DNA from: a virus
Virus record (IMG/VR): IMGVR_UViG_3300020020_000097
Span: 1 to 39,075 of that record
Strand: one strand, 5' to 3'
DNA length: 39,075 bases
The position numbers were made by a program, and so were the translations under genes. Position 1 is the stretch's first letter. Every line of letters starts with the position of its first letter. Under the pieces are notes generated by a model, which saw only the letters and a list, made by a program, of their open reading frames with translations, was not told the origin of the DNA and did no database searches. Shown one piece after another: positions 1 through 39,075 of the stretch.

Positions 1-136
1 TGATGTGGATGGGGGTGGCGATCGCGTCGGTGTCGCCGTTCCAGGGATTGTCGGGGTGCGGGTGGACCTGGTCGATGTCGACCAGGAGGGGGGCCAGGGA
101 TTCGTGGCCTTGGGCGAGTCCGCCGAGCGGGATCAT
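1..136 (-). CDS. ParB-like nuclease-domain protein, N-terminal fragment
   Basis: The first 45 codons of a leftward gene that runs off the left edge. The visible protein starts MIPLGGLAQGHE and then reads DIDQVHPHPDNPWNGDTDAI, which fits the start of the ParB/sulfiredoxin-type fold (pattern: hydrophobic strand, hP.NpR.gd, then i..si). ParB-like domains in phages bind or nick DNA, or accompany methyltransferases; the exact role here is unknown. ATG at 136 overlaps the methyltransferase stop (ATGA) and is preceded by AAGGAGCAACC, one of the two ribosome-binding motifs of this phage. Family call is from a short stretch only. Confidence 0.7.
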   Translation of the reverse strand, partial: MIPLGGLAQGHESLAPLLVDIDQVHPHPDNPWNGDTDAIATPIHI

Positions 137-837
137 GGTTGCTCCTTCAGGTTGGGCTCCAGGGTAGGGGTGCGGGCGTTGATCCAGTCCAGGAGACGGG
201 CGCCGATGTAGCGGGTGTAGGCGGGGGGGATGGCTTCGGACAGGCCGTCGCGGGTCATCCAGTCGATGCCCATGAGGGCTTTGCGGTCGCGTTGGGCGGG
301 CTTCAATCCCTTGTTGCGGGTGGGGGAGGTGGGGCCGTGGCCGTAGACGCCAGCGGTCTGGTGGGTGGTGCGGTAGCGCCAGCAGGCGCAGGGCAGGGGG
401 CGGAGCCAGACGTTGGACTCGAAGGCGCGGTGTCGTTTGAGCACCAGGGGTCCGTTGTCGTCGGACTCGGCGGTGAGGCCGAAGGCGGCCCCGCACAGGA
501 CGACGGGGCGGCGTAATGGTGCACCAGGGACGTTCTCGATGACCCAGGGAATGTCGAGGGCGGCCAGGAGGTCGCGGGTGGGGCCAACGAGGTCGGGGTA
601 GTCGCGGTCGGGGTGTAGGGGTCGGAGGATGCTGTACGCCTGGCAGGGGGGTGAGGCGTGGATGGCGTCGTAGCGGTGGCCGTATTCGGCGAGGAAGGCG
701 AGGGCGTCGGTGTGGATGAACCGTCCGGGGTAGCGGTCGGTGGGGTGGGTGTCGACGCCGGTGACGGTGAACCCGGCGTCTTGGTAGCCGCGCCCGGCGC
801 CACCTTCACCGCAGAACAGGTCGAGCAGGTGGGTCAC
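133..837 (-). CDS. C5-cytosine DNA methyltransferase
   Basis: A 234-residue protein predicted to methylate cytosine C5 in DNA using SAM. Motif I is at the very N-terminus (DLFCGEGGAGRGY, residues 6-18), motif IV carries the catalytic Cys in ASPPCQAYS (about residues 60-68), and the ENV motif follows (VIENVPG). The C-terminal IPPAYTRYIGARLL corresponds to motifs IX-X. At 234 residues it is short for the family, leaving a small target-recognition region, as in many actinophage 'DNA methylases'. GTG start at 837 overlaps the upstream RHH gene by 4 bases (GTGA). No cognate restriction gene is visible, so it is probably an orphan, perhaps for protection from host restriction or for regulation. Confidence 0.9.
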   Translation of the reverse strand: MTHLLDLFCGEGGAGRGYQDAGFTVTGVDTHPTDRYPGRFIHTDALAFLAEYGHRYDAIHASPPCQAYSILRPLHPDRDYPDLVGPTRDLLAALDIPWVIENVPGAPLRRPVVLCGAAFGLTAESDDNGPLVLKRHRAFESNVWLRPLPCACWRYRTTHQTAGVYGHGPTSPTRNKGLKPAQRDRKALMGIDWMTRDGLSEAIPPAYTRYIGARLLDWINARTPTLEPNLKEQP

Positions 838-1184
838 CGGTCTTCCTTCTCGGACCCGCAGTCGCAGACGTGGAGGTAGATCGGGACGCCTTGGTCGTGC
901 CGGAGGGGGGGTCCGATCTGCTTGTACCGGTGCAGGTGGCGGACCACGGACAGCGAGGCGCGGGGTACGTCGGCCACCGGGGGTGTGTCGGTGTATCCGG
1001 TGGGGACGGCGGGCATGGGGACTTCGATGGTGTCGGGGCCGAGGTGGTCGCGGATCAGGTCGCGGATGTAGGCGGATCGGGTGAGGTCGCCGCGTGCGTG
1101 GTCGACGAGGTCGAGGAGGGTGGGGGTGAGGCGGATGCGGAGGTCGACGGATGCGGCTTCGGTGGATTCGCGTGGTCTCGCCAT
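834..1184 (-). CDS. Ribbon-helix-helix DNA-binding protein (RHH1)
   Basis: A 116-residue protein. Residues 12-48 look like an RHH (CopG/Arc-type) fold: a strand VDLRIRLT, helix LLDLVDHARG, then RSAYIRDLIRDHL. The C-terminus ends VCDCGSEKEDR, a possible metal site. The start MARPR is chosen because the paralogue upstream (1258-1425) also starts MARPR, and because the reading frame further upstream runs through tandem repeat boxes. There is no Shine-Dalgarno sequence; TATTGT lies 7 bases before ATG, suggesting a leaderless transcript. It is first in a unit with the methyltransferase and ParB-like genes and probably represses its own promoter through the repeats at 1186-1254 (inference). Confidence 0.8.
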   Translation of the reverse strand: MARPRESTEAASVDLRIRLTPTLLDLVDHARGDLTRSAYIRDLIRDHLGPDTIEVPMPAVPTGYTDTPPVADVPRASLSVVRHLHRYKQIGPPLRHDQGVPIYLHVCDCGSEKEDR

Positions 1185-1185
1185 A

Positions 1186-1254
1186 TGTCCCACAATACTC
1201 CCTGCCGGAGGGTTTTGTCCCACAATACTTCCCTGCCGATGGGTTTTGTGGGAC
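1186..1254 (-). promoter_or_regulatory. Tandem operator boxes and promoter before RHH1
   Basis: Two direct repeats of about 30 bp on the plus strand, 1186-1215 and 1216-1246, each beginning TGTCCCACAATACT and ending GGGTTT. They are followed by an inverted half-copy TGTGGGAC at 1247-1254. On the minus strand TATTGT (1197-1192) could be a -10, with GGGACA 18 bases upstream as a weak -35. Transcription would then begin at or near the RHH1 ATG. The spacing is about three helical turns. This is a likely autoregulatory site for an RHH protein; binding is inferred. Confidence 0.65.
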
Positions 1255-1257
1255 GTA

Positions 1258-1425
1258 TCAGGTGTCGCCAGGACGCCTGTCGTCGAGGGCCTGGACCAGC
1301 CGCCGCAGGTAGGTAGACCTGCCCATCCGGCCCCGCAACCGGTCGACCTTTTCCACCTCTCGGGCGGACAACTTCACCGTCACCGGAACCGTGTGCGCCG
1401 TAGACCCCATGCGTGGTCGTGCCAT
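1258..1425 (-). CDS. Small ribbon-helix-helix protein (RHH2)
   Basis: A 55-residue protein that is almost entirely one RHH domain: strand VPVTVKLS (13-20), helix REVEKVDRLRG, then RSTYLRRLVQAL. It resembles RHH1 in its MARPR start and in the RS.Y.R.L core, so the two are probably paralogues. The frame is open upstream, but there it is made of the operator repeats (each encodes VWVYR), so the start at 1425 is preferred. No Shine-Dalgarno sequence is present; TACCGT lies 6 bases before ATG. It would act as a dimeric DNA-binding regulator; its targets may be the boxes at 1433-1505 and 13751-13779. Confidence 0.72.
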   Translation of the reverse strand: MARPRMGSTAHTVPVTVKLSAREVEKVDRLRGRMGRSTYLRRLVQALDDRRPGDT

Positions 1426-1431
1426 CCAGTT

Positions 1432-1505
1432 ACGGTACACCCAAACCCTACGCGCGAAACACGATACGCACATCCCGTATTCAGAGGTGCGGTACACCCA
1501 AACCC
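1432..1505 (-). promoter_or_regulatory. Direct-repeat operator region before RHH2
   Basis: The 16-bp sequence CGGTACACCCAAACCC occurs at 1433-1448 and 1490-1505 (plus strand), 57 bases apart. Read on the minus strand each is GGGTTTGGGTGTACCG. In the promoter-proximal copy TACCGT (1437-1432) is placed like a -10 box for a leaderless RHH2 mRNA. A close relative of the distal copy lies at 13751-13779. The role as operator is inferred. Confidence 0.55.
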
Positions 1506-1682
1506 CCCACACACAGTTTCCCCAGGTCACAACGGGTAGCGACCCCTCCGGGGGCTGCGCCGGGGGAGTGACGGACGTCACCCCTTCCCGGCCTCCGAGG
1601 AATGGACAAAGCCGGACTTCCTTGAGTCAGCCGGACCCCGGTCCGGTGTGGTGCACGTCACACGGCCAGGAGCCCTGTTGGG
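1506..1682. other. Non-coding divergent control region
   Basis: No gene is seen between the leftward RHH unit and the rightward promoter. It holds two short dyads that could be operators: GTGAC-GGAC-GTCAC at 1568-1581 and a perfect 16-bp palindrome CCGGACC-CC-GGTCCGG at 1631-1646, which lies 37 bases before the -35 of the rightward promoter. A run of C residues follows the distal RHH2 box. Confidence 0.5.
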
Positions 1683-1711
1683 TTGACCCCGTTGACCCCG
1701 TGGGGTAGAGT
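1683..1711 (+). promoter_or_regulatory. Strong rightward sigma70-type promoter
   Basis: TTGACC (1683-1688) and TAGAGT (1706-1711) are separated by exactly 17 bases. A second TTGACC begins 9 bases after the first (1692-1697), the same arrangement as in the promoter at 3188-3217. Transcription would start near 1718 and read into the gene at 1803, with an untranslated leader of about 85 bases that contains a short hairpin around 1732-1751. Confidence 0.75.
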
Positions 1712-1802
1712 TGCTCTTGTTGGGGGGGACGGATCACCAAAGGGTGGTCGCTCCCCGACACGCTCGGCGGCTACCAGGTCGCTGGCAGGAAGGCACATCA
1801 CC

Positions 1803-2522
1803 ATGAAGAGCACCACGAAGAAGGCGGCAGCGCCCCGCGTCAAGGCAGAGGTCTCGGCCCCGGCCTCGGAGTTCGAGTCGATGCGGGCAGCCGCCCTGGT
1901 CGAGCAGGACCCGGACACGGCGGCGGCCTACGCCAGGGAGGCGCTGGCCGAGTTCATCACCGCTGAGCAGGCGGGCGAGCGGGCAGCCGTCATCGCATCG
2001 TTCGCGGCCTACCGGTGCCTGAAGGCCGGAATCCTGGTCGAGGGCAAGAAGCCCGAGGACGCGGCCGAAGGCGTCATGGACGCGGCCGAGTACGCGGCGG
2101 CCTGGATCACCCCGAAGCACCCCGAGGGTGTCAGCAAGGCGTCCGTCACCACGTGGCTCCGGGCGGGCGAGGCTTTCGCGCTCGGGCTCGACCCCGAGTC
2201 CAAGCCCGCCTACGCGCTCCTCGGCGGCCTCGCGCAGTCCTCGGCCTGGGTCGAGCAGCGCAAGGCGCTGAAGGAGGCCGACCCCGAGGCCATCACGGTC
2301 GAGGTCGTCGAGGCCGCCGTCGAGGTCGCCCGCGAGAAGGAGGTCGCCCGCAAGGCGGCTGCCAAGGCCAAGAAGGCCGAGCAGTCCGCCAAGGACGCGG
2401 CCGAGCCCAAGTCCCCGCTCGCGGCCATCCAGGCCATCCTCGCGGGGATGCCGGTCGAGGAGGCGCACGCGCTCCTCGCCGAGGCTGGCGCGTGGCTCGA
2501 CTCCGAGGCCGAGGCGGCCTGA
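1803..2522 (+). CDS. Alanine-rich protein with possible HTH, first gene of the rightward unit
   Basis: A 239-residue protein not recognised with certainty. It is very rich in Ala, Glu and Lys. Residues about 108-124 (GVSKASVTTWLRAGEAF) look like a helix-turn-helix core, and residues 170-205 form a charged helical, probably coiled, stretch with many AK and AE pairs. The start at 1803 is preferred because AGGAAGG lies 10 or so bases upstream; the frame is open back to 1683 but that part contains the promoter. It is transcribed alone between a strong promoter and the hairpin at 2529-2554, so it is probably made early and in quantity. A DNA-binding role is likely but not shown. Confidence 0.8.
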   Translation: MKSTTKKAAAPRVKAEVSAPASEFESMRAAALVEQDPDTAAAYAREALAEFITAEQAGERAAVIASFAAYRCLKAGILVEGKKPEDAAEGVMDAAEYAAAWITPKHPEGVSKASVTTWLRAGEAFALGLDPESKPAYALLGGLAQSSAWVEQRKALKEADPEAITVEVVEAAVEVAREKEVARKAAAKAKKAEQSAKDAAEPKSPLAAIQAILAGMPVEEAHALLAEAGAWLDSEAEAA

Positions 2523-2528
2523 TCCACT

Positions 2529-2554
2529 GGGAGGCCCGCTCGGGCGGGCCTCCC
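2529..2554 (+). terminator. Hairpin terminator after the first gene
   Basis: Perfect 11-bp GC stem 2529-2539/2544-2554 (GGGAGGCCCGC) with a TCGG tetraloop, directly after the stop at 2522. There is no U-tract (CTCCCCCTCC follows), as is common in GC-rich actinobacterial phages. Confidence 0.65.
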
Positions 2555-2612
2555 TCCCCCTCCCCCTCGTTCGCGTAGGCGTGTCCGGTGCAAGTCCGGG
2601 CGAGGTGGGCGA

Positions 2613-2631
2613 GGACCAGCGCCGCTGGTCC
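2613..2631 (+). other. Hairpin in the leader of the zinc-ribbon gene pair
   Basis: GGACCAGC and GCTGGTCC pair around a GCC loop, ending 5 bases before GAAAGG, the ribosome-binding site of the gene at 2651. The rest of 2555-2650 is non-coding. The hairpin could protect the mRNA 5' end or affect initiation; no evidence favours either. Confidence 0.4.
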
Positions 2632-2650
2632 CGTACGAAAGGCATCCCTG

Positions 2651-2827
2651 ATGTTCGGAACCTGTACCCACTGCGAGGCCACCTGCAAGCGCGTGTTCCT
2701 CGTCCGCCACGGCGACACGGGCGGCATGTGCGCGGCCTGCATCGCCGTCGTCTTCCCGCCGGTCTGGCACGAGGCGGACCTCCACCCCGCGAAGCACCGG
2801 CGCTCCATGCAGGCGGTCACCCGATGA
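2651..2827 (+). CDS. Small zinc-ribbon protein
   Basis: A 58-residue protein starting MFGTCTHCEATCKR, with a second pair CAAC near residue 30. The CTHC...CAAC arrangement is a likely four-Cys zinc ribbon. A His/Lys/Arg-rich tail (HPAKHRRSMQ) follows. Function is unknown. The start at 2651 is preferred over GTG 2588 because GAAAGGCATCCCTG precedes it; the longer frame would add 21 residues with no ribosome-binding site. It overlaps the next gene by 4 bases (ATGA), so the two zinc proteins are translationally coupled. Confidence 0.75.
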   Translation: MFGTCTHCEATCKRVFLVRHGDTGGMCAACIAVVFPPVWHEADLHPAKHRRSMQAVTR

Positions 2828-2958
2828 CCTGCGAGTCGTGCTGGTCACGGGCCGGAAAGCCCGTCTGCGTCGATGACGACATGGAGACGTACATGTGCGG
2901 GCCATGCCGCAAGGCGCTCGCGCAGTCCGGCTTCTCCATCGTCGTGATGGACCTGTGA
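2824..2958 (+). CDS. 44-residue zinc-finger microprotein
   Basis: Reads MTCESCWSRAGKPVC... with CESC and, at residues 25-28, CGPC, so two CxxC knuckles about 20 residues apart, typical of a minimal zinc ribbon. The C-terminus is a hydrophobic strand (FSIVVMDL). The ATG overlaps the previous stop (ATGA). It is the last gene before a strong hairpin. Function unknown; it may act with the preceding zinc-ribbon protein or bind a host protein. Confidence 0.7.
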   Translation: MTCESCWSRAGKPVCVDDDMETYMCGPCRKALAQSGFSIVVMDL

Positions 2959-2962
2959 GCCT

Positions 2963-2996
2963 GAAGCCCTCGGCCTCTTCGGAGGCCGGGGGCTTC
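2963..2996 (+). terminator. 15-bp-stem terminator with TTCG loop
   Basis: GAAGCCCTCGGCCTC (2963-2977) pairs with GAGGCCGGGGGCTTC (2982-2996) with one T-G wobble, closed by a stable TTCG tetraloop. It sits 5 bases after the stop at 2958. No U-tract follows. Confidence 0.75.
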
Positions 2997-3120
2997 GGCG
3001 CGTCCGGAGTCCGGCTGCTCGGAGGCCGGGAAGTCCGGACGCTGGCGCGGTCCGGCTGCGCGGCTGGCGCGGCCGGGCCGGAGGCCGGGGCTTCCAGCCG
3101 ATCAGTGCGGCTGGCGCAGC
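2980..3120. repeat. Degenerate GC repeats in a 338-bp intergenic region
   Basis: Between the terminator at 2963-2996 and the repeats at 3127 no gene is seen. CGGAGGCCGGG occurs three times (2980-2990, 3020-3030, 3079-3089). The third copy continues as GGCTTC, like the right arm of the terminator, so the region may have grown by copying of terminator arms. GTCCGG and GCTGGCGC also recur. Confidence 0.5.
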
Positions 3121-3126
3121 CATCAC

Positions 3127-3166
3127 GTCAACCAACCGGCACGTCAACCAGCCGCGCCGTCAACCA
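3127..3166. repeat. Three CGTCAACCA-type repeats at 16-bp spacing
   Basis: GTCAACCA starts at 3127, 3143 and 3159, exactly 16 bases apart. Its complement GGTTGAC appears twice in the promoter that follows (3187 and 3196). This looks like an operator array shared with the promoter -35 region. Confidence 0.55.
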
Positions 3167-3187
3167 ACTCGGCCCTCCATACCGGGG

Positions 3188-3217
3188 TTGACCTGGTTGA
3201 CCTAGGTGTGGTAGAAT
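3188..3217 (+). promoter_or_regulatory. Rightward sigma70-type promoter
   Basis: TTGACC (3188-3193), 18 bases, TAGAAT (3212-3217), with an extended TGG before the -10. A second TTGACC starts 9 bases after the first, as in the 1683 promoter. The leader to 3296 includes a short hairpin (GAGAGG/CCTCTC near 3230-3247). It serves the gene at 3297 and probably the coupled operon up to 5882. Confidence 0.8.
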
Positions 3218-3296
3218 AGAGATAGCGGGGAGAGGTAAGCCCTCTCGCCGCCGACCACGGACAGTCACCCTGTCCCACCCCACGAAAGGCATCCCG

Positions 3297-3701
3297 ATGA
3301 ACAAGCACGCCCTGATCTACCGCGCCAGCCTGGCTGGCGCAGCGGTGGTCGCCATCCTGATCGGCACCGCCACCGCCCTCACCGAGGCCGCGCACGCCGA
3401 CGACTTCACCCCCGGTGTCCGCCTGGTCCAGCCGTACGGCGGCTGCAAGGAAGCGATCGACTACCCGCACTCCGACGGCGCCGACTGGTGCCGAGCCCAC
3501 GGCTGGACCGTGACCCGCCGCATCGTGATCCGGCCCGACCGCTGGGTCCTGGCCCACCGCCTCCCGGTGTGCATCGACGGTGAGACCGACACCCCCTGCC
3601 GCTGGAACTTCGGCGGCGGCCAGCCCCACGGCAACGGCGAAGGCCGGGCCTACTGGGTCAACTCCGCCGGGGTCCTCCGCTTCGTCGAGGGCATGGCGTG
3701 A
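3297..3701 (+). CDS. Secreted small protein with signal peptide
   Basis: A 134-residue protein with a Sec signal peptide: basic MNKHALIYR, hydrophobic AGAAVVAILIG, and a likely cleavage after AAHA at about residue 34. The mature part of about 100 residues holds four cysteines (GGCKEA, DWCRAH, PVCIDG, TPCRWN), consistent with two disulfides outside the cell. It has several aromatic residues and a GGGQPHGNGEG loop. Function is not recognised; a role at the host envelope (for example superinfection exclusion) is only a possibility. It follows a strong promoter and has the ribosome site GAAAGGCATCCCG. The downstream gene overlaps it by 4 bases. Confidence 0.85.
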   Translation: MNKHALIYRASLAGAAVVAILIGTATALTEAAHADDFTPGVRLVQPYGGCKEAIDYPHSDGADWCRAHGWTVTRRIVIRPDRWVLAHRLPVCIDGETDTPCRWNFGGGQPHGNGEGRAYWVNSAGVLRFVEGMA

Positions 3702-3841
3702 CCCCGCACGCAGCCGCCTGGCAGGCGGCGATCAGGCTGGCGAACGATCGGCCCGAGCCCGGCGACGAGGAAAGGTTGGCGGCGGTCGGCTGCATCTGCA
3801 ACCACTGCCTCGACCGGGCGTACCGGGAGGCCGGGTCATGA
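3698..3841 (+). CDS. 47-residue protein with CxCxxC motif
   Basis: GTG start overlapping the upstream stop (GTGA), stop overlapping the next ATG (ATGA). The protein ends in GCICNHCLDRAYREAG, a CxCxxC motif that could bind zinc. The first half is Ala-rich and helical (AAAWQAAIRLAND). Coupling on both sides and the Cys motif support it as a real gene. Function unknown. Confidence 0.65.
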   Translation: MTPHAAAWQAAIRLANDRPEPGDEERLAAVGCICNHCLDRAYREAGS

Positions 3842-4023
3842 CCATCGCCCGCATGTGCCACCGGACCTGGCCCTCGAAGCACGGCGGCGTCAACCTGTGC
3901 CTGCTCCGGCACGGACACGGCGGCACCCGCTGCATCGACCGTGTCAGCAATGTCTCCCACCCGACGGCGGACACCTCGCCGTCGATGTGGGACCGGGTCC
4001 AAGCCCGGCTGCAAGGTTCCTGA
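3838..4023 (+). CDS. Hypothetical 61-residue Cys/His protein
   Basis: Starts MTIARMCHRTWPSKHGG, with C7, C21 and C32 and clustered histidines (LLRHGHGGTRC). The arrangement C..H...H.....C...H.H....C could form a metal site but matches no family I recognise. ATGA overlap with the previous gene. The second half is Ser/Thr-rich. Function unknown. Confidence 0.65.
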   Translation: MTIARMCHRTWPSKHGGVNLCLLRHGHGGTRCIDRVSNVSHPTADTSPSMWDRVQARLQGS

Positions 4024-4054
4024 ATCACCACCCCACAACGAAAGGCATCCCGCC

Positions 4055-4378
4055 ATGAACCACTTCACCATCGACCGGGACTCGGTCGAGATGGCCGACC
4101 TGGCCCACGCCCTCCGGGGCCGGGCCAACGCGGCCAGCGGCTACCACGCACAGCAGACCGGCGGCACCTACGGTGCAGCCGCCGCCGCACACCGACTGGC
4201 CCTGGCTTGTGGCATCGCCACCGCCAACCGGGTCCACTTCTCCGTCGCCATGGAGGCGGCCGAGCGGATCGTCGAGGAGTGCATCGACAACGGGGAGAAC
4301 ACCACCTACCAGATCGAGCAGGTGTTCTGTCCCGGCAACCCGTACGACATGCCGTTCACCATCGAGGTGACGGCATGA
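4055..4378 (+). CDS. Hypothetical 107-residue helical protein
   Basis: Not recognised. The N-terminal two thirds is Ala-rich and probably helical (ADLAHALRGRANAA, AAAAAHRLALACG, MEAAERIVEECIDNG); the end is a strand-like PFTIEVTA. The start is fixed by CGAAAGGCATCCCGCC before ATG 4055. It is the first gene after a 31-base gap and starts a run of genes coupled by overlaps down to 5882. Function unknown. Confidence 0.75.
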   Translation: MNHFTIDRDSVEMADLAHALRGRANAASGYHAQQTGGTYGAAAAAHRLALACGIATANRVHFSVAMEAAERIVEECIDNGENTTYQIEQVFCPGNPYDMPFTIEVTA

Positions 4379-4641
4379 GCGAGCGCGACCTGCGGCTGCG
4401 GCTGGCCCGCATCCTCACCTTCGCCACGGACTGCGTCCCCGCCCACGCCACCGAGTGCGCGGACGCGCTGATCAAAGCCGGGGTCCGGCTTCCCGACGAC
4501 ACGCCGGTGGACCGGATCACAGGCCGGGTCGCCACCGTCTGGACCCCGCCCGAGGACCGGGTCACCCGGGACCAGTGGCACGCCATCATGACGGTCGCCA
4601 ACCTGCCCGGGTACGGCAGCATCCTGAAGGGTGGCGAGTGA
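4375..4641 (+). CDS. Hypothetical 88-residue protein
   Basis: ATGA overlap with the gene before it and TGATG overlap with the gene after it. It begins MSERDLRLRLARIL, an amphipathic helix, and has several short helices followed by a Gly/Pro-rich end. No motif is recognised. High use of GC-ending codons and coupling support coding. Function unknown. Confidence 0.7.
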   Translation: MSERDLRLRLARILTFATDCVPAHATECADALIKAGVRLPDDTPVDRITGRVATVWTPPEDRVTRDQWHAIMTVANLPGYGSILKGGE

Positions 4642-4907
4642 TGGCGCTGTGCACACAGGTCACCGACGCTGGGACCGACCAGCCTCGCCGAGTCCGGTGG
4701 GGCTGGTGGCACGTCGAGTGCATGACCGACGCCGCCCGTGCCCACATCCCCGGAGCAGCCGACCTGCCGCTGCTCGAACTCTGGTCGCACCCGTCGCTGG
4801 GCAACGGGCTGATCATCGAGTACCCGGTGGGGTTCAAGGACCCGGTCGATGGTGAGGTGTTCATCCTCAACCAGGGCGATCGGCTCGACGTGTGGAGGGA
4901 CCGGTGA
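4641..4907 (+). CDS. Hypothetical 88-residue protein
   Basis: Starts at the TGATG junction with the preceding gene. Contains WGWWHVECMTDAARAH and, near the C-terminus, GEVFILNQGDRLDVWRDR. The two cysteines are far apart and no zinc motif is evident. The strand-rich second half suggests a small beta fold. The next gene starts inside its stop (GTGA). Function unknown. Confidence 0.7.
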   Translation: MALCTQVTDAGTDQPRRVRWGWWHVECMTDAARAHIPGAADLPLLELWSHPSLGNGLIIEYPVGFKDPVDGEVFILNQGDRLDVWRDR

Positions 4908-5164
4908 GTTTCCTCCAGACAGGCAGGCTGCCCGAGCCCATCCCGAAGCACCGCCTCGACAGCCTGGTGGAGTTCACCTCCGGCGTGGTCGGGTGGGAGC
5001 GGCAGCCCCACGGCGGGTCGGTCCCGATCCACGCCCCGCTCGACCAGCCGTACTGGCTGTGGTACTGCCGGTGCGGTGTGGTCGGTGGGCGCAGGCCCAG
5101 TGCTGAGGTGGCCGAGCGTGCCCACCAGCAGCACGTCGAGCGAATGACGGAGGCCGGGACATGA
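4904..5164 (+). CDS. Hypothetical 86-residue protein
   Basis: GTG start at 4904 in a GTGA overlap with GGAGGG just upstream; an in-frame GTG at 4892 lacks such a site. The protein has a Trp/Tyr-rich centre ending YWLWYCRCG and a helical C-terminus (AEVAERAHQQHVERMTEAG). The CRC pair might bind metal with nearby histidines. Function unknown. Confidence 0.7.
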   Translation: MSFLQTGRLPEPIPKHRLDSLVEFTSGVVGWERQPHGGSVPIHAPLDQPYWLWYCRCGVVGGRRPSAEVAERAHQQHVERMTEAGT

Positions 5165-5334
5165 GCCGGGAGCACGAGACTTCCACCGGTCTGATCGTGT
5201 GCCTGCTGGTGGTGCTGGTCGCGGTCGTCGGCCTCGCCAGCAGCGAGCGTGACGAAGGCCGGTGGCGGCAGCCGCCTGATTGCACCGAGTCCACCCCGCC
5301 GTGCACCGACAGCGACGGGAGCGTAGTCCCGTGA
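5161..5334 (+). CDS. 57-residue single-span membrane protein
   Basis: MSREHETSTG precedes one clear membrane span, LIVCLLVVLVAVVGLA (about residues 11-26), followed by a polar tail of about 30 residues with two cysteines (PDCTES, PPCTDS) that could form a disulfide if outside. Coupled on both sides by ATGA and GTGA overlaps. A small membrane protein of unknown function; superinfection exclusion or envelope modification is possible, but nothing in the sequence shows it. Confidence 0.7.
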   Translation: MSREHETSTGLIVCLLVVLVAVVGLASSERDEGRWRQPPDCTESTPPCTDSDGSVVP

Positions 5335-5609
5335 GGGCCGGGGACGACCGTCCGGCTACGGTGCGCGACACCGCCACGGTCAGCGTCAGCGCGCCGGTCG
5401 ATGGGACGCGTCGGCGTAAGCGTCGGACGCAGGCTGCATCGTCAATGAACAGCCGCCTGACCAGGATCACCGTGGACCCACAGGTGTGGGCAGCGGCGCT
5501 GGACCTGGCGGGTGGTGACGCCGCCCGGATCGAGGTCCATTCCAGTACCAACGTCACGATCCACAACAAGCCGTGGCGTATCACCAAGAACAGGAAGGAC
5601 GGGGCATGA
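5331..5609 (+). CDS. Hypothetical basic 92-residue protein
   Basis: GTG start in a GTGA overlap. The N-terminal half is polar with a strongly basic patch (GTRRRKRRTQAA, about residues 24-35). The C-terminal half alternates strands and turns (LTRITVDPQVWAAALDLAG, NVTIHNKPWRITK). The basic patch suggests nucleic-acid binding. The next gene overlaps by 4 bases. Function unknown. Confidence 0.65.
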   Translation: MRAGDDRPATVRDTATVSVSAPVDGTRRRKRRTQAASSMNSRLTRITVDPQVWAAALDLAGGDAARIEVHSSTNVTIHNKPWRITKNRKDGA

Positions 5610-5779
5610 GCACCCTGGGGAAGTGCGACTCCTGCGAGGAGTTGTCTGTGGTGACCGTGAACGGGGACCGAGGTTGCGTCAGGCACCTGACTCCGACGAT
5701 GCGCGAGGTGCTGTCCGGGATCGCGGTCGCCATGATCCATGGTGCGGAGCGGGGGCCGCGTCGTGACCGCCGCCGCTAG
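5606..5779 (+). CDS. 57-residue CxxC protein
   Basis: Begins MSTLGKCDSCEELSVV and has a further Cys at about residue 24 (GCVRHL) with His, so CxxC...CxxH could form a treble-clef-like zinc site. It ends RGPRRDRRR. Ribosome site AGGAAGGAC, ATGA overlap with the upstream gene, and a 17-base overlap with the downstream one. Function unknown. Confidence 0.7.
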   Translation: MSTLGKCDSCEELSVVTVNGDRGCVRHLTPTMREVLSGIAVAMIHGAERGPRRDRRR

Positions 5780-5882
5780 ATGGCAGCCGTGGCCGTGTGC
5801 CAAGCGCCGCGCCCACAAGGCGCACCTGTGGTGGAACCGGCACCGCAAGTGTTACTTCCACTGTTCCGGTAGAACCACCTGA
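5763..5882 (+). CDS. 39-residue Cys/His microprotein
   Basis: GTG start at 5763 inside the previous gene. Sequence features: WPCAKRRAHKAHLWWNRHRK then CYFHC. The spacing of C, H, H, H, C and C with many Arg and Lys suggests a tiny zinc- and nucleic-acid-binding peptide. It ends immediately before a double hairpin. Short length keeps confidence moderate. Confidence 0.5.
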   Translation: MTAAARWQPWPCAKRRAHKAHLWWNRHRKCYFHCSGRTT

Positions 5883-5887
5883 GACCC

Positions 5888-5961
5888 ACCCATCCGTGTT
5901 CTGTGGGGGACGGCGGATGGGTCGGACGGGGAGGGTGCTCGATTCAGCGGGCACCCTCCCC
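5888..5961 (+). terminator. Double hairpin at operon end
   Basis: Two perfect stems follow the stop at 5882: ACCCATCCG (5888-5896) with CGGATGGGT (5914-5922), and GGGGAGGGTGC (5928-5938) with GCACCCTCCCC (5951-5961). No U-tract follows either. Probably terminates or stabilises the 3297-5882 transcript. Confidence 0.6.
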
Positions 5962-6003
5962 ACACCCCCACACACCCCACAACCCACAACGAAAGGCATC
6001 CCC

Positions 6004-6078
6004 ATGAAGACGTACCGAATCATGAAGCCACTACTCCGCCGGAGTGGTGGCTTTTCTTGTGTCCGAAAGGAGGACTGA
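6004..6078 (+). CDS. 24-codon leader-like ORF
   Basis: MKTYRIMKPLLRRSGG... is preceded by ACGAAAGGCATCCCC, one of the standard ribosome sites of this phage, and ends at TGATG, sharing a base with the next start. Its second half is the DNA of an intrinsic terminator (6025-6058). It may therefore be a leader peptide whose translation influences termination, or a truncated gene remnant. The peptide is basic and has no known motif. Coding is supported only by the ribosome site and the overlap. Confidence 0.45.
   Translation: MKTYRIMKPLLRRSGGFSCVRKED
6025..6058 (+). terminator. Intrinsic terminator with U-tract inside the leader ORF
   Basis: AAGCCACTACTCC (6025-6037) pairs with GGAGTGGTGGCTT (6041-6053) with one T-G wobble and a 3-base loop. 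TTTTCTT (6052-6058) follows at once. One of the few hairpins on the plus strand with a classical U-tract. It lies 20 bases before the start at 6078 and so could act as an attenuator. Confidence 0.75.
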
Positions 6079-6230
6079 TGAACGAGCAGAACATCACCAT
6101 CAGCGCGGCCAGTGTGCTGCGGAACCAGGCTCAGCAGAAGCGGGAGTACGCCGCCACGCTGCGCGAGATGGCAGATCGGCTGGACGAGAGCGCCGACACG
6201 ATGGACCGGGTCGCCGAGGCAGTCCTGTGA
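6078..6230 (+). CDS. Hypothetical 50-residue helical protein
   Basis: Strong ribosome site AAAGGAGG 6 bases before ATG. The protein is nearly all helix with heptad-like spacing: AASVLRNQAQQKREYAA, LREMADRLDESADTMDRVAE. It looks like a short coiled coil that would oligomerise or pair with a partner. The next gene overlaps by 4 bases (GTGA). Function unknown. Confidence 0.7.
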   Translation: MNEQNITISAASVLRNQAQQKREYAATLREMADRLDESADTMDRVAEAVL

Positions 6231-6454
6231 CCGCGCCGCAGAACAGCGACGAGCGGATCGAGGACGTGTGCTTCGAGAACCTGATCCGACGATGGACGGC
6301 GTTGCGCCAGTGGGACTGGGTGACGGCGGCGAACGTGATGTACGGCCACATCTTGGAGGAGCGGATGCGGGACGAACCGGTCGAGGGTGTGGTGGTCGAC
6401 GAGTTCACCGGTCCGCACGCCGAGTTGCAGCCCGGCTGGGGTGATCGGGTGTGA
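6227..6454 (+). CDS. Hypothetical 75-residue acidic protein
   Basis: GTG start in a GTGA overlap. Contains IEDVCFENLIRRWTALRQWDW, an amphipathic helix rich in Trp, and an acidic centre (EERMRDEPVEGVVVDEF). No known motif. Coupled to both neighbours. Function unknown. Confidence 0.65.
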   Translation: MTAPQNSDERIEDVCFENLIRRWTALRQWDWVTAANVMYGHILEERMRDEPVEGVVVDEFTGPHAELQPGWGDRV

Positions 6455-6537
6455 ACAACTTCGCGGCCATCCTCGCCGGGCTCGCCATCTTCCTGTTCGT
6501 GCTGTGGATCATCCGGTCCAACGGAGGCCGGGCATGA
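6451..6537 (+). CDS. 28-residue membrane microprotein
   Basis: GTG start overlapping the preceding stop, stop overlapping the next ATG. Almost the whole peptide is a single membrane span (FAAILAGLAIFLFVLWII), followed by RSNGGRA, which would place the basic C-terminus in the cytoplasm. Its overlaps on both sides and clean hydrophobic span argue that it is real. Function unknown. Confidence 0.6.
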   Translation: MNNFAAILAGLAIFLFVLWIIRSNGGRA

Positions 6538-7031
6538 GCGGCGACGAGCCGGTGCTCCCGTACCCTGAGCCGGGTGGCGACGAGGCAACGACTGGGTGGT
6601 CGGGTTCCGACACCAGTCATGAGCGTGCCACGGGCGAGCGCGACGACGGAACGGTTGCCCGTCGGCAGCAGCAAACCCTGGTCTCGCTGACCCGGGTCGG
6701 CTCGGACGGGCTGACCTGGCGTGAACTCGGGGAGCGGCAGGGCTGGCATCACGGCCAGGCCAGCAGCGTGCTGTCGGTGCTCCACAAGGAGGGCCGGATC
6801 GCCCGCCTGGTGCTGCGTCGGGATCGGTGTCACGTGTACGTGCTCACCGACCACGTCAATGAGCGTGAGGTTCAGCCGCACGGTGGCAGGGGGACTGGCC
6901 GGGTCGCGGCACTGGTCGAGGCCGAACGGAAACTGGCGGCGATCCGGGTGCTGGCTGAGGAGTACGCCCTGGTTGATCCCCGTGACGTGCTGGCGATTCT
7001 CGAAGGGACCGATAACGAACAGGAGGAATGA
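6534..7031 (+). CDS. Winged helix-turn-helix protein
   Basis: A 165-residue protein. Residues 1-45 are polar and probably disordered. Residues about 46-105 look like a MarR-type winged helix: RRQQQTLVSLTRVGSDGLTW opens it, recognition-helix region GQASSVLSVLHKEG, wing RIARLVLRRDRCHVYVLTD. The C-terminus has a helix ERKLAAIRVLAEEYALVD. Likely a DNA-binding regulator or accessory factor of the phage. ATGA overlap with the membrane microprotein. The target is unknown. Confidence 0.75.
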   Translation: MSGDEPVLPYPEPGGDEATTGWSGSDTSHERATGERDDGTVARRQQQTLVSLTRVGSDGLTWRELGERQGWHHGQASSVLSVLHKEGRIARLVLRRDRCHVYVLTDHVNEREVQPHGGRGTGRVAALVEAERKLAAIRVLAEEYALVDPRDVLAILEGTDNEQEE

Positions 7032-7247
7032 GTGAACACGCCCAACCAGTCCGCGAAGCGGCACTTGCGGGTGAAGGTGAGTGGAATGCGGGGGGTGCGG
7101 ACTGCGTGCGGGTTGACCAACCCAGTGCACAGCACCCGCAATCCAGCACAAGTGACCTGCGGCGCCTGCCGCCGGACGATGGCGATGGCTGACGCGGAGA
7201 TTCTGACGCGCCGGTCGGAGCGACGGAGTGAAAGGAAAGGCACATGA
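7032..7247 (+). CDS. 71-residue zinc-knuckle protein
   Basis: GTG start directly after the preceding stop, with AGGAGGAATGA as ribosome site. Has ACGLTN near the middle and TCGACRR about 20 residues later, a plausible C...CxxC metal site with H. The C-terminus is basic (RRSERRSERKG). The pattern CG(L)....VTCGAC resembles small actinophage zinc-finger proteins. Function unknown. ATGA overlap with the next gene. Confidence 0.7.
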   Translation: MNTPNQSAKRHLRVKVSGMRGVRTACGLTNPVHSTRNPAQVTCGACRRTMAMADAEILTRRSERRSERKGT

Positions 7248-8404
7248 GTGACGTAGCAGTGGGGACGCGACTGGATTCGGTCGCGGACTTCGACCGGCTC
7301 CCGATCGGCACGATGATCGGTCCGCCGGGGACGAGCGAGGTCTACACGAAGACCCCGGACCACCGGTGGATGGGGCAGGACGGTGACGTGCTCGGGCCGC
7401 AGGACTTCACCATGGGGTACAACGTGGTGCAGTCGTTGCCGAAGAACCCTCCCACGTGGGAGTCGTTGGCGCAGTGGCAGTTCCGGTACCGGGACAACGC
7501 GCTCACCGCCGCCGAGCAGGCGGGGGTCAGCACGCGGACGGTGCTCGACGCGATGCGGGAACTCGGGATCGACGACACCTATTTCCCGTTGGGTCGGGGG
7601 GTGCGGGTCGCCAACGCGCACGACAAGGACCGACTTCCGGTCGGTTCGCTGGTGGCGCGGGGTGAGCCAGAGGACGTGTCCACCTTCGGCTTGTTCGTGA
7701 AGGCCCAGCGTGGGTGGCAGCACATCCTCGGTGACTACAACTCCAACGACGGGCCGGTGGAGGTGGTCAGCGGTGACCCGGTGGAGTGGGCCACCGCACC
7801 CGGCAGCGAGGCTGAGCAGGCCGCGATCGCGGACTTCAAGGCGAGGGCGTGGCGGGTCGGCTGGAAGGTGAAGGTGGCTAACCGGTGGTGTGAGTCTTAC
7901 GAGACGTACATGGGTCGGGTCGGGCTCACCGATGAGGTGTTGCAGCACGCCACCTTTGCGGGGATCACGACCAACGAGCACATCGCGCAGGCGATGGCGT
8001 CCCGGCTGCCCGAAGGGTCGCTGCTGCGGTGGCATCACCGGACCGAACCGGGCACGTTCACGTGGTACATCCGCGACGACCACACCACCAATGTGTCCCG
8101 GACCAGGGCGCTGTTCGGTCACCGTCCGGACGGGGGTGTGCTGCGGAACTCGGCGCGAACCATGCAGGTCATGTGGATCGCCAACGATGACGAGGACGGG
8201 ATGCGTTTGCGGATCGACAACCTCGCCGACATCTGGCCGTACGTCCCGGTGGGCACCCGCCTGTGGACCGGTGCCACCGAAGTGGTGGTGGCGCGGAACC
8301 ACCGCCTCAACTACTACGTGGAAGGGGCAGGGGAGCAGGAGACTGGGCCGTGGGATATCAGCCAGTTGGTCGCCAACCTGACGGTCGGCAGGTTCCCGTC
8401 GTGA
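7244..8404 (+). CDS. Protein of four repeated LPxG[T/S] modules
   Basis: A 386-residue protein, not a family I can name. It contains four related segments that begin with a hydrophobic-P-x-G-[T/S] motif: DRLPIGTMI (about 17), DRLPVGSLV (about 130), SRLPEGSLL (about 248) and PYVPVGTRL (about 343). Each is followed by strands ending with an aromatic residue. These look like small beta-barrel modules. An HTH-like segment (ALTAAEQAGVSTRTVLDAMRE cut here) lies between modules 1 and 2. The same module appears in the protein at 8745-9518. Ribosome site GAAAGGCAC. Role unknown; repeated binding domains for one ligand are a reasonable guess. Confidence 0.75.
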   Translation: MSDVAVGTRLDSVADFDRLPIGTMIGPPGTSEVYTKTPDHRWMGQDGDVLGPQDFTMGYNVVQSLPKNPPTWESLAQWQFRYRDNALTAAEQAGVSTRTVLDAMRELGIDDTYFPLGRGVRVANAHDKDRLPVGSLVARGEPEDVSTFGLFVKAQRGWQHILGDYNSNDGPVEVVSGDPVEWATAPGSEAEQAAIADFKARAWRVGWKVKVANRWCESYETYMGRVGLTDEVLQHATFAGITTNEHIAQAMASRLPEGSLLRWHHRTEPGTFTWYIRDDHTTNVSRTRALFGHRPDGGVLRNSARTMQVMWIANDDEDGMRLRIDNLADIWPYVPVGTRLWTGATEVVVARNHRLNYYVEGAGEQETGPWDISQLVANLTVGRFPS

Positions 8405-8709
8405 ATGTCTTGTCGGTGAGAGAGACGCTCGCCCCGTTCGTGGTGGCGGAGACCAACAACGGGGCGACGGACTGGGCTGCGGTCGAGGCTGCGCTGATCA
8501 ACCGGGAAGACGCGATGGCCGAGGTCATGCACCTGGCCGGTGCCCAGTTCGGTCTGTTCCCGCAGATCGTGGCCGAGGTGCTGGCCGAGGTCGGGCTCGG
8601 CACCCCGAAGTCCGACGAAGAACGAGAGATGATTCGTCGCTCGTTCCACAACCTGATGGAACAACTGAGGCGTGCACAGTCGGGCGAAGGCCCGATGCCC
8701 ACACCGTGA
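8401..8709 (+). CDS. Hypothetical 102-residue protein
   Basis: GTG start in a GTGA overlap with the modular gene. Mainly helical: VEAALINREDAMAEVMHLAG, VAEVLAEVGLG, and DEEREMIRRSFHNLMEQLRR. Not recognised. It lies between the two LPxG-module genes and may belong to the same functional unit. Function unknown. Confidence 0.7.
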   Translation: MNVLSVRETLAPFVVAETNNGATDWAAVEAALINREDAMAEVMHLAGAQFGLFPQIVAEVLAEVGLGTPKSDEEREMIRRSFHNLMEQLRRAQSGEGPMPTP

Positions 8710-8744
8710 CGGGTCAGTAACCTGATCCAAGGAAGGCACATGCA

Positions 8745-9518
8745 ATGACAATCGCAACAATGGAAGACCTGGAGGCACTGCCCTCCGGTACGTCGGTGCG
8801 GGTGGCGGCGCGTCGGCTCGGGACGCGCACCTTCATCCGCACCGAACAGGGGTTCGAGGCCGACGGCGGTGTGGTGGTGGACCCGAAGTTCTTCGCCGGG
8901 CACATCGCCGCCGGACAGGTGACGAACTGGACCACCGGCACCCCGGAGTCCGGTGACCACTTCATCGAGGGGACCACGCACTACATCGTGTTGTCCGTCG
9001 CGGACGGCATGGTGTGGATGATGCAGTTCCGCCGTGGTGTGTGGCGGACCACGCTCAGCCGTACGGTCGAGCAGGTCAGGGAGTTCACCTGGCAGCGGGT
9101 GCTGCCGGATCGGAGGCCGGACTGGCACGACATGGCGTACGCGCTGGGGATGCAGATGCGGGGGGTGGAGGCCGAGTCGCTGCGGGTGGCGGAGCAGTGG
9201 AACGAGTCGCAACGGCTGCTCGGCGAAGCGAACCTGAACCTGACCCGGATGCGTGAGGCCCGGGCTGCGCAGGTGCAAGTGGTGGTGACCGGGGTGTCCC
9301 GGTTGCCGGTGGAGAAGGCGACCGGTCACGTCCCCGACAAGGTGTCGGTGGTCGATGTGCTGGCGTCGTGGCGGCGGGAGTTCACGGTCACCACGGCCCC
9401 GGCTCCAGGTTGTCAGTGCGGAATGATCAACCGCGACGAGGTGGCGAAACTCCTGGGTATCCAGGGTGCCACCGAGCACGCGGACTTCGGGTTCCAGGTC
9501 GACTGCGGTCGGCACTAA
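8745..9518 (+). CDS. Second LPxG[T/S]-module protein
   Basis: A 257-residue protein related in its N-terminus to the protein at 7244-8404: MEDLEALPSGTSVRV starts a module like those there, followed by a second strand-rich segment around residue 65-115 (HYIVLSVADGMVWMM). Residues 120-190 are helical (MAYALGMQMRGVEAESLRVA). A C-terminal GCQCG motif and a final C could bind metal. Ribosome site AAGGAAGGCACATGCA. Function unknown. Confidence 0.75.
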   Translation: MTIATMEDLEALPSGTSVRVAARRLGTRTFIRTEQGFEADGGVVVDPKFFAGHIAAGQVTNWTTGTPESGDHFIEGTTHYIVLSVADGMVWMMQFRRGVWRTTLSRTVEQVREFTWQRVLPDRRPDWHDMAYALGMQMRGVEAESLRVAEQWNESQRLLGEANLNLTRMREARAAQVQVVVTGVSRLPVEKATGHVPDKVSVVDVLASWRREFTVTTAPAPGCQCGMINRDEVAKLLGIQGATEHADFGFQVDCGRH

Positions 9519-9522
9519 GACT

Positions 9523-9586
9523 CCACCGGGGGGGCAGGTTGAGGGGTTTGGTTGGGATGCCTTTCCCCCTCCCGCCCTCCCGGTGG
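9523..9586 (+). terminator. Possible terminator hairpin
   Basis: CCACCGGGGGGGC (9523-9535) can pair with GCCCTCCCGGTGG (9574-9586) with one wobble, but around a 38-base loop. It lies just after the stop at 9518. Weak because of the loop size. Confidence 0.35.
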
Positions 9587-9605
9587 TCTAACCAAGGAAG
9601 CGAGC

Positions 9606-9932
9606 ATGACTGAACAACGCACGCTGGACGAAGCCATCGGCCAATGGTCGGACGGAGTGATCGAGTGTCGTGCCGAGTTCCAGCATCAGTGGAGACGCCT
9701 GACGGTGGCCCACCGTCCGGGGTTCTTCACCATCCGGCAGCGGTGCACCCGCTGTCGCAACGAACGTGAGCGTGACATCAACGAGCGTGGCTACGTGGTG
9801 TCGAAGTGGCGTCGGACCTACCGTCCGGGCTACCTGCTCGCTGGGCTCGGTCGTCTCGACGAAGACCACCGGGCCTCCCTGCGGATCGCATCCCTGCGAA
9901 ACGCAAGCGTCGTCGAGGTATCAGACGACTGA
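9606..9932 (+). CDS. 108-residue zinc-knuckle protein
   Basis: Ribosome site AAGGAAGCGAGC. Holds one CxxC pair (QRCTRCRNERERD) with an upstream C in VIECRAEFQHQWR and a conserved-looking end WRRTYRPGYLLAGLGR. The pattern C...H......CxxC resembles a treble-clef zinc site with one ligand supplied by His. Basic and aromatic residues follow. Function unknown. A short hairpin (CAGCCA-CCG-TGGCTG, about 9937-9951) separates it from the next gene. Confidence 0.72.
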   Translation: MTEQRTLDEAIGQWSDGVIECRAEFQHQWRRLTVAHRPGFFTIRQRCTRCRNERERDINERGYVVSKWRRTYRPGYLLAGLGRLDEDHRASLRIASLRNASVVEVSDD

Positions 9933-9971
9933 ACGGGCAGCCACCGTGGCTGTTCGAGAAAGGAAAGTGTT

Positions 9972-10364
9972 GTGTCCAGAGAACTGAAGTTGATCACCTG
10001 GTGTGACGGTGAGCATGGGGACGAGGATGTGCGGGCGACCGTGGTCAGGACGCTGGCGGTGGACGGCGACAAGCCGGTGCTGCTGGACCTGTGCGAGGTG
10101 TGCGACAAGACCGTGCAGGACCTCATGGTGTTCATGGAACGCGGGGTGCCCGCCTCCAAGGCGGTGTCTGCACCGCAAACCCGGGGCCGGAAGGCGGACA
10201 CGTTGCCGGTGAAGGCGGTCGCGCCGCGTCCACGGGCGGACGGCAAGGACCGGGTCGACTGCCCGGAGTGCGAGTACGTGGGGAACACCCGGTCGGCGCT
10301 GGGTCAGCACTTGAAGACCCGGCATGAGAAGAAGTTCAGCGACTACGACTGGACTCCGGCCTGA
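9972..10364 (+). CDS. Lsr2-like N-domain fused to a C2H2 zinc finger
   Basis: A 130-residue protein. Residues about 8-58 resemble the dimerisation half of actinobacterial Lsr2-type proteins: polar start, then ATVVRTLAVDGDKPVLLDL, then a helix VQDLMVFMERG. C11, C41 and C44 could add a metal site. An RGRKA segment follows a linker. Residues 97-118 form a classical C2H2 finger, C-x2-C-x12-H-x4-H (CPEC...H113...H118). Such a protein would bind DNA and could act on transcription or chromosome silencing of phage or host. GTG start with AAAGGAAAG upstream. The Lsr2 relation is an inference from pattern only; the zinc finger is seen directly. Confidence 0.75.
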   Translation: MSRELKLITWCDGEHGDEDVRATVVRTLAVDGDKPVLLDLCEVCDKTVQDLMVFMERGVPASKAVSAPQTRGRKADTLPVKAVAPRPRADGKDRVDCPECEYVGNTRSALGQHLKTRHEKKFSDYDWTPA

Positions 10365-10374
10365 CCTAGACCCC

Positions 10375-10410
10375 CGGCGGCGGCACCTCTCCCCGTGGGT
10401 GCCGTCGTCG
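10375..10410 (+). terminator. 13-bp-stem terminator
   Basis: CGGCGGCGGCACC (10375-10387) pairs with GGTGCCGTCGTCG (10398-10410) with two wobbles and a 10-base loop, 11 bases after the stop at 10364. The remaining bases to 10521 hold no gene. Confidence 0.6.
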
Positions 10411-10521
10411 GGCCTGGTACGAACCGGACTGAACACCATGCCCGCCTCGGGTGGCGGGTATGGCGAGCCGTCCGGCTCCACCCCGCACGTGGTCACGTGC
10501 ACCAGCAAGAAGGAACCATCC

Positions 10522-11421
10522 ATGCGCAAGAAAGTTCTGGGTGTGGCGGCAGTTGCCCTGCTCGCCGCGTCCATCGGTGTCATCAGCACTTCCCCAGCGG
10601 AGGCGGCCGACGGTGACACCCCGCTCAACGTCAACTTCGACGGCCTCACCACCACTTCTCAGGTGGCGGCGGTCGGCGCGACGACGGACTTCACCAAGGC
10701 CACCGACCTGATCTACGGGGACCACTACGGTGACAACACCATGTACGACGAGGGCCGGTACATCATCGGGGCCAACCCGCACGACTTCCACACCGCGTGG
10801 GTGGATTGGCCGGGAGCGACCGACAACATGCTCCTGGTCAACGGCTTCACCACCGAGAACCAGAAGGTGCTGGAGGTCTCGGTCCCCGGTGTCACCTGTG
10901 ACACGCCCGGCTCGAACGTGACCTACACGTTCAGCGCGAACATGGCGAACATCCTGCCCCTGTCGTACTCCAACGACGGTGGCGCGAAGATCACCGTGCT
11001 CATCAACGGTGTGGCACTCGGGTCGGAAGTCGTCCTGACCAACGACCCGGCCAACGTCATCGAGATCGTCGGCTCGGTCCCGGCGTCTGACCCGATGACG
11101 GTCACCATCGTCAACAACTCGACGGTGCTGGTCGGTAACGACTTCGCTATCGACGACATCAAGTTGACGCAGAACGGTGAGTGCGAGCCGCCGTGCCAGC
11201 CGACCACCAATGGTGTGTGGCACAACTACAAGGGCAAGTTCGCCGGTCCCGGTGCGCCCGCTCTGACCGACCCGAAGTGGCACGCTCTTCCGGCCACGCC
11301 GGGTGGCGAGCACGACCTCGCGGTGCGCGGCTTCGACCTGCCGTACAACCCGGGTGCAGACAAGGGCAAGGGTGACTGGTTCGTCTGGAAGGACCTGGGC
11401 ACGACCTGCCCCACCGCCTGA
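10522..11421 (+). CDS. Secreted beta-rich protein, possible lectin or adhesin-like domain
   Basis: A 299-residue protein with a clear Sec signal peptide: MRKK, hydrophobic VLGVAAVALLAASIGVIS, cleavage site near AEAADG (about residue 30). The mature part is strand-rich. Residues about 35-215 have the look of a carbohydrate-binding or adhesin beta-sandwich, with a NFDG start and a VLVGNDFAIDDIKL end, a pattern common at the end of such domains. A CEPPC motif then leads to a short C-terminal domain ending FVWKDLGTTCPTA. It is not linked to tail genes; its own hairpins on both sides suggest separate control. It may coat or alter the host surface. Ribosome site AAGGAACCATCC. Confidence 0.8.
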   Translation: MRKKVLGVAAVALLAASIGVISTSPAEAADGDTPLNVNFDGLTTTSQVAAVGATTDFTKATDLIYGDHYGDNTMYDEGRYIIGANPHDFHTAWVDWPGATDNMLLVNGFTTENQKVLEVSVPGVTCDTPGSNVTYTFSANMANILPLSYSNDGGAKITVLINGVALGSEVVLTNDPANVIEIVGSVPASDPMTVTIVNNSTVLVGNDFAIDDIKLTQNGECEPPCQPTTNGVWHNYKGKFAGPGAPALTDPKWHALPATPGGEHDLAVRGFDLPYNPGADKGKGDWFVWKDLGTTCPTA

Positions 11422-11432
11422 TCCGCTGAACC

Positions 11433-11483
11433 CACCCTCGGTGGCGCCGATGATCCTGACTCCAGGCGGCGCCACCGGGGGTG
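11433..11483 (+). terminator. 16-bp-stem terminator
   Basis: CACCCTCGGTGGCGCC (11433-11448) pairs with GGCGCCACCGGGGGTG (11468-11483) with one wobble and a 19-base loop. It follows the secreted-protein gene and lies directly before a promoter. Confidence 0.65.
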
Positions 11484-11493
11484 TTCACCACAG

Positions 11494-11522
11494 TGGACCC
11501 ACCGGGTCAACCGTGGTAAAAT
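11494..11522 (+). promoter_or_regulatory. Promoter of the replication region
   Basis: TGGACC (11494-11499), 17 bases, TAAAAT (11517-11522), with an extended TGG before the -10, so the core reads GTGGTAAAAT as at 21497-21506. The leader to 11614 contains two hairpins: GGCCCC/GGGGCC around 11549-11564 and CCCGCCC/GGGCGGG around 11577-11595. Confidence 0.75.
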
Positions 11523-11614
11523 GGGTCTATCGGCCCCACCATTTTCCGGCCCCGCCAGGGGCCTGGCACAGACTCCCCGCCCATCCAGGGCGGGACAACA
11601 AAAGGAGCAACCGG

Positions 11615-11917
11615 ATGAACATTCGTGACACCACGGTGGACGCCCTCCAGAAGCAGGGGGTCGCCCCCAACGGGGCATACCAGGGCTACGTCGACCACGT
11701 GGTCAACGCCCTGGAGGTCCGCGAGTCCGAGATCGCCAGCAACCTGCTCTCGTACGCCACCGAGCAGGGCCTCGACCGGGAGACCGCACGCCGGGCGCTC
11801 GCCGACTGCGGGCTGGACTTCCAGTCCGGCGGTGTGGACGGGGAGGACCCGCGCCTTTCCGCGATCGAGACGGCACTCAGCGAGATGCAGGCAGCACTGC
11901 GCGACCTGCGCGGCTGA
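11615..11917 (+). CDS. Hypothetical 100-residue helical protein
   Basis: First gene after the promoter, with AAAAGGAGCAACCGG before ATG. Predicted all-helical: TTVDALQKQGV, DHVVNALEVRESEIASNLLS, LDRETARRALADCGL, and a C-terminal coiled stretch AIETALSEMQAALRDLRG. Residues 45-65 could be a helix-turn-helix but the match is loose. Function unknown; its position in front of the replication genes suggests an early role. Confidence 0.75.
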   Translation: MNIRDTTVDALQKQGVAPNGAYQGYVDHVVNALEVRESEIASNLLSYATEQGLDRETARRALADCGLDFQSGGVDGEDPRLSAIETALSEMQAALRDLRG

Positions 11918-11924
11918 CACAAGC

Positions 11925-12021
11925 GACCGGGTGCCACTGGGGAAGGGACCAATAGGTGTGGCACCCGGTCCCCACCGCCGTCGGGGCGGGGGAGGAACCC
12001 CCCAGCACCCCGCCCCGACGG
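11925..12021 (+). other. Two long perfect hairpins between genes
   Basis: GACCGGGTGCCAC (11925-11937) pairs with GTGGCACCCGGTC (11958-11970), and CCGTCGGGGCGGGG (11978-11991) pairs with CCCCGCCCCGACGG (12008-12021). Both stems are perfect. They fill the 124 bases between two genes that otherwise look co-transcribed. Partial terminators or RNA-processing or stability elements are possible. Confidence 0.6.
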
Positions 12022-12041
12022 TCCCCCCACGAAAGGAAGTC

Positions 12042-12344
12042 GTGAGCAACGACCCCAACCCCCTGCCGATCCCAAACCGGGACCGGCTGCTGATGGCCTT
12101 CGCCTGCTGCGAATGGGCCAGCGCACTCACCCACCTGACCGCACTGCGTCAGGTGGGTTGTCGTGTTTCCGACGAAACGTTCGTCCACGTCGGTGGCGAG
12201 TTGACCTCGTTCACCGCCTTGTGGGCGACCACCCACGGCCAGCCCGACTGGTCGGTGGTGGACACGGTGGAACACGCGCAGGCATGGCTGACCGAACACA
12301 CGGAGGAACTGGATGCACTGTTGAAAGAGGTGGATATGGCGTGA
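12042..12344 (+). CDS. Hypothetical 100-residue protein
   Basis: GTG start after GAAAGGAAGTC. The protein begins with a polar, Pro-rich stretch, then a helix RLLMAFACCEWASALTHL and further helices (VDTVEHAQAWLTEHTEELDALLKEV). No motif recognised. Its stop overlaps the next GTG start. Function unknown. Confidence 0.7.
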   Translation: MSNDPNPLPIPNRDRLLMAFACCEWASALTHLTALRQVGCRVSDETFVHVGGELTSFTALWATTHGQPDWSVVDTVEHAQAWLTEHTEELDALLKEVDMA

Positions 12345-12664
12345 CCGACAAGAAGTCTGAGGTGACCTGGGAGTCACCGCCGCCGATCGGTCAAGGTCGC
12401 TACGACTGGGCGGTGATCGCCGCGAAGTTGCGGACTCAGCCCGGGGAGTGGGCCAAGGTTTTCGACGAGGACAAGACCTCGATCGTGAACGCGATCCGGC
12501 AAGGAAAGATCAAGGCCCTCCAACCCGACGACGGGTTTCAGATCAGGACGGCCAACAACGTACGAAACCCGGTGCGAACCTGCACGTTGTACCTGCGGTT
12601 CAACCCGGACAGGGCACCCAAGACCTCGGTGCCGGTCAAGAAGCGGAAGAAGAAGGTGACCTGA
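12341..12664 (+). CDS. Hypothetical basic 107-residue protein
   Basis: GTGA overlap with the upstream gene and TGATG overlap with ssb. It has [20 protein letters not shown], then [15 protein letters not shown], a strand-rich part ([10 protein letters not shown]), and a strongly basic tail ([11 protein letters not shown]). Proteins of this shape often lie beside SSB in actinophages. The basic tail and location suggest nucleic-acid contact; function unknown. Confidence 0.7.
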
Positions 12665-13119
12665 TGGCAGGAGACACCGTGATCACGGTGGTGGGGAATC
12701 TGACGGACGACCCGGAACTCCGGTTCACTCCGTCGGGTGCGGCGGTGTCGAACTTCACGGTGGCGTCCACGCCCCGGACGTTCGACAAGGAATCCCAGGA
12801 GTGGCGGGACGGGGAGGCGCTGTTCCTGCGCTGCGCGGCGTGGCGAACGATGGCGGAGAACGTGGCCGAATCGCTGCGTCGGGGTGACCGGGTGATCGTG
12901 CAGGGCCGGTTGAAGCAGCGGTCCTACGAGACGACCGAGGGTGAGAAGCGGACGGTCGTCGAGATGGAGGCCGACGAGGTGGGCGCGTCGGTGAAGTTCC
13001 GCACCATCAAGCATGGGGAGAAGACGACCCGCGAGGCACGGGGTGAGGGCAGGGCGCCTGACCCGTACGCCACACAGCCAACACAAAGTCAGGCGTCCGG
13101 TGACGAGCCTCCGTTCTGA
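12664..13119 (+). CDS. ssb: Single-stranded DNA-binding protein
   Basis: A 151-residue SSB. The OB fold occupies residues 1-110: [56 protein letters not shown] (here given in parts), [13 protein letters not shown] and the [14 protein letters not shown]-like strand are typical of the family. A polar linker leads to the acidic tip DEPPF, equivalent to the DDDIPF-type end through which bacterial SSBs recruit partners. It coats single-stranded phage DNA during replication and recombination. Start shared with the upstream stop (TGATG). Confidence 0.97.
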
Positions 13120-13128
13120 CCCACGACC

Positions 13129-13190
13129 GGAGGACAGGTATGAGTGGTCCTCCAACTGGCCTCCCACCACCGTCGTCACGGCGACGTTGA
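13129..13190 (+). other. Hairpin-sequestered micro-ORF after ssb
   Basis: GGAGGAC (13129-13135) is a good ribosome site for ATG 13140, which opens a 16-codon frame (MSGPPTGLPPPSSRRR). The same GGAGGAC pairs perfectly with GTCCTCC (13147-13153) inside that frame. It may be a weak terminator after ssb, or a translation switch. The rest of the gap up to 13239 shows nothing. Confidence 0.3.
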
Positions 13191-13239
13191 AGCCAGACCT
13201 CGAGCCCCACCCAGGTCAACCAACCATGAAAGGTGCACC

Positions 13240-13518
13240 ATGACCGACGCAGCAACCCCGCCTGCCGAGATGACCTCGGAGGAGCGGGACAAGCGGTTGC
13301 AGAAGGCGTACACCGCCGCGACGCAGGCTCTTCGTGAGGCCCACCGGGATGAGTTCCACACCCTGTACTCCAAGCACGCGGAGGAGCAGGGGGTGGAGTG
13401 GTCGCCCCGGCTGACCGCCGAGCAGAAGGCGAAGCAGGAGTTCGACCGGCTGGTGCGGGACTACCCGTCCTTGCTGGATCAGGCGGCGGTCCCCGACCAG
13501 GGGCCTGCCTCGGCCTGA
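13240..13518 (+). CDS. Hypothetical 92-residue charged helical protein
   Basis: ATG 13240 follows ATGAAAGGTGCACC, with AAAGG as ribosome site. The protein is charged and helical (SEERDKRLQKAYTAATQALR, FHTLYSKHAEEQG, LTAEQKAKQEFDRLVRDYPS). No motif recognised. It ends just before the structured region. Function unknown. Confidence 0.75.
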   Translation: MTDAATPPAEMTSEERDKRLQKAYTAATQALREAHRDEFHTLYSKHAEEQGVEWSPRLTAEQKAKQEFDRLVRDYPSLLDQAAVPDQGPASA

Positions 13519-13525
13519 TGTATGT

Positions 13526-13691
13526 CGGCCCGGCCCCCGGAAAGGCACATCCAAAGCGGGGGCCGGGCCGAGTACGAACAGGAGCAACCGGTTCGTACGT
13601 TCAACGATAGGCCATGGTGGACTGGGCTCGCCGTCCACCGGTAGGTTCGACCTAACAGGTTTGTGGCCCGCGTGCGTAAACACCGGGCCAC
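13526..13691 (+). other. Array of perfect hairpins; candidate structured RNA or replication origin
   Basis: Four strong stems and one weak stem follow one another: 13526-13539/13557-13570 (14 bp), 13572-13579/13591-13598 (8 bp), 13616-13622/13633-13639 (7 bp), TAGG/CCTA at 13642-13654, and 13663-13670/13684-13691 (8 bp). The first loop holds GAAAGGCACATCC and the second AGGAGCAACCG, the two ribosome-site types of this phage. No convincing gene or tRNA is present. The array lies between ssb and the helicase-like gene, which suits an origin, a terminator cluster or a small RNA. Confidence 0.55.
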
Positions 13692-14019
13692 GGACACCGA
13701 CCGGACTCTGGGAGAAACACGGTTGATGCCGTCACCAATTCTAATCCACAGGTTGTGGTGTACCGCAACTCTGTACGGGCGCCCACCTCCGTGTCGTGGG
13801 CCATGGCGTTGATGCCCGAGAGGGTGGGCGTTCCTCCGCACCCCCACGCCGCAATGCGAGAGAGACCGGAAACCGGGTCCGACGTAATGCCAACTGACCC
13901 TAAGCCGCAGGGAAGACCTGCTGGTGAGCGACCGGGTACACGCCTACTCCATGAACAGGAGTGGTCATACGTACATGGGTCAACCGAACAAACCCGCCCT
14001 ACCATGGGGATGGAACACC
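13692..14019. other. Non-coding stretch before the helicase unit, with RHH2-type box
   Basis: No gene is convincing; one open frame of 100 codons (13755-14057) uses codons unlike the rest of the phage. At 13751-13779 it contains a copy of the distal RHH2 box (GTGTACCGCAACTCTG against GTGTACCGCACCTCTG at the minus-strand site near 1496), followed by TACGGG in both. Short dyads such as ACTCC-ATGAACA-GGAGT near 13948-13964 are also present. Confidence 0.5.
13751..13779 (+). promoter_or_regulatory. Distant RHH2-type box
   Basis: GGTTGTGGTGTACCGCAACTCTGTACGGG resembles the minus-strand distal RHH2 box near 1505-1475 (GGTTTGGGTGTACCGC, then A/CCTCTG, then TACGGG), with three substitutions and a 2-base gap in about 29 positions. 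Within it TGTACCG (13759) and TGTACGG (13772) form a 13-base direct repeat. It stands 260 bases before the gene at 14020. The full stretch is given in this entry only in pieces elsewhere; binding by RHH2 is inferred. Confidence 0.5.
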
Positions 14020-14250
14020 ATGACGAACAAGAAGAATCCGGATCGGAAACGCCGTGACCGATCCGGTGATGTGGTGACATGGCGGATCGGTGAAGAGAAA
14101 CCACCGTTGCCACCACCACCAGGGGGTCGACGATCGAAGCCGAAACCGGCAGGCAGGCCGCTGGCTGAAACACCGGGCCGCAAGGACGACGGGTTGGAGT
14201 TGGCCCGAGAGCAATACCGCCTCTACACCCAAGGGAGCAACCAAGAATGA
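14020..14250 (+). CDS. Basic 76-residue protein before the helicase gene
   Basis: MTNKKNPDRKRRDRSG opens a strongly basic protein with a proline stretch (PPLPPPP) and a second basic part (GGRRSKPKPAGRP), ending in a helix LELAREQYRLYTQG. The start is uncertain: the frame is open to GTG 13924 and ATG 13975, but only ATG 14020 has a purine-rich GGGGATGGA upstream. It overlaps the next gene by 4 bases (ATGA). Codons ending in A or T are more common than in its neighbours. Nucleic-acid binding is likely from charge; function unknown. Confidence 0.6.
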   Translation: MTNKKNPDRKRRDRSGDVVTWRIGEEKPPLPPPPGGRRSKPKPAGRPLAETPGRKDDGLELAREQYRLYTQGSNQE

Positions 14251-15515
14251 CTGATCCGGTCTACTCGGCCGAAGCCATGCTGTGTGCCGCACTCATGGAA
14301 TCCCCCAAGGAATACGACAACGTCCGATGGCTCGACCCGGACCGGTTCTGGAACGGCGCCAACCGCAGCCTGTACGTGGCGATCTGCTGGGTGATCGACC
14401 ACCACCCCAACCTCAGCGCCGACGAGATACCCGGGTACGTCCGGCAATTACTCGTCGAGTACGAGCAGACAGGTGCCCTGGCACGGATGATCGACCTGTC
14501 CGGGGCGTACCCGGTGGTCTCGATCCTCGCCACCAACTACGCACACGCCGTCCACGAAGCCGCCCAACACGAAGTGTTGAAGGACGCGGTCGCGCAGATG
14601 GCTCGGATCGTCGGCATGGACCTGTCCCTCGAAGACAAGGCCAACCGGCTCGACGAGATGTGGACCCGGGTCCTCGGCGAATCCCAGGTCGAAGCGGGCT
14701 GGCGTCCCATCGAGGGACTCCACACCGTCAATGAGTTCATGGCCCAGAACGAACACTCCTACGACTGGGTGATCCCGGGGATGCTGGAACGGCAGGAACG
14801 GTTCATGTTGATCGCCCCCGAGAAAGCCGGGAAGACCGTGCTGACCCGACAGGTCGCGTTGACCTTGGCGTCCGGGCGACACCCGTTCCAGATTCAGCAG
14901 GAAGTCCCGATCATGCGGACCCTGCTCGTCGACCTGGAGAACCCCGCCGGGACCGCCCGCCGAGACTTCCGGCGACAGGTGGTGTCCATGGAAGACGTGT
15001 GGTCCACCGAGAACCAGAACGCCTACGTGCTGCACCGTCCCGCAGGCATCCACCTCGGTGACCCGCAGGACCGGGCCATGCTGCGACAGGTGGTCGAACG
15101 GTTGCGCATCGACCTGTTGTGTATCAGCCCCATCTACAAGGCGTACGACGGCCTCGACCAGTCGTGGGAAGAGCAGGCATTCGGTGTCCAGAAGCCCCTC
15201 GACAAACTCCGGCAGGACTACAACCTCGCCATCTGGATGGAGCATCACGCCCCGTGGGGAGAACGCGGTGCGACACGTGAACTCCGACCGATCGGTTCGT
15301 CACGGTGGGGCAGGTGGCTGGACTATCAAGCCGCCCTCGTCCCCGAGAACGGAGACCGTCCTCCGTTCGCGGCAATGGAGTGGCGGGCCATCCGCCGAGA
15401 CGAACGAAAGATGGCACCGAGGCGTCTGCTCCGCTCGTCGAGCGGGGCGTCATGGGTTCCGGAATGGGAGGACGAGGGAGGGTTCGCTCTAGCAATGGAT
15501 TACGCAACGCACTGA
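14247..15515 (+). CDS. DnaB/RepA-like replicative helicase-type ATPase
   Basis: A 422-residue protein. Residues 1-150 resemble the helical N-domain of DnaB (YSAEAMLCAALM.., YVRQLLVEYEQTG). Residues about 155-400 are a RecA-fold ATPase: Walker A APEKAGKT (190-197), strand LLVDLEN, Walker B-like LRIDLLCIS (286-294), HH in MEHHAPWG (333-334), and GSSRWGRWLDY, which takes the place of the family's later motif. This is the AAA_25/RepA type often found in actinophages as helicase or helicase-loader. The Walker A lacks the usual first Gly. It probably unwinds DNA at the phage origin; it lies next to the structured region and ssb. Confidence 0.85.
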   Translation: MTDPVYSAEAMLCAALMESPKEYDNVRWLDPDRFWNGANRSLYVAICWVIDHHPNLSADEIPGYVRQLLVEYEQTGALARMIDLSGAYPVVSILATNYAHAVHEAAQHEVLKDAVAQMARIVGMDLSLEDKANRLDEMWTRVLGESQVEAGWRPIEGLHTVNEFMAQNEHSYDWVIPGMLERQERFMLIAPEKAGKTVLTRQVALTLASGRHPFQIQQEVPIMRTLLVDLENPAGTARRDFRRQVVSMEDVWSTENQNAYVLHRPAGIHLGDPQDRAMLRQVVERLRIDLLCISPIYKAYDGLDQSWEEQAFGVQKPLDKLRQDYNLAIWMEHHAPWGERGATRELRPIGSSRWGRWLDYQAALVPENGDRPPFAAMEWRAIRRDERKMAPRRLLRSSSGASWVPEWEDEGGFALAMDYATH

Positions 15516-15541
15516 CCAGAGACACCAGAAAGGCACATCAC

Positions 15542-15739
15542 ATGAACGACGCACACCGCCAACAGCCGGTCCTCATGACCTGCGTCTGCCGTCTCCGCGC
15601 CGGGGGTGGACATGACTCCTGCACGGCGCTCACGTCCGGTCCCGACGAACCGGTCTGCACCTACTGTGCCGCCGCACTGCACCCGCAGCACTCCGAGTTC
15701 GACCCGATCGTGAAGCGACCGGGGGTGACCCGTGTCTGA
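15542..15739 (+). CDS. 65-residue double-CxC/CxxC protein
   Basis: Ribosome site GAAAGGCACATCAC. Contains TCVCRLRAGGGHDSC and later VCTYCAAALH, so CxC...H..C and CxxC groups that could bind one or two zinc ions. Overlaps the next gene by 8 bases. Function unknown; it belongs to the many small metal-binding-type proteins of this phage. Confidence 0.7.
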   Translation: MNDAHRQQPVLMTCVCRLRAGGGHDSCTALTSGPDEPVCTYCAAALHPQHSEFDPIVKRPGVTRV

Positions 15740-16265
15740 GCAACCCCAGTTCGTCGAGTTCAACTCGATCGAGGACGCCTACGAGTTCATGCGGAAGGGC
15801 GAGGCGTACGGCAACAGGAACCTGCACCCCAAGCAGGAGAACATCACCTGGGGTGACTACTGGGTCCGGTTCTACAACGTGGCCGACCGGGTGATCATCT
15901 TCGGCAAGGTCGAGACCGAGGCCGAAGTCGAGGCCGGGGAGTCCAAGGGCATCGACGACATCGCCGTCGAGGCCGAGCGGGCGATCGCCCAGGACGAAGT
16001 CCTCTACACCATGACCACCATCCGGGACTCCCACGAACGGGGCTTGATGTGGGGGTGGGCGTACTCCCGGTACGACAAGGACCTCGGGTCCACGCACCGG
16101 TTCTACATGTGGCCGATCAGCAAGGACCTGTACGAGGCTGCCGAACAGGTCGGCTGGGACGTGGACGCGATCACCGACCCGGTGGCCCGGGCCGAACTGG
16201 AAGCCGCGTGGCAGGAATACCGACGGCACGCGCTGGCGGTGGCGGCGACAGGAGACCACCCATGA
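15732..16265 (+). CDS. Hypothetical 177-residue protein
   Basis: GTG start at 15732 inside the end of the previous gene with GGGGGTG upstream. Starts VSEQPQFVEFNSIEDAYEFM (read as Met). Contains a strand-rich part (WVRFYNVADRVIIFGKV), acidic helices, and an aromatic middle (MWGWAYSRYDKDLG, HRFYMWPISKDLYEAA). No known domain recognised. It overlaps the membrane-protein gene by 4 bases. Function unknown. Confidence 0.75.
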   Translation: MSEQPQFVEFNSIEDAYEFMRKGEAYGNRNLHPKQENITWGDYWVRFYNVADRVIIFGKVETEAEVEAGESKGIDDIAVEAERAIAQDEVLYTMTTIRDSHERGLMWGWAYSRYDKDLGSTHRFYMWPISKDLYEAAEQVGWDVDAITDPVARAELEAAWQEYRRHALAVAATGDHP

Positions 16266-16708
16266 ACGAGAAGGACGTGTACCGGGTGCTGATGTGGGCG
16301 CTCGCAGCGGTCACCGTGATCGCCGGGCTGGGTGCGGTCGGGGTGTTGATCTACGCCGCCGGTGAAGGGTGGAGCAAAGTCCCGTTGGCGATCCTGCTCG
16401 GTGCCGCCGCCGTCGGCGGTGGGGCCGGGGTCACCTACTTCGCGTCCCGGGTCAAAGGCCACGAGAAGGTGTTCTCCAACCCGATCGAGCAGGAGGTGCT
16501 GAACAACCGGCAGCGCCGGGAACTGCGCCTGAAGCGTGGGGAACTGGTGATGCAACGGTCGCTCATCGAGATCGAGAACGAGCGGGACAACATCATCCAC
16601 CGGGAGATCGAGGCCGCGAACGACCCGAACAAGCCGCCGCACCAAACCCGGTTCGGCGACGACGAGGTGCACCGCCCCGAGGTCCGAGGCAGGATACCGG
16701 GGCTGTGA
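16262..16708 (+). CDS. Two-span membrane protein with coiled-coil tail
   Basis: A 148-residue protein with two membrane spans at about residues 8-34 (VLMWALAAVTVIAGLGAVG, LIYAAG) and 40-62 (LAILLGAAAVGGGAGVTYF), then a cytoplasmic charged helical tail: NNRQRRELRLKRGELVMQ and IEIENERDNIIHREIEAAND look like a coiled coil. ATGA overlap upstream, GTGA overlap downstream into another membrane-anchored protein. The pair may form a membrane complex. Function unknown. Confidence 0.75.
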   Translation: MNEKDVYRVLMWALAAVTVIAGLGAVGVLIYAAGEGWSKVPLAILLGAAAVGGGAGVTYFASRVKGHEKVFSNPIEQEVLNNRQRRELRLKRGELVMQRSLIEIENERDNIIHREIEAANDPNKPPHQTRFGDDEVHRPEVRGRIPGL

Positions 16709-16938
16709 TCTGGGAAGCCCTCGGGTTCATGTTGCCCATCGTGATCCAGGTCCTCATGTTCATTGCGGGCTGGAACTTCCACAAGGCCAAGGTCCGGCGG
16801 CGGTACCAAGCCCTGTTCCCGTACCGGTGGTTGTGCCGGGAAGAACACTGTGGATTCGAGTTCGCGTCCAACGACATGGGGCTGGTGGACCACGCGGCCA
16901 CCGGGCACCAGCGGGACCACGCCCGGGGACAGGTATGA
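16705..16938 (+). CDS. Membrane-anchored C2H2-like zinc-finger protein
   Basis: A 77-residue protein with one membrane span near the N-terminus (ALGFMLPIVIQVLMFIAGW), a basic stretch KAKVRRRYQ, and then C44, C49, H63 and H68 in the order C-x4-C-x13-H-x4-H, close to a C2H2 finger. This joins a membrane anchor to a possible nucleic-acid-binding module. GTG start in a GTGA overlap; next gene overlaps by 4 bases. Function unknown; attachment of DNA or RNA to the membrane is a speculation. Confidence 0.65.
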   Translation: MIWEALGFMLPIVIQVLMFIAGWNFHKAKVRRRYQALFPYRWLCREEHCGFEFASNDMGLVDHAATGHQRDHARGQV

Positions 16939-17270
16939 GCGCAATACCGGAGTCGGCCCGCACCCTGGTCAGGGTGCGGGCACGGCACCGCTGCGAACGG
17001 TGCGGGTGTCCGGCTCCGGGGGGACACTGGCACCACCGGCGCAGCCGTCGTGTAGTCGATTTCCACACCCATTGCCCATGCAACGGGGTGTGGTTGTGCG
17101 GCCCCTGCCATTGGGACGTACACGCCCACCCGAATAACGCGCGAATTACCGGATGGATCGTGTCCGCGTGGGTGGACCTGCCGACGGCTGTGCCGGTGAC
17201 AACACCGTGGGGCGAACGCATCCACGAATGCAACGGGGGATTCATCTTCAGAGAAGGGAGCACGCCATGA
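16935..17270 (+). CDS. HNH endonuclease-type protein
   Basis: A 111-residue protein with a full HNH pattern: zinc pair CERCG (about residue 17-21), H-H in HWHHRRSRR (about 31-39), N in CNGVWLC, and CGPCHWDVHAHP supplying the second zinc pair and final His. The C-terminus is a short strand region. HNH proteins nick or cut DNA; in this setting it could act in replication or be a small homing-type nuclease. ATGA overlaps on both sides show that it is part of the operon, not an insertion with its own signals. Confidence 0.85.
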   Translation: MSAIPESARTLVRVRARHRCERCGCPAPGGHWHHRRSRRVVDFHTHCPCNGVWLCGPCHWDVHAHPNNARITGWIVSAWVDLPTAVPVTTPWGERIHECNGGFIFREGSTP

Positions 17271-18406
17271 GCGAACCCCGGCCCTCGATGCTGACCTACG
17301 CACAAACAGCCGCCCTGGTCGGCAAGTCGGTGTCGACGGTCGAGAGGTGGGTGCGGAACCAAAACATCCCGTTCCACCGGATCGGCCGGAGCATCCGGTT
17401 CGACGCCTCCGAACTCCGGCAATGGCTGGAGGAGAACGAGATCACCACGGACAACCGGATACGCCCGGTCCGTCCGCTGAAGAAACGCCCCGGGGCGCAG
17501 CACGTCTACCCGTCCCAAACCCTCGGCGACGAAGAGCACTGCTGGTGCGGAGACCTCATCGGCCACGACTGGGTGGGCAAAGACACGGGTGCGCCGCACC
17601 CACACGATCACGAAAGGAAACAGCAGGTGGTCATCGTGGAACAGAACACCGAACCCCGCAACAACCGGATCGAGAGGAACGACCTGCGTGGGTATCACGC
17701 CACCCTGAAGTCGTTCATCGTCCAGTGCGTCAACGTCGACGGACTGAGGTGGCGAGGCCAGGGCAACTCCGTCCTGCTGTTCCCACCGGACGACAGCCAG
17801 CCGGTCACCGTGTACTGCCGGAACAACGACTCGCAGATGCGATCGCTGAAGCAGTGGTACGCCGCCCACGTTGAACCTCAGAAGACGGTCACCGAGGAGA
17901 CGGTCCTCCGGCTCGCCGAGGAGGTGAATGATCCGGAGGAGCATCCCGCCAAGGAACCTGCCCCAGAACCCACCCCAGAATCCGAGTGGGCGACGTACCT
18001 CGGCACCGACGGAGAACCCTCCGAGTTCTACGAGACCGACGGCACCACCGTCCGCTGCCGCCTGTGCGTCGGCACCTCAACGCACTACGAGACCGACACC
18101 ACCAGGATCACTGGCCTGGGTGGGCATGTCCGGATGAACCACACCGACACCACGTCGTTGCGTACCCCCGAGGCGCTGGAGAAGCGGGCCGACTCCCGCC
18201 GCTACAACCGGCTCCACGACAAGGTGAAGGCCGCCGTGGAACTGCTGGCCGAGACCATCGACTACACCCCGTCGGCCGTCAAGGTCACCGAGTGGGAGCG
18301 AGAAATCGAGCGGTTGCGGCATGAATTGGAGAAGGAAACCAAGCGTGCCGACGACGCGGTGGCGCGGGTGAAGTTGATGCAGGAAGCCTTCCGGGGGTTG
18401 GAATGA
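17267..18406 (+). CDS. Excisionase-type HTH protein with C2H2-like finger and coiled coil
   Basis: A 379-residue multi-part protein. Residues 9-57 form a MerR/excisionase-type HTH (LTYAQTAALVGKSVSTVERW, IPFHRIGRSIRFDASEL). Residues 88-115 hold CWC and clustered His. Residues 148-203 are a small alpha/beta segment. An acidic, Pro-rich linker (EEHPAKEPAPEPTPESE) leads to a C2H2-like finger with C264, C267, H287 and H292. Residues 310-379 are charged helices, ending in a coiled coil. The order suggests a DNA-binding regulator or replication accessory that oligomerises. Start at 17267 has GAAGGGAGCACGCC upstream and an ATGA overlap. Confidence 0.75.
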   Translation: MSEPRPSMLTYAQTAALVGKSVSTVERWVRNQNIPFHRIGRSIRFDASELRQWLEENEITTDNRIRPVRPLKKRPGAQHVYPSQTLGDEEHCWCGDLIGHDWVGKDTGAPHPHDHERKQQVVIVEQNTEPRNNRIERNDLRGYHATLKSFIVQCVNVDGLRWRGQGNSVLLFPPDDSQPVTVYCRNNDSQMRSLKQWYAAHVEPQKTVTEETVLRLAEEVNDPEEHPAKEPAPEPTPESEWATYLGTDGEPSEFYETDGTTVRCRLCVGTSTHYETDTTRITGLGGHVRMNHTDTTSLRTPEALEKRADSRRYNRLHDKVKAAVELLAETIDYTPSAVKVTEWEREIERLRHELEKETKRADDAVARVKLMQEAFRGLE

Positions 18407-18717
18407 ACGTCTACCGGAACCGCATGACCGAGGGACAACTGCTGGACACCGTGCTGGAACTCGCCAAGTTCCACGGCTGGATGGTGACCCACTTCCGTCC
18501 AGCGTTCACCGAGCGGGGCTGGCGTACGCCGTTGTCCGGACACAAGGGGTTCCCCGACTTGGTGCTGGCACGGCGGGGGGACGTGCTGATCGTCGAGTTG
18601 AAGACCGAGAAAGGGAAGGTCACCAAGGAGCAGCAGCGGTGGGCGGATGCCATCGGCACCCAGTACCGGTTGTGGCGCCCGAGTGACCTCGACGCACTGA
18701 AAGAGGAGTTGAGGTAG
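18403..18717 (+). CDS. VRR-NUC domain nuclease
   Basis: A 104-residue protein that is a single VRR-NUC module of the PD-(D/E)xK superfamily: an N-terminal helix EGQLLDTVLELAKFHGW, then GFPDLVLARRG with the catalytic Asp, VLIVELKTEKGKVTKEQQ with the ExK pair, and a final helix and strand. Such stand-alone modules act as structure-specific or Holliday-junction-type nucleases and are common in actinophage replication regions. ATG overlaps the upstream stop. Confidence 0.92.
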   Translation: MNVYRNRMTEGQLLDTVLELAKFHGWMVTHFRPAFTERGWRTPLSGHKGFPDLVLARRGDVLIVELKTEKGKVTKEQQRWADAIGTQYRLWRPSDLDALKEELR

Positions 18718-18944
18718 TGGACAACGCAACGTTCTACAAGGCACTGTCCGATCCATGTCCGGTTCCGGTAGGGACCAGGATCGCGCTGATGTCGATGCAC
18801 GACGATCCGGACCCGGTCGGGGTCGGGACGGAAGGCACGGTGACCGGCGGCAACGGAGCCCAGATGTACGTGGACTGGGACAACGGGCGGTCGCTGATCC
18901 TGCTCGTCGGGGTTGACCAATGGAGGCGAGTTCAGGATGCCTGA
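18717..18944 (+). CDS. DUF4314-like small beta protein
   Basis: A 75-residue protein. VPVGTRIALMSMHDDPDP, VGVGTEGTVTGG and VDWDNGRSLILLVGVDQW match the pattern of DUF4314-like domains (a small SH3-like barrel; function not known). GTG start at 18717 shares its first base with the preceding TAG stop; GAGGAGTTGA is the ribosome site. An 8-base overlap with the next gene. Confidence 0.8.
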   Translation: MDNATFYKALSDPCPVPVGTRIALMSMHDDPDPVGVGTEGTVTGGNGAQMYVDWDNGRSLILLVGVDQWRRVQDA

Positions 18945-19245
18945 TCTCCCGAACATCGACGAGATCGCCGGTCTCGACGAGGAGATTCTGCGACAGATGG
19001 AAGCCCAAGGCCGGGCGCTGAAGGTCACCGGGTCCTGCCGGTTCACCGAGGCTGGCATCCACGTGACGGTCGACGCGGGCACGATCCGGGGCGACCTGTT
19101 CGTGGACAAGGACGAGTTCACTGGTGAGCACGGGGCGACCCGGGTCCTCGGGTTCATCGACTCCCTGCCCCGGCTGTTCACCGAGTCGCTCACCCAGATC
19201 GGCGTCGAGATTGTGGAGGAGAACGGTGAACCGACCGATACGTGA
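18937..19245 (+). CDS. Hypothetical acidic 102-residue protein
   Basis: ATG 18937 has GGAGG 10 bases upstream; an in-frame TTG at 18913 is less likely. The protein is acidic, with a helix EEILRQMEAQGRALK, then strands (GIHVTVDAGTIRGDLFVD) and a C-terminal helix FIDSLPRLFTESLTQ. No motif recognised. The next gene starts 20 bases before its end. Function unknown. Confidence 0.7.
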   Translation: MPDLPNIDEIAGLDEEILRQMEAQGRALKVTGSCRFTEAGIHVTVDAGTIRGDLFVDKDEFTGEHGATRVLGFIDSLPRLFTESLTQIGVEIVEENGEPTDT

Positions 19246-19666
19246 AGAGGTCGACGACTTGATCGTTCGCACCCGGGAAGCCCACGAGGTGTTGAAGGAC
19301 ATCAGGACCGCGACCCGGGAGTTGAGGGAGGTGATCGACCTCGCCAACGCGACGCAGGAATCGTTGGTCTCCACGTTGCATGAGGTGGTGCACGAAGGGA
19401 TCGACACGGCGATCGAAGTGGGGCTGGCCTCCTACACCGTGGCGATCGAAACGGCGATCAACGACGCCACCGATGCCGTCTACAAACGGTTCGACTCGAT
19501 CGCCGGAATCATGCTGGGCGACGACGAGGACGACATCGGGAAGTTCGAGAAGGCTGCCCGGATCGTCCGCAAATCCGTCAGGGAGCCGGGGGAGTTGACC
19601 GCCCAGGAAATCTGGTGGATGGACCAAATGCAGGACACGATCAAGAAACGAATAGGAGAGGTATGA
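19226..19666 (+). CDS. Hypothetical 146-residue coiled-coil protein
   Basis: GTG 19226 lies inside the previous gene with GGAGGAG upstream. Almost all helix: DDLIVRTREAHEVLKDIR, TATRELREVIDLANATQESL, TAINDA-type stretches with regular hydrophobic spacing, and AQEIWWMDQMQDTIKKR. Likely an elongated coiled-coil or bundle protein. Function unknown. ATGA overlap with the next gene. Confidence 0.75.
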   Translation: MNRPIREEVDDLIVRTREAHEVLKDIRTATRELREVIDLANATQESLVSTLHEVVHEGIDTAIEVGLASYTVAIETAINDATDAVYKRFDSIAGIMLGDDEDDIGKFEKAARIVRKSVREPGELTAQEIWWMDQMQDTIKKRIGEV

Positions 19667-19923
19667 GCGATATCGACGGGCTGGAAAAAATGCTCCGGTC
19701 CGCACCACTAGACGGGTTGTTCACTCGGCGTCAGTACATGACCCGCAAGTTGCTCATGACCTACCCGGGTTCGGTGTCCATGGGCACCGCGATCGAGGCG
19801 GTGTCGTCCACCGCGTTGTCGCACAAGGACTGGGACATGGACGAGGAACGCACCTGGGCTGAATGGGAAACCGCACTCGATCACACGGGGGAGAAGTGGA
19901 ACGCGGAAAACAGCGCACCATGA
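19663..19923 (+). CDS. Hypothetical 86-residue protein
   Basis: Ribosome site AGGAGAGGT. Contains LEKMLRSAPLDGLFTRRQYM, SMGTAIEAVSSTALSH and an acidic aromatic part WDMDEERTWAEWETALDH. Likely helical. No motif recognised. The next gene overlaps by 4 bases. Function unknown. Confidence 0.7.
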   Translation: MSDIDGLEKMLRSAPLDGLFTRRQYMTRKLLMTYPGSVSMGTAIEAVSSTALSHKDWDMDEERTWAEWETALDHTGEKWNAENSAP

Positions 19924-20069
19924 AGTTGCGGCGTTGGGTGGTGATCGCCCCCAACGGCCAAGAGGTATCCCGGCACTGGTTCTACCGAACCGCGTTCTAC
20001 GAGGCGCGGGGACGGTCGCTACGTGAACCGGCACCGGAACTCCGGTGGTGGGTCAGGCGGGCGGTGTGA
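19920..20069 (+). CDS. Basic 49-residue protein
   Basis: MKLRRWVVIAPNGQEVSRHW then FYRTAFYEARGRSLRE and LRWWVRRAV: small, basic and aromatic, with a first beta-hairpin. ATGA overlap upstream, and the next gene begins within its stop (GTGTGA). Probably a nucleic-acid- or protein-binding accessory; function unknown. Confidence 0.65.
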   Translation: MKLRRWVVIAPNGQEVSRHWFYRTAFYEARGRSLREPAPELRWWVRRAV

Positions 20070-20203
20070 GTTCGGTGTGCTGGCGGTGTCGAGGTCTCGG
20101 GATGCGACCCGCCGAGCAAGCCCACCAGGACGGCTACCACCTGATGCTCCCGTGCCCGTTGTGCAAGGGGCACGGGGTCTACCCGCCACCACCGGGGAGA
20201 TGA
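20066..20203 (+). CDS. 45-residue zinc-ribbon microprotein
   Basis: GTG start at 20066, overlapping the stop before it. VCWRCRGLG and PCPLCKGHG are two CxxCxG knuckles 25 residues apart, the same type as in DnaJ zinc ribbons, ending YPPPPGR. The overlap and zinc pattern support it as a real gene. It is the last gene before the hairpin at 20227-20268. Function unknown. Confidence 0.65.
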   Translation: MSSVCWRCRGLGMRPAEQAHQDGYHLMLPCPLCKGHGVYPPPPGR

Positions 20204-20226
20204 GCGACCGGGGAACTCCCCCGGTT

Positions 20227-20268
20227 CCCGGTGCCGCACGGAATCTCGGGTTTCCGTACGGCACCGGG
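20227..20268 (+). terminator. 17-pair interrupted hairpin terminator
   Basis: CCCGGTGCCG (20227-20236) pairs with CGGCACCGGG (20259-20268); after one mismatch, ACGGAA (20238-20243) pairs with TTCCGT (20252-20257), leaving an 8-base loop. It separates the 45-residue zinc-ribbon gene from the gene at 20308 and argues against the alternative start at 20200. Confidence 0.65.
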
Positions 20269-20307
20269 GTTGTGCACTACACCTTCGAGAGAAAGGCAGT
20301 ACGCGTC

Positions 20308-20631
20308 ATGACATTACTGGACACCATCCGGAGGGAGACGGTGGCACCGCCGCCGCCTCCGGCTCCGGTCACGCACCAGGGGGTGCTCTTCGTCGGCGGG
20401 TTGATGCCGCTGGCCTGGAACACTGCCGACCCGGCCTCAGTCGTGAGGGCGAAGAGCCAGTTCGACCGGGCGATCTTGTCGGGCTACATGGGTCAGGTCT
20501 ACAAGGCCCAGACCGTCACGTCGCCGTGGGGCGGCTCGGCGATGGGCATGTCGTACGCCGGTGAGGTCAGCCGGGAGTTCGACCCGGAGGCCGACGAGAT
20601 CAGGATGAGCCTGCCTTACGCAGGCGGCTGA
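20308..20631 (+). CDS. Hypothetical 107-residue protein
   Basis: MTLLDTIRRETVAPPPPPAP begins the protein; then GVLFVGGLMPLAWN, a helix RAKSQFDRAILSGYMGQV, and a Gly/Ser-rich part (SPWGGSAMGMSYAGEV). The start at 20308 has GAAAGG upstream. The frame is open to ATG 20200 in an ATGA overlap, but that extra part is occupied by a long hairpin. Function unknown. Confidence 0.7.
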   Translation: MTLLDTIRRETVAPPPPPAPVTHQGVLFVGGLMPLAWNTADPASVVRAKSQFDRAILSGYMGQVYKAQTVTSPWGGSAMGMSYAGEVSREFDPEADEIRMSLPYAGG

Positions 20632-20650
20632 TCCTTCAACCCTCAACCCA

Positions 20651-20680
20651 GTGGGGGGGTGACTCGGGTTGCCCCCCCAC
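20651..20680 (+). terminator. 9-bp hairpin
   Basis: GTGGGGGGG (20651-20659) pairs with CCCCCCCAC (20672-20680). Lies 20 bases after the stop at 20631 and 19 bases before the next gene. No U-tract. Confidence 0.5.
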
Positions 20681-20698
20681 GCAAGAACGGAGAACGGA

Positions 20699-21184
20699 AT
20701 GCAGATCAAGAGCATCGCGCAAGCCTGCACGGAGGCCCGGGACCTGATCATGAAGGACGGGTTCGTGGTCGGCGACAACGGCTGGGAGGGCAGGGGTGGC
20801 TGGTGCATCGAAGGTGCACTGGCCCATGTGCTCGGGATCGAGCGCCTGCCGCACCGCAACGCGGTCCTGTCCCACCAGGTCAACCTGTCGGAAGTGGGGC
20901 GGGCGATCCACAACTACCTCGTCTCACGGGGGCTCGTCTACGTGAACAGGCCGCTGCACTCGTGGAACGACGCCAACACATCGACGGAAGTGCTGCGGGT
21001 ACTGGCCGAGGTCGCGGCGCTCCACCCGGACAAGCCGAAGGTGACGGTCACATGGGACCGAATCCTGAACGCCGTGTCGTTCGCACCGACCCCGGTGTGG
21101 ATGACGGTCACCGAACCGGAGCCGGAGCCGGAGCCCGAGGACGCACCGAGTGAGGAGACGGAGGCGGTGCTGGTCGGGGTGTGA
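20699..21184 (+). CDS. DUF6197-like protein
   Basis: A 161-residue protein resembling the DUF6197 family (function not known): EARDLIMKDG near the start, the GGWCIEGALAHVLG core, and WNDANTSTEVLRVLAEVAALHP near residue 95-116 (cut here in the usual NDxxxxT..EVL pattern). The C-terminus is a repeated EP tail (EPEPEPEPEDAPSEE). Ribosome site GGAGAACGGA. The family occurs in actinobacteria and their phages. Confidence 0.75.
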   Translation: MQIKSIAQACTEARDLIMKDGFVVGDNGWEGRGGWCIEGALAHVLGIERLPHRNAVLSHQVNLSEVGRAIHNYLVSRGLVYVNRPLHSWNDANTSTEVLRVLAEVAALHPDKPKVTVTWDRILNAVSFAPTPVWMTVTEPEPEPEPEDAPSEETEAVLVGV

Positions 21185-21187
21185 ACG

Positions 21188-21229
21188 TCCGGTGGGGCGA
21201 TGTGGGTTACCGACCGTCGCCCCACCGGA
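21188..21229. terminator. Bidirectional terminator between converging genes
   Basis: TCCGGTGGGGCGA (21188-21200) pairs perfectly with TCGCCCCACCGGA (21217-21229). It sits 3 bases after the plus-strand stop at 21184 and overlaps the end of the minus-strand gene (stop at 21207-21209), so it can serve both directions. Confidence 0.7.
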
Positions 21230-21464
21230 TCATCCGGGCACGCTGTTCGTTCTCGGCGCGGGTGTAGGCCATCACCCGTTTCCGGGAGTGCAGGCCGAGG
21301 GCGAGGGCGGCGTCGAGTCGGCCAGTGAACCTGGCCCAGAAGTACGCCTCCATGAAGGCGTCGTCGAGTTCGCTCTTCACGGCGTCGTCGACTCCGCCGA
21401 GCCAGACGAGGCGTTCGATGGGGTCCTCGGGCGCACCTTGCAGGTTGAGGATGGTGTCGGTCAT
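21207..21464 (-). CDS. Reversed small gene of unknown function
   Basis: The only leftward gene inside the plus-strand half. An 85-residue protein: MTDTILNLQGAPEDPIERLV starts it, then DDAVKSELDDAFMEAYFWA and ALALGLHSRKRVMAYTRAE, ending ENEQRARMIRWGDG. The HSRKRVMAYTRAENE part looks HTH-like or basic-helical. I have an impression of similar proteins in other actinophages but cannot name a family. No Shine-Dalgarno sequence; TATGGT lies 7 bases before ATG 21464, so it is probably leaderless. An ATG at 21476 is an alternative. Divergent from the Rad52-like gene and possibly its regulator. Confidence 0.72.
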   Translation of the reverse strand: MTDTILNLQGAPEDPIERLVWLGGVDDAVKSELDDAFMEAYFWARFTGRLDAALALGLHSRKRVMAYTRAENEQRARMIRWGDGR

Positions 21465-21576
21465 GGTTCTAACCATACCCCCTGGGGGGGAGAAACGTGG
21501 TAAAATTGGGTAAGGAAAACGACTGTCGGTGGCGGCTGCCACACTGCCGACAGACACCCTGACCCAAGGAGCAACC
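21465..21576. promoter_or_regulatory. Divergent promoter region before the recombination genes
   Basis: Leftward: TATGGT (21477-21472) 7 bases before ATG 21464. Rightward: extended -10 TGG-TAAAAT (21498-21506) with no good -35, in the same GTGGTAAAAT core as at 11513-11522. GGTTCTAACC at 21465-21474 is a small dyad in the overlap. The rightward leader has a hairpin CTGTCGG/CCGACAG near 21523-21553. Confidence 0.6.
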
Positions 21577-22263
21577 ATGGCCCGTCTCACCGAGAAGCAA
21601 CACGACACCCTCGCCTCCCCGATCAAAGCCATCCGGATCGCCAAGCGGTCCCAAGGCGGCAAGCAGTTGTCCTACCTCGAATCGTGGGACGTACGCGCCC
21701 ACCTGATCCGGATGTTCGGCTACGGCAACTTCGACGTGGAGACCAGCGAGCAACACCTCGTCGGGGTCCGCGAGTACGTGACCAAGGGCGACGCCCCGAA
21801 GGACATGGTCGAGTGCATCTGGTTCGCCAAGGTGCGGCTCACCGTCCGCGACATCGAGGGCGACCGGTTGTGCCGGTACACCGAAGGTGCGGTCGGGTCC
21901 ACGTCCGGTCCCGCCAACATGATCGGCGAGCACCACGACAACGCCGCGAAGACCGCCGCCTCCGACGCGCTGAAGCGGTGCGCGATCAACCTCGGCAACC
22001 AGTTCGGCTTGTCCCTCTACGACGACGGCACCACCCGGGACGTGGTCCGAGGCACCGTGGTCCAGCCCAACGGCACGAAGCCCGACGAAGGCGTTCTGAG
22101 CGACGAACAGGTCAAGACCTTGCAGGACTCCCTGGGTGCGGAGTTCGTCGACGAGGACCCGCCCGTGGCGCCGCCTGTGGCCCCTCCCGTCGGTCCGCCG
22201 ATCCCGCCGCCCACCACGCCCCCGGTCCCGCCGATCCCGCCCGCTGAGAAGACCGCGTCATGA
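21577..22263 (+). CDS. Rad52-like single-strand annealing protein
   Basis: A 228-residue protein matching the Rad52/Rad22 family of phages: LSYLESWDVRAHLIRMFG (residues about 28-45), GNFDVE, a central IWFAKVRLTVRD strand, YTEGAVGS, and the helix DNAAKTAASDALKRCAINLG with QFGLSLYDDG. Residues 190-228 are a low-complexity Pro tail (repeated APPVAPP, PPIPP). It would anneal complementary strands in recombination-dependent replication or repair. Ribosome site CAAGGAGCAACC. Paired with the Cas4-like exonuclease downstream (ATGA overlap). Confidence 0.88.
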   Translation: MARLTEKQHDTLASPIKAIRIAKRSQGGKQLSYLESWDVRAHLIRMFGYGNFDVETSEQHLVGVREYVTKGDAPKDMVECIWFAKVRLTVRDIEGDRLCRYTEGAVGSTSGPANMIGEHHDNAAKTAASDALKRCAINLGNQFGLSLYDDGTTRDVVRGTVVQPNGTKPDEGVLSDEQVKTLQDSLGAEFVDEDPPVAPPVAPPVGPPIPPPTTPPVPPIPPAEKTAS

Positions 22264-23225
22264 GCGAGACCGTCCTCGGCACCATCCGGTACATGGACGA
22301 CGAGGAGGAGGCCCTCGCCGCCTCTATCTACGAGGCCATCCAACGGCAGACCAACTACTCCACCCGGTCCATGCAGTCCAAGGAGTTCAGGGTTGGGGTG
22401 TCCGACCTCGGGTTCTGTTCCGAACGGACCCGGCGGATGCTCGACCAACAGGTCCCCGACGAACGGGACATGCTGCCCGCGTGGATCGGCACCGCCCTCG
22501 GCGACCACGCCGAACAGGCGATCACCGACATGTGGCCGCACGCCATCCGGCAGGCCGAGGTGACAGTGCGGCTGGTTGGGGAACGCGGCACCTACAACGT
22601 CGGCGGACACCCCGACGTGATCGTGGACGACAAGGTCATCGACGTGAAAACCAGTCGGGGGCTCGGCATCCCCCGGCGCAAGGGTCCGTCCCAGCAGCAA
22701 CAGTTCCAGCGGCACTGCTACGCGGTCGGCGCCTGGAACGCCGGGCTGTTCGGCGACCTCCCGTTGGAGGATGTGAAGGTGGCGAACGTGTGGCTGGACC
22801 GGGGCGGTGACGAACGCGAACTGTACGTGCACATGGAGCCGTTCAACCCCGGGATGGTCGAGCAAGCCGGGTGGTGGCTGGACGACGTGATCTACGCCTA
22901 CACCCACGGCGAGGAGGCCCGGAAGGAACCACCCCGGGAACTGTGCGAGAAGGCGTGCGGGTTCTACGCCACCTGCCGGGCGTTCGACACCGACGTGCAG
23001 GGGTTGCTCACCGACGACACGGTGTTGGCGGCGGTGGACATGTACCGCGAAGGCGTCGACCTGCTGCGCGAAGGCAACCGGCTGAAGGATCAGGCCAAGG
23101 CACACCTGACCGATGTCCGTGGATCAACCGGTGAGTTCACCGTCCGGTGGACACACATCAACGGCACCCACGTCGAGTACGACCGGGAAGGTTACGACCG
23201 CCTCGACGTGAGAAGGATCAAGTAA
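22260..23225 (+). CDS. Cas4/RecB-like exonuclease
   Basis: A 321-residue PD-(D/E)xK nuclease with iron-sulfur-type cysteines. GFCSERTRR gives C53; C229, C233 and C239 lie in LCEKACGFYATC, the usual Cas4 arrangement of one N-terminal and three C-terminal cysteines. The nuclease core has GTALGDHAEQ (H83), GGHPDVIV (D119), VIDVKTSR (D128, K130) and QQQQFQRHCYAVG. There is no CRISPR array or other cas gene here; in actinophages this protein works as a recombination exonuclease with an annealing protein. Start ATGA-coupled to the Rad52-like gene. Confidence 0.92.
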   Translation: MSETVLGTIRYMDDEEEALAASIYEAIQRQTNYSTRSMQSKEFRVGVSDLGFCSERTRRMLDQQVPDERDMLPAWIGTALGDHAEQAITDMWPHAIRQAEVTVRLVGERGTYNVGGHPDVIVDDKVIDVKTSRGLGIPRRKGPSQQQQFQRHCYAVGAWNAGLFGDLPLEDVKVANVWLDRGGDERELYVHMEPFNPGMVEQAGWWLDDVIYAYTHGEEARKEPPRELCEKACGFYATCRAFDTDVQGLLTDDTVLAAVDMYREGVDLLREGNRLKDQAKAHLTDVRGSTGEFTVRWTHINGTHVEYDREGYDRLDVRRIK

Positions 23226-23304
23226 GAGACGGCTGGTCCCTGCGGGCATCTTGGACGGGCGCCCGTTCAACCGGGGGATCGGCCCATCCACCGAAGGAGC
23301 AACC

Positions 23305-23586
23305 ATGGAATACCAAGACACACCTGCCGATCCGGCCACCTACATGCCTCAACCCGACAAACCCCAGCCCTACTGCATCGGCTGCGACCGGACCCCCGAA
23401 GAAATCCCGGACTGCGTCCAGTTCGCCAAGATGGACAACATGACCCCGTCCGAGTGGGTGTGGACCGAGGAAGGCACCCTCAACGCAGGCAACGGCCACT
23501 TCCTGTGCAACACCTGCTACATCGCGGCAGGGATGCCGTCCGGCGAAGACGGTCACGGTGGCCCCGGACGGTGGACCGCTCCGTGA
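23305..23586 (+). CDS. 93-residue zinc-knuckle protein
   Basis: Ribosome site GAAGGAGCAACC. Pro-rich N-terminus, then YCIGCDRTPEEIPDC and, about 40 residues later, LCNTCYIAAG: two CxxC pairs that frame an acidic aromatic stretch (PSEWVWTEEG). A zinc ribbon with long insertion is likely. Overlaps the next gene by 4 bases. Function unknown. The 79 bases before it hold only short dyads (ACGGGC-GCCCGT). Confidence 0.75.
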   Translation: MEYQDTPADPATYMPQPDKPQPYCIGCDRTPEEIPDCVQFAKMDNMTPSEWVWTEEGTLNAGNGHFLCNTCYIAAGMPSGEDGHGGPGRWTAP

Positions 23587-24077
23587 CAGAACGCCGCATC
23601 CTCGTCACCGGTTCCCGGGACTGGTCCGACCACTGGGTTGTCTCCCGAGAACTGGTCCGGTACATCAGCGAGAACGCAAACCTGTCCACCGACCGGCATG
23701 GGTTTCCGGTGGATTGGGATACCCAAGGGTGGGTCGTCGTGCACGGACACTGCCCGACCGGGGCCGATGCGTGGGCCGACGAGTTCGCGGTCACCCACCT
23801 CATCGAGGTCGAGCGGCACCAGGCGGACTGGCGCGAGTACGGCAAGCGAGCCGGGTTCAAGCGGAACTCCGAGATGGTGGACGCCGGGGCCGACATTTGT
23901 CTCGCGTTCATCAACCCATGCACCAGCGACAGGTGCACTGCCCCGAAACCGCACGGTTCGCATGGCACCGTCGACACCATCCGGAAGGCTCACGCCCTCG
24001 GCATCCCGGTCCGCATCTTCACCGAAGCCGACCCGGACACGTGGTGGGTGGAACGCCTCCGGAAGGAGTTCACGTGA
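23583..24077 (+). CDS. SLOG-family protein (YspA/DUF2493 type)
   Basis: A 164-residue protein: ILVTGSRDWSD at the N-terminus (the SLOG nucleotide-binding turn), WVVVHGHCPTGADAWADEFA, GADICLAFINPC and a C-terminal HGTVDTIRKAHALGIPV. These are the hallmarks of the YspA-like/DUF2493 Rossmann-type family. SLOG proteins bind nucleotide ligands such as ADP-ribose derivatives or signal molecules, and are frequent in phages and anti-phage systems. In this operon it may sense or remove a nucleotide signal (inference). GTG start in a GTGA overlap. Confidence 0.88.
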   Translation: MTERRILVTGSRDWSDHWVVSRELVRYISENANLSTDRHGFPVDWDTQGWVVVHGHCPTGADAWADEFAVTHLIEVERHQADWREYGKRAGFKRNSEMVDAGADICLAFINPCTSDRCTAPKPHGSHGTVDTIRKAHALGIPVRIFTEADPDTWWVERLRKEFT

Positions 24078-24391
24078 GCATGATGTGGGTCATGGTTCCC
24101 ACGTCACGTATCGGTGAAGTCCTCTACATCCCGCCCGACGGCATCGTGCAGGTGTTCGAGCGGGAGGTGGACCCGGTCAACCTCCTGACCGGTCCCGGCA
24201 AGTACGTCTGCGTCCACATCGGGTCGAAGGTGCACGCGCACTTCCGGGCCACCGACGACGGGGTGCCCAACCCGAGGGCCACCCGGGTCCTCGTCGGACT
24301 CACCGAAGTGCACATGGGGTTCACCGGACCTGTCGTGTTCGTCGGGCTCACCGGGGAACGCATCTACGAAGTGATCCAACAACTCAGTTAG
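24074..24391 (+). CDS. Hypothetical beta-rich 105-residue protein
   Basis: GTG start overlapping the SLOG stop, GGAAGGAGTT upstream. Strand-rich: MMWVMVPTSRIGEVLYI, GKYVCVHIGSKVHAHF, TRVLVGLTEVHMGF, GPVVFVGLTGERIYEV. No motif recognised. The coupling suggests a role with the SLOG protein. Function unknown. Confidence 0.72.
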   Translation: MSMMWVMVPTSRIGEVLYIPPDGIVQVFEREVDPVNLLTGPGKYVCVHIGSKVHAHFRATDDGVPNPRATRVLVGLTEVHMGFTGPVVFVGLTGERIYEVIQQLS

Positions 24392-24399
24392 GAAGGCAC

Positions 24400-24663
24400 A
24401 TGAGCAAGGTTCGGCTGTCCTACCGACAGACCCCACGCGAGCGGTACCACACCCCCATGAACGACGAGGTCGCCGACCTTGTCGAGAACTATCCGGGCAT
24501 CCGGGTGATCGACACCTCCGGGGGTGCCATGATGTCGGCCGACCCCGAGGCGATGGTGGCCGACCAGTCCTTCACCATCGAAGGCGACCAGGGCATCATC
24601 CGAGGTCTCGCGCAACAGGTCGAGCAATTCATCCAGCGCCCTGTGGAGATCGACGTGGTGTGA
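24400..24663 (+). CDS. Hypothetical 87-residue protein
   Basis: Ribosome site AGGAAGGCAC. Begins MSKVRLSYRQTPRERYH and has an alpha/beta end (GDQGIIRGLAQQVEQF, PVEIDVV). The middle is acidic with a GGAMMSAD turn. No motif recognised. Function unknown. Confidence 0.7.
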   Translation: MSKVRLSYRQTPRERYHTPMNDEVADLVENYPGIRVIDTSGGAMMSADPEAMVADQSFTIEGDQGIIRGLAQQVEQFIQRPVEIDVV

Positions 24664-24861
24664 ATGAAGCCCTACACCGAGTGGCGGGTGATCGCCCAGC
24701 GTTACCCGTGCACCACCTGCGGCGCCGCACCCGGCGAATCCTGCCTACGCCCCACCGGGCGCGTCTCCAAAGAAGTGCACGTCGTCCGTTCCAGACTGGC
24801 GTCAGCCAATCGTTGGAAGGACCCCGAGGATGAACAACCACAAGATGAAGGTGGTCGGTAG
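24664..24861 (+). CDS. 65-residue zinc-binding protein of a common actinobacterial type
   Basis: ATG directly follows the previous stop. PCTTCGAAPGESCLRP then GRVSKEVHVVRSRLA matches a frequent small motif in actinobacteria and their phages: CxxCxxxPGxxC....G....H..R. The three Cys and the His probably bind zinc. The acidic tail is DEQPQDEGGR. Function not known. Confidence 0.8.
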   Translation: MKPYTEWRVIAQRYPCTTCGAAPGESCLRPTGRVSKEVHVVRSRLASANRWKDPEDEQPQDEGGR

Positions 24862-25081
24862 GACCGGTGGATGGCAGGCGAAGTGCACGTGCCTCGGCCC
24901 AGACAGCCCGCTGTACGACCACCGGTGGGAGGCTGACGACTGGGTGCAGGCCCACCGAGAAGCCGTGGAGCGGGCTCGCGCCCACCTGACAGGCAATCGG
25001 CGATCCAAGAAAGACGATGGCTGGAGGCCGGGTGACCCGGCGCCAGACGGGTCTATCGACGTTCCGCTCCCCTTGTTCTAG
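24830..25081 (+). CDS. Hypothetical 83-residue protein
   Basis: ATG 24830 lies 32 bases inside the previous gene, with AAGGACCCCGAGG before it. MNNHKMKVVGRTGGWQAKC opens it; the CTC motif and a basic helix (AHREAVERARAHLTGNRRSKK) follow, then a Pro/Asp-rich end PLPLF. No family recognised. Confidence 0.7.
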   Translation: MNNHKMKVVGRTGGWQAKCTCLGPDSPLYDHRWEADDWVQAHREAVERARAHLTGNRRSKKDDGWRPGDPAPDGSIDVPLPLF

Positions 25082-25089
25082 GAGGACAC

Positions 25090-25386
25090 ATGGCACATCT
25101 CGTACGCGCAGGAATCACCCTCGCCCGGCAAGTCGACGAACGCCGCAGCAAGGTCACTGTCACCCACGGTGACCTCGACGGCATCAACCGGTACCGGTCG
25201 TTGGACTTCGACGCCAAGACCTCGAAGTGGTTGAAGCCGATCCTCGAAGCGGTCGACGACCCCCGTATCGCCAGCCTCGAAGACGGCGAGAAAGGTCACC
25301 TGATCGTCCACTTCGTCGGCACCGTCAAGGCCGACGACCCATCCCCGTTCGCTTTGGATGAGGCCGACGGGGTACTCAACTCGTAA
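25090..25386 (+). CDS. Hypothetical 98-residue protein, last rightward gene
   Basis: Ribosome site AGGAGGACAC. Alpha/beta composition: LVRAGITLARQVDERRSKVTV, a helix KWLKPILEAVDD, and GHLIVHFVGTVKAD. No motif recognised. The last plus-strand gene, ending 8 bases before the bidirectional terminator. Function unknown. Confidence 0.75.
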   Translation: MAHLVRAGITLARQVDERRSKVTVTHGDLDGINRYRSLDFDAKTSKWLKPILEAVDDPRIASLEDGEKGHLIVHFVGTVKADDPSPFALDEADGVLNS

Positions 25387-25393
25387 CAACTGA

Positions 25394-25441
25394 ATAGCAA
25401 AGCCCCCGACCACGCACGTCACTGGTCGGGGGCTTTGCTAT
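25394..25441. terminator. 19-bp-stem bidirectional terminator
   Basis: ATAGCAAAGCCCCCGACCA (25394-25412) pairs perfectly with TGGTCGGGGGCTTTGCTAT (25423-25441) around a 10-base loop. Both directions end with T-rich arms (CTTTGCTAT). It lies between the last rightward gene and the last leftward gene and overlaps the end of the latter. Confidence 0.92.
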
Positions 25442-25649
25442 GCCCTCTTTCGCCCCGCGTCTTGATGCTGGAGATCATCGCCGCCATGGCTGCGGTGAAC
25501 GAACCGATCAGCACGAACACCGACACCCAGGTGTTGCTCACGTCAGGGAACAGGACCACCACTAGTGCGATGGCGACCGCGAAGAACATCAGGGTGAAGG
25601 TGTGCCACACCATCTCCCATCGGGTCACGAACCGCCGCAATGCGCTCAT
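25419..25649 (-). CDS. Two-span membrane protein, holin-like
   Basis: A 76-residue protein: MSALRRFVTRWEMVW, span 1 TFTLMFFAVAIALVVVLF, a short loop, span 2 VSVFVLIGSFTAAMAAMI, and a basic polar tail SSIKTRGERGHSKAPDQ. Size, two spans and basic C-terminus suit a holin, and it is last in the tail operon, but no lysin is in the window to support this. ATG 25649 overlaps the stop of the collagen-like microgene (ATGA). Its stop lies in the terminator. Confidence 0.8.
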   Translation of the reverse strand: MSALRRFVTRWEMVWHTFTLMFFAVAIALVVVLFPDVSNTWVSVFVLIGSFTAAMAAMISSIKTRGERGHSKAPDQ

Positions 25650-25780
25650 GGCCCACCGGGGATACCATCAGTCCCGTCCAGACCGGGAAGACACGTACCC
25701 CCCAGTCGCCCGGTGATCCCCCATGGACCCACGGGTTCGGCTGGCCCTGGCGGGCCAGTCGGATCTGTTGGACCGTTCAC
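25646..25780 (-). CDS. 44-residue collagen-like (G-x-y) microprotein
   Basis: A short gene read from GTG 25780. After a first V-N the sequence is 14 triplets, 11 starting with Gly (GPT DPT GPP GPA EPV GPW GIT GRL GGT CLP GLD GTD GIP GGP). It overlaps the upstream gene (GTGA) and the downstream gene (ATGA), and GGGAGGATGAAGAACC is its ribosome site. So three independent signals support it despite its size. It has no signal peptide and one Cys. It could be a trimer-forming tail or lysis component, or a remnant of a collagen fibre gene. Function unknown. Confidence 0.72.
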   Translation of the reverse strand: MNGPTDPTGPPGPAEPVGPWGITGRLGGTCLPGLDGTDGIPGGP

Positions 25781-26031
25781 GGTTCTTCATCCTCCCGTCG
25801 GCGCCTGATCCGGGCCACCTCGGTGCGCCCCGCCATGTACCCGGCCACCAACCCGACCAGTGTGTTGATGATCTGTCCGACGATGCTGCCAGCAGTCGAG
25901 GTGTCGGCGCTCGGGGAGATTACGTGGACCACGACGATGCCGACCTGGCCCACGATGATCGCTACGCACACTGTGGCAGCCAGCATCATGACCAGCAGGT
26001 CTGCCGTGGAACGATCCTTGATCCACGACAT
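25777..26031 (-). CDS. Two-span membrane protein, holin-like
   Basis: An 84-residue protein with AGGAGGCCCG before ATG 26031. MSWIKDRSTADLL leads into a long span VMMLAATVCVAIIVGQVGIVVVHVI (shown in part), a Ser/Thr loop (SPSADTSTAG), and a second span SIVGQIINTLVGLVAGYMAG; the tail is charged (RTEVARIRRRREDEEP). This is the usual plan of small two-span holins. It may work with the other membrane protein at 25419-25649, for instance as a holin pair. Assignment is by shape only. Confidence 0.8.
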   Translation of the reverse strand: MSWIKDRSTADLLVMMLAATVCVAIIVGQVGIVVVHVISPSADTSTAGSIVGQIINTLVGLVAGYMAGRTEVARIRRRREDEEP

Positions 26032-26039
26032 CGGGCCTC

Positions 26040-26975
26040 CTAGTAGACCAGGGCGAGCACCGTGCAGTTGATCGGCGACGAGGGCAACGGCTGGCCGTCG
26101 TCCAAACGGTAAGCGATCCCCCGGATGCCCCCACCGGTCGGAGTCAGGATCACCGTGTACGGGGTGGCGATCGACCCGATGGTGCCGGTGGCTTGGGCGA
26201 CCGCCGAGATCACGCCCGCCCGGCCAGCGAGGTCGACGGCGGGGATCGCGTCGAACATCCCCTCCGTGTCGGTGATCTGCTCGACGTTCCGCACCATGAA
26301 CGTGACCCGTTGGACGCCCGTGTACGGCCCGGACTGCTGCCACATCTCCTGCCCGAGCATCGACAACAGGAAGACCCCGGCCGGTTCCCACGCGTCGCCG
26401 TCCCAGTAGTCGATCTTCCCCGGCTGGGTGTTCAGCACCGACATCGCGTTCAGCACCGGCATCGGGGAGGCTGCGGCTCGTGCGGCGTCGTCGTCGAACT
26501 TCCGCACGATCGAGTTCATCCCGGTATCCGACAGACCCAGTCCGGCGGCCGTGGTCCCCAGCATCCGAGCCGGGTCCTCATTGACCCCCAGTGGGGTGCC
26601 CGCCGACCCGTCGCCGGTGAGCGCCGTGTCGTGCTGCACCGCACCCGCCGCCGCCGTGGTGGGGGCACGGGCCGTCCACTGCGAGGTGGCGGTGTCCCAA
26701 CCAAGCACCTGTGCGTTCGTGGGAGCCGGTGCGTTCACGTCCGGGAAGTCGTTCAACTTCGCGGTCGCCGCGAACGTGACCTCGATCTGCCACGGCAACG
26801 CCACCGTGCCCATCCCGGTCAGCACCACGTCGAAGACCGTGTTGTCCTTCGCCTCCAACCCCACGTCGGCAGTGATCACGAATGGGTCAGCCGGGCTGCC
26901 CGTCCCGCCGATCTGGATGTGCGAACCGTTGTCGATCACGCACGAACAGGTCGCGCCTCCACAGCACCTAGGCAT
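26040..26975 (-). CDS. Minor tail protein with Cys-rich N-terminal module
   Basis: A 311-residue protein. Its start MPRCCGGATCSC is followed by IQIGGTGSPADPFVI, a version of the N-terminal module found also in the two genes upstream (26975-27259 and 27344-28171). The middle has repeats typical of tail fibre shafts (TALTGDGSAGTPLGVNEDP). The last 120 residues (VTFMVRNVEQITDTEGMFDA, AQATGTIGSIATPYTVILT) are a beta-rich head, probably for receptor or tail-tip contact. ATG at 26975 shares a base with the stop of the upstream gene (TGATG). Confidence 0.75.
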   Translation of the reverse strand: MPRCCGGATCSCVIDNGSHIQIGGTGSPADPFVITADVGLEAKDNTVFDVVLTGMGTVALPWQIEVTFAATAKLNDFPDVNAPAPTNAQVLGWDTATSQWTARAPTTAAAGAVQHDTALTGDGSAGTPLGVNEDPARMLGTTAAGLGLSDTGMNSIVRKFDDDAARAAASPMPVLNAMSVLNTQPGKIDYWDGDAWEPAGVFLLSMLGQEMWQQSGPYTGVQRVTFMVRNVEQITDTEGMFDAIPAVDLAGRAGVISAVAQATGTIGSIATPYTVILTPTGGGIRGIAYRLDDGQPLPSSPINCTVLALVY

Positions 26976-27259
26976 CAGCGCCTACCTCTCCGTCGTCCGG
27001 CGGCATCTCTCCACACGGTTCCGTCCGACCAGAGCGGAAGCCCGAGGTCGGTGTCGTATATCTGCGCACCAGCCTCAACCCTGGACGCCAAGGGTCGGCG
27101 CGCGGTCGTGTAGCGCGCGGAAGCGACGACGGGTACTTCGGCGAGGTCGATGATGTACGGGTTGGTCCTAGCCCCGGTCCCGGAAACCTCGACCCCAGGA
27201 CCCCCGGTGACCACACAGGCGCACGAATCGCTGGCACACCCACAGCGTCTCGATACCAT
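26975..27259 (-). CDS. Short tail protein with Cys-rich N-terminal module
   Basis: A 94-residue protein. CGCASDSCACVV (residues 6-17) followed by GGPGVEVSGTGARTNPYIID is nearly the same as the start of the next upstream gene. The C-terminal half ends with GAQIYDTDLGLPLWSDGTVW, a segment often found in phage tail fibres. ATG 27259 has GGGAGG 4 bases upstream; GTG 27262 is an alternative. It looks like the N-terminal module joined to a single short tail domain. The 84 bases before it contain no clear gene. Confidence 0.75.
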   Translation of the reverse strand: MVSRRCGCASDSCACVVTGGPGVEVSGTGARTNPYIIDLAEVPVVASARYTTARRPLASRVEAGAQIYDTDLGLPLWSDGTVWRDAAGRRRGRR

Positions 27260-27343
27260 CACACCTCCCGGGTTCGCACCGTCATGGCTCCCACCTTGGG
27301 CCAGTGGCTCTGACCCGGGCGGCCGTTCAACACCCGCAGCGTG

Positions 27344-28171
27344 TCACGTCTTGATGATGAACGCGAGAGCCATCCATGGCGGGATGATGTCCAACGGTGT
27401 CGCGGTGCCGTCGCCAGGGCCACTGTTCCCGTAGTGGGGAGTCACGGTGACACTGTGCTGGTGGGCACCGTCGGAGTTGATCGGGTCACGCGGACTGCTG
27501 TAGTTCGACTGACCTTTGACCGCCGTGTTCTGACTACCCACAGCGCCCGACAACCTGAGTTCGTGGTCGTGGTTGCCCGCGAATGACGAGTTCACCGCCC
27601 CGTGACCATGGCTGATGTCGTGACCGTGCGGTGGAAGGTTCGCTACCGCGATCGACTTGCTGGGCGTCCCGCCCCCCAACTCACTAGCAGGTTTCGTCGC
27701 GGACGCACCCACCGGGAACCTGTCGATCAGGTTCGGCACCTTGAAGTTGACGGTGCCGTCGCCACCGTAGGCATTGCCGATCACCGCGAACAAACCCGGG
27801 TAGTCGGCGACCAGATAGGTTTGCCCGTCACACATCAACCACCCGGACGGCGCAACGCCCGCCCCGAACATCCACATCGCCCCGGTCGGGACCGAGTACC
27901 CGGACACCGGATCGGGCTGGTTGACCGTGACCACGATCTCGTCGACACCCGGGGTGACCTGGACCGCCGTGCCCCGGAAGTCGATCTGGTGCACGTCCCG
28001 GACCACGTCCACGTTGTTGTACTGGACATCGAACCCGGTCTCGATCTGAGCCACCGTGGAGGTGACGATGTACGGGTTCCGGGGTGACCCGGCACCGGTG
28101 ACGATGATGCCGTCGCCGCCGACGACCTCACATGAGCACGAATCTGAAGCGCATCCACACCGTCGGGCCAT
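27344..28171 (-). CDS. Tail-collar fibre protein with Cys-rich N-terminal module
   Basis: A 275-residue protein. Residues 1-40 are the Cys-rich module (ARRCGCASDSCSCEVV, GAGSPRNPYIV). A linker leads to a tail-collar domain at about 95-160: TGAMWMFGAGVAPSGWLMCD, YPGLFAVIGNAYGG, NFKVPNLIDRFPVGA. The rest has the His-rich pattern of collar domains (LPPHGHDISHGHGAVN, GNHDHEL, HQHSVTVTPHYG) and ends PPWMALAFIIKT. Such domains form the tips of tail fibres. GGAGGGGCC precedes ATG 28171. The 87 bases downstream of 28172 show nothing. Confidence 0.88.
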   Translation of the reverse strand: MARRCGCASDSCSCEVVGGDGIIVTGAGSPRNPYIVTSTVAQIETGFDVQYNNVDVVRDVHQIDFRGTAVQVTPGVDEIVVTVNQPDPVSGYSVPTGAMWMFGAGVAPSGWLMCDGQTYLVADYPGLFAVIGNAYGGDGTVNFKVPNLIDRFPVGASATKPASELGGGTPSKSIAVANLPPHGHDISHGHGAVNSSFAGNHDHELRLSGAVGSQNTAVKGQSNYSSPRDPINSDGAHQHSVTVTPHYGNSGPGDGTATPLDIIPPWMALAFIIKT

Positions 28172-28258
28172 GGCCCCTCCTACGGATTCACACCGCCTTC
28201 GGCTCCGCCCTCGACTGGCTGTCGGGGTGGCCGTCCTGCTGTCGGGCTCACCCTACTG

Positions 28259-29518
28259 CTACGCCCAGGGGTTGAAGCCGCCGTTGCGGGGGGTGCCGTC
28301 CTTGACGGCGATGAGGTTGGCGAACACGTAGGGGATGTCGTAGTCGCGGTGCCAGTCGGAGGGGAAGCCGGTGAACAGCCGGGACACCTGGAACTTCGCG
28401 GTGATCTCCGGAACGTAGGCGGTGTAGTTCGGGTCGGTGTAGTACCAGAACGAGTTCTCGTTCCAGAACGCCACATGGGTGGGGTCTTGGAACGCGCCCC
28501 GTCCGTCGGTGGATGGGGTCATCGACAGCAGCATCCCGCCGGGCCGGAGCAACCGGTGAATCTCGTTCATCATCGCCACCTTGTCGGCGACGTGCTCCAA
28601 GAAGTCGACGGCCCGGATCACCCCCACCGACGAGTCGAACATCCCGGCCAGCGGTGCGGGGAAGGTGTGCACTAGGTCCACACCCTCACCGGCGTGCTGG
28701 TCTACCCGCAGGTAACGCGGGTCGGCCTCACCGTGGGCGCCACCCAGGTCCAGGCAGGGCAGGTTCTCTCGCTCCGCCCAGGCCAGGGCGGCTGGCTGGA
28801 TGGTGCGGTCGTACAGGTCCACCGTCTCGACCTGAATCCGAGGGTTGCGCTCCGGGTCCTTCTGCGTGTTCCCGTCGTGGGTGCGCTGAAGGTAGAGGAC
28901 TTCATCAACCAACCTGAAGGTTCCGACCTCATACAGCCGGGCCATCAGGTCTTGGTCGTCGAGGATGTCCCGGTCCGGGTTGTAGCCGCCCGCCTTGTCG
29001 TAGGCCAACCGGGTGAACGCCCGCAGGTGGTTCGGGGCGTACCAGATGTACGAGACGTTGTGCGGGGTCGGCTCCGGGGTGACCGGGTACTGGCGCCCGC
29101 CCGCTTTGCGGTAGCGCCACCCGTAGCCCTCCGCGTACGGGGTAAACGCTGAATCACCGGCGGCGTCGACCTCCGCACACTGGCTGTAGACCAACCCCGC
29201 GTCGGGGTACTGGTCGAAGGCCACGACGATCTCTCTAAGTGCCTCACGCAGCAGAAGATCGTCGTGGTCCAATTCCACCAGAATGTCGCCCCGGCACGCG
29301 ACGACAGCCTGCTGCTTGGCTTCCCCGACACCCTTGACGGTCCCGACCTTGACCACGGTCACCCGGTCGTCGGCGGGCGGTTCCCACTCGGCACCGTTGT
29401 TGAGCGCCACCACCCACTCCCACCGTTCGTAGGTCTGCGCGGTGAGCGAGTCGTAGCACTCGGTCAGGAACGTTGGGTCGTGGGACGGGGTGAACACCGA
29501 CACCAGTGGCGTAGTCAC
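28259..29518 (-). CDS. Fused glycosyltransferase (GT2) and SAM methyltransferase
   Basis: A 419-residue two-domain protein. Residues 1-215 are a GT2-type glycosyltransferase: LVSVFTPSHDPTFLTECYDS, WVVALNNG, the metal-binding ELDHDDLLLRE (about 81-91), and DDQDLMARLYE. Residues about 235-419 are a class I methyltransferase: motif I LPCLDLGGAHG, RVDQHAGEGVDLV, then RAVDFLEHVADKVAMMNEIH and LLRPGGMLLSMTPS. Methyltransferases of this type often modify the sugar just added. In a tail operon it may decorate the fibre proteins. GTG start, weak ribosome site. Domain calls are secure; the substrate is unknown. Confidence 0.88.
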   Translation of the reverse strand: MTTPLVSVFTPSHDPTFLTECYDSLTAQTYERWEWVVALNNGAEWEPPADDRVTVVKVGTVKGVGEAKQQAVVACRGDILVELDHDDLLLREALREIVVAFDQYPDAGLVYSQCAEVDAAGDSAFTPYAEGYGWRYRKAGGRQYPVTPEPTPHNVSYIWYAPNHLRAFTRLAYDKAGGYNPDRDILDDQDLMARLYEVGTFRLVDEVLYLQRTHDGNTQKDPERNPRIQVETVDLYDRTIQPAALAWAERENLPCLDLGGAHGEADPRYLRVDQHAGEGVDLVHTFPAPLAGMFDSSVGVIRAVDFLEHVADKVAMMNEIHRLLRPGGMLLSMTPSTDGRGAFQDPTHVAFWNENSFWYYTDPNYTAYVPEITAKFQVSRLFTGFPSDWHRDYDIPYVFANLIAVKDGTPRNGGFNPWA

Positions 29519-29527
29519 GGCCGCAGC

Positions 29528-29833
29528 CTAGCTTTGCGCCCCCTGCGACCCGTCGCCCTCCGGTGGTGCCAGCATCGGCTGCACCACCGACAGGATCATC
29601 CCGTCGGTGATCACGTCGTCACGGGCGCCCATGTCCGGGTTGTCGTTGACCGTCTGGGACGCCTTCGCGGAGTCCCACTGGGCGTCCCAGTTTCCGGCGG
29701 CCACGATCTGCCAGATGTTGTTGCGGGCGAACGAGAGTGGGTCGTCGGTGAACCCCTCCTCGGCGGCGGCAGCAGCCACCCTGTTGAGCAGCGACTCGGA
29801 AGAAGTCATCTCCACGATGGACTGGTAGGTCAT
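29528..29833 (-). CDS. Hypothetical 101-residue protein of the tail operon
   Basis: MTYQSIVEMTSSESLLNRVA begins a mostly helical protein with RNNIWQIVAAGNWDAQWDS in the middle and an acidic Pro/Gly tail. Proteins of this size and pattern occur next to tail fibre genes in actinophages, but I know of no role. AAGGAGAACCGC is the ribosome site. It may be a small tail protein or a chaperone for fibres. Confidence 0.75.
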   Translation of the reverse strand: MTYQSIVEMTSSESLLNRVAAAAAEEGFTDDPLSFARNNIWQIVAAGNWDAQWDSAKASQTVNDNPDMGARDDVITDGMILSVVQPMLAPPEGDGSQGAQS

Positions 29834-29858
29834 GCGGTTCTCCTTGGGTTGGTGGTGG

Positions 29859-31088
29859 TCAGGCTTGGGCGGGGTAGGACAGGCCGGAAAGGTCGAACCA
29901 TGCGTTAGAACCGGCTAGGAAGTTGCAGGAGGACTGGGCTGAGATAACGACCGCACCGAAGGCGCTGTTGGACACGCACGCCCAGTGTTGTCCCGCTGAA
30001 GCGTGGGTGCCGGGCCGGACCCCGACCGGGATATTGAACATCGCCACGTTCCCTGTTGAGCCGGACCGGATGACACCTTGGTAGAAAACATGCCCGGCGA
30101 CCTTGCGAACCTGGGCGGACCTTCCAGCCCCACCAGTCGCCAGCCCGGAGTCGAAGTTCAGCCACCCGTTGAGCAAAGTCAGGTTCGTCCATTCGGTGTC
30201 CAGGCTCGGCGGGGGCGCCCCGGCTCCGGCCTTGATGATGAAGACCAGCGTCGAGTACGGCTGGAGGTTGTTGTGCGCCGCGCCGCCGCCGGGGTTCTCA
30301 CCGGTGTCGTTGATCGGGGTGGCCCGGTCGGGAGTGCTGGCCCCTTGGTTGAACCAGTACGCGGTGCCACCGATGGTGATGCTGTTGGCGCCGCCCGGGA
30401 ACTTGTGCGTGTGCGCCGGAATCTCGGACCAGTGCAAGGTGTGGGTCTTGGCCCCGCCGGTCTTCCCGATGGTGTTGAACTCGGTGTCGGAGGACAGGCC
30501 CACGGGCACCCGGCCTTGCAGGTTCGGCAAGTTGAACGTCGTGGAGCCGTCACCGACGCCGTGGGCGGTGCCGATGGCCGCGAACAGGGCGGCGTAGGTG
30601 GTGCGGGACACCTGCGCTCCGTTGGCTACCAGCCATCCGGTCGGGATCGCGGTCGACAGGCCACCCCACGCTTGCACCGAGCCAATGGGGGAAGTGTCGC
30701 CACCGCCGGAGCCGAGGACCACGCCTCGGTCGTCCAGCAGGTTGAACCGCAGTACCGCCGTGGCCTGCTGTGGGCCTGCGTTGCGGAACTTGATGGTGAC
30801 TGTGTTGGCGGCGCGGGAGATGACCTGCCACTGGCATTGGGAGACCCATGACCCGTCTTCGAGGTGTCCGACGACGGTGTAGTTGAGCCGGTTCGACGCG
30901 ATGTTCAGGTTGTGGGTGACCACGATGTCGGGTGACTGGGCGCCGGAAGCCATGTTCCCGCTGGACGCGACGAACGCCGCCGAGACACCGCCGGTGCCAC
31001 CACTACCACCCCCGCCACCGCCTCCTGCGGTGACGACCGGCACCCAGTTCCCCGAACCGGGCGGGTCCTGCACCTTCAAGACACCCAC
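29859..31088 (-). CDS. Tail-collar fibre protein
   Basis: A 409-residue protein. VLKVQDPPGSGNWVPVV at the N-terminus is a common tail-tip attachment segment; then a poly-Gly linker, a beta domain (HNLNIASNRLNYTVVG), and a tail-collar domain at about 137-290: IGSVQAWGGLSTAIPTGWLV, TYAALFAAIGTAHGVGDGS, FNLPNLQGRVPVG, and HWSEIPAHTHKFPGG. The C-terminal 120 residues (WTNLTLLNGWLNFDSG, HVFYQGVIRSGS) form another beta domain, probably receptor-binding. GTG start with GGGAGGAGACGCC upstream. Confidence 0.85.
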   Translation of the reverse strand: MGVLKVQDPPGSGNWVPVVTAGGGGGGGSGGTGGVSAAFVASSGNMASGAQSPDIVVTHNLNIASNRLNYTVVGHLEDGSWVSQCQWQVISRAANTVTIKFRNAGPQQATAVLRFNLLDDRGVVLGSGGGDTSPIGSVQAWGGLSTAIPTGWLVANGAQVSRTTYAALFAAIGTAHGVGDGSTTFNLPNLQGRVPVGLSSDTEFNTIGKTGGAKTHTLHWSEIPAHTHKFPGGANSITIGGTAYWFNQGASTPDRATPINDTGENPGGGAAHNNLQPYSTLVFIIKAGAGAPPPSLDTEWTNLTLLNGWLNFDSGLATGGAGRSAQVRKVAGHVFYQGVIRSGSTGNVAMFNIPVGVRPGTHASAGQHWACVSNSAFGAVVISAQSSCNFLAGSNAWFDLSGLSYPAQA

Positions 31089-31100
31089 GGCGTCTCCTCC

Positions 31101-34100
31101 CTACGCATCGGTGTCGTACCACAGTTCGGTCATCGGGTCCGGTGGGGTGCCCGGTCCGACCCACACCTCGTCACGAGGCGGGTCAACATCCTGGGTGGGC
31201 TGGTATCGGATGACGTAGTTGACACCGAGGTAGCCGTTCTGAGAGTTCGTGGTGAACCCACCGCCACCGTCGGTGCCGGTCAGACCAGGACCGCCCGCGT
31301 GAGTGAGTCCACCATGGTTGTGAGAACCGCCGACACCGGAACCGTCGATGTCGTTGATCTTGGCGGTGCCACCGCTGGTGGGGGCGTTGTTCGAGCCGCC
31401 GTGGGTAGAGGCGTTGAGGCCGTGCTGGTGGTTCCCGACCGCGTGGTTGTGGTTCGGAATCTGGTGGGCGTGCTGCGGGTTGCGCTGCCATTCGATCAAC
31501 CCCTCGTTCCCGGCGAGCGGGACCGGGGAGTTCGCGCCGATGGGGTAACGACCGAGCAGGTCCGGGAGGTTGAACGTGGTGGTTCCATCGCCGACACCGA
31601 ACGTGGTGCCGATGACCCCGAACAGGTCGGTGTAGGTGGTGCGCGAGACGGCGGCGCCGTTGCAGTAGAGGTAACCCCGGGGAATGGCGCCGGAGGTCCA
31701 CGCCAAGATCGCGCCGACCGGCACGTTGCCGTACCACGTCCCGACGGCACCCGACGTGCCCTGCGCACCCTGTGGGCCTTGTGGACCGGTGCCACCAGCG
31801 GCGCCCGCCGCTCCTTGTGGACCCTGGGCACCCGTCCCACCCGTTGCGCCTTGTGGACCTGTACCTCCGGTGGCACCGACCGCACCTTGCGGACCAGTGC
31901 CACCTGCCGCACCCTGTGGCCCCGTCCCACCGACAGCACCCTGGGCACCGGTTGATCCCTGCGGTCCCGTCCCACCCACCGCACCTGCCGCGCCCTGTGC
32001 TCCGGTGGCCCCTTGTGTTCCGGTCGCACCTTGGGGACCGGTGCCACCCGCCGCACCTTGGGCACCGGTCGAACCCTGAGCGCCGGTCGCACCCTGGAAC
32101 CCTTGACGCCCCTGCGGACCTTGCGGTCCGGCGGCACCTTGCGCTCCGGTGAAATCGCCCATCAGGACCCAGGCCCCACCGACCTTCTGGTACCACTCGC
32201 CGGTGTCGGCGTTGATGTAGTAGTCGCCGTTCTGGCCCTGACCAGCCGTGGGCGGGATGGTGCCTTGGAGTATCTGCGAACCTCGTAGACCTTGGGCACC
32301 CTGCGGACCCTGGGCACCCGTCGCACCCTGAGCACCTGCGGCTCCTGCCGCGCCTTGCGGCCCTGTGGCCCCGACAGCACCCTGTGGACCCTGGGGTCCA
32401 GCCGCGCCCTGAACACCCTGCGTGCCCGTTCCGGTGGCCCCCTGGGGGCCTTGTGGCCCGGCGCCACCCACGGCACCTTGCGGTCCCGTTGCTCCCTGGG
32501 GTCCGGCAGCGCCCTGAGCGCCGGTCGCTCCCTGGGTTCCAGTGCCGCCCGTCGCTCCGGTGGCGCCTTGCGCTCCGGTAGAACCCTGGGCACCAATGGC
32601 CCCCTGCGGCCCCTGCGGGCCAGCGACCGTGGACGGCGCACCCTGCGGTCCGGCGCTGCCTTGCGGTCCGGTGGAACCTTGCGGACCCGTCCCCCCGGTG
32701 GCGCCCGTGGGTCCTTGGACACCCGTGCTGCCCTGTGCCCCCGTCGACCCCTGCGGACCCGTGGCACCGATCGGCCCCTGCGACCCGGTGGCGCCCTGCA
32801 CGCCCACCCCGACCACGCCCTGTGGACCGGTGAGACCCTGCGGTCCCTGGCTGCCGGTCGGCCCCTTGATGTTGGCGTCCAACACCCACGTCGTGCCGTC
32901 GTAGCGGTACACGTCGCCGTTGTCGAACAGGAACATGTCCCCGACGATCGGGGCAGGAACACTGCCCGTCCCCGGGGTGGACGGCGATTCGATGTACCAC
33001 GTCGAGGCGGGGGACGCGGTGGGCTTCGCCTTGATGATGTAGTTGACGCCCAAGTAGCCGTTCTGGGACTGCGACGTGGCACCGCCGCCACCGTCGGTCC
33101 CGGTGATCCCGGCGTTGGTGCTGGTCCCGCCGCCACCGGCGTTAGAGGTCGAGCCGCCGTGGTTGTGGGAGCCGTCGGTCCAGCCCTCGATGGTGCTGAC
33201 CCGGTTGATCCCGCTACCAGCCGAGGTGGCGGTGTTGGAGGCGCCTTGGTGGTTCGAGGGGTAGACGAGGTGACTGTGCACGTCGGTCGTGTGCCAGTGC
33301 AGGTCACCGGAGTGGTTGTGGTTCGGGATGGTGTGGGCGTGCTGAGGGTTCCGTTGCCACTCCACCAGACCTTCGTTCGCACCCAATGGAATCGGGGAGT
33401 TCGACCCGAGCGCGGTCCGGCCCATCAGGTCCGGGACGTTGAACGTGCTGACCCCGTCGCCGACGCCGTAGGTGGTCCCGATCACCGCGAACAACTCGGC
33501 GTAGTTCGCCCGGCTGACCGCTTGGCCGTTGCACAACAACCAGCCCTCGGGGACCGTCGGGCCATGCCCGCCCCACGCCTGGATGCTGCCGACCATCAGG
33601 CCGTCGTCGGCCCCGGTTCCCCCGCCCCCGCCACCGCCGCCGGAGATCGTGTAGGTCACGTCCTTGCCGACCGCCACCCCGGTGACGCCAGGACCCTGGA
33701 GGTTGAAGGAGTTGATGTCGGCGGCCAGCAGCAGGCCGTCGTATTTCGCGTCCACCTTCAAGGCCGACACGGTGGCCGGGTCCAGGTCGTCGAGGTCGAT
33801 CACGCCCGGCGCGATAGTCGGGTTCGGGTAGGTCCCGGTGAAGTCGCCCCCGGCGGCCCCCTTCGGTACACCGTCCACGGTGACCAGCACTTCACCCGTT
33901 CCGAGTGAGGCGACCACCCCGGCGCCGACGAAGTCCAGTTGGGTGGTGGGTCCGACCGGGACACCCTCGTCTTCCACGGTGATCTCGCCGGTACCGCCAC
34001 CACCGCCGCCGCCCTGCAACCACGGCGTGTAGTTGCGGGTGCCGTCCTCGTTGGTGACGAACGACCGGGTGAACAGGGCCGGGTCAGGGGCCGGGGTAGA

Positions 34101-34415
34101 AGCGGTGTCGATGTACTCCCAGACCCGCTGGAGGCCCTGCCCGATCGCGTTGGCCTGGACCAGGCCCATCCAGTTCCGGCTGTCGTCGGGGGAGTTGATG
34201 ATCGAGTCGGCGGTCGAGTAGAAGAACCCGTCCACGATCGGACCCTCGGAGTTCCAATCCTCCACCAAACGGGAGTAGACCCCGATCCCGGAGCCGACCA
34301 CGTCGGAGACCTTGGCGGGCTGCGGGCGACGCTCCTCGTGCATCAACCGCTTCTCGATGTCCCGCATCCAGTCGGACAGGTTCTGCGGCTGCCGCCAGGA
34401 GTTGTTCACGGCCAT
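31101..34415 (-). CDS. Large tail fibre with two collar domains and two collagen-like stretches
   Basis: A 1104-residue fibre protein. Residues 1-125 are a helical base ([20 protein letters not shown]). A poly-Gly linker and beta segment ([20 protein letters not shown], a fibre motif) follow. Collar domain 1 is about residues 273-458, collagen-like G-x-y blocks are about 518-708 and 757-892, separated by a [13 protein letters not shown] insert, and collar domain 2 is about 897-1071. The C-terminus is [20 protein letters not shown]. The protein would trimerise through collagen helices and expose collar tips. ATG 34415 follows GGGGGCC. The collagen part has many GPQ, GAT and GAQ triplets and is prone to length change. 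Confidence 0.92.
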
Positions 34416-34435
34416 GGTTCAGGCCCCCTGACCGC

Positions 34436-36790
34436 TCACGTCGCGGCCTCCGCACCGGCAAAGTCGGGGTCGTCGTCCCCACCGTGCGGTGCCGGGGACA
34501 TGGTGACCCGGACGAACTCCTGCCCGCCGACCTCTTCCACGTCCACGGAATCCAACTTCTGCCACTGGGAAAGTTTCCGGCACGTCAAGGTAGCCCGGAG
34601 CGGAATCCACACGCCCGGGATCAGGTGGTTGATGCTGAGGTTGATCTTCGGGTTGAGGGTCGAGTTGTCCGGCACCCGCACCGTCACCGGGTTCGGCCAC
34701 CGGTTAGCGATCCCCCGTTGGGCCTGTGCGGTGAACGACTGGATCAAGGCGTCCCGTTGGGCCGAGGTGAGGGCGGCGGTGTCCGTCACCTCACCCTCCT
34801 GCTCGCCGTACGCCGAGGACACCATCTCCACCGGGCCGTACCGCTCGAACCAGTTCCCGTCGTTGTGCCCGATCGGGTACGAGAACCCGGCGATCCCGTC
34901 GTTGTTGGTCACCGCGTACCAGTTGGCGAGGTTCATCCCGTACTCGGTGACGATCACCGGATCGGAGAAGTCCCCGTCCCGCATCTCCGGCAACCGGCCG
35001 ATCGTCCGGTGCGTGTCCCAGTACAGAATCCGGCGGCCGACCACCGTGTAGTCGAGACCGGCGGTCGCGGCGAGGTCGTCGATCTCCTCCCACGCGGTCT
35101 TCGCGTAATCGGGAACGGACCGCTGCTGGGTGGCGTCGTCGCTGTACCGGATCGCGGTCACCCACGGCAGCACGTTCGGGTCCTGGTAGGCCAGCGCGTT
35201 CAAGGTGATTTGCAACGCCCGGTCCACCACGGTGTTCTCGCCGACGATCGTGTACGGCCCACCGCCGGGCAGCCCCACCGGTGACGGTGGGGTCTTGGGG
35301 GTGAGGTCGATCCGCCGGTACGTGTCGTTGTAGCCCACCCGCATGACCCGCCGGTACAGGTAGGCCATCACGTCCTTCGCCTCGATCTCGACGTTCACCG
35401 ACGTGTAGGTGATCCGGGTGACTGGCCCCTCGAACACCCGGATGCCGTCCCGGAAGATCACGATTTCGTGCATCCACGACTGGAGGTTCCCGAGCAGCAC
35501 GCAGCAGTCTTGGTCGAACCCGTTGGTGTCGATGATGCAGTTGGCGATATCGTCGCGCTTCCGGTTCCACTGGACCCGGGCCAACGGCTTGATCTCGCCG
35601 CGCATCACCTGTCCACCCCGGTCGTAGACGAACACCCGGTAGTGCCCGCAGCCCAGTTCACTGAGCGGGTCGGTCTCCTCCTCCAACGGGGCGACCGTGT
35701 TCGCGTACCCGGGCACCACGGTGCCGACGAAGTACCCGGCCTGTGACCAGTCCGATGGGATACCCGCCCGCTTGTCGTCGTAGGTGCGGACCTGCCACTC
35801 GTACAGGAACCCTGGCTGGAAGTACCCGCCGTCGATGTCCCACTGCATCGTGACGCCGGGGGTGACACCGTCACCGAACCGGGTCGTCCACCCCTGATCG
35901 GTGGGGGCACCACCGGTGGCCCCCGCCGCCCGCCACCGGATGTCCGCCTGCTCTTGCCTGCTGGACGGGTCGGGGTCTCGGAACCGCCACGAGAACCGGA
36001 CGATCTGGCCGTACCCCACCACCCGGGCGGTGCCGTACCCCCCGAGGGGGTCGAGCAAGGTGGGCGGGGACGCGACGCCCCGGACGTAGAACGACTGGGC
36101 GAGCGCCCAGTCCGACCAGAGGCCTTGGGGGTCACGGACCCGTGCCGACCAGTAATAGGTGGTGTTGGGGACGAGGTTGGTGGCGTCGAACGTCTGGTAG
36201 GTGTTCTTGCCCTTCGCCCCCATCTGCGGCTGACCGTTGGCGGGAATGTACTTCCACGCCCCGGTCGCCGTCTTGTACCTGACCTGGTAGCCGTCTTGCT
36301 TCTGGTGGTCGGGGTCGTCGGGGTCGATGAACCGCCAATCGAACAGGATGACTGTCGGGGCACCGGCCGGAGTGCGCTGCTCGTACTCGGCGTTCTCCGC
36401 CGGGTCGACCAGTTCCACCGACGGGTTCCGGTTCGTCCAGAACGACGCCGACGTGTAGTCCTTGGAGACTTGGTTGCCCGGAGAGGCGGTCTCGGCGAGC
36501 GTCCACAAGCGGACCTTGTAGAGCGTGTTGGTCTTCAGGTTCGGCATCGTGAGCCGTTCCCGTCGATCCTGCTTGCCCCACTCCGACGCCAGCGTCTTGA
36601 CCGTCCCCGGCGCGAAGTCGTTCGACGAGTACTGAATCTTCAACTTCACCCGTTGACCCTGGGTGGGGTCGTCGATCACCGCGCTGATGTTCACGTCGTC
36701 CATCGACTTGGTCGCCATCTGCGCGGTGGCGTCCGTACCCTCGATCCTCACGTCCGTCGGTGGCGACGGCGTGGTCTTCTTCTTCGCCAT
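34436..36790 (-). CDS. Large minor tail protein with fibronectin-like domains and Gp37-like part
   Basis: A 784-residue protein. Residues about 1-345 consist of fibronectin type III-like segments: LTMPNLKTNTLYKVRLW, FDATNLVPNTTYYWSARVRD, and FLYEWQVRTYDD repeat the Tyr-rich strand typical of FnIII. Residues 365-784 resemble the ReqiPepy6 Gp37-like tail-tip family: YRVFVYDRGGQVMRGEIK, VQWNRKRDDIANCIIDTNG, MHEIVIFRDGIRVFEGPVTR. This protein forms part of the tail tip. ATG shares a base with the stop of the upstream gene (TAATG). Confidence 0.85.
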   Translation of the reverse strand: MAKKKTTPSPPTDVRIEGTDATAQMATKSMDDVNISAVIDDPTQGQRVKLKIQYSSNDFAPGTVKTLASEWGKQDRRERLTMPNLKTNTLYKVRLWTLAETASPGNQVSKDYTSASFWTNRNPSVELVDPAENAEYEQRTPAGAPTVILFDWRFIDPDDPDHQKQDGYQVRYKTATGAWKYIPANGQPQMGAKGKNTYQTFDATNLVPNTTYYWSARVRDPQGLWSDWALAQSFYVRGVASPPTLLDPLGGYGTARVVGYGQIVRFSWRFRDPDPSSRQEQADIRWRAAGATGGAPTDQGWTTRFGDGVTPGVTMQWDIDGGYFQPGFLYEWQVRTYDDKRAGIPSDWSQAGYFVGTVVPGYANTVAPLEEETDPLSELGCGHYRVFVYDRGGQVMRGEIKPLARVQWNRKRDDIANCIIDTNGFDQDCCVLLGNLQSWMHEIVIFRDGIRVFEGPVTRITYTSVNVEIEAKDVMAYLYRRVMRVGYNDTYRRIDLTPKTPPSPVGLPGGGPYTIVGENTVVDRALQITLNALAYQDPNVLPWVTAIRYSDDATQQRSVPDYAKTAWEEIDDLAATAGLDYTVVGRRILYWDTHRTIGRLPEMRDGDFSDPVIVTEYGMNLANWYAVTNNDGIAGFSYPIGHNDGNWFERYGPVEMVSSAYGEQEGEVTDTAALTSAQRDALIQSFTAQAQRGIANRWPNPVTVRVPDNSTLNPKINLSINHLIPGVWIPLRATLTCRKLSQWQKLDSVDVEEVGGQEFVRVTMSPAPHGGDDDPDFAGAEAAT

Positions 36791-38094
36791 TAGGCCGCCC
36801 GTGAGTACAGCGACAGGTCGATGCTGGGCAGGTCAGTGGTCTGCGCGGTGTCCACGGTCACGATGTAGCCGAACCCGCAGGACAACACCGGCCACTCGAA
36901 CGGGGTGCCGTCGGTGGCGAACACCAACGAGTCGGCCCGTCGTTGGCCGACACCCCCGGCAGCCACCACGTACACCAACTGGTCAGACCCATCGAGCACC
37001 AGCGTCTCCCCGGCGGGGACGTAGGAGATCAAGATGTCGCCGCAGTAGGCGCAAGAGTCGTCCGAGATATCACCGTCGCCATCCACGTCGGCGTAGAACC
37101 GGAGCCGCAGGTTGCGGACCGACGTGGTGGCGGTGGCGTGTACCTCGATCTTCGGGACCACCTCACCCCACAACGGGATGAACTCTTCGGGGATGGTGAA
37201 CTGGCGGCGCTTCCAGTTCGCGGGCGGGGTGAAACAGCCGAGCGCCACCGACGGGTAGGCGGGCGGTTCGATGAACGCCGGGCACAGGGGGTCGAACACC
37301 GGGAAGTACGAAGCGGGCTTGCACGCCGAGTCGTCCACCACTGGCCCGTTCATGTTCACCAGACCGGCGGGCTCGCACATGTACGGGTCGGTGACCACCC
37401 CGAACTGCTCCACGATCGGAACCTCGGAACCGAACTCCCACGGGTTCCCAGCCACCGCCGTGATCGACGCCAGCCACACTGCCCCACCGTCGGCGGGGTA
37501 CTGCTTGCCGTTGATGGTGGGACCGGCGTTGAACACCACCCGCCGTAGCGACCGCTCGTACGGGTCGAGGCACCCCACCCAGTCGAACTGGCCGCCACCC
37601 TCCCAGTCCAGGACCGGTTCACAGGACAGGTAGCACAGGTCGTCACCGGAACAGGACTCGGACGCTTGGGTGCCGCAGGCCGCCCCGAGAAGGAGTCGAC
37701 GCAGCCACCGTGCGCCGTAGTCGACCGCACAGTCCGAGCCGCCCACCAGGGCCACGTTGAAAACCACTGCCCGGGTGCCGTGCCGGACCCGACCCACGGT
37801 GCCGCCGTCGCTGGTGGACTCGATCACCGCACCCTGCCGGGTGGAGTCTTCCAGCCCGGTCACCCCCAACGGGTACACGCCGAAGAAGTCGTAGGACTCG
37901 GGGGCGTCCGGGTCGGTCCACGGCGCCGGGTCCAGCAGGGGGGACCGGTAGTGCTCGCCGAGCATGGTGCCCAGGTCAGTGGTGCTGAAGCAGCCCTTCA
38001 ACCAGCCCGCACCCGCCTGTTCGGCGTACGCCTCGGTGCGCTGGGCGTTGATGAACTCCTGTCCCGCGTAGGTGAAGTAGCCCTCCCATGCCAT
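36790..38094 (-). CDS. Minor tail protein (distal tail type)
   Basis: A 434-residue protein directly after the tape measure gene, the usual position of the distal tail protein. Starts MAWEGYFTYAGQEFINAQR; this opening and the aromatic, Cys-rich body (GAACGTQASESCSGDDLCYL, LDWEGGGQFDWVGC, CAYCGDILISYV) match the minor tail proteins found at this place in actinophages. It probably forms the base of the tail tip. AGGAGGCAGTC before ATG 38094. Confidence 0.85.
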   Translation of the reverse strand: MAWEGYFTYAGQEFINAQRTEAYAEQAGAGWLKGCFSTTDLGTMLGEHYRSPLLDPAPWTDPDAPESYDFFGVYPLGVTGLEDSTRQGAVIESTSDGGTVGRVRHGTRAVVFNVALVGGSDCAVDYGARWLRRLLLGAACGTQASESCSGDDLCYLSCEPVLDWEGGGQFDWVGCLDPYERSLRRVVFNAGPTINGKQYPADGGAVWLASITAVAGNPWEFGSEVPIVEQFGVVTDPYMCEPAGLVNMNGPVVDDSACKPASYFPVFDPLCPAFIEPPAYPSVALGCFTPPANWKRRQFTIPEEFIPLWGEVVPKIEVHATATTSVRNLRLRFYADVDGDGDISDDSCAYCGDILISYVPAGETLVLDGSDQLVYVVAAGGVGQRRADSLVFATDGTPFEWPVLSCGFGYIVTVDTAQTTDLPSIDLSLYSRAA

Positions 38095-38103
38095 GACTGC
38101 CTC

Positions 38104-39075
38104 CTAGTAGCCGACCGCGACGAGCCGGTTCACCATTTCCTGCGCGACCGCCCCCGGGTCCGTGGTGGGGGTGATGATCTGGATGCCGCCCACGTCGACC
38201 ACCCGCTGTGCGACCGCACGCTGCCTCTGTGCCGCACCGAACCGCATCCCCTGGGCGATCGCAGACAGTTCCCTGACCGCCGGGTCGACCTGCGACAACG
38301 GCCGGGACAAGGGAACCACGGCCTCCGGTCCAGCCTCGCCGATGATCCGGGTCTGGGCTCCACCGAAGATGCCACCGGACGCAGTCCCGGGCGGCTTACC
38401 GCTGGTCTTGTAGTTGACGTGGATGGTGACCGTCTTGTCGGGCGGCAGGTTGTTCACCTGATTCTGGATGCCGGTGAGGTCCGTGCTGGCCTGCTCGGTC
38501 TGGGCGTCGACCTTGATCTTCGGGTTCAACTTGCCGGTCTCGTCGGCCTTCTTCTTCACGTTCTTGTTCTTGGTGTCGAACTTGGCGGGGTCCAGGTCGA
38601 CCTCCGGGAAGATGTCGAACACGTCGAGTTGTTGCAACGCATCGTTGACCTTCTTCGCCACCTTCTCCGCCTTGTCGGCCTTCACGTCGATCTCCGGGGT
38701 GGCCTTCTTCCGGTCCGCCTCGTTCATCTTGTTGATCACCCGCTGGACCTTCTTGACACTGGTCTCGGCCCCGGACGCCTCGATCAGCGACCTGATCTGC
38801 TTGCCGTCGAGCAGGTCGTACTTGTCAGCAATCCGGGCGACACCCCGAGTGGTGGGGATGATCCCCTCGGCCTCGATCTTGGTGCGGATCGCCGGAGGGA
38901 TGGCCTTCAACTTGCCGGTGTAGTCGGCGGTGTCCCGGGTGTTCTCCCGGATCGCCCGCTGCTGTTCGGTGAGCGCACCGGAGAAACCCTCGATCTCGGC
39001 CTTGGCCTCCTGCAACCCTTTCTTCTGCTCTTCCAGGGCGGTGTTTTGCTTGTAGTAGTCCTCGGTGAGCCGCCG
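38104..39075 (-). CDS. Tape measure protein, C-terminal part
   Basis: A frame open to the right edge; 323 residues are visible, reading RRLTEDYYKQNTALEEQKKG just before LQEAKAEIEGF. The first 140 residues are long charged coiled coil. The 140-200 region has repeated Lys/Asp patterns (KVDAQTEQASTDLTGIQ). The end has the signature seen in many tape measures of high-GC phages: TASGGIFGGAQTRIIGEAGP followed by AVVPLSRPLSQ. This protein sets tail length. The gene stop TAG at 38104 lies 9 bases before the next start. Confidence 0.93.
   Translation of the reverse strand, partial: RRLTEDYYKQNTALEEQKKGLQEAKAEIEGFSGALTEQQRAIRENTRDTADYTGKLKAIPPAIRTKIEAEGIIPTTRGVARIADKYDLLDGKQIRSLIEASGAETSVKKVQRVINKMNEADRKKATPEIDVKADKAEKVAKKVNDALQQLDVFDIFPEVDLDPAKFDTKNKNVKKKADETGKLNPKIKVDAQTEQASTDLTGIQNQVNNLPPDKTVTIHVNYKTSGKPPGTASGGIFGGAQTRIIGEAGPEAVVPLSRPLSQVDPAVRELSAIAQGMRFGAAQRQRAVAQRVVDVGGIQIITPTTDPGAVAQEMVNRLVAVGY

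Follow-up and report, generated by a model that had tools for sequence, protein, structure and literature searches.

A collagen-like microgene of an uncultivated phage as a probable relic of a membrane-anchored collagen gene paired with a holin-like gene

Background

The lysis cassette of F1 mycobacteriophages contains the gene pair LysF1a/LysF1b, and the products of both genes are needed for efficient lysis (PMC13056207). LysF1a is a protein of 88 amino acids with two transmembrane domains, like the protein encoded immediately upstream of the collagen-like frame analyzed here, and LysF1b has a single N-terminal transmembrane domain, like the membrane-anchored collagen-like proteins that are encoded next to homologs of this upstream gene in related phages. 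However, LysF1b is predicted to adopt an N-out-C-in topology, and a collagen repeat is not mentioned in the abstract; the similarity between the two pairs is one of layout. The lysis cassettes of Gordonia phages encode small holin-like proteins with two transmembrane domains beside endolysins (PMC9671378); these resemble the upstream protein by description only, and collagen is not mentioned. Collagen-like tail fibers (PF01391; PHROG 'collagen like minor tail') have the G-x-y repeat in common with the frame described here; they differ in being large proteins of the virion that carry additional domains. A search of the literature for collagen in conjunction with spanins retrieved nothing relevant.

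Results

The DNA sequence analyzed here (hereafter, the window) is an IMG/VR virus record of 39,075 bases from an uncultivated bacteriophage. The minor tail proteins encoded in the window are related to those of phages of Arthrobacter, Microbacterium, Streptomyces and other actinobacteria, so the host is likely to be actinobacterial. The minus-strand arm runs from a partial tape-measure gene through the genes for minor tail proteins, collagen- and collar-bearing fibers, a glycosyltransferase-methyltransferase and a short fiber to the gene that we denote up, the collagen-like microgene and the gene denoted P0003. Among the fibers is a protein of 1104 amino acids (31101-34415, minus strand) whose sequence includes two runs of collagen repeat and two regions of the Collar type; the glycosyltransferase family 2 domain fused with a methyltransferase domain (28259-29518, minus strand) is encoded between tail fiber genes. 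The short tail fiber-like protein (26040-26975, minus strand) is encoded directly upstream of up; in L008, the closest relative, the tail arm ends at its homolog.

Both genes that flank the microgene encode small membrane proteins with a predicted two-helix hairpin, namely, up (25777-26031, minus strand; 84 amino acids, starting with MSWIKDRS) and P0003 (25419-25649, minus strand; 76 amino acids). The structure models of both proteins consist of two long helices, at moderate confidence (pLDDT 67 for up). The best that could be obtained for up in PHROG was a weak match to a holin (E = 0.031), and neither Pfam nor PHROG yielded a named family above the cut-off for this protein. In several relatives, an endolysin gene adjoins the member of the up family, in agreement with the proposal of an earlier note on this DNA that the frame belongs to a membrane-protein or lysis cluster. 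We refer to the up protein as holin-like, its holin activity being putative. A search of the window for M23 and Amidase_2 domains detected none. The searches made for relatives of P0003 found none. Between the convergent arms, over the 3' end of P0003, there is a perfect 19-bp inverted repeat with a 10-nt loop (25394-25441) that includes the last P0003 codons; it has no long T-run, was missed by a terminator scan that relies on T-runs, and is the probable end of transcription.

The microgene (25646-25780, minus strand) starts with GTG, spans 44 codons and ends with TGA. The encoded peptide, V-N-GPT-DPT-GPP-GPA-EPV-GPW-GIT-GRL-GGT-CLP-GLD-GTD-GIP-GGP, keeps a G-x-y register from residue 3 onward, with glycine in the first position of 11 of the 14 triplets; the other three triplets begin with D (GAT), E (GAA) and C (TGT), codons that differ from a glycine codon by a single base. 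Translation of the plus strand of the same segment is not collagen-like. The start of the microgene overlaps the stop of up in the sequence GTGA, and its stop overlaps the start of P0003 in the sequence ATGA. The Shine-Dalgarno region (25782-25796, minus strand) falls within the 3' end of up and contains GGGAGG approximately 9-10 nucleotides before the GTG; the pairing of this site with the anti-Shine-Dalgarno sequence, about -10.3 kcal/mol, equals in strength that at up itself (-10.2). The GTG start, the 44 codons, the 11 glycine triplets out of 14, the two overlaps and the microgene's own ribosome site had been described in the earlier note and are all confirmed, with the addition of the strand, which had not been stated. 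An alternative frame of 40 amino acids starting from the ATG at 25790 was discarded, as it would leave no space between the ribosome site and the start.

A second frame across the same gap is likewise open and the DNA is 66% GC, so an open frame by itself is uninformative. The collagen pattern is a different matter: leaving aside the tail fiber of 1104 amino acids, the microgene is the only run in the window with GGN in at least 11 of 14 codons, and none of 40 dinucleotide-preserving shuffles of the window produced such a run. The match to the Pfam Collagen model (PF01391) is weak (E = 0.0034, 17.6 bits, below the curated cut-off of 27.2 bits). With 44 codons and no further domain, the microgene does not have the hallmarks of a tail fiber, that is, the size of a large virion protein and trimerization or tip domains.

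A minor tail protein profile retrieved 80 viral loci, one of which, L038, contains a homolog of up; profiles built from up retrieved L093, L094, L095 and L096, then L101 and L102, and a search of whole records added a homolog in G001, the record to which L008 belongs and in which the pair is also covered by L105. The minor tail protein of L008 is 66% identical to that of the window, and among the relatives with full-length records G001 is the closest. In all eight of these other viral records, the gene that comes next after the up homolog is collagen-like, and this is the exact slot that the microgene occupies immediately after up in the window. The collagen gene of L094 is cut by the end of the contig; hence, seven complete proteins were compared, those of L093 (6252-6764), L095 (6243-6773), L096 (2405-2947), L038 (3586-4203; 205 amino acids), L101 (5270-5761), L102 (5206-5667) and G001/L105 (3748-4398).

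The seven complete homologs consist of 153-216 residues and combine one N-terminal membrane anchor and approximately 26-49 G-x-y triplets with a C-terminal segment containing two cysteines, CPxGF...PGGQ...C, that is conserved in all of them. The hydrophobic anchor was detected in each of the six homologs tested, and the seventh, from G001, shows one in its sequence; the profile of the C-terminal segment matches all six homologs used to build it, and G001 carries this segment too. Against Pfam Collagen, three of the full-length homologs score 49-60 bits. No named family above the cut-off was found for the non-collagen parts of the anchored protein, so the generic collagen match is the only one for the pair. 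As in the window, up and the collagen gene overlap by 4 nucleotides in four of the seven complete cases (L093, L095, L096 and L101); the overlap is 11 nucleotides in L102, 17 nucleotides in G001 and zero in L038.

M23 peptidase or amidase domains are encoded in the same record as the pair in five cases (G001, L093, L096, L101 and L102), and the hydrolase is close to the pair by gene position in four (L093, L096, L102 and G001). In G001, the pair ends a run of amidase, peptidase, nuclease and holin-like genes, and the tail arm there ends without the pair. In L011, a different membrane protein is encoded at the end of the tail arm.

When the microgene, up, P0003 and the neighboring fiber genes were each used as a single query, next to nothing was retrieved; the tblastn result for the microgene carries no information, since low-complexity repeats are masked by BLAST. 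A tblastn search of 50,697 phage records with up and its collagen partner found neither, the collagen part being probably masked, which restricts the search with the partner to the ends of the protein. In the stretches examined of cultured phages with related tail proteins (Arthrobacter phages Tank and BruhMoment, Microbacterium phages Hyperion and MementoMori, and phages of Gordonia, Rhodococcus and Streptomyces), no homolog of up was found, and other small genes are present among their membrane proteins. Two scans of bacterial genomes found nothing.

Compared with the full-length homologs, the microgene lacks a hydrophobic segment and the C-terminal CPxGF...PGGQ...C segment. Its peptide has no export signal, and searches of the window with the anchor and C-terminal-segment profiles found no convincing remnant, with nothing near the microgene. 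In codon-position G+C (0.79/0.76/0.52), it is similar to the collagen parts of six homologs (0.84-0.90/0.72-0.82/0.37-0.64), unlike the ordinary genes of the window genome. Glycine positions are replaced in 3 of the 14 triplets of the microgene versus 2 of 229 in the homologs, by automated parsing (p = 0.0014), and both replacements in the homologs are threonines within an 'STV' interruption. When the first GPT-DPT is counted as a linker, the changes in the microgene amount to 2 of 12 (p = 0.013), and when the phase breaks of the homologs are counted as well, the difference yields p = 0.08. The signal of relaxed constraint on the glycines is therefore moderate, given that the p value shifts with the counting and that the homologs are not all independent, the L093 and L095 proteins being 76% identical. 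The short form is seen in the window only, and a second genome with such a form was not encountered. The search of relatives for a short G-x-y frame, which the earlier note had proposed as a check, recovered a collagen gene in the expected slot in all eight records with an up homolog and the short form in none.

Discussion

The reading that we favor, with somewhat better than even confidence, is that the microgene is a shrunken relic of a holin-adjacent, membrane-anchored collagen gene that has been kept open as a bridge for translation from up to P0003. The repetitiveness of collagen precludes a homology test at the sequence level, so that descent is inferred from position. Under this scenario, the ancestor would have been a full-length membrane-anchored collagen gene, the regular downstream partner of up and, in several phages, part of the lysis cassette. 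This gene would have been reduced to a short collagen stretch, with the loss of the N-terminal anchor and of the two-cysteine C-terminal segment, most simply by two deletions, one at each end, and with replacement of the glycines already begun, so that the shrunken peptide probably does not form a working triple-helical rod. Ribosomes would run from up through the microgene to P0003, by termination-reinitiation at GTGA and at ATGA. Of the eight starts examined in the window, that of P0003, which overlaps the microgene's stop, has the weakest ribosome site (-6.2 kcal/mol); among 14 tested gene pairs with this kind of overlap, 13 showed strict coupling (PMC6728339). From these considerations, the microgene is probably still translated, and the constraint that remains on it would be the carriage of ribosomes. 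Such a role would explain why the frame is open and has well-placed ends while the glycines are loosened. The earlier suggestion that the peptide regulates the membrane proteins would survive only in this form, as a translational bridge to P0003; that of a trimerizing tag is unlikely for a peptide that carries neither an anchor nor an export signal and in which the G-x-y run is broken.

An alternative that we deem unlikely, and yet the first to be weighed, is that the microgene encodes a functional, deliberately short collagen microprotein that acts with both membrane proteins, for example, as a cytoplasmic antiholin-like or scaffold peptide. The strong ribosome site, the exact 4-nt overlaps on both sides, the intact frame and the retention of the G-x-y pattern in 11 of the 14 triplets are all compatible with such a function, and the short form could indeed be a derived and functional gene. 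However, all seven complete homologs are anchored and possess the C-terminal segment, whereas the peptide has neither an anchor nor an export signal, which makes a rod that works outside the membrane unlikely, and G-x-y is interrupted three times within 42 residues.

It appears quite improbable that the microgene is a piece of the nearby tail fiber collagen captured by recombination and unrelated to the anchored collagen genes. The fiber of 1104 amino acids, with its two long collagen runs, is indeed encoded only some 6 kb away in the same genome, but its collagen is rich in Gln, Ala and Thr (GPQGATGAQ...) and lacks the triplets with Pro, Trp and Leu that occur in the microgene, and the slot after up harbors a dedicated collagen gene in 8/8 relatives. 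Hence, of the earlier idea of a remnant of fiber recombination, the remnant appears to stand and the fiber source does not. We give very little credence to the possibility that -1 frameshifting adds the collagen stretch to the C-terminus of up or to the N-terminus of P0003: the frames are at -1 to each other at both overlaps, but neither junction contains a slippery heptamer, and the collagen protein is encoded as a separate gene in the homologs. A chance G-x-y-looking frame within GC-rich non-coding DNA, to which the shortness of the frame, its openness at 66% GC and the Pfam score under the cut-off would lend themselves, is hardly credible in view of the shuffles, the uniqueness of the run in the window outside the fiber gene, and the agreement of its position and overlap with the conserved collagen gene.

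The conserved full-length pair is the more interesting result, whereas the microgene itself, a probable relic, is only modestly so. Analysis of the microgene revealed a recurrent pair that is unnamed in the libraries used, a holin-like protein and a membrane-anchored collagen, in several cases beside cell-wall hydrolases. Tentatively, and with a confidence well short of even, we propose that this pair constitutes a lysis module, as yet undescribed, of actinobacterial-type phages, in which the two-helix holin-like protein would be translationally coupled to an anchored collagen rod with a two-cysteine tip. This rod might function in the thick Gram-positive wall in the manner of the spanins of Gram-negative cells, and the window phage would have stripped it to a short open frame between two membrane genes. 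The spanin-like role is speculation from the anatomy of the full-length protein. If the pair does act in lysis, collagen would be used there outside the virion, and the window would provide a test case for the dispensability of the collagen partner.

Several further genes in these loci deserve mention. A small gene whose product begins alike in the two genomes (MTYQS/MSYQSI...) is located among the fiber genes in the window (29528-29833, minus strand) and directly before up in L101 (4684-4977). In the lysis regions of relatives, a gene of the endonuclease/exonuclease/phosphatase type (PF03372) is found near the pair in L102 (4308-4988, E = 2.6e-7), in L101 (5905-6618, a weak match) and in L105 (2534-3229, recognized by eye). 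Finally, L013 (153-890) encodes a protein of 245 amino acids, preceded by a small membrane protein and followed by tail genes, in which an anchor and a collagen region are combined with a long stretch that looks helical and a two-cysteine C-terminal segment; this protein may be another relative of the anchored collagen family.
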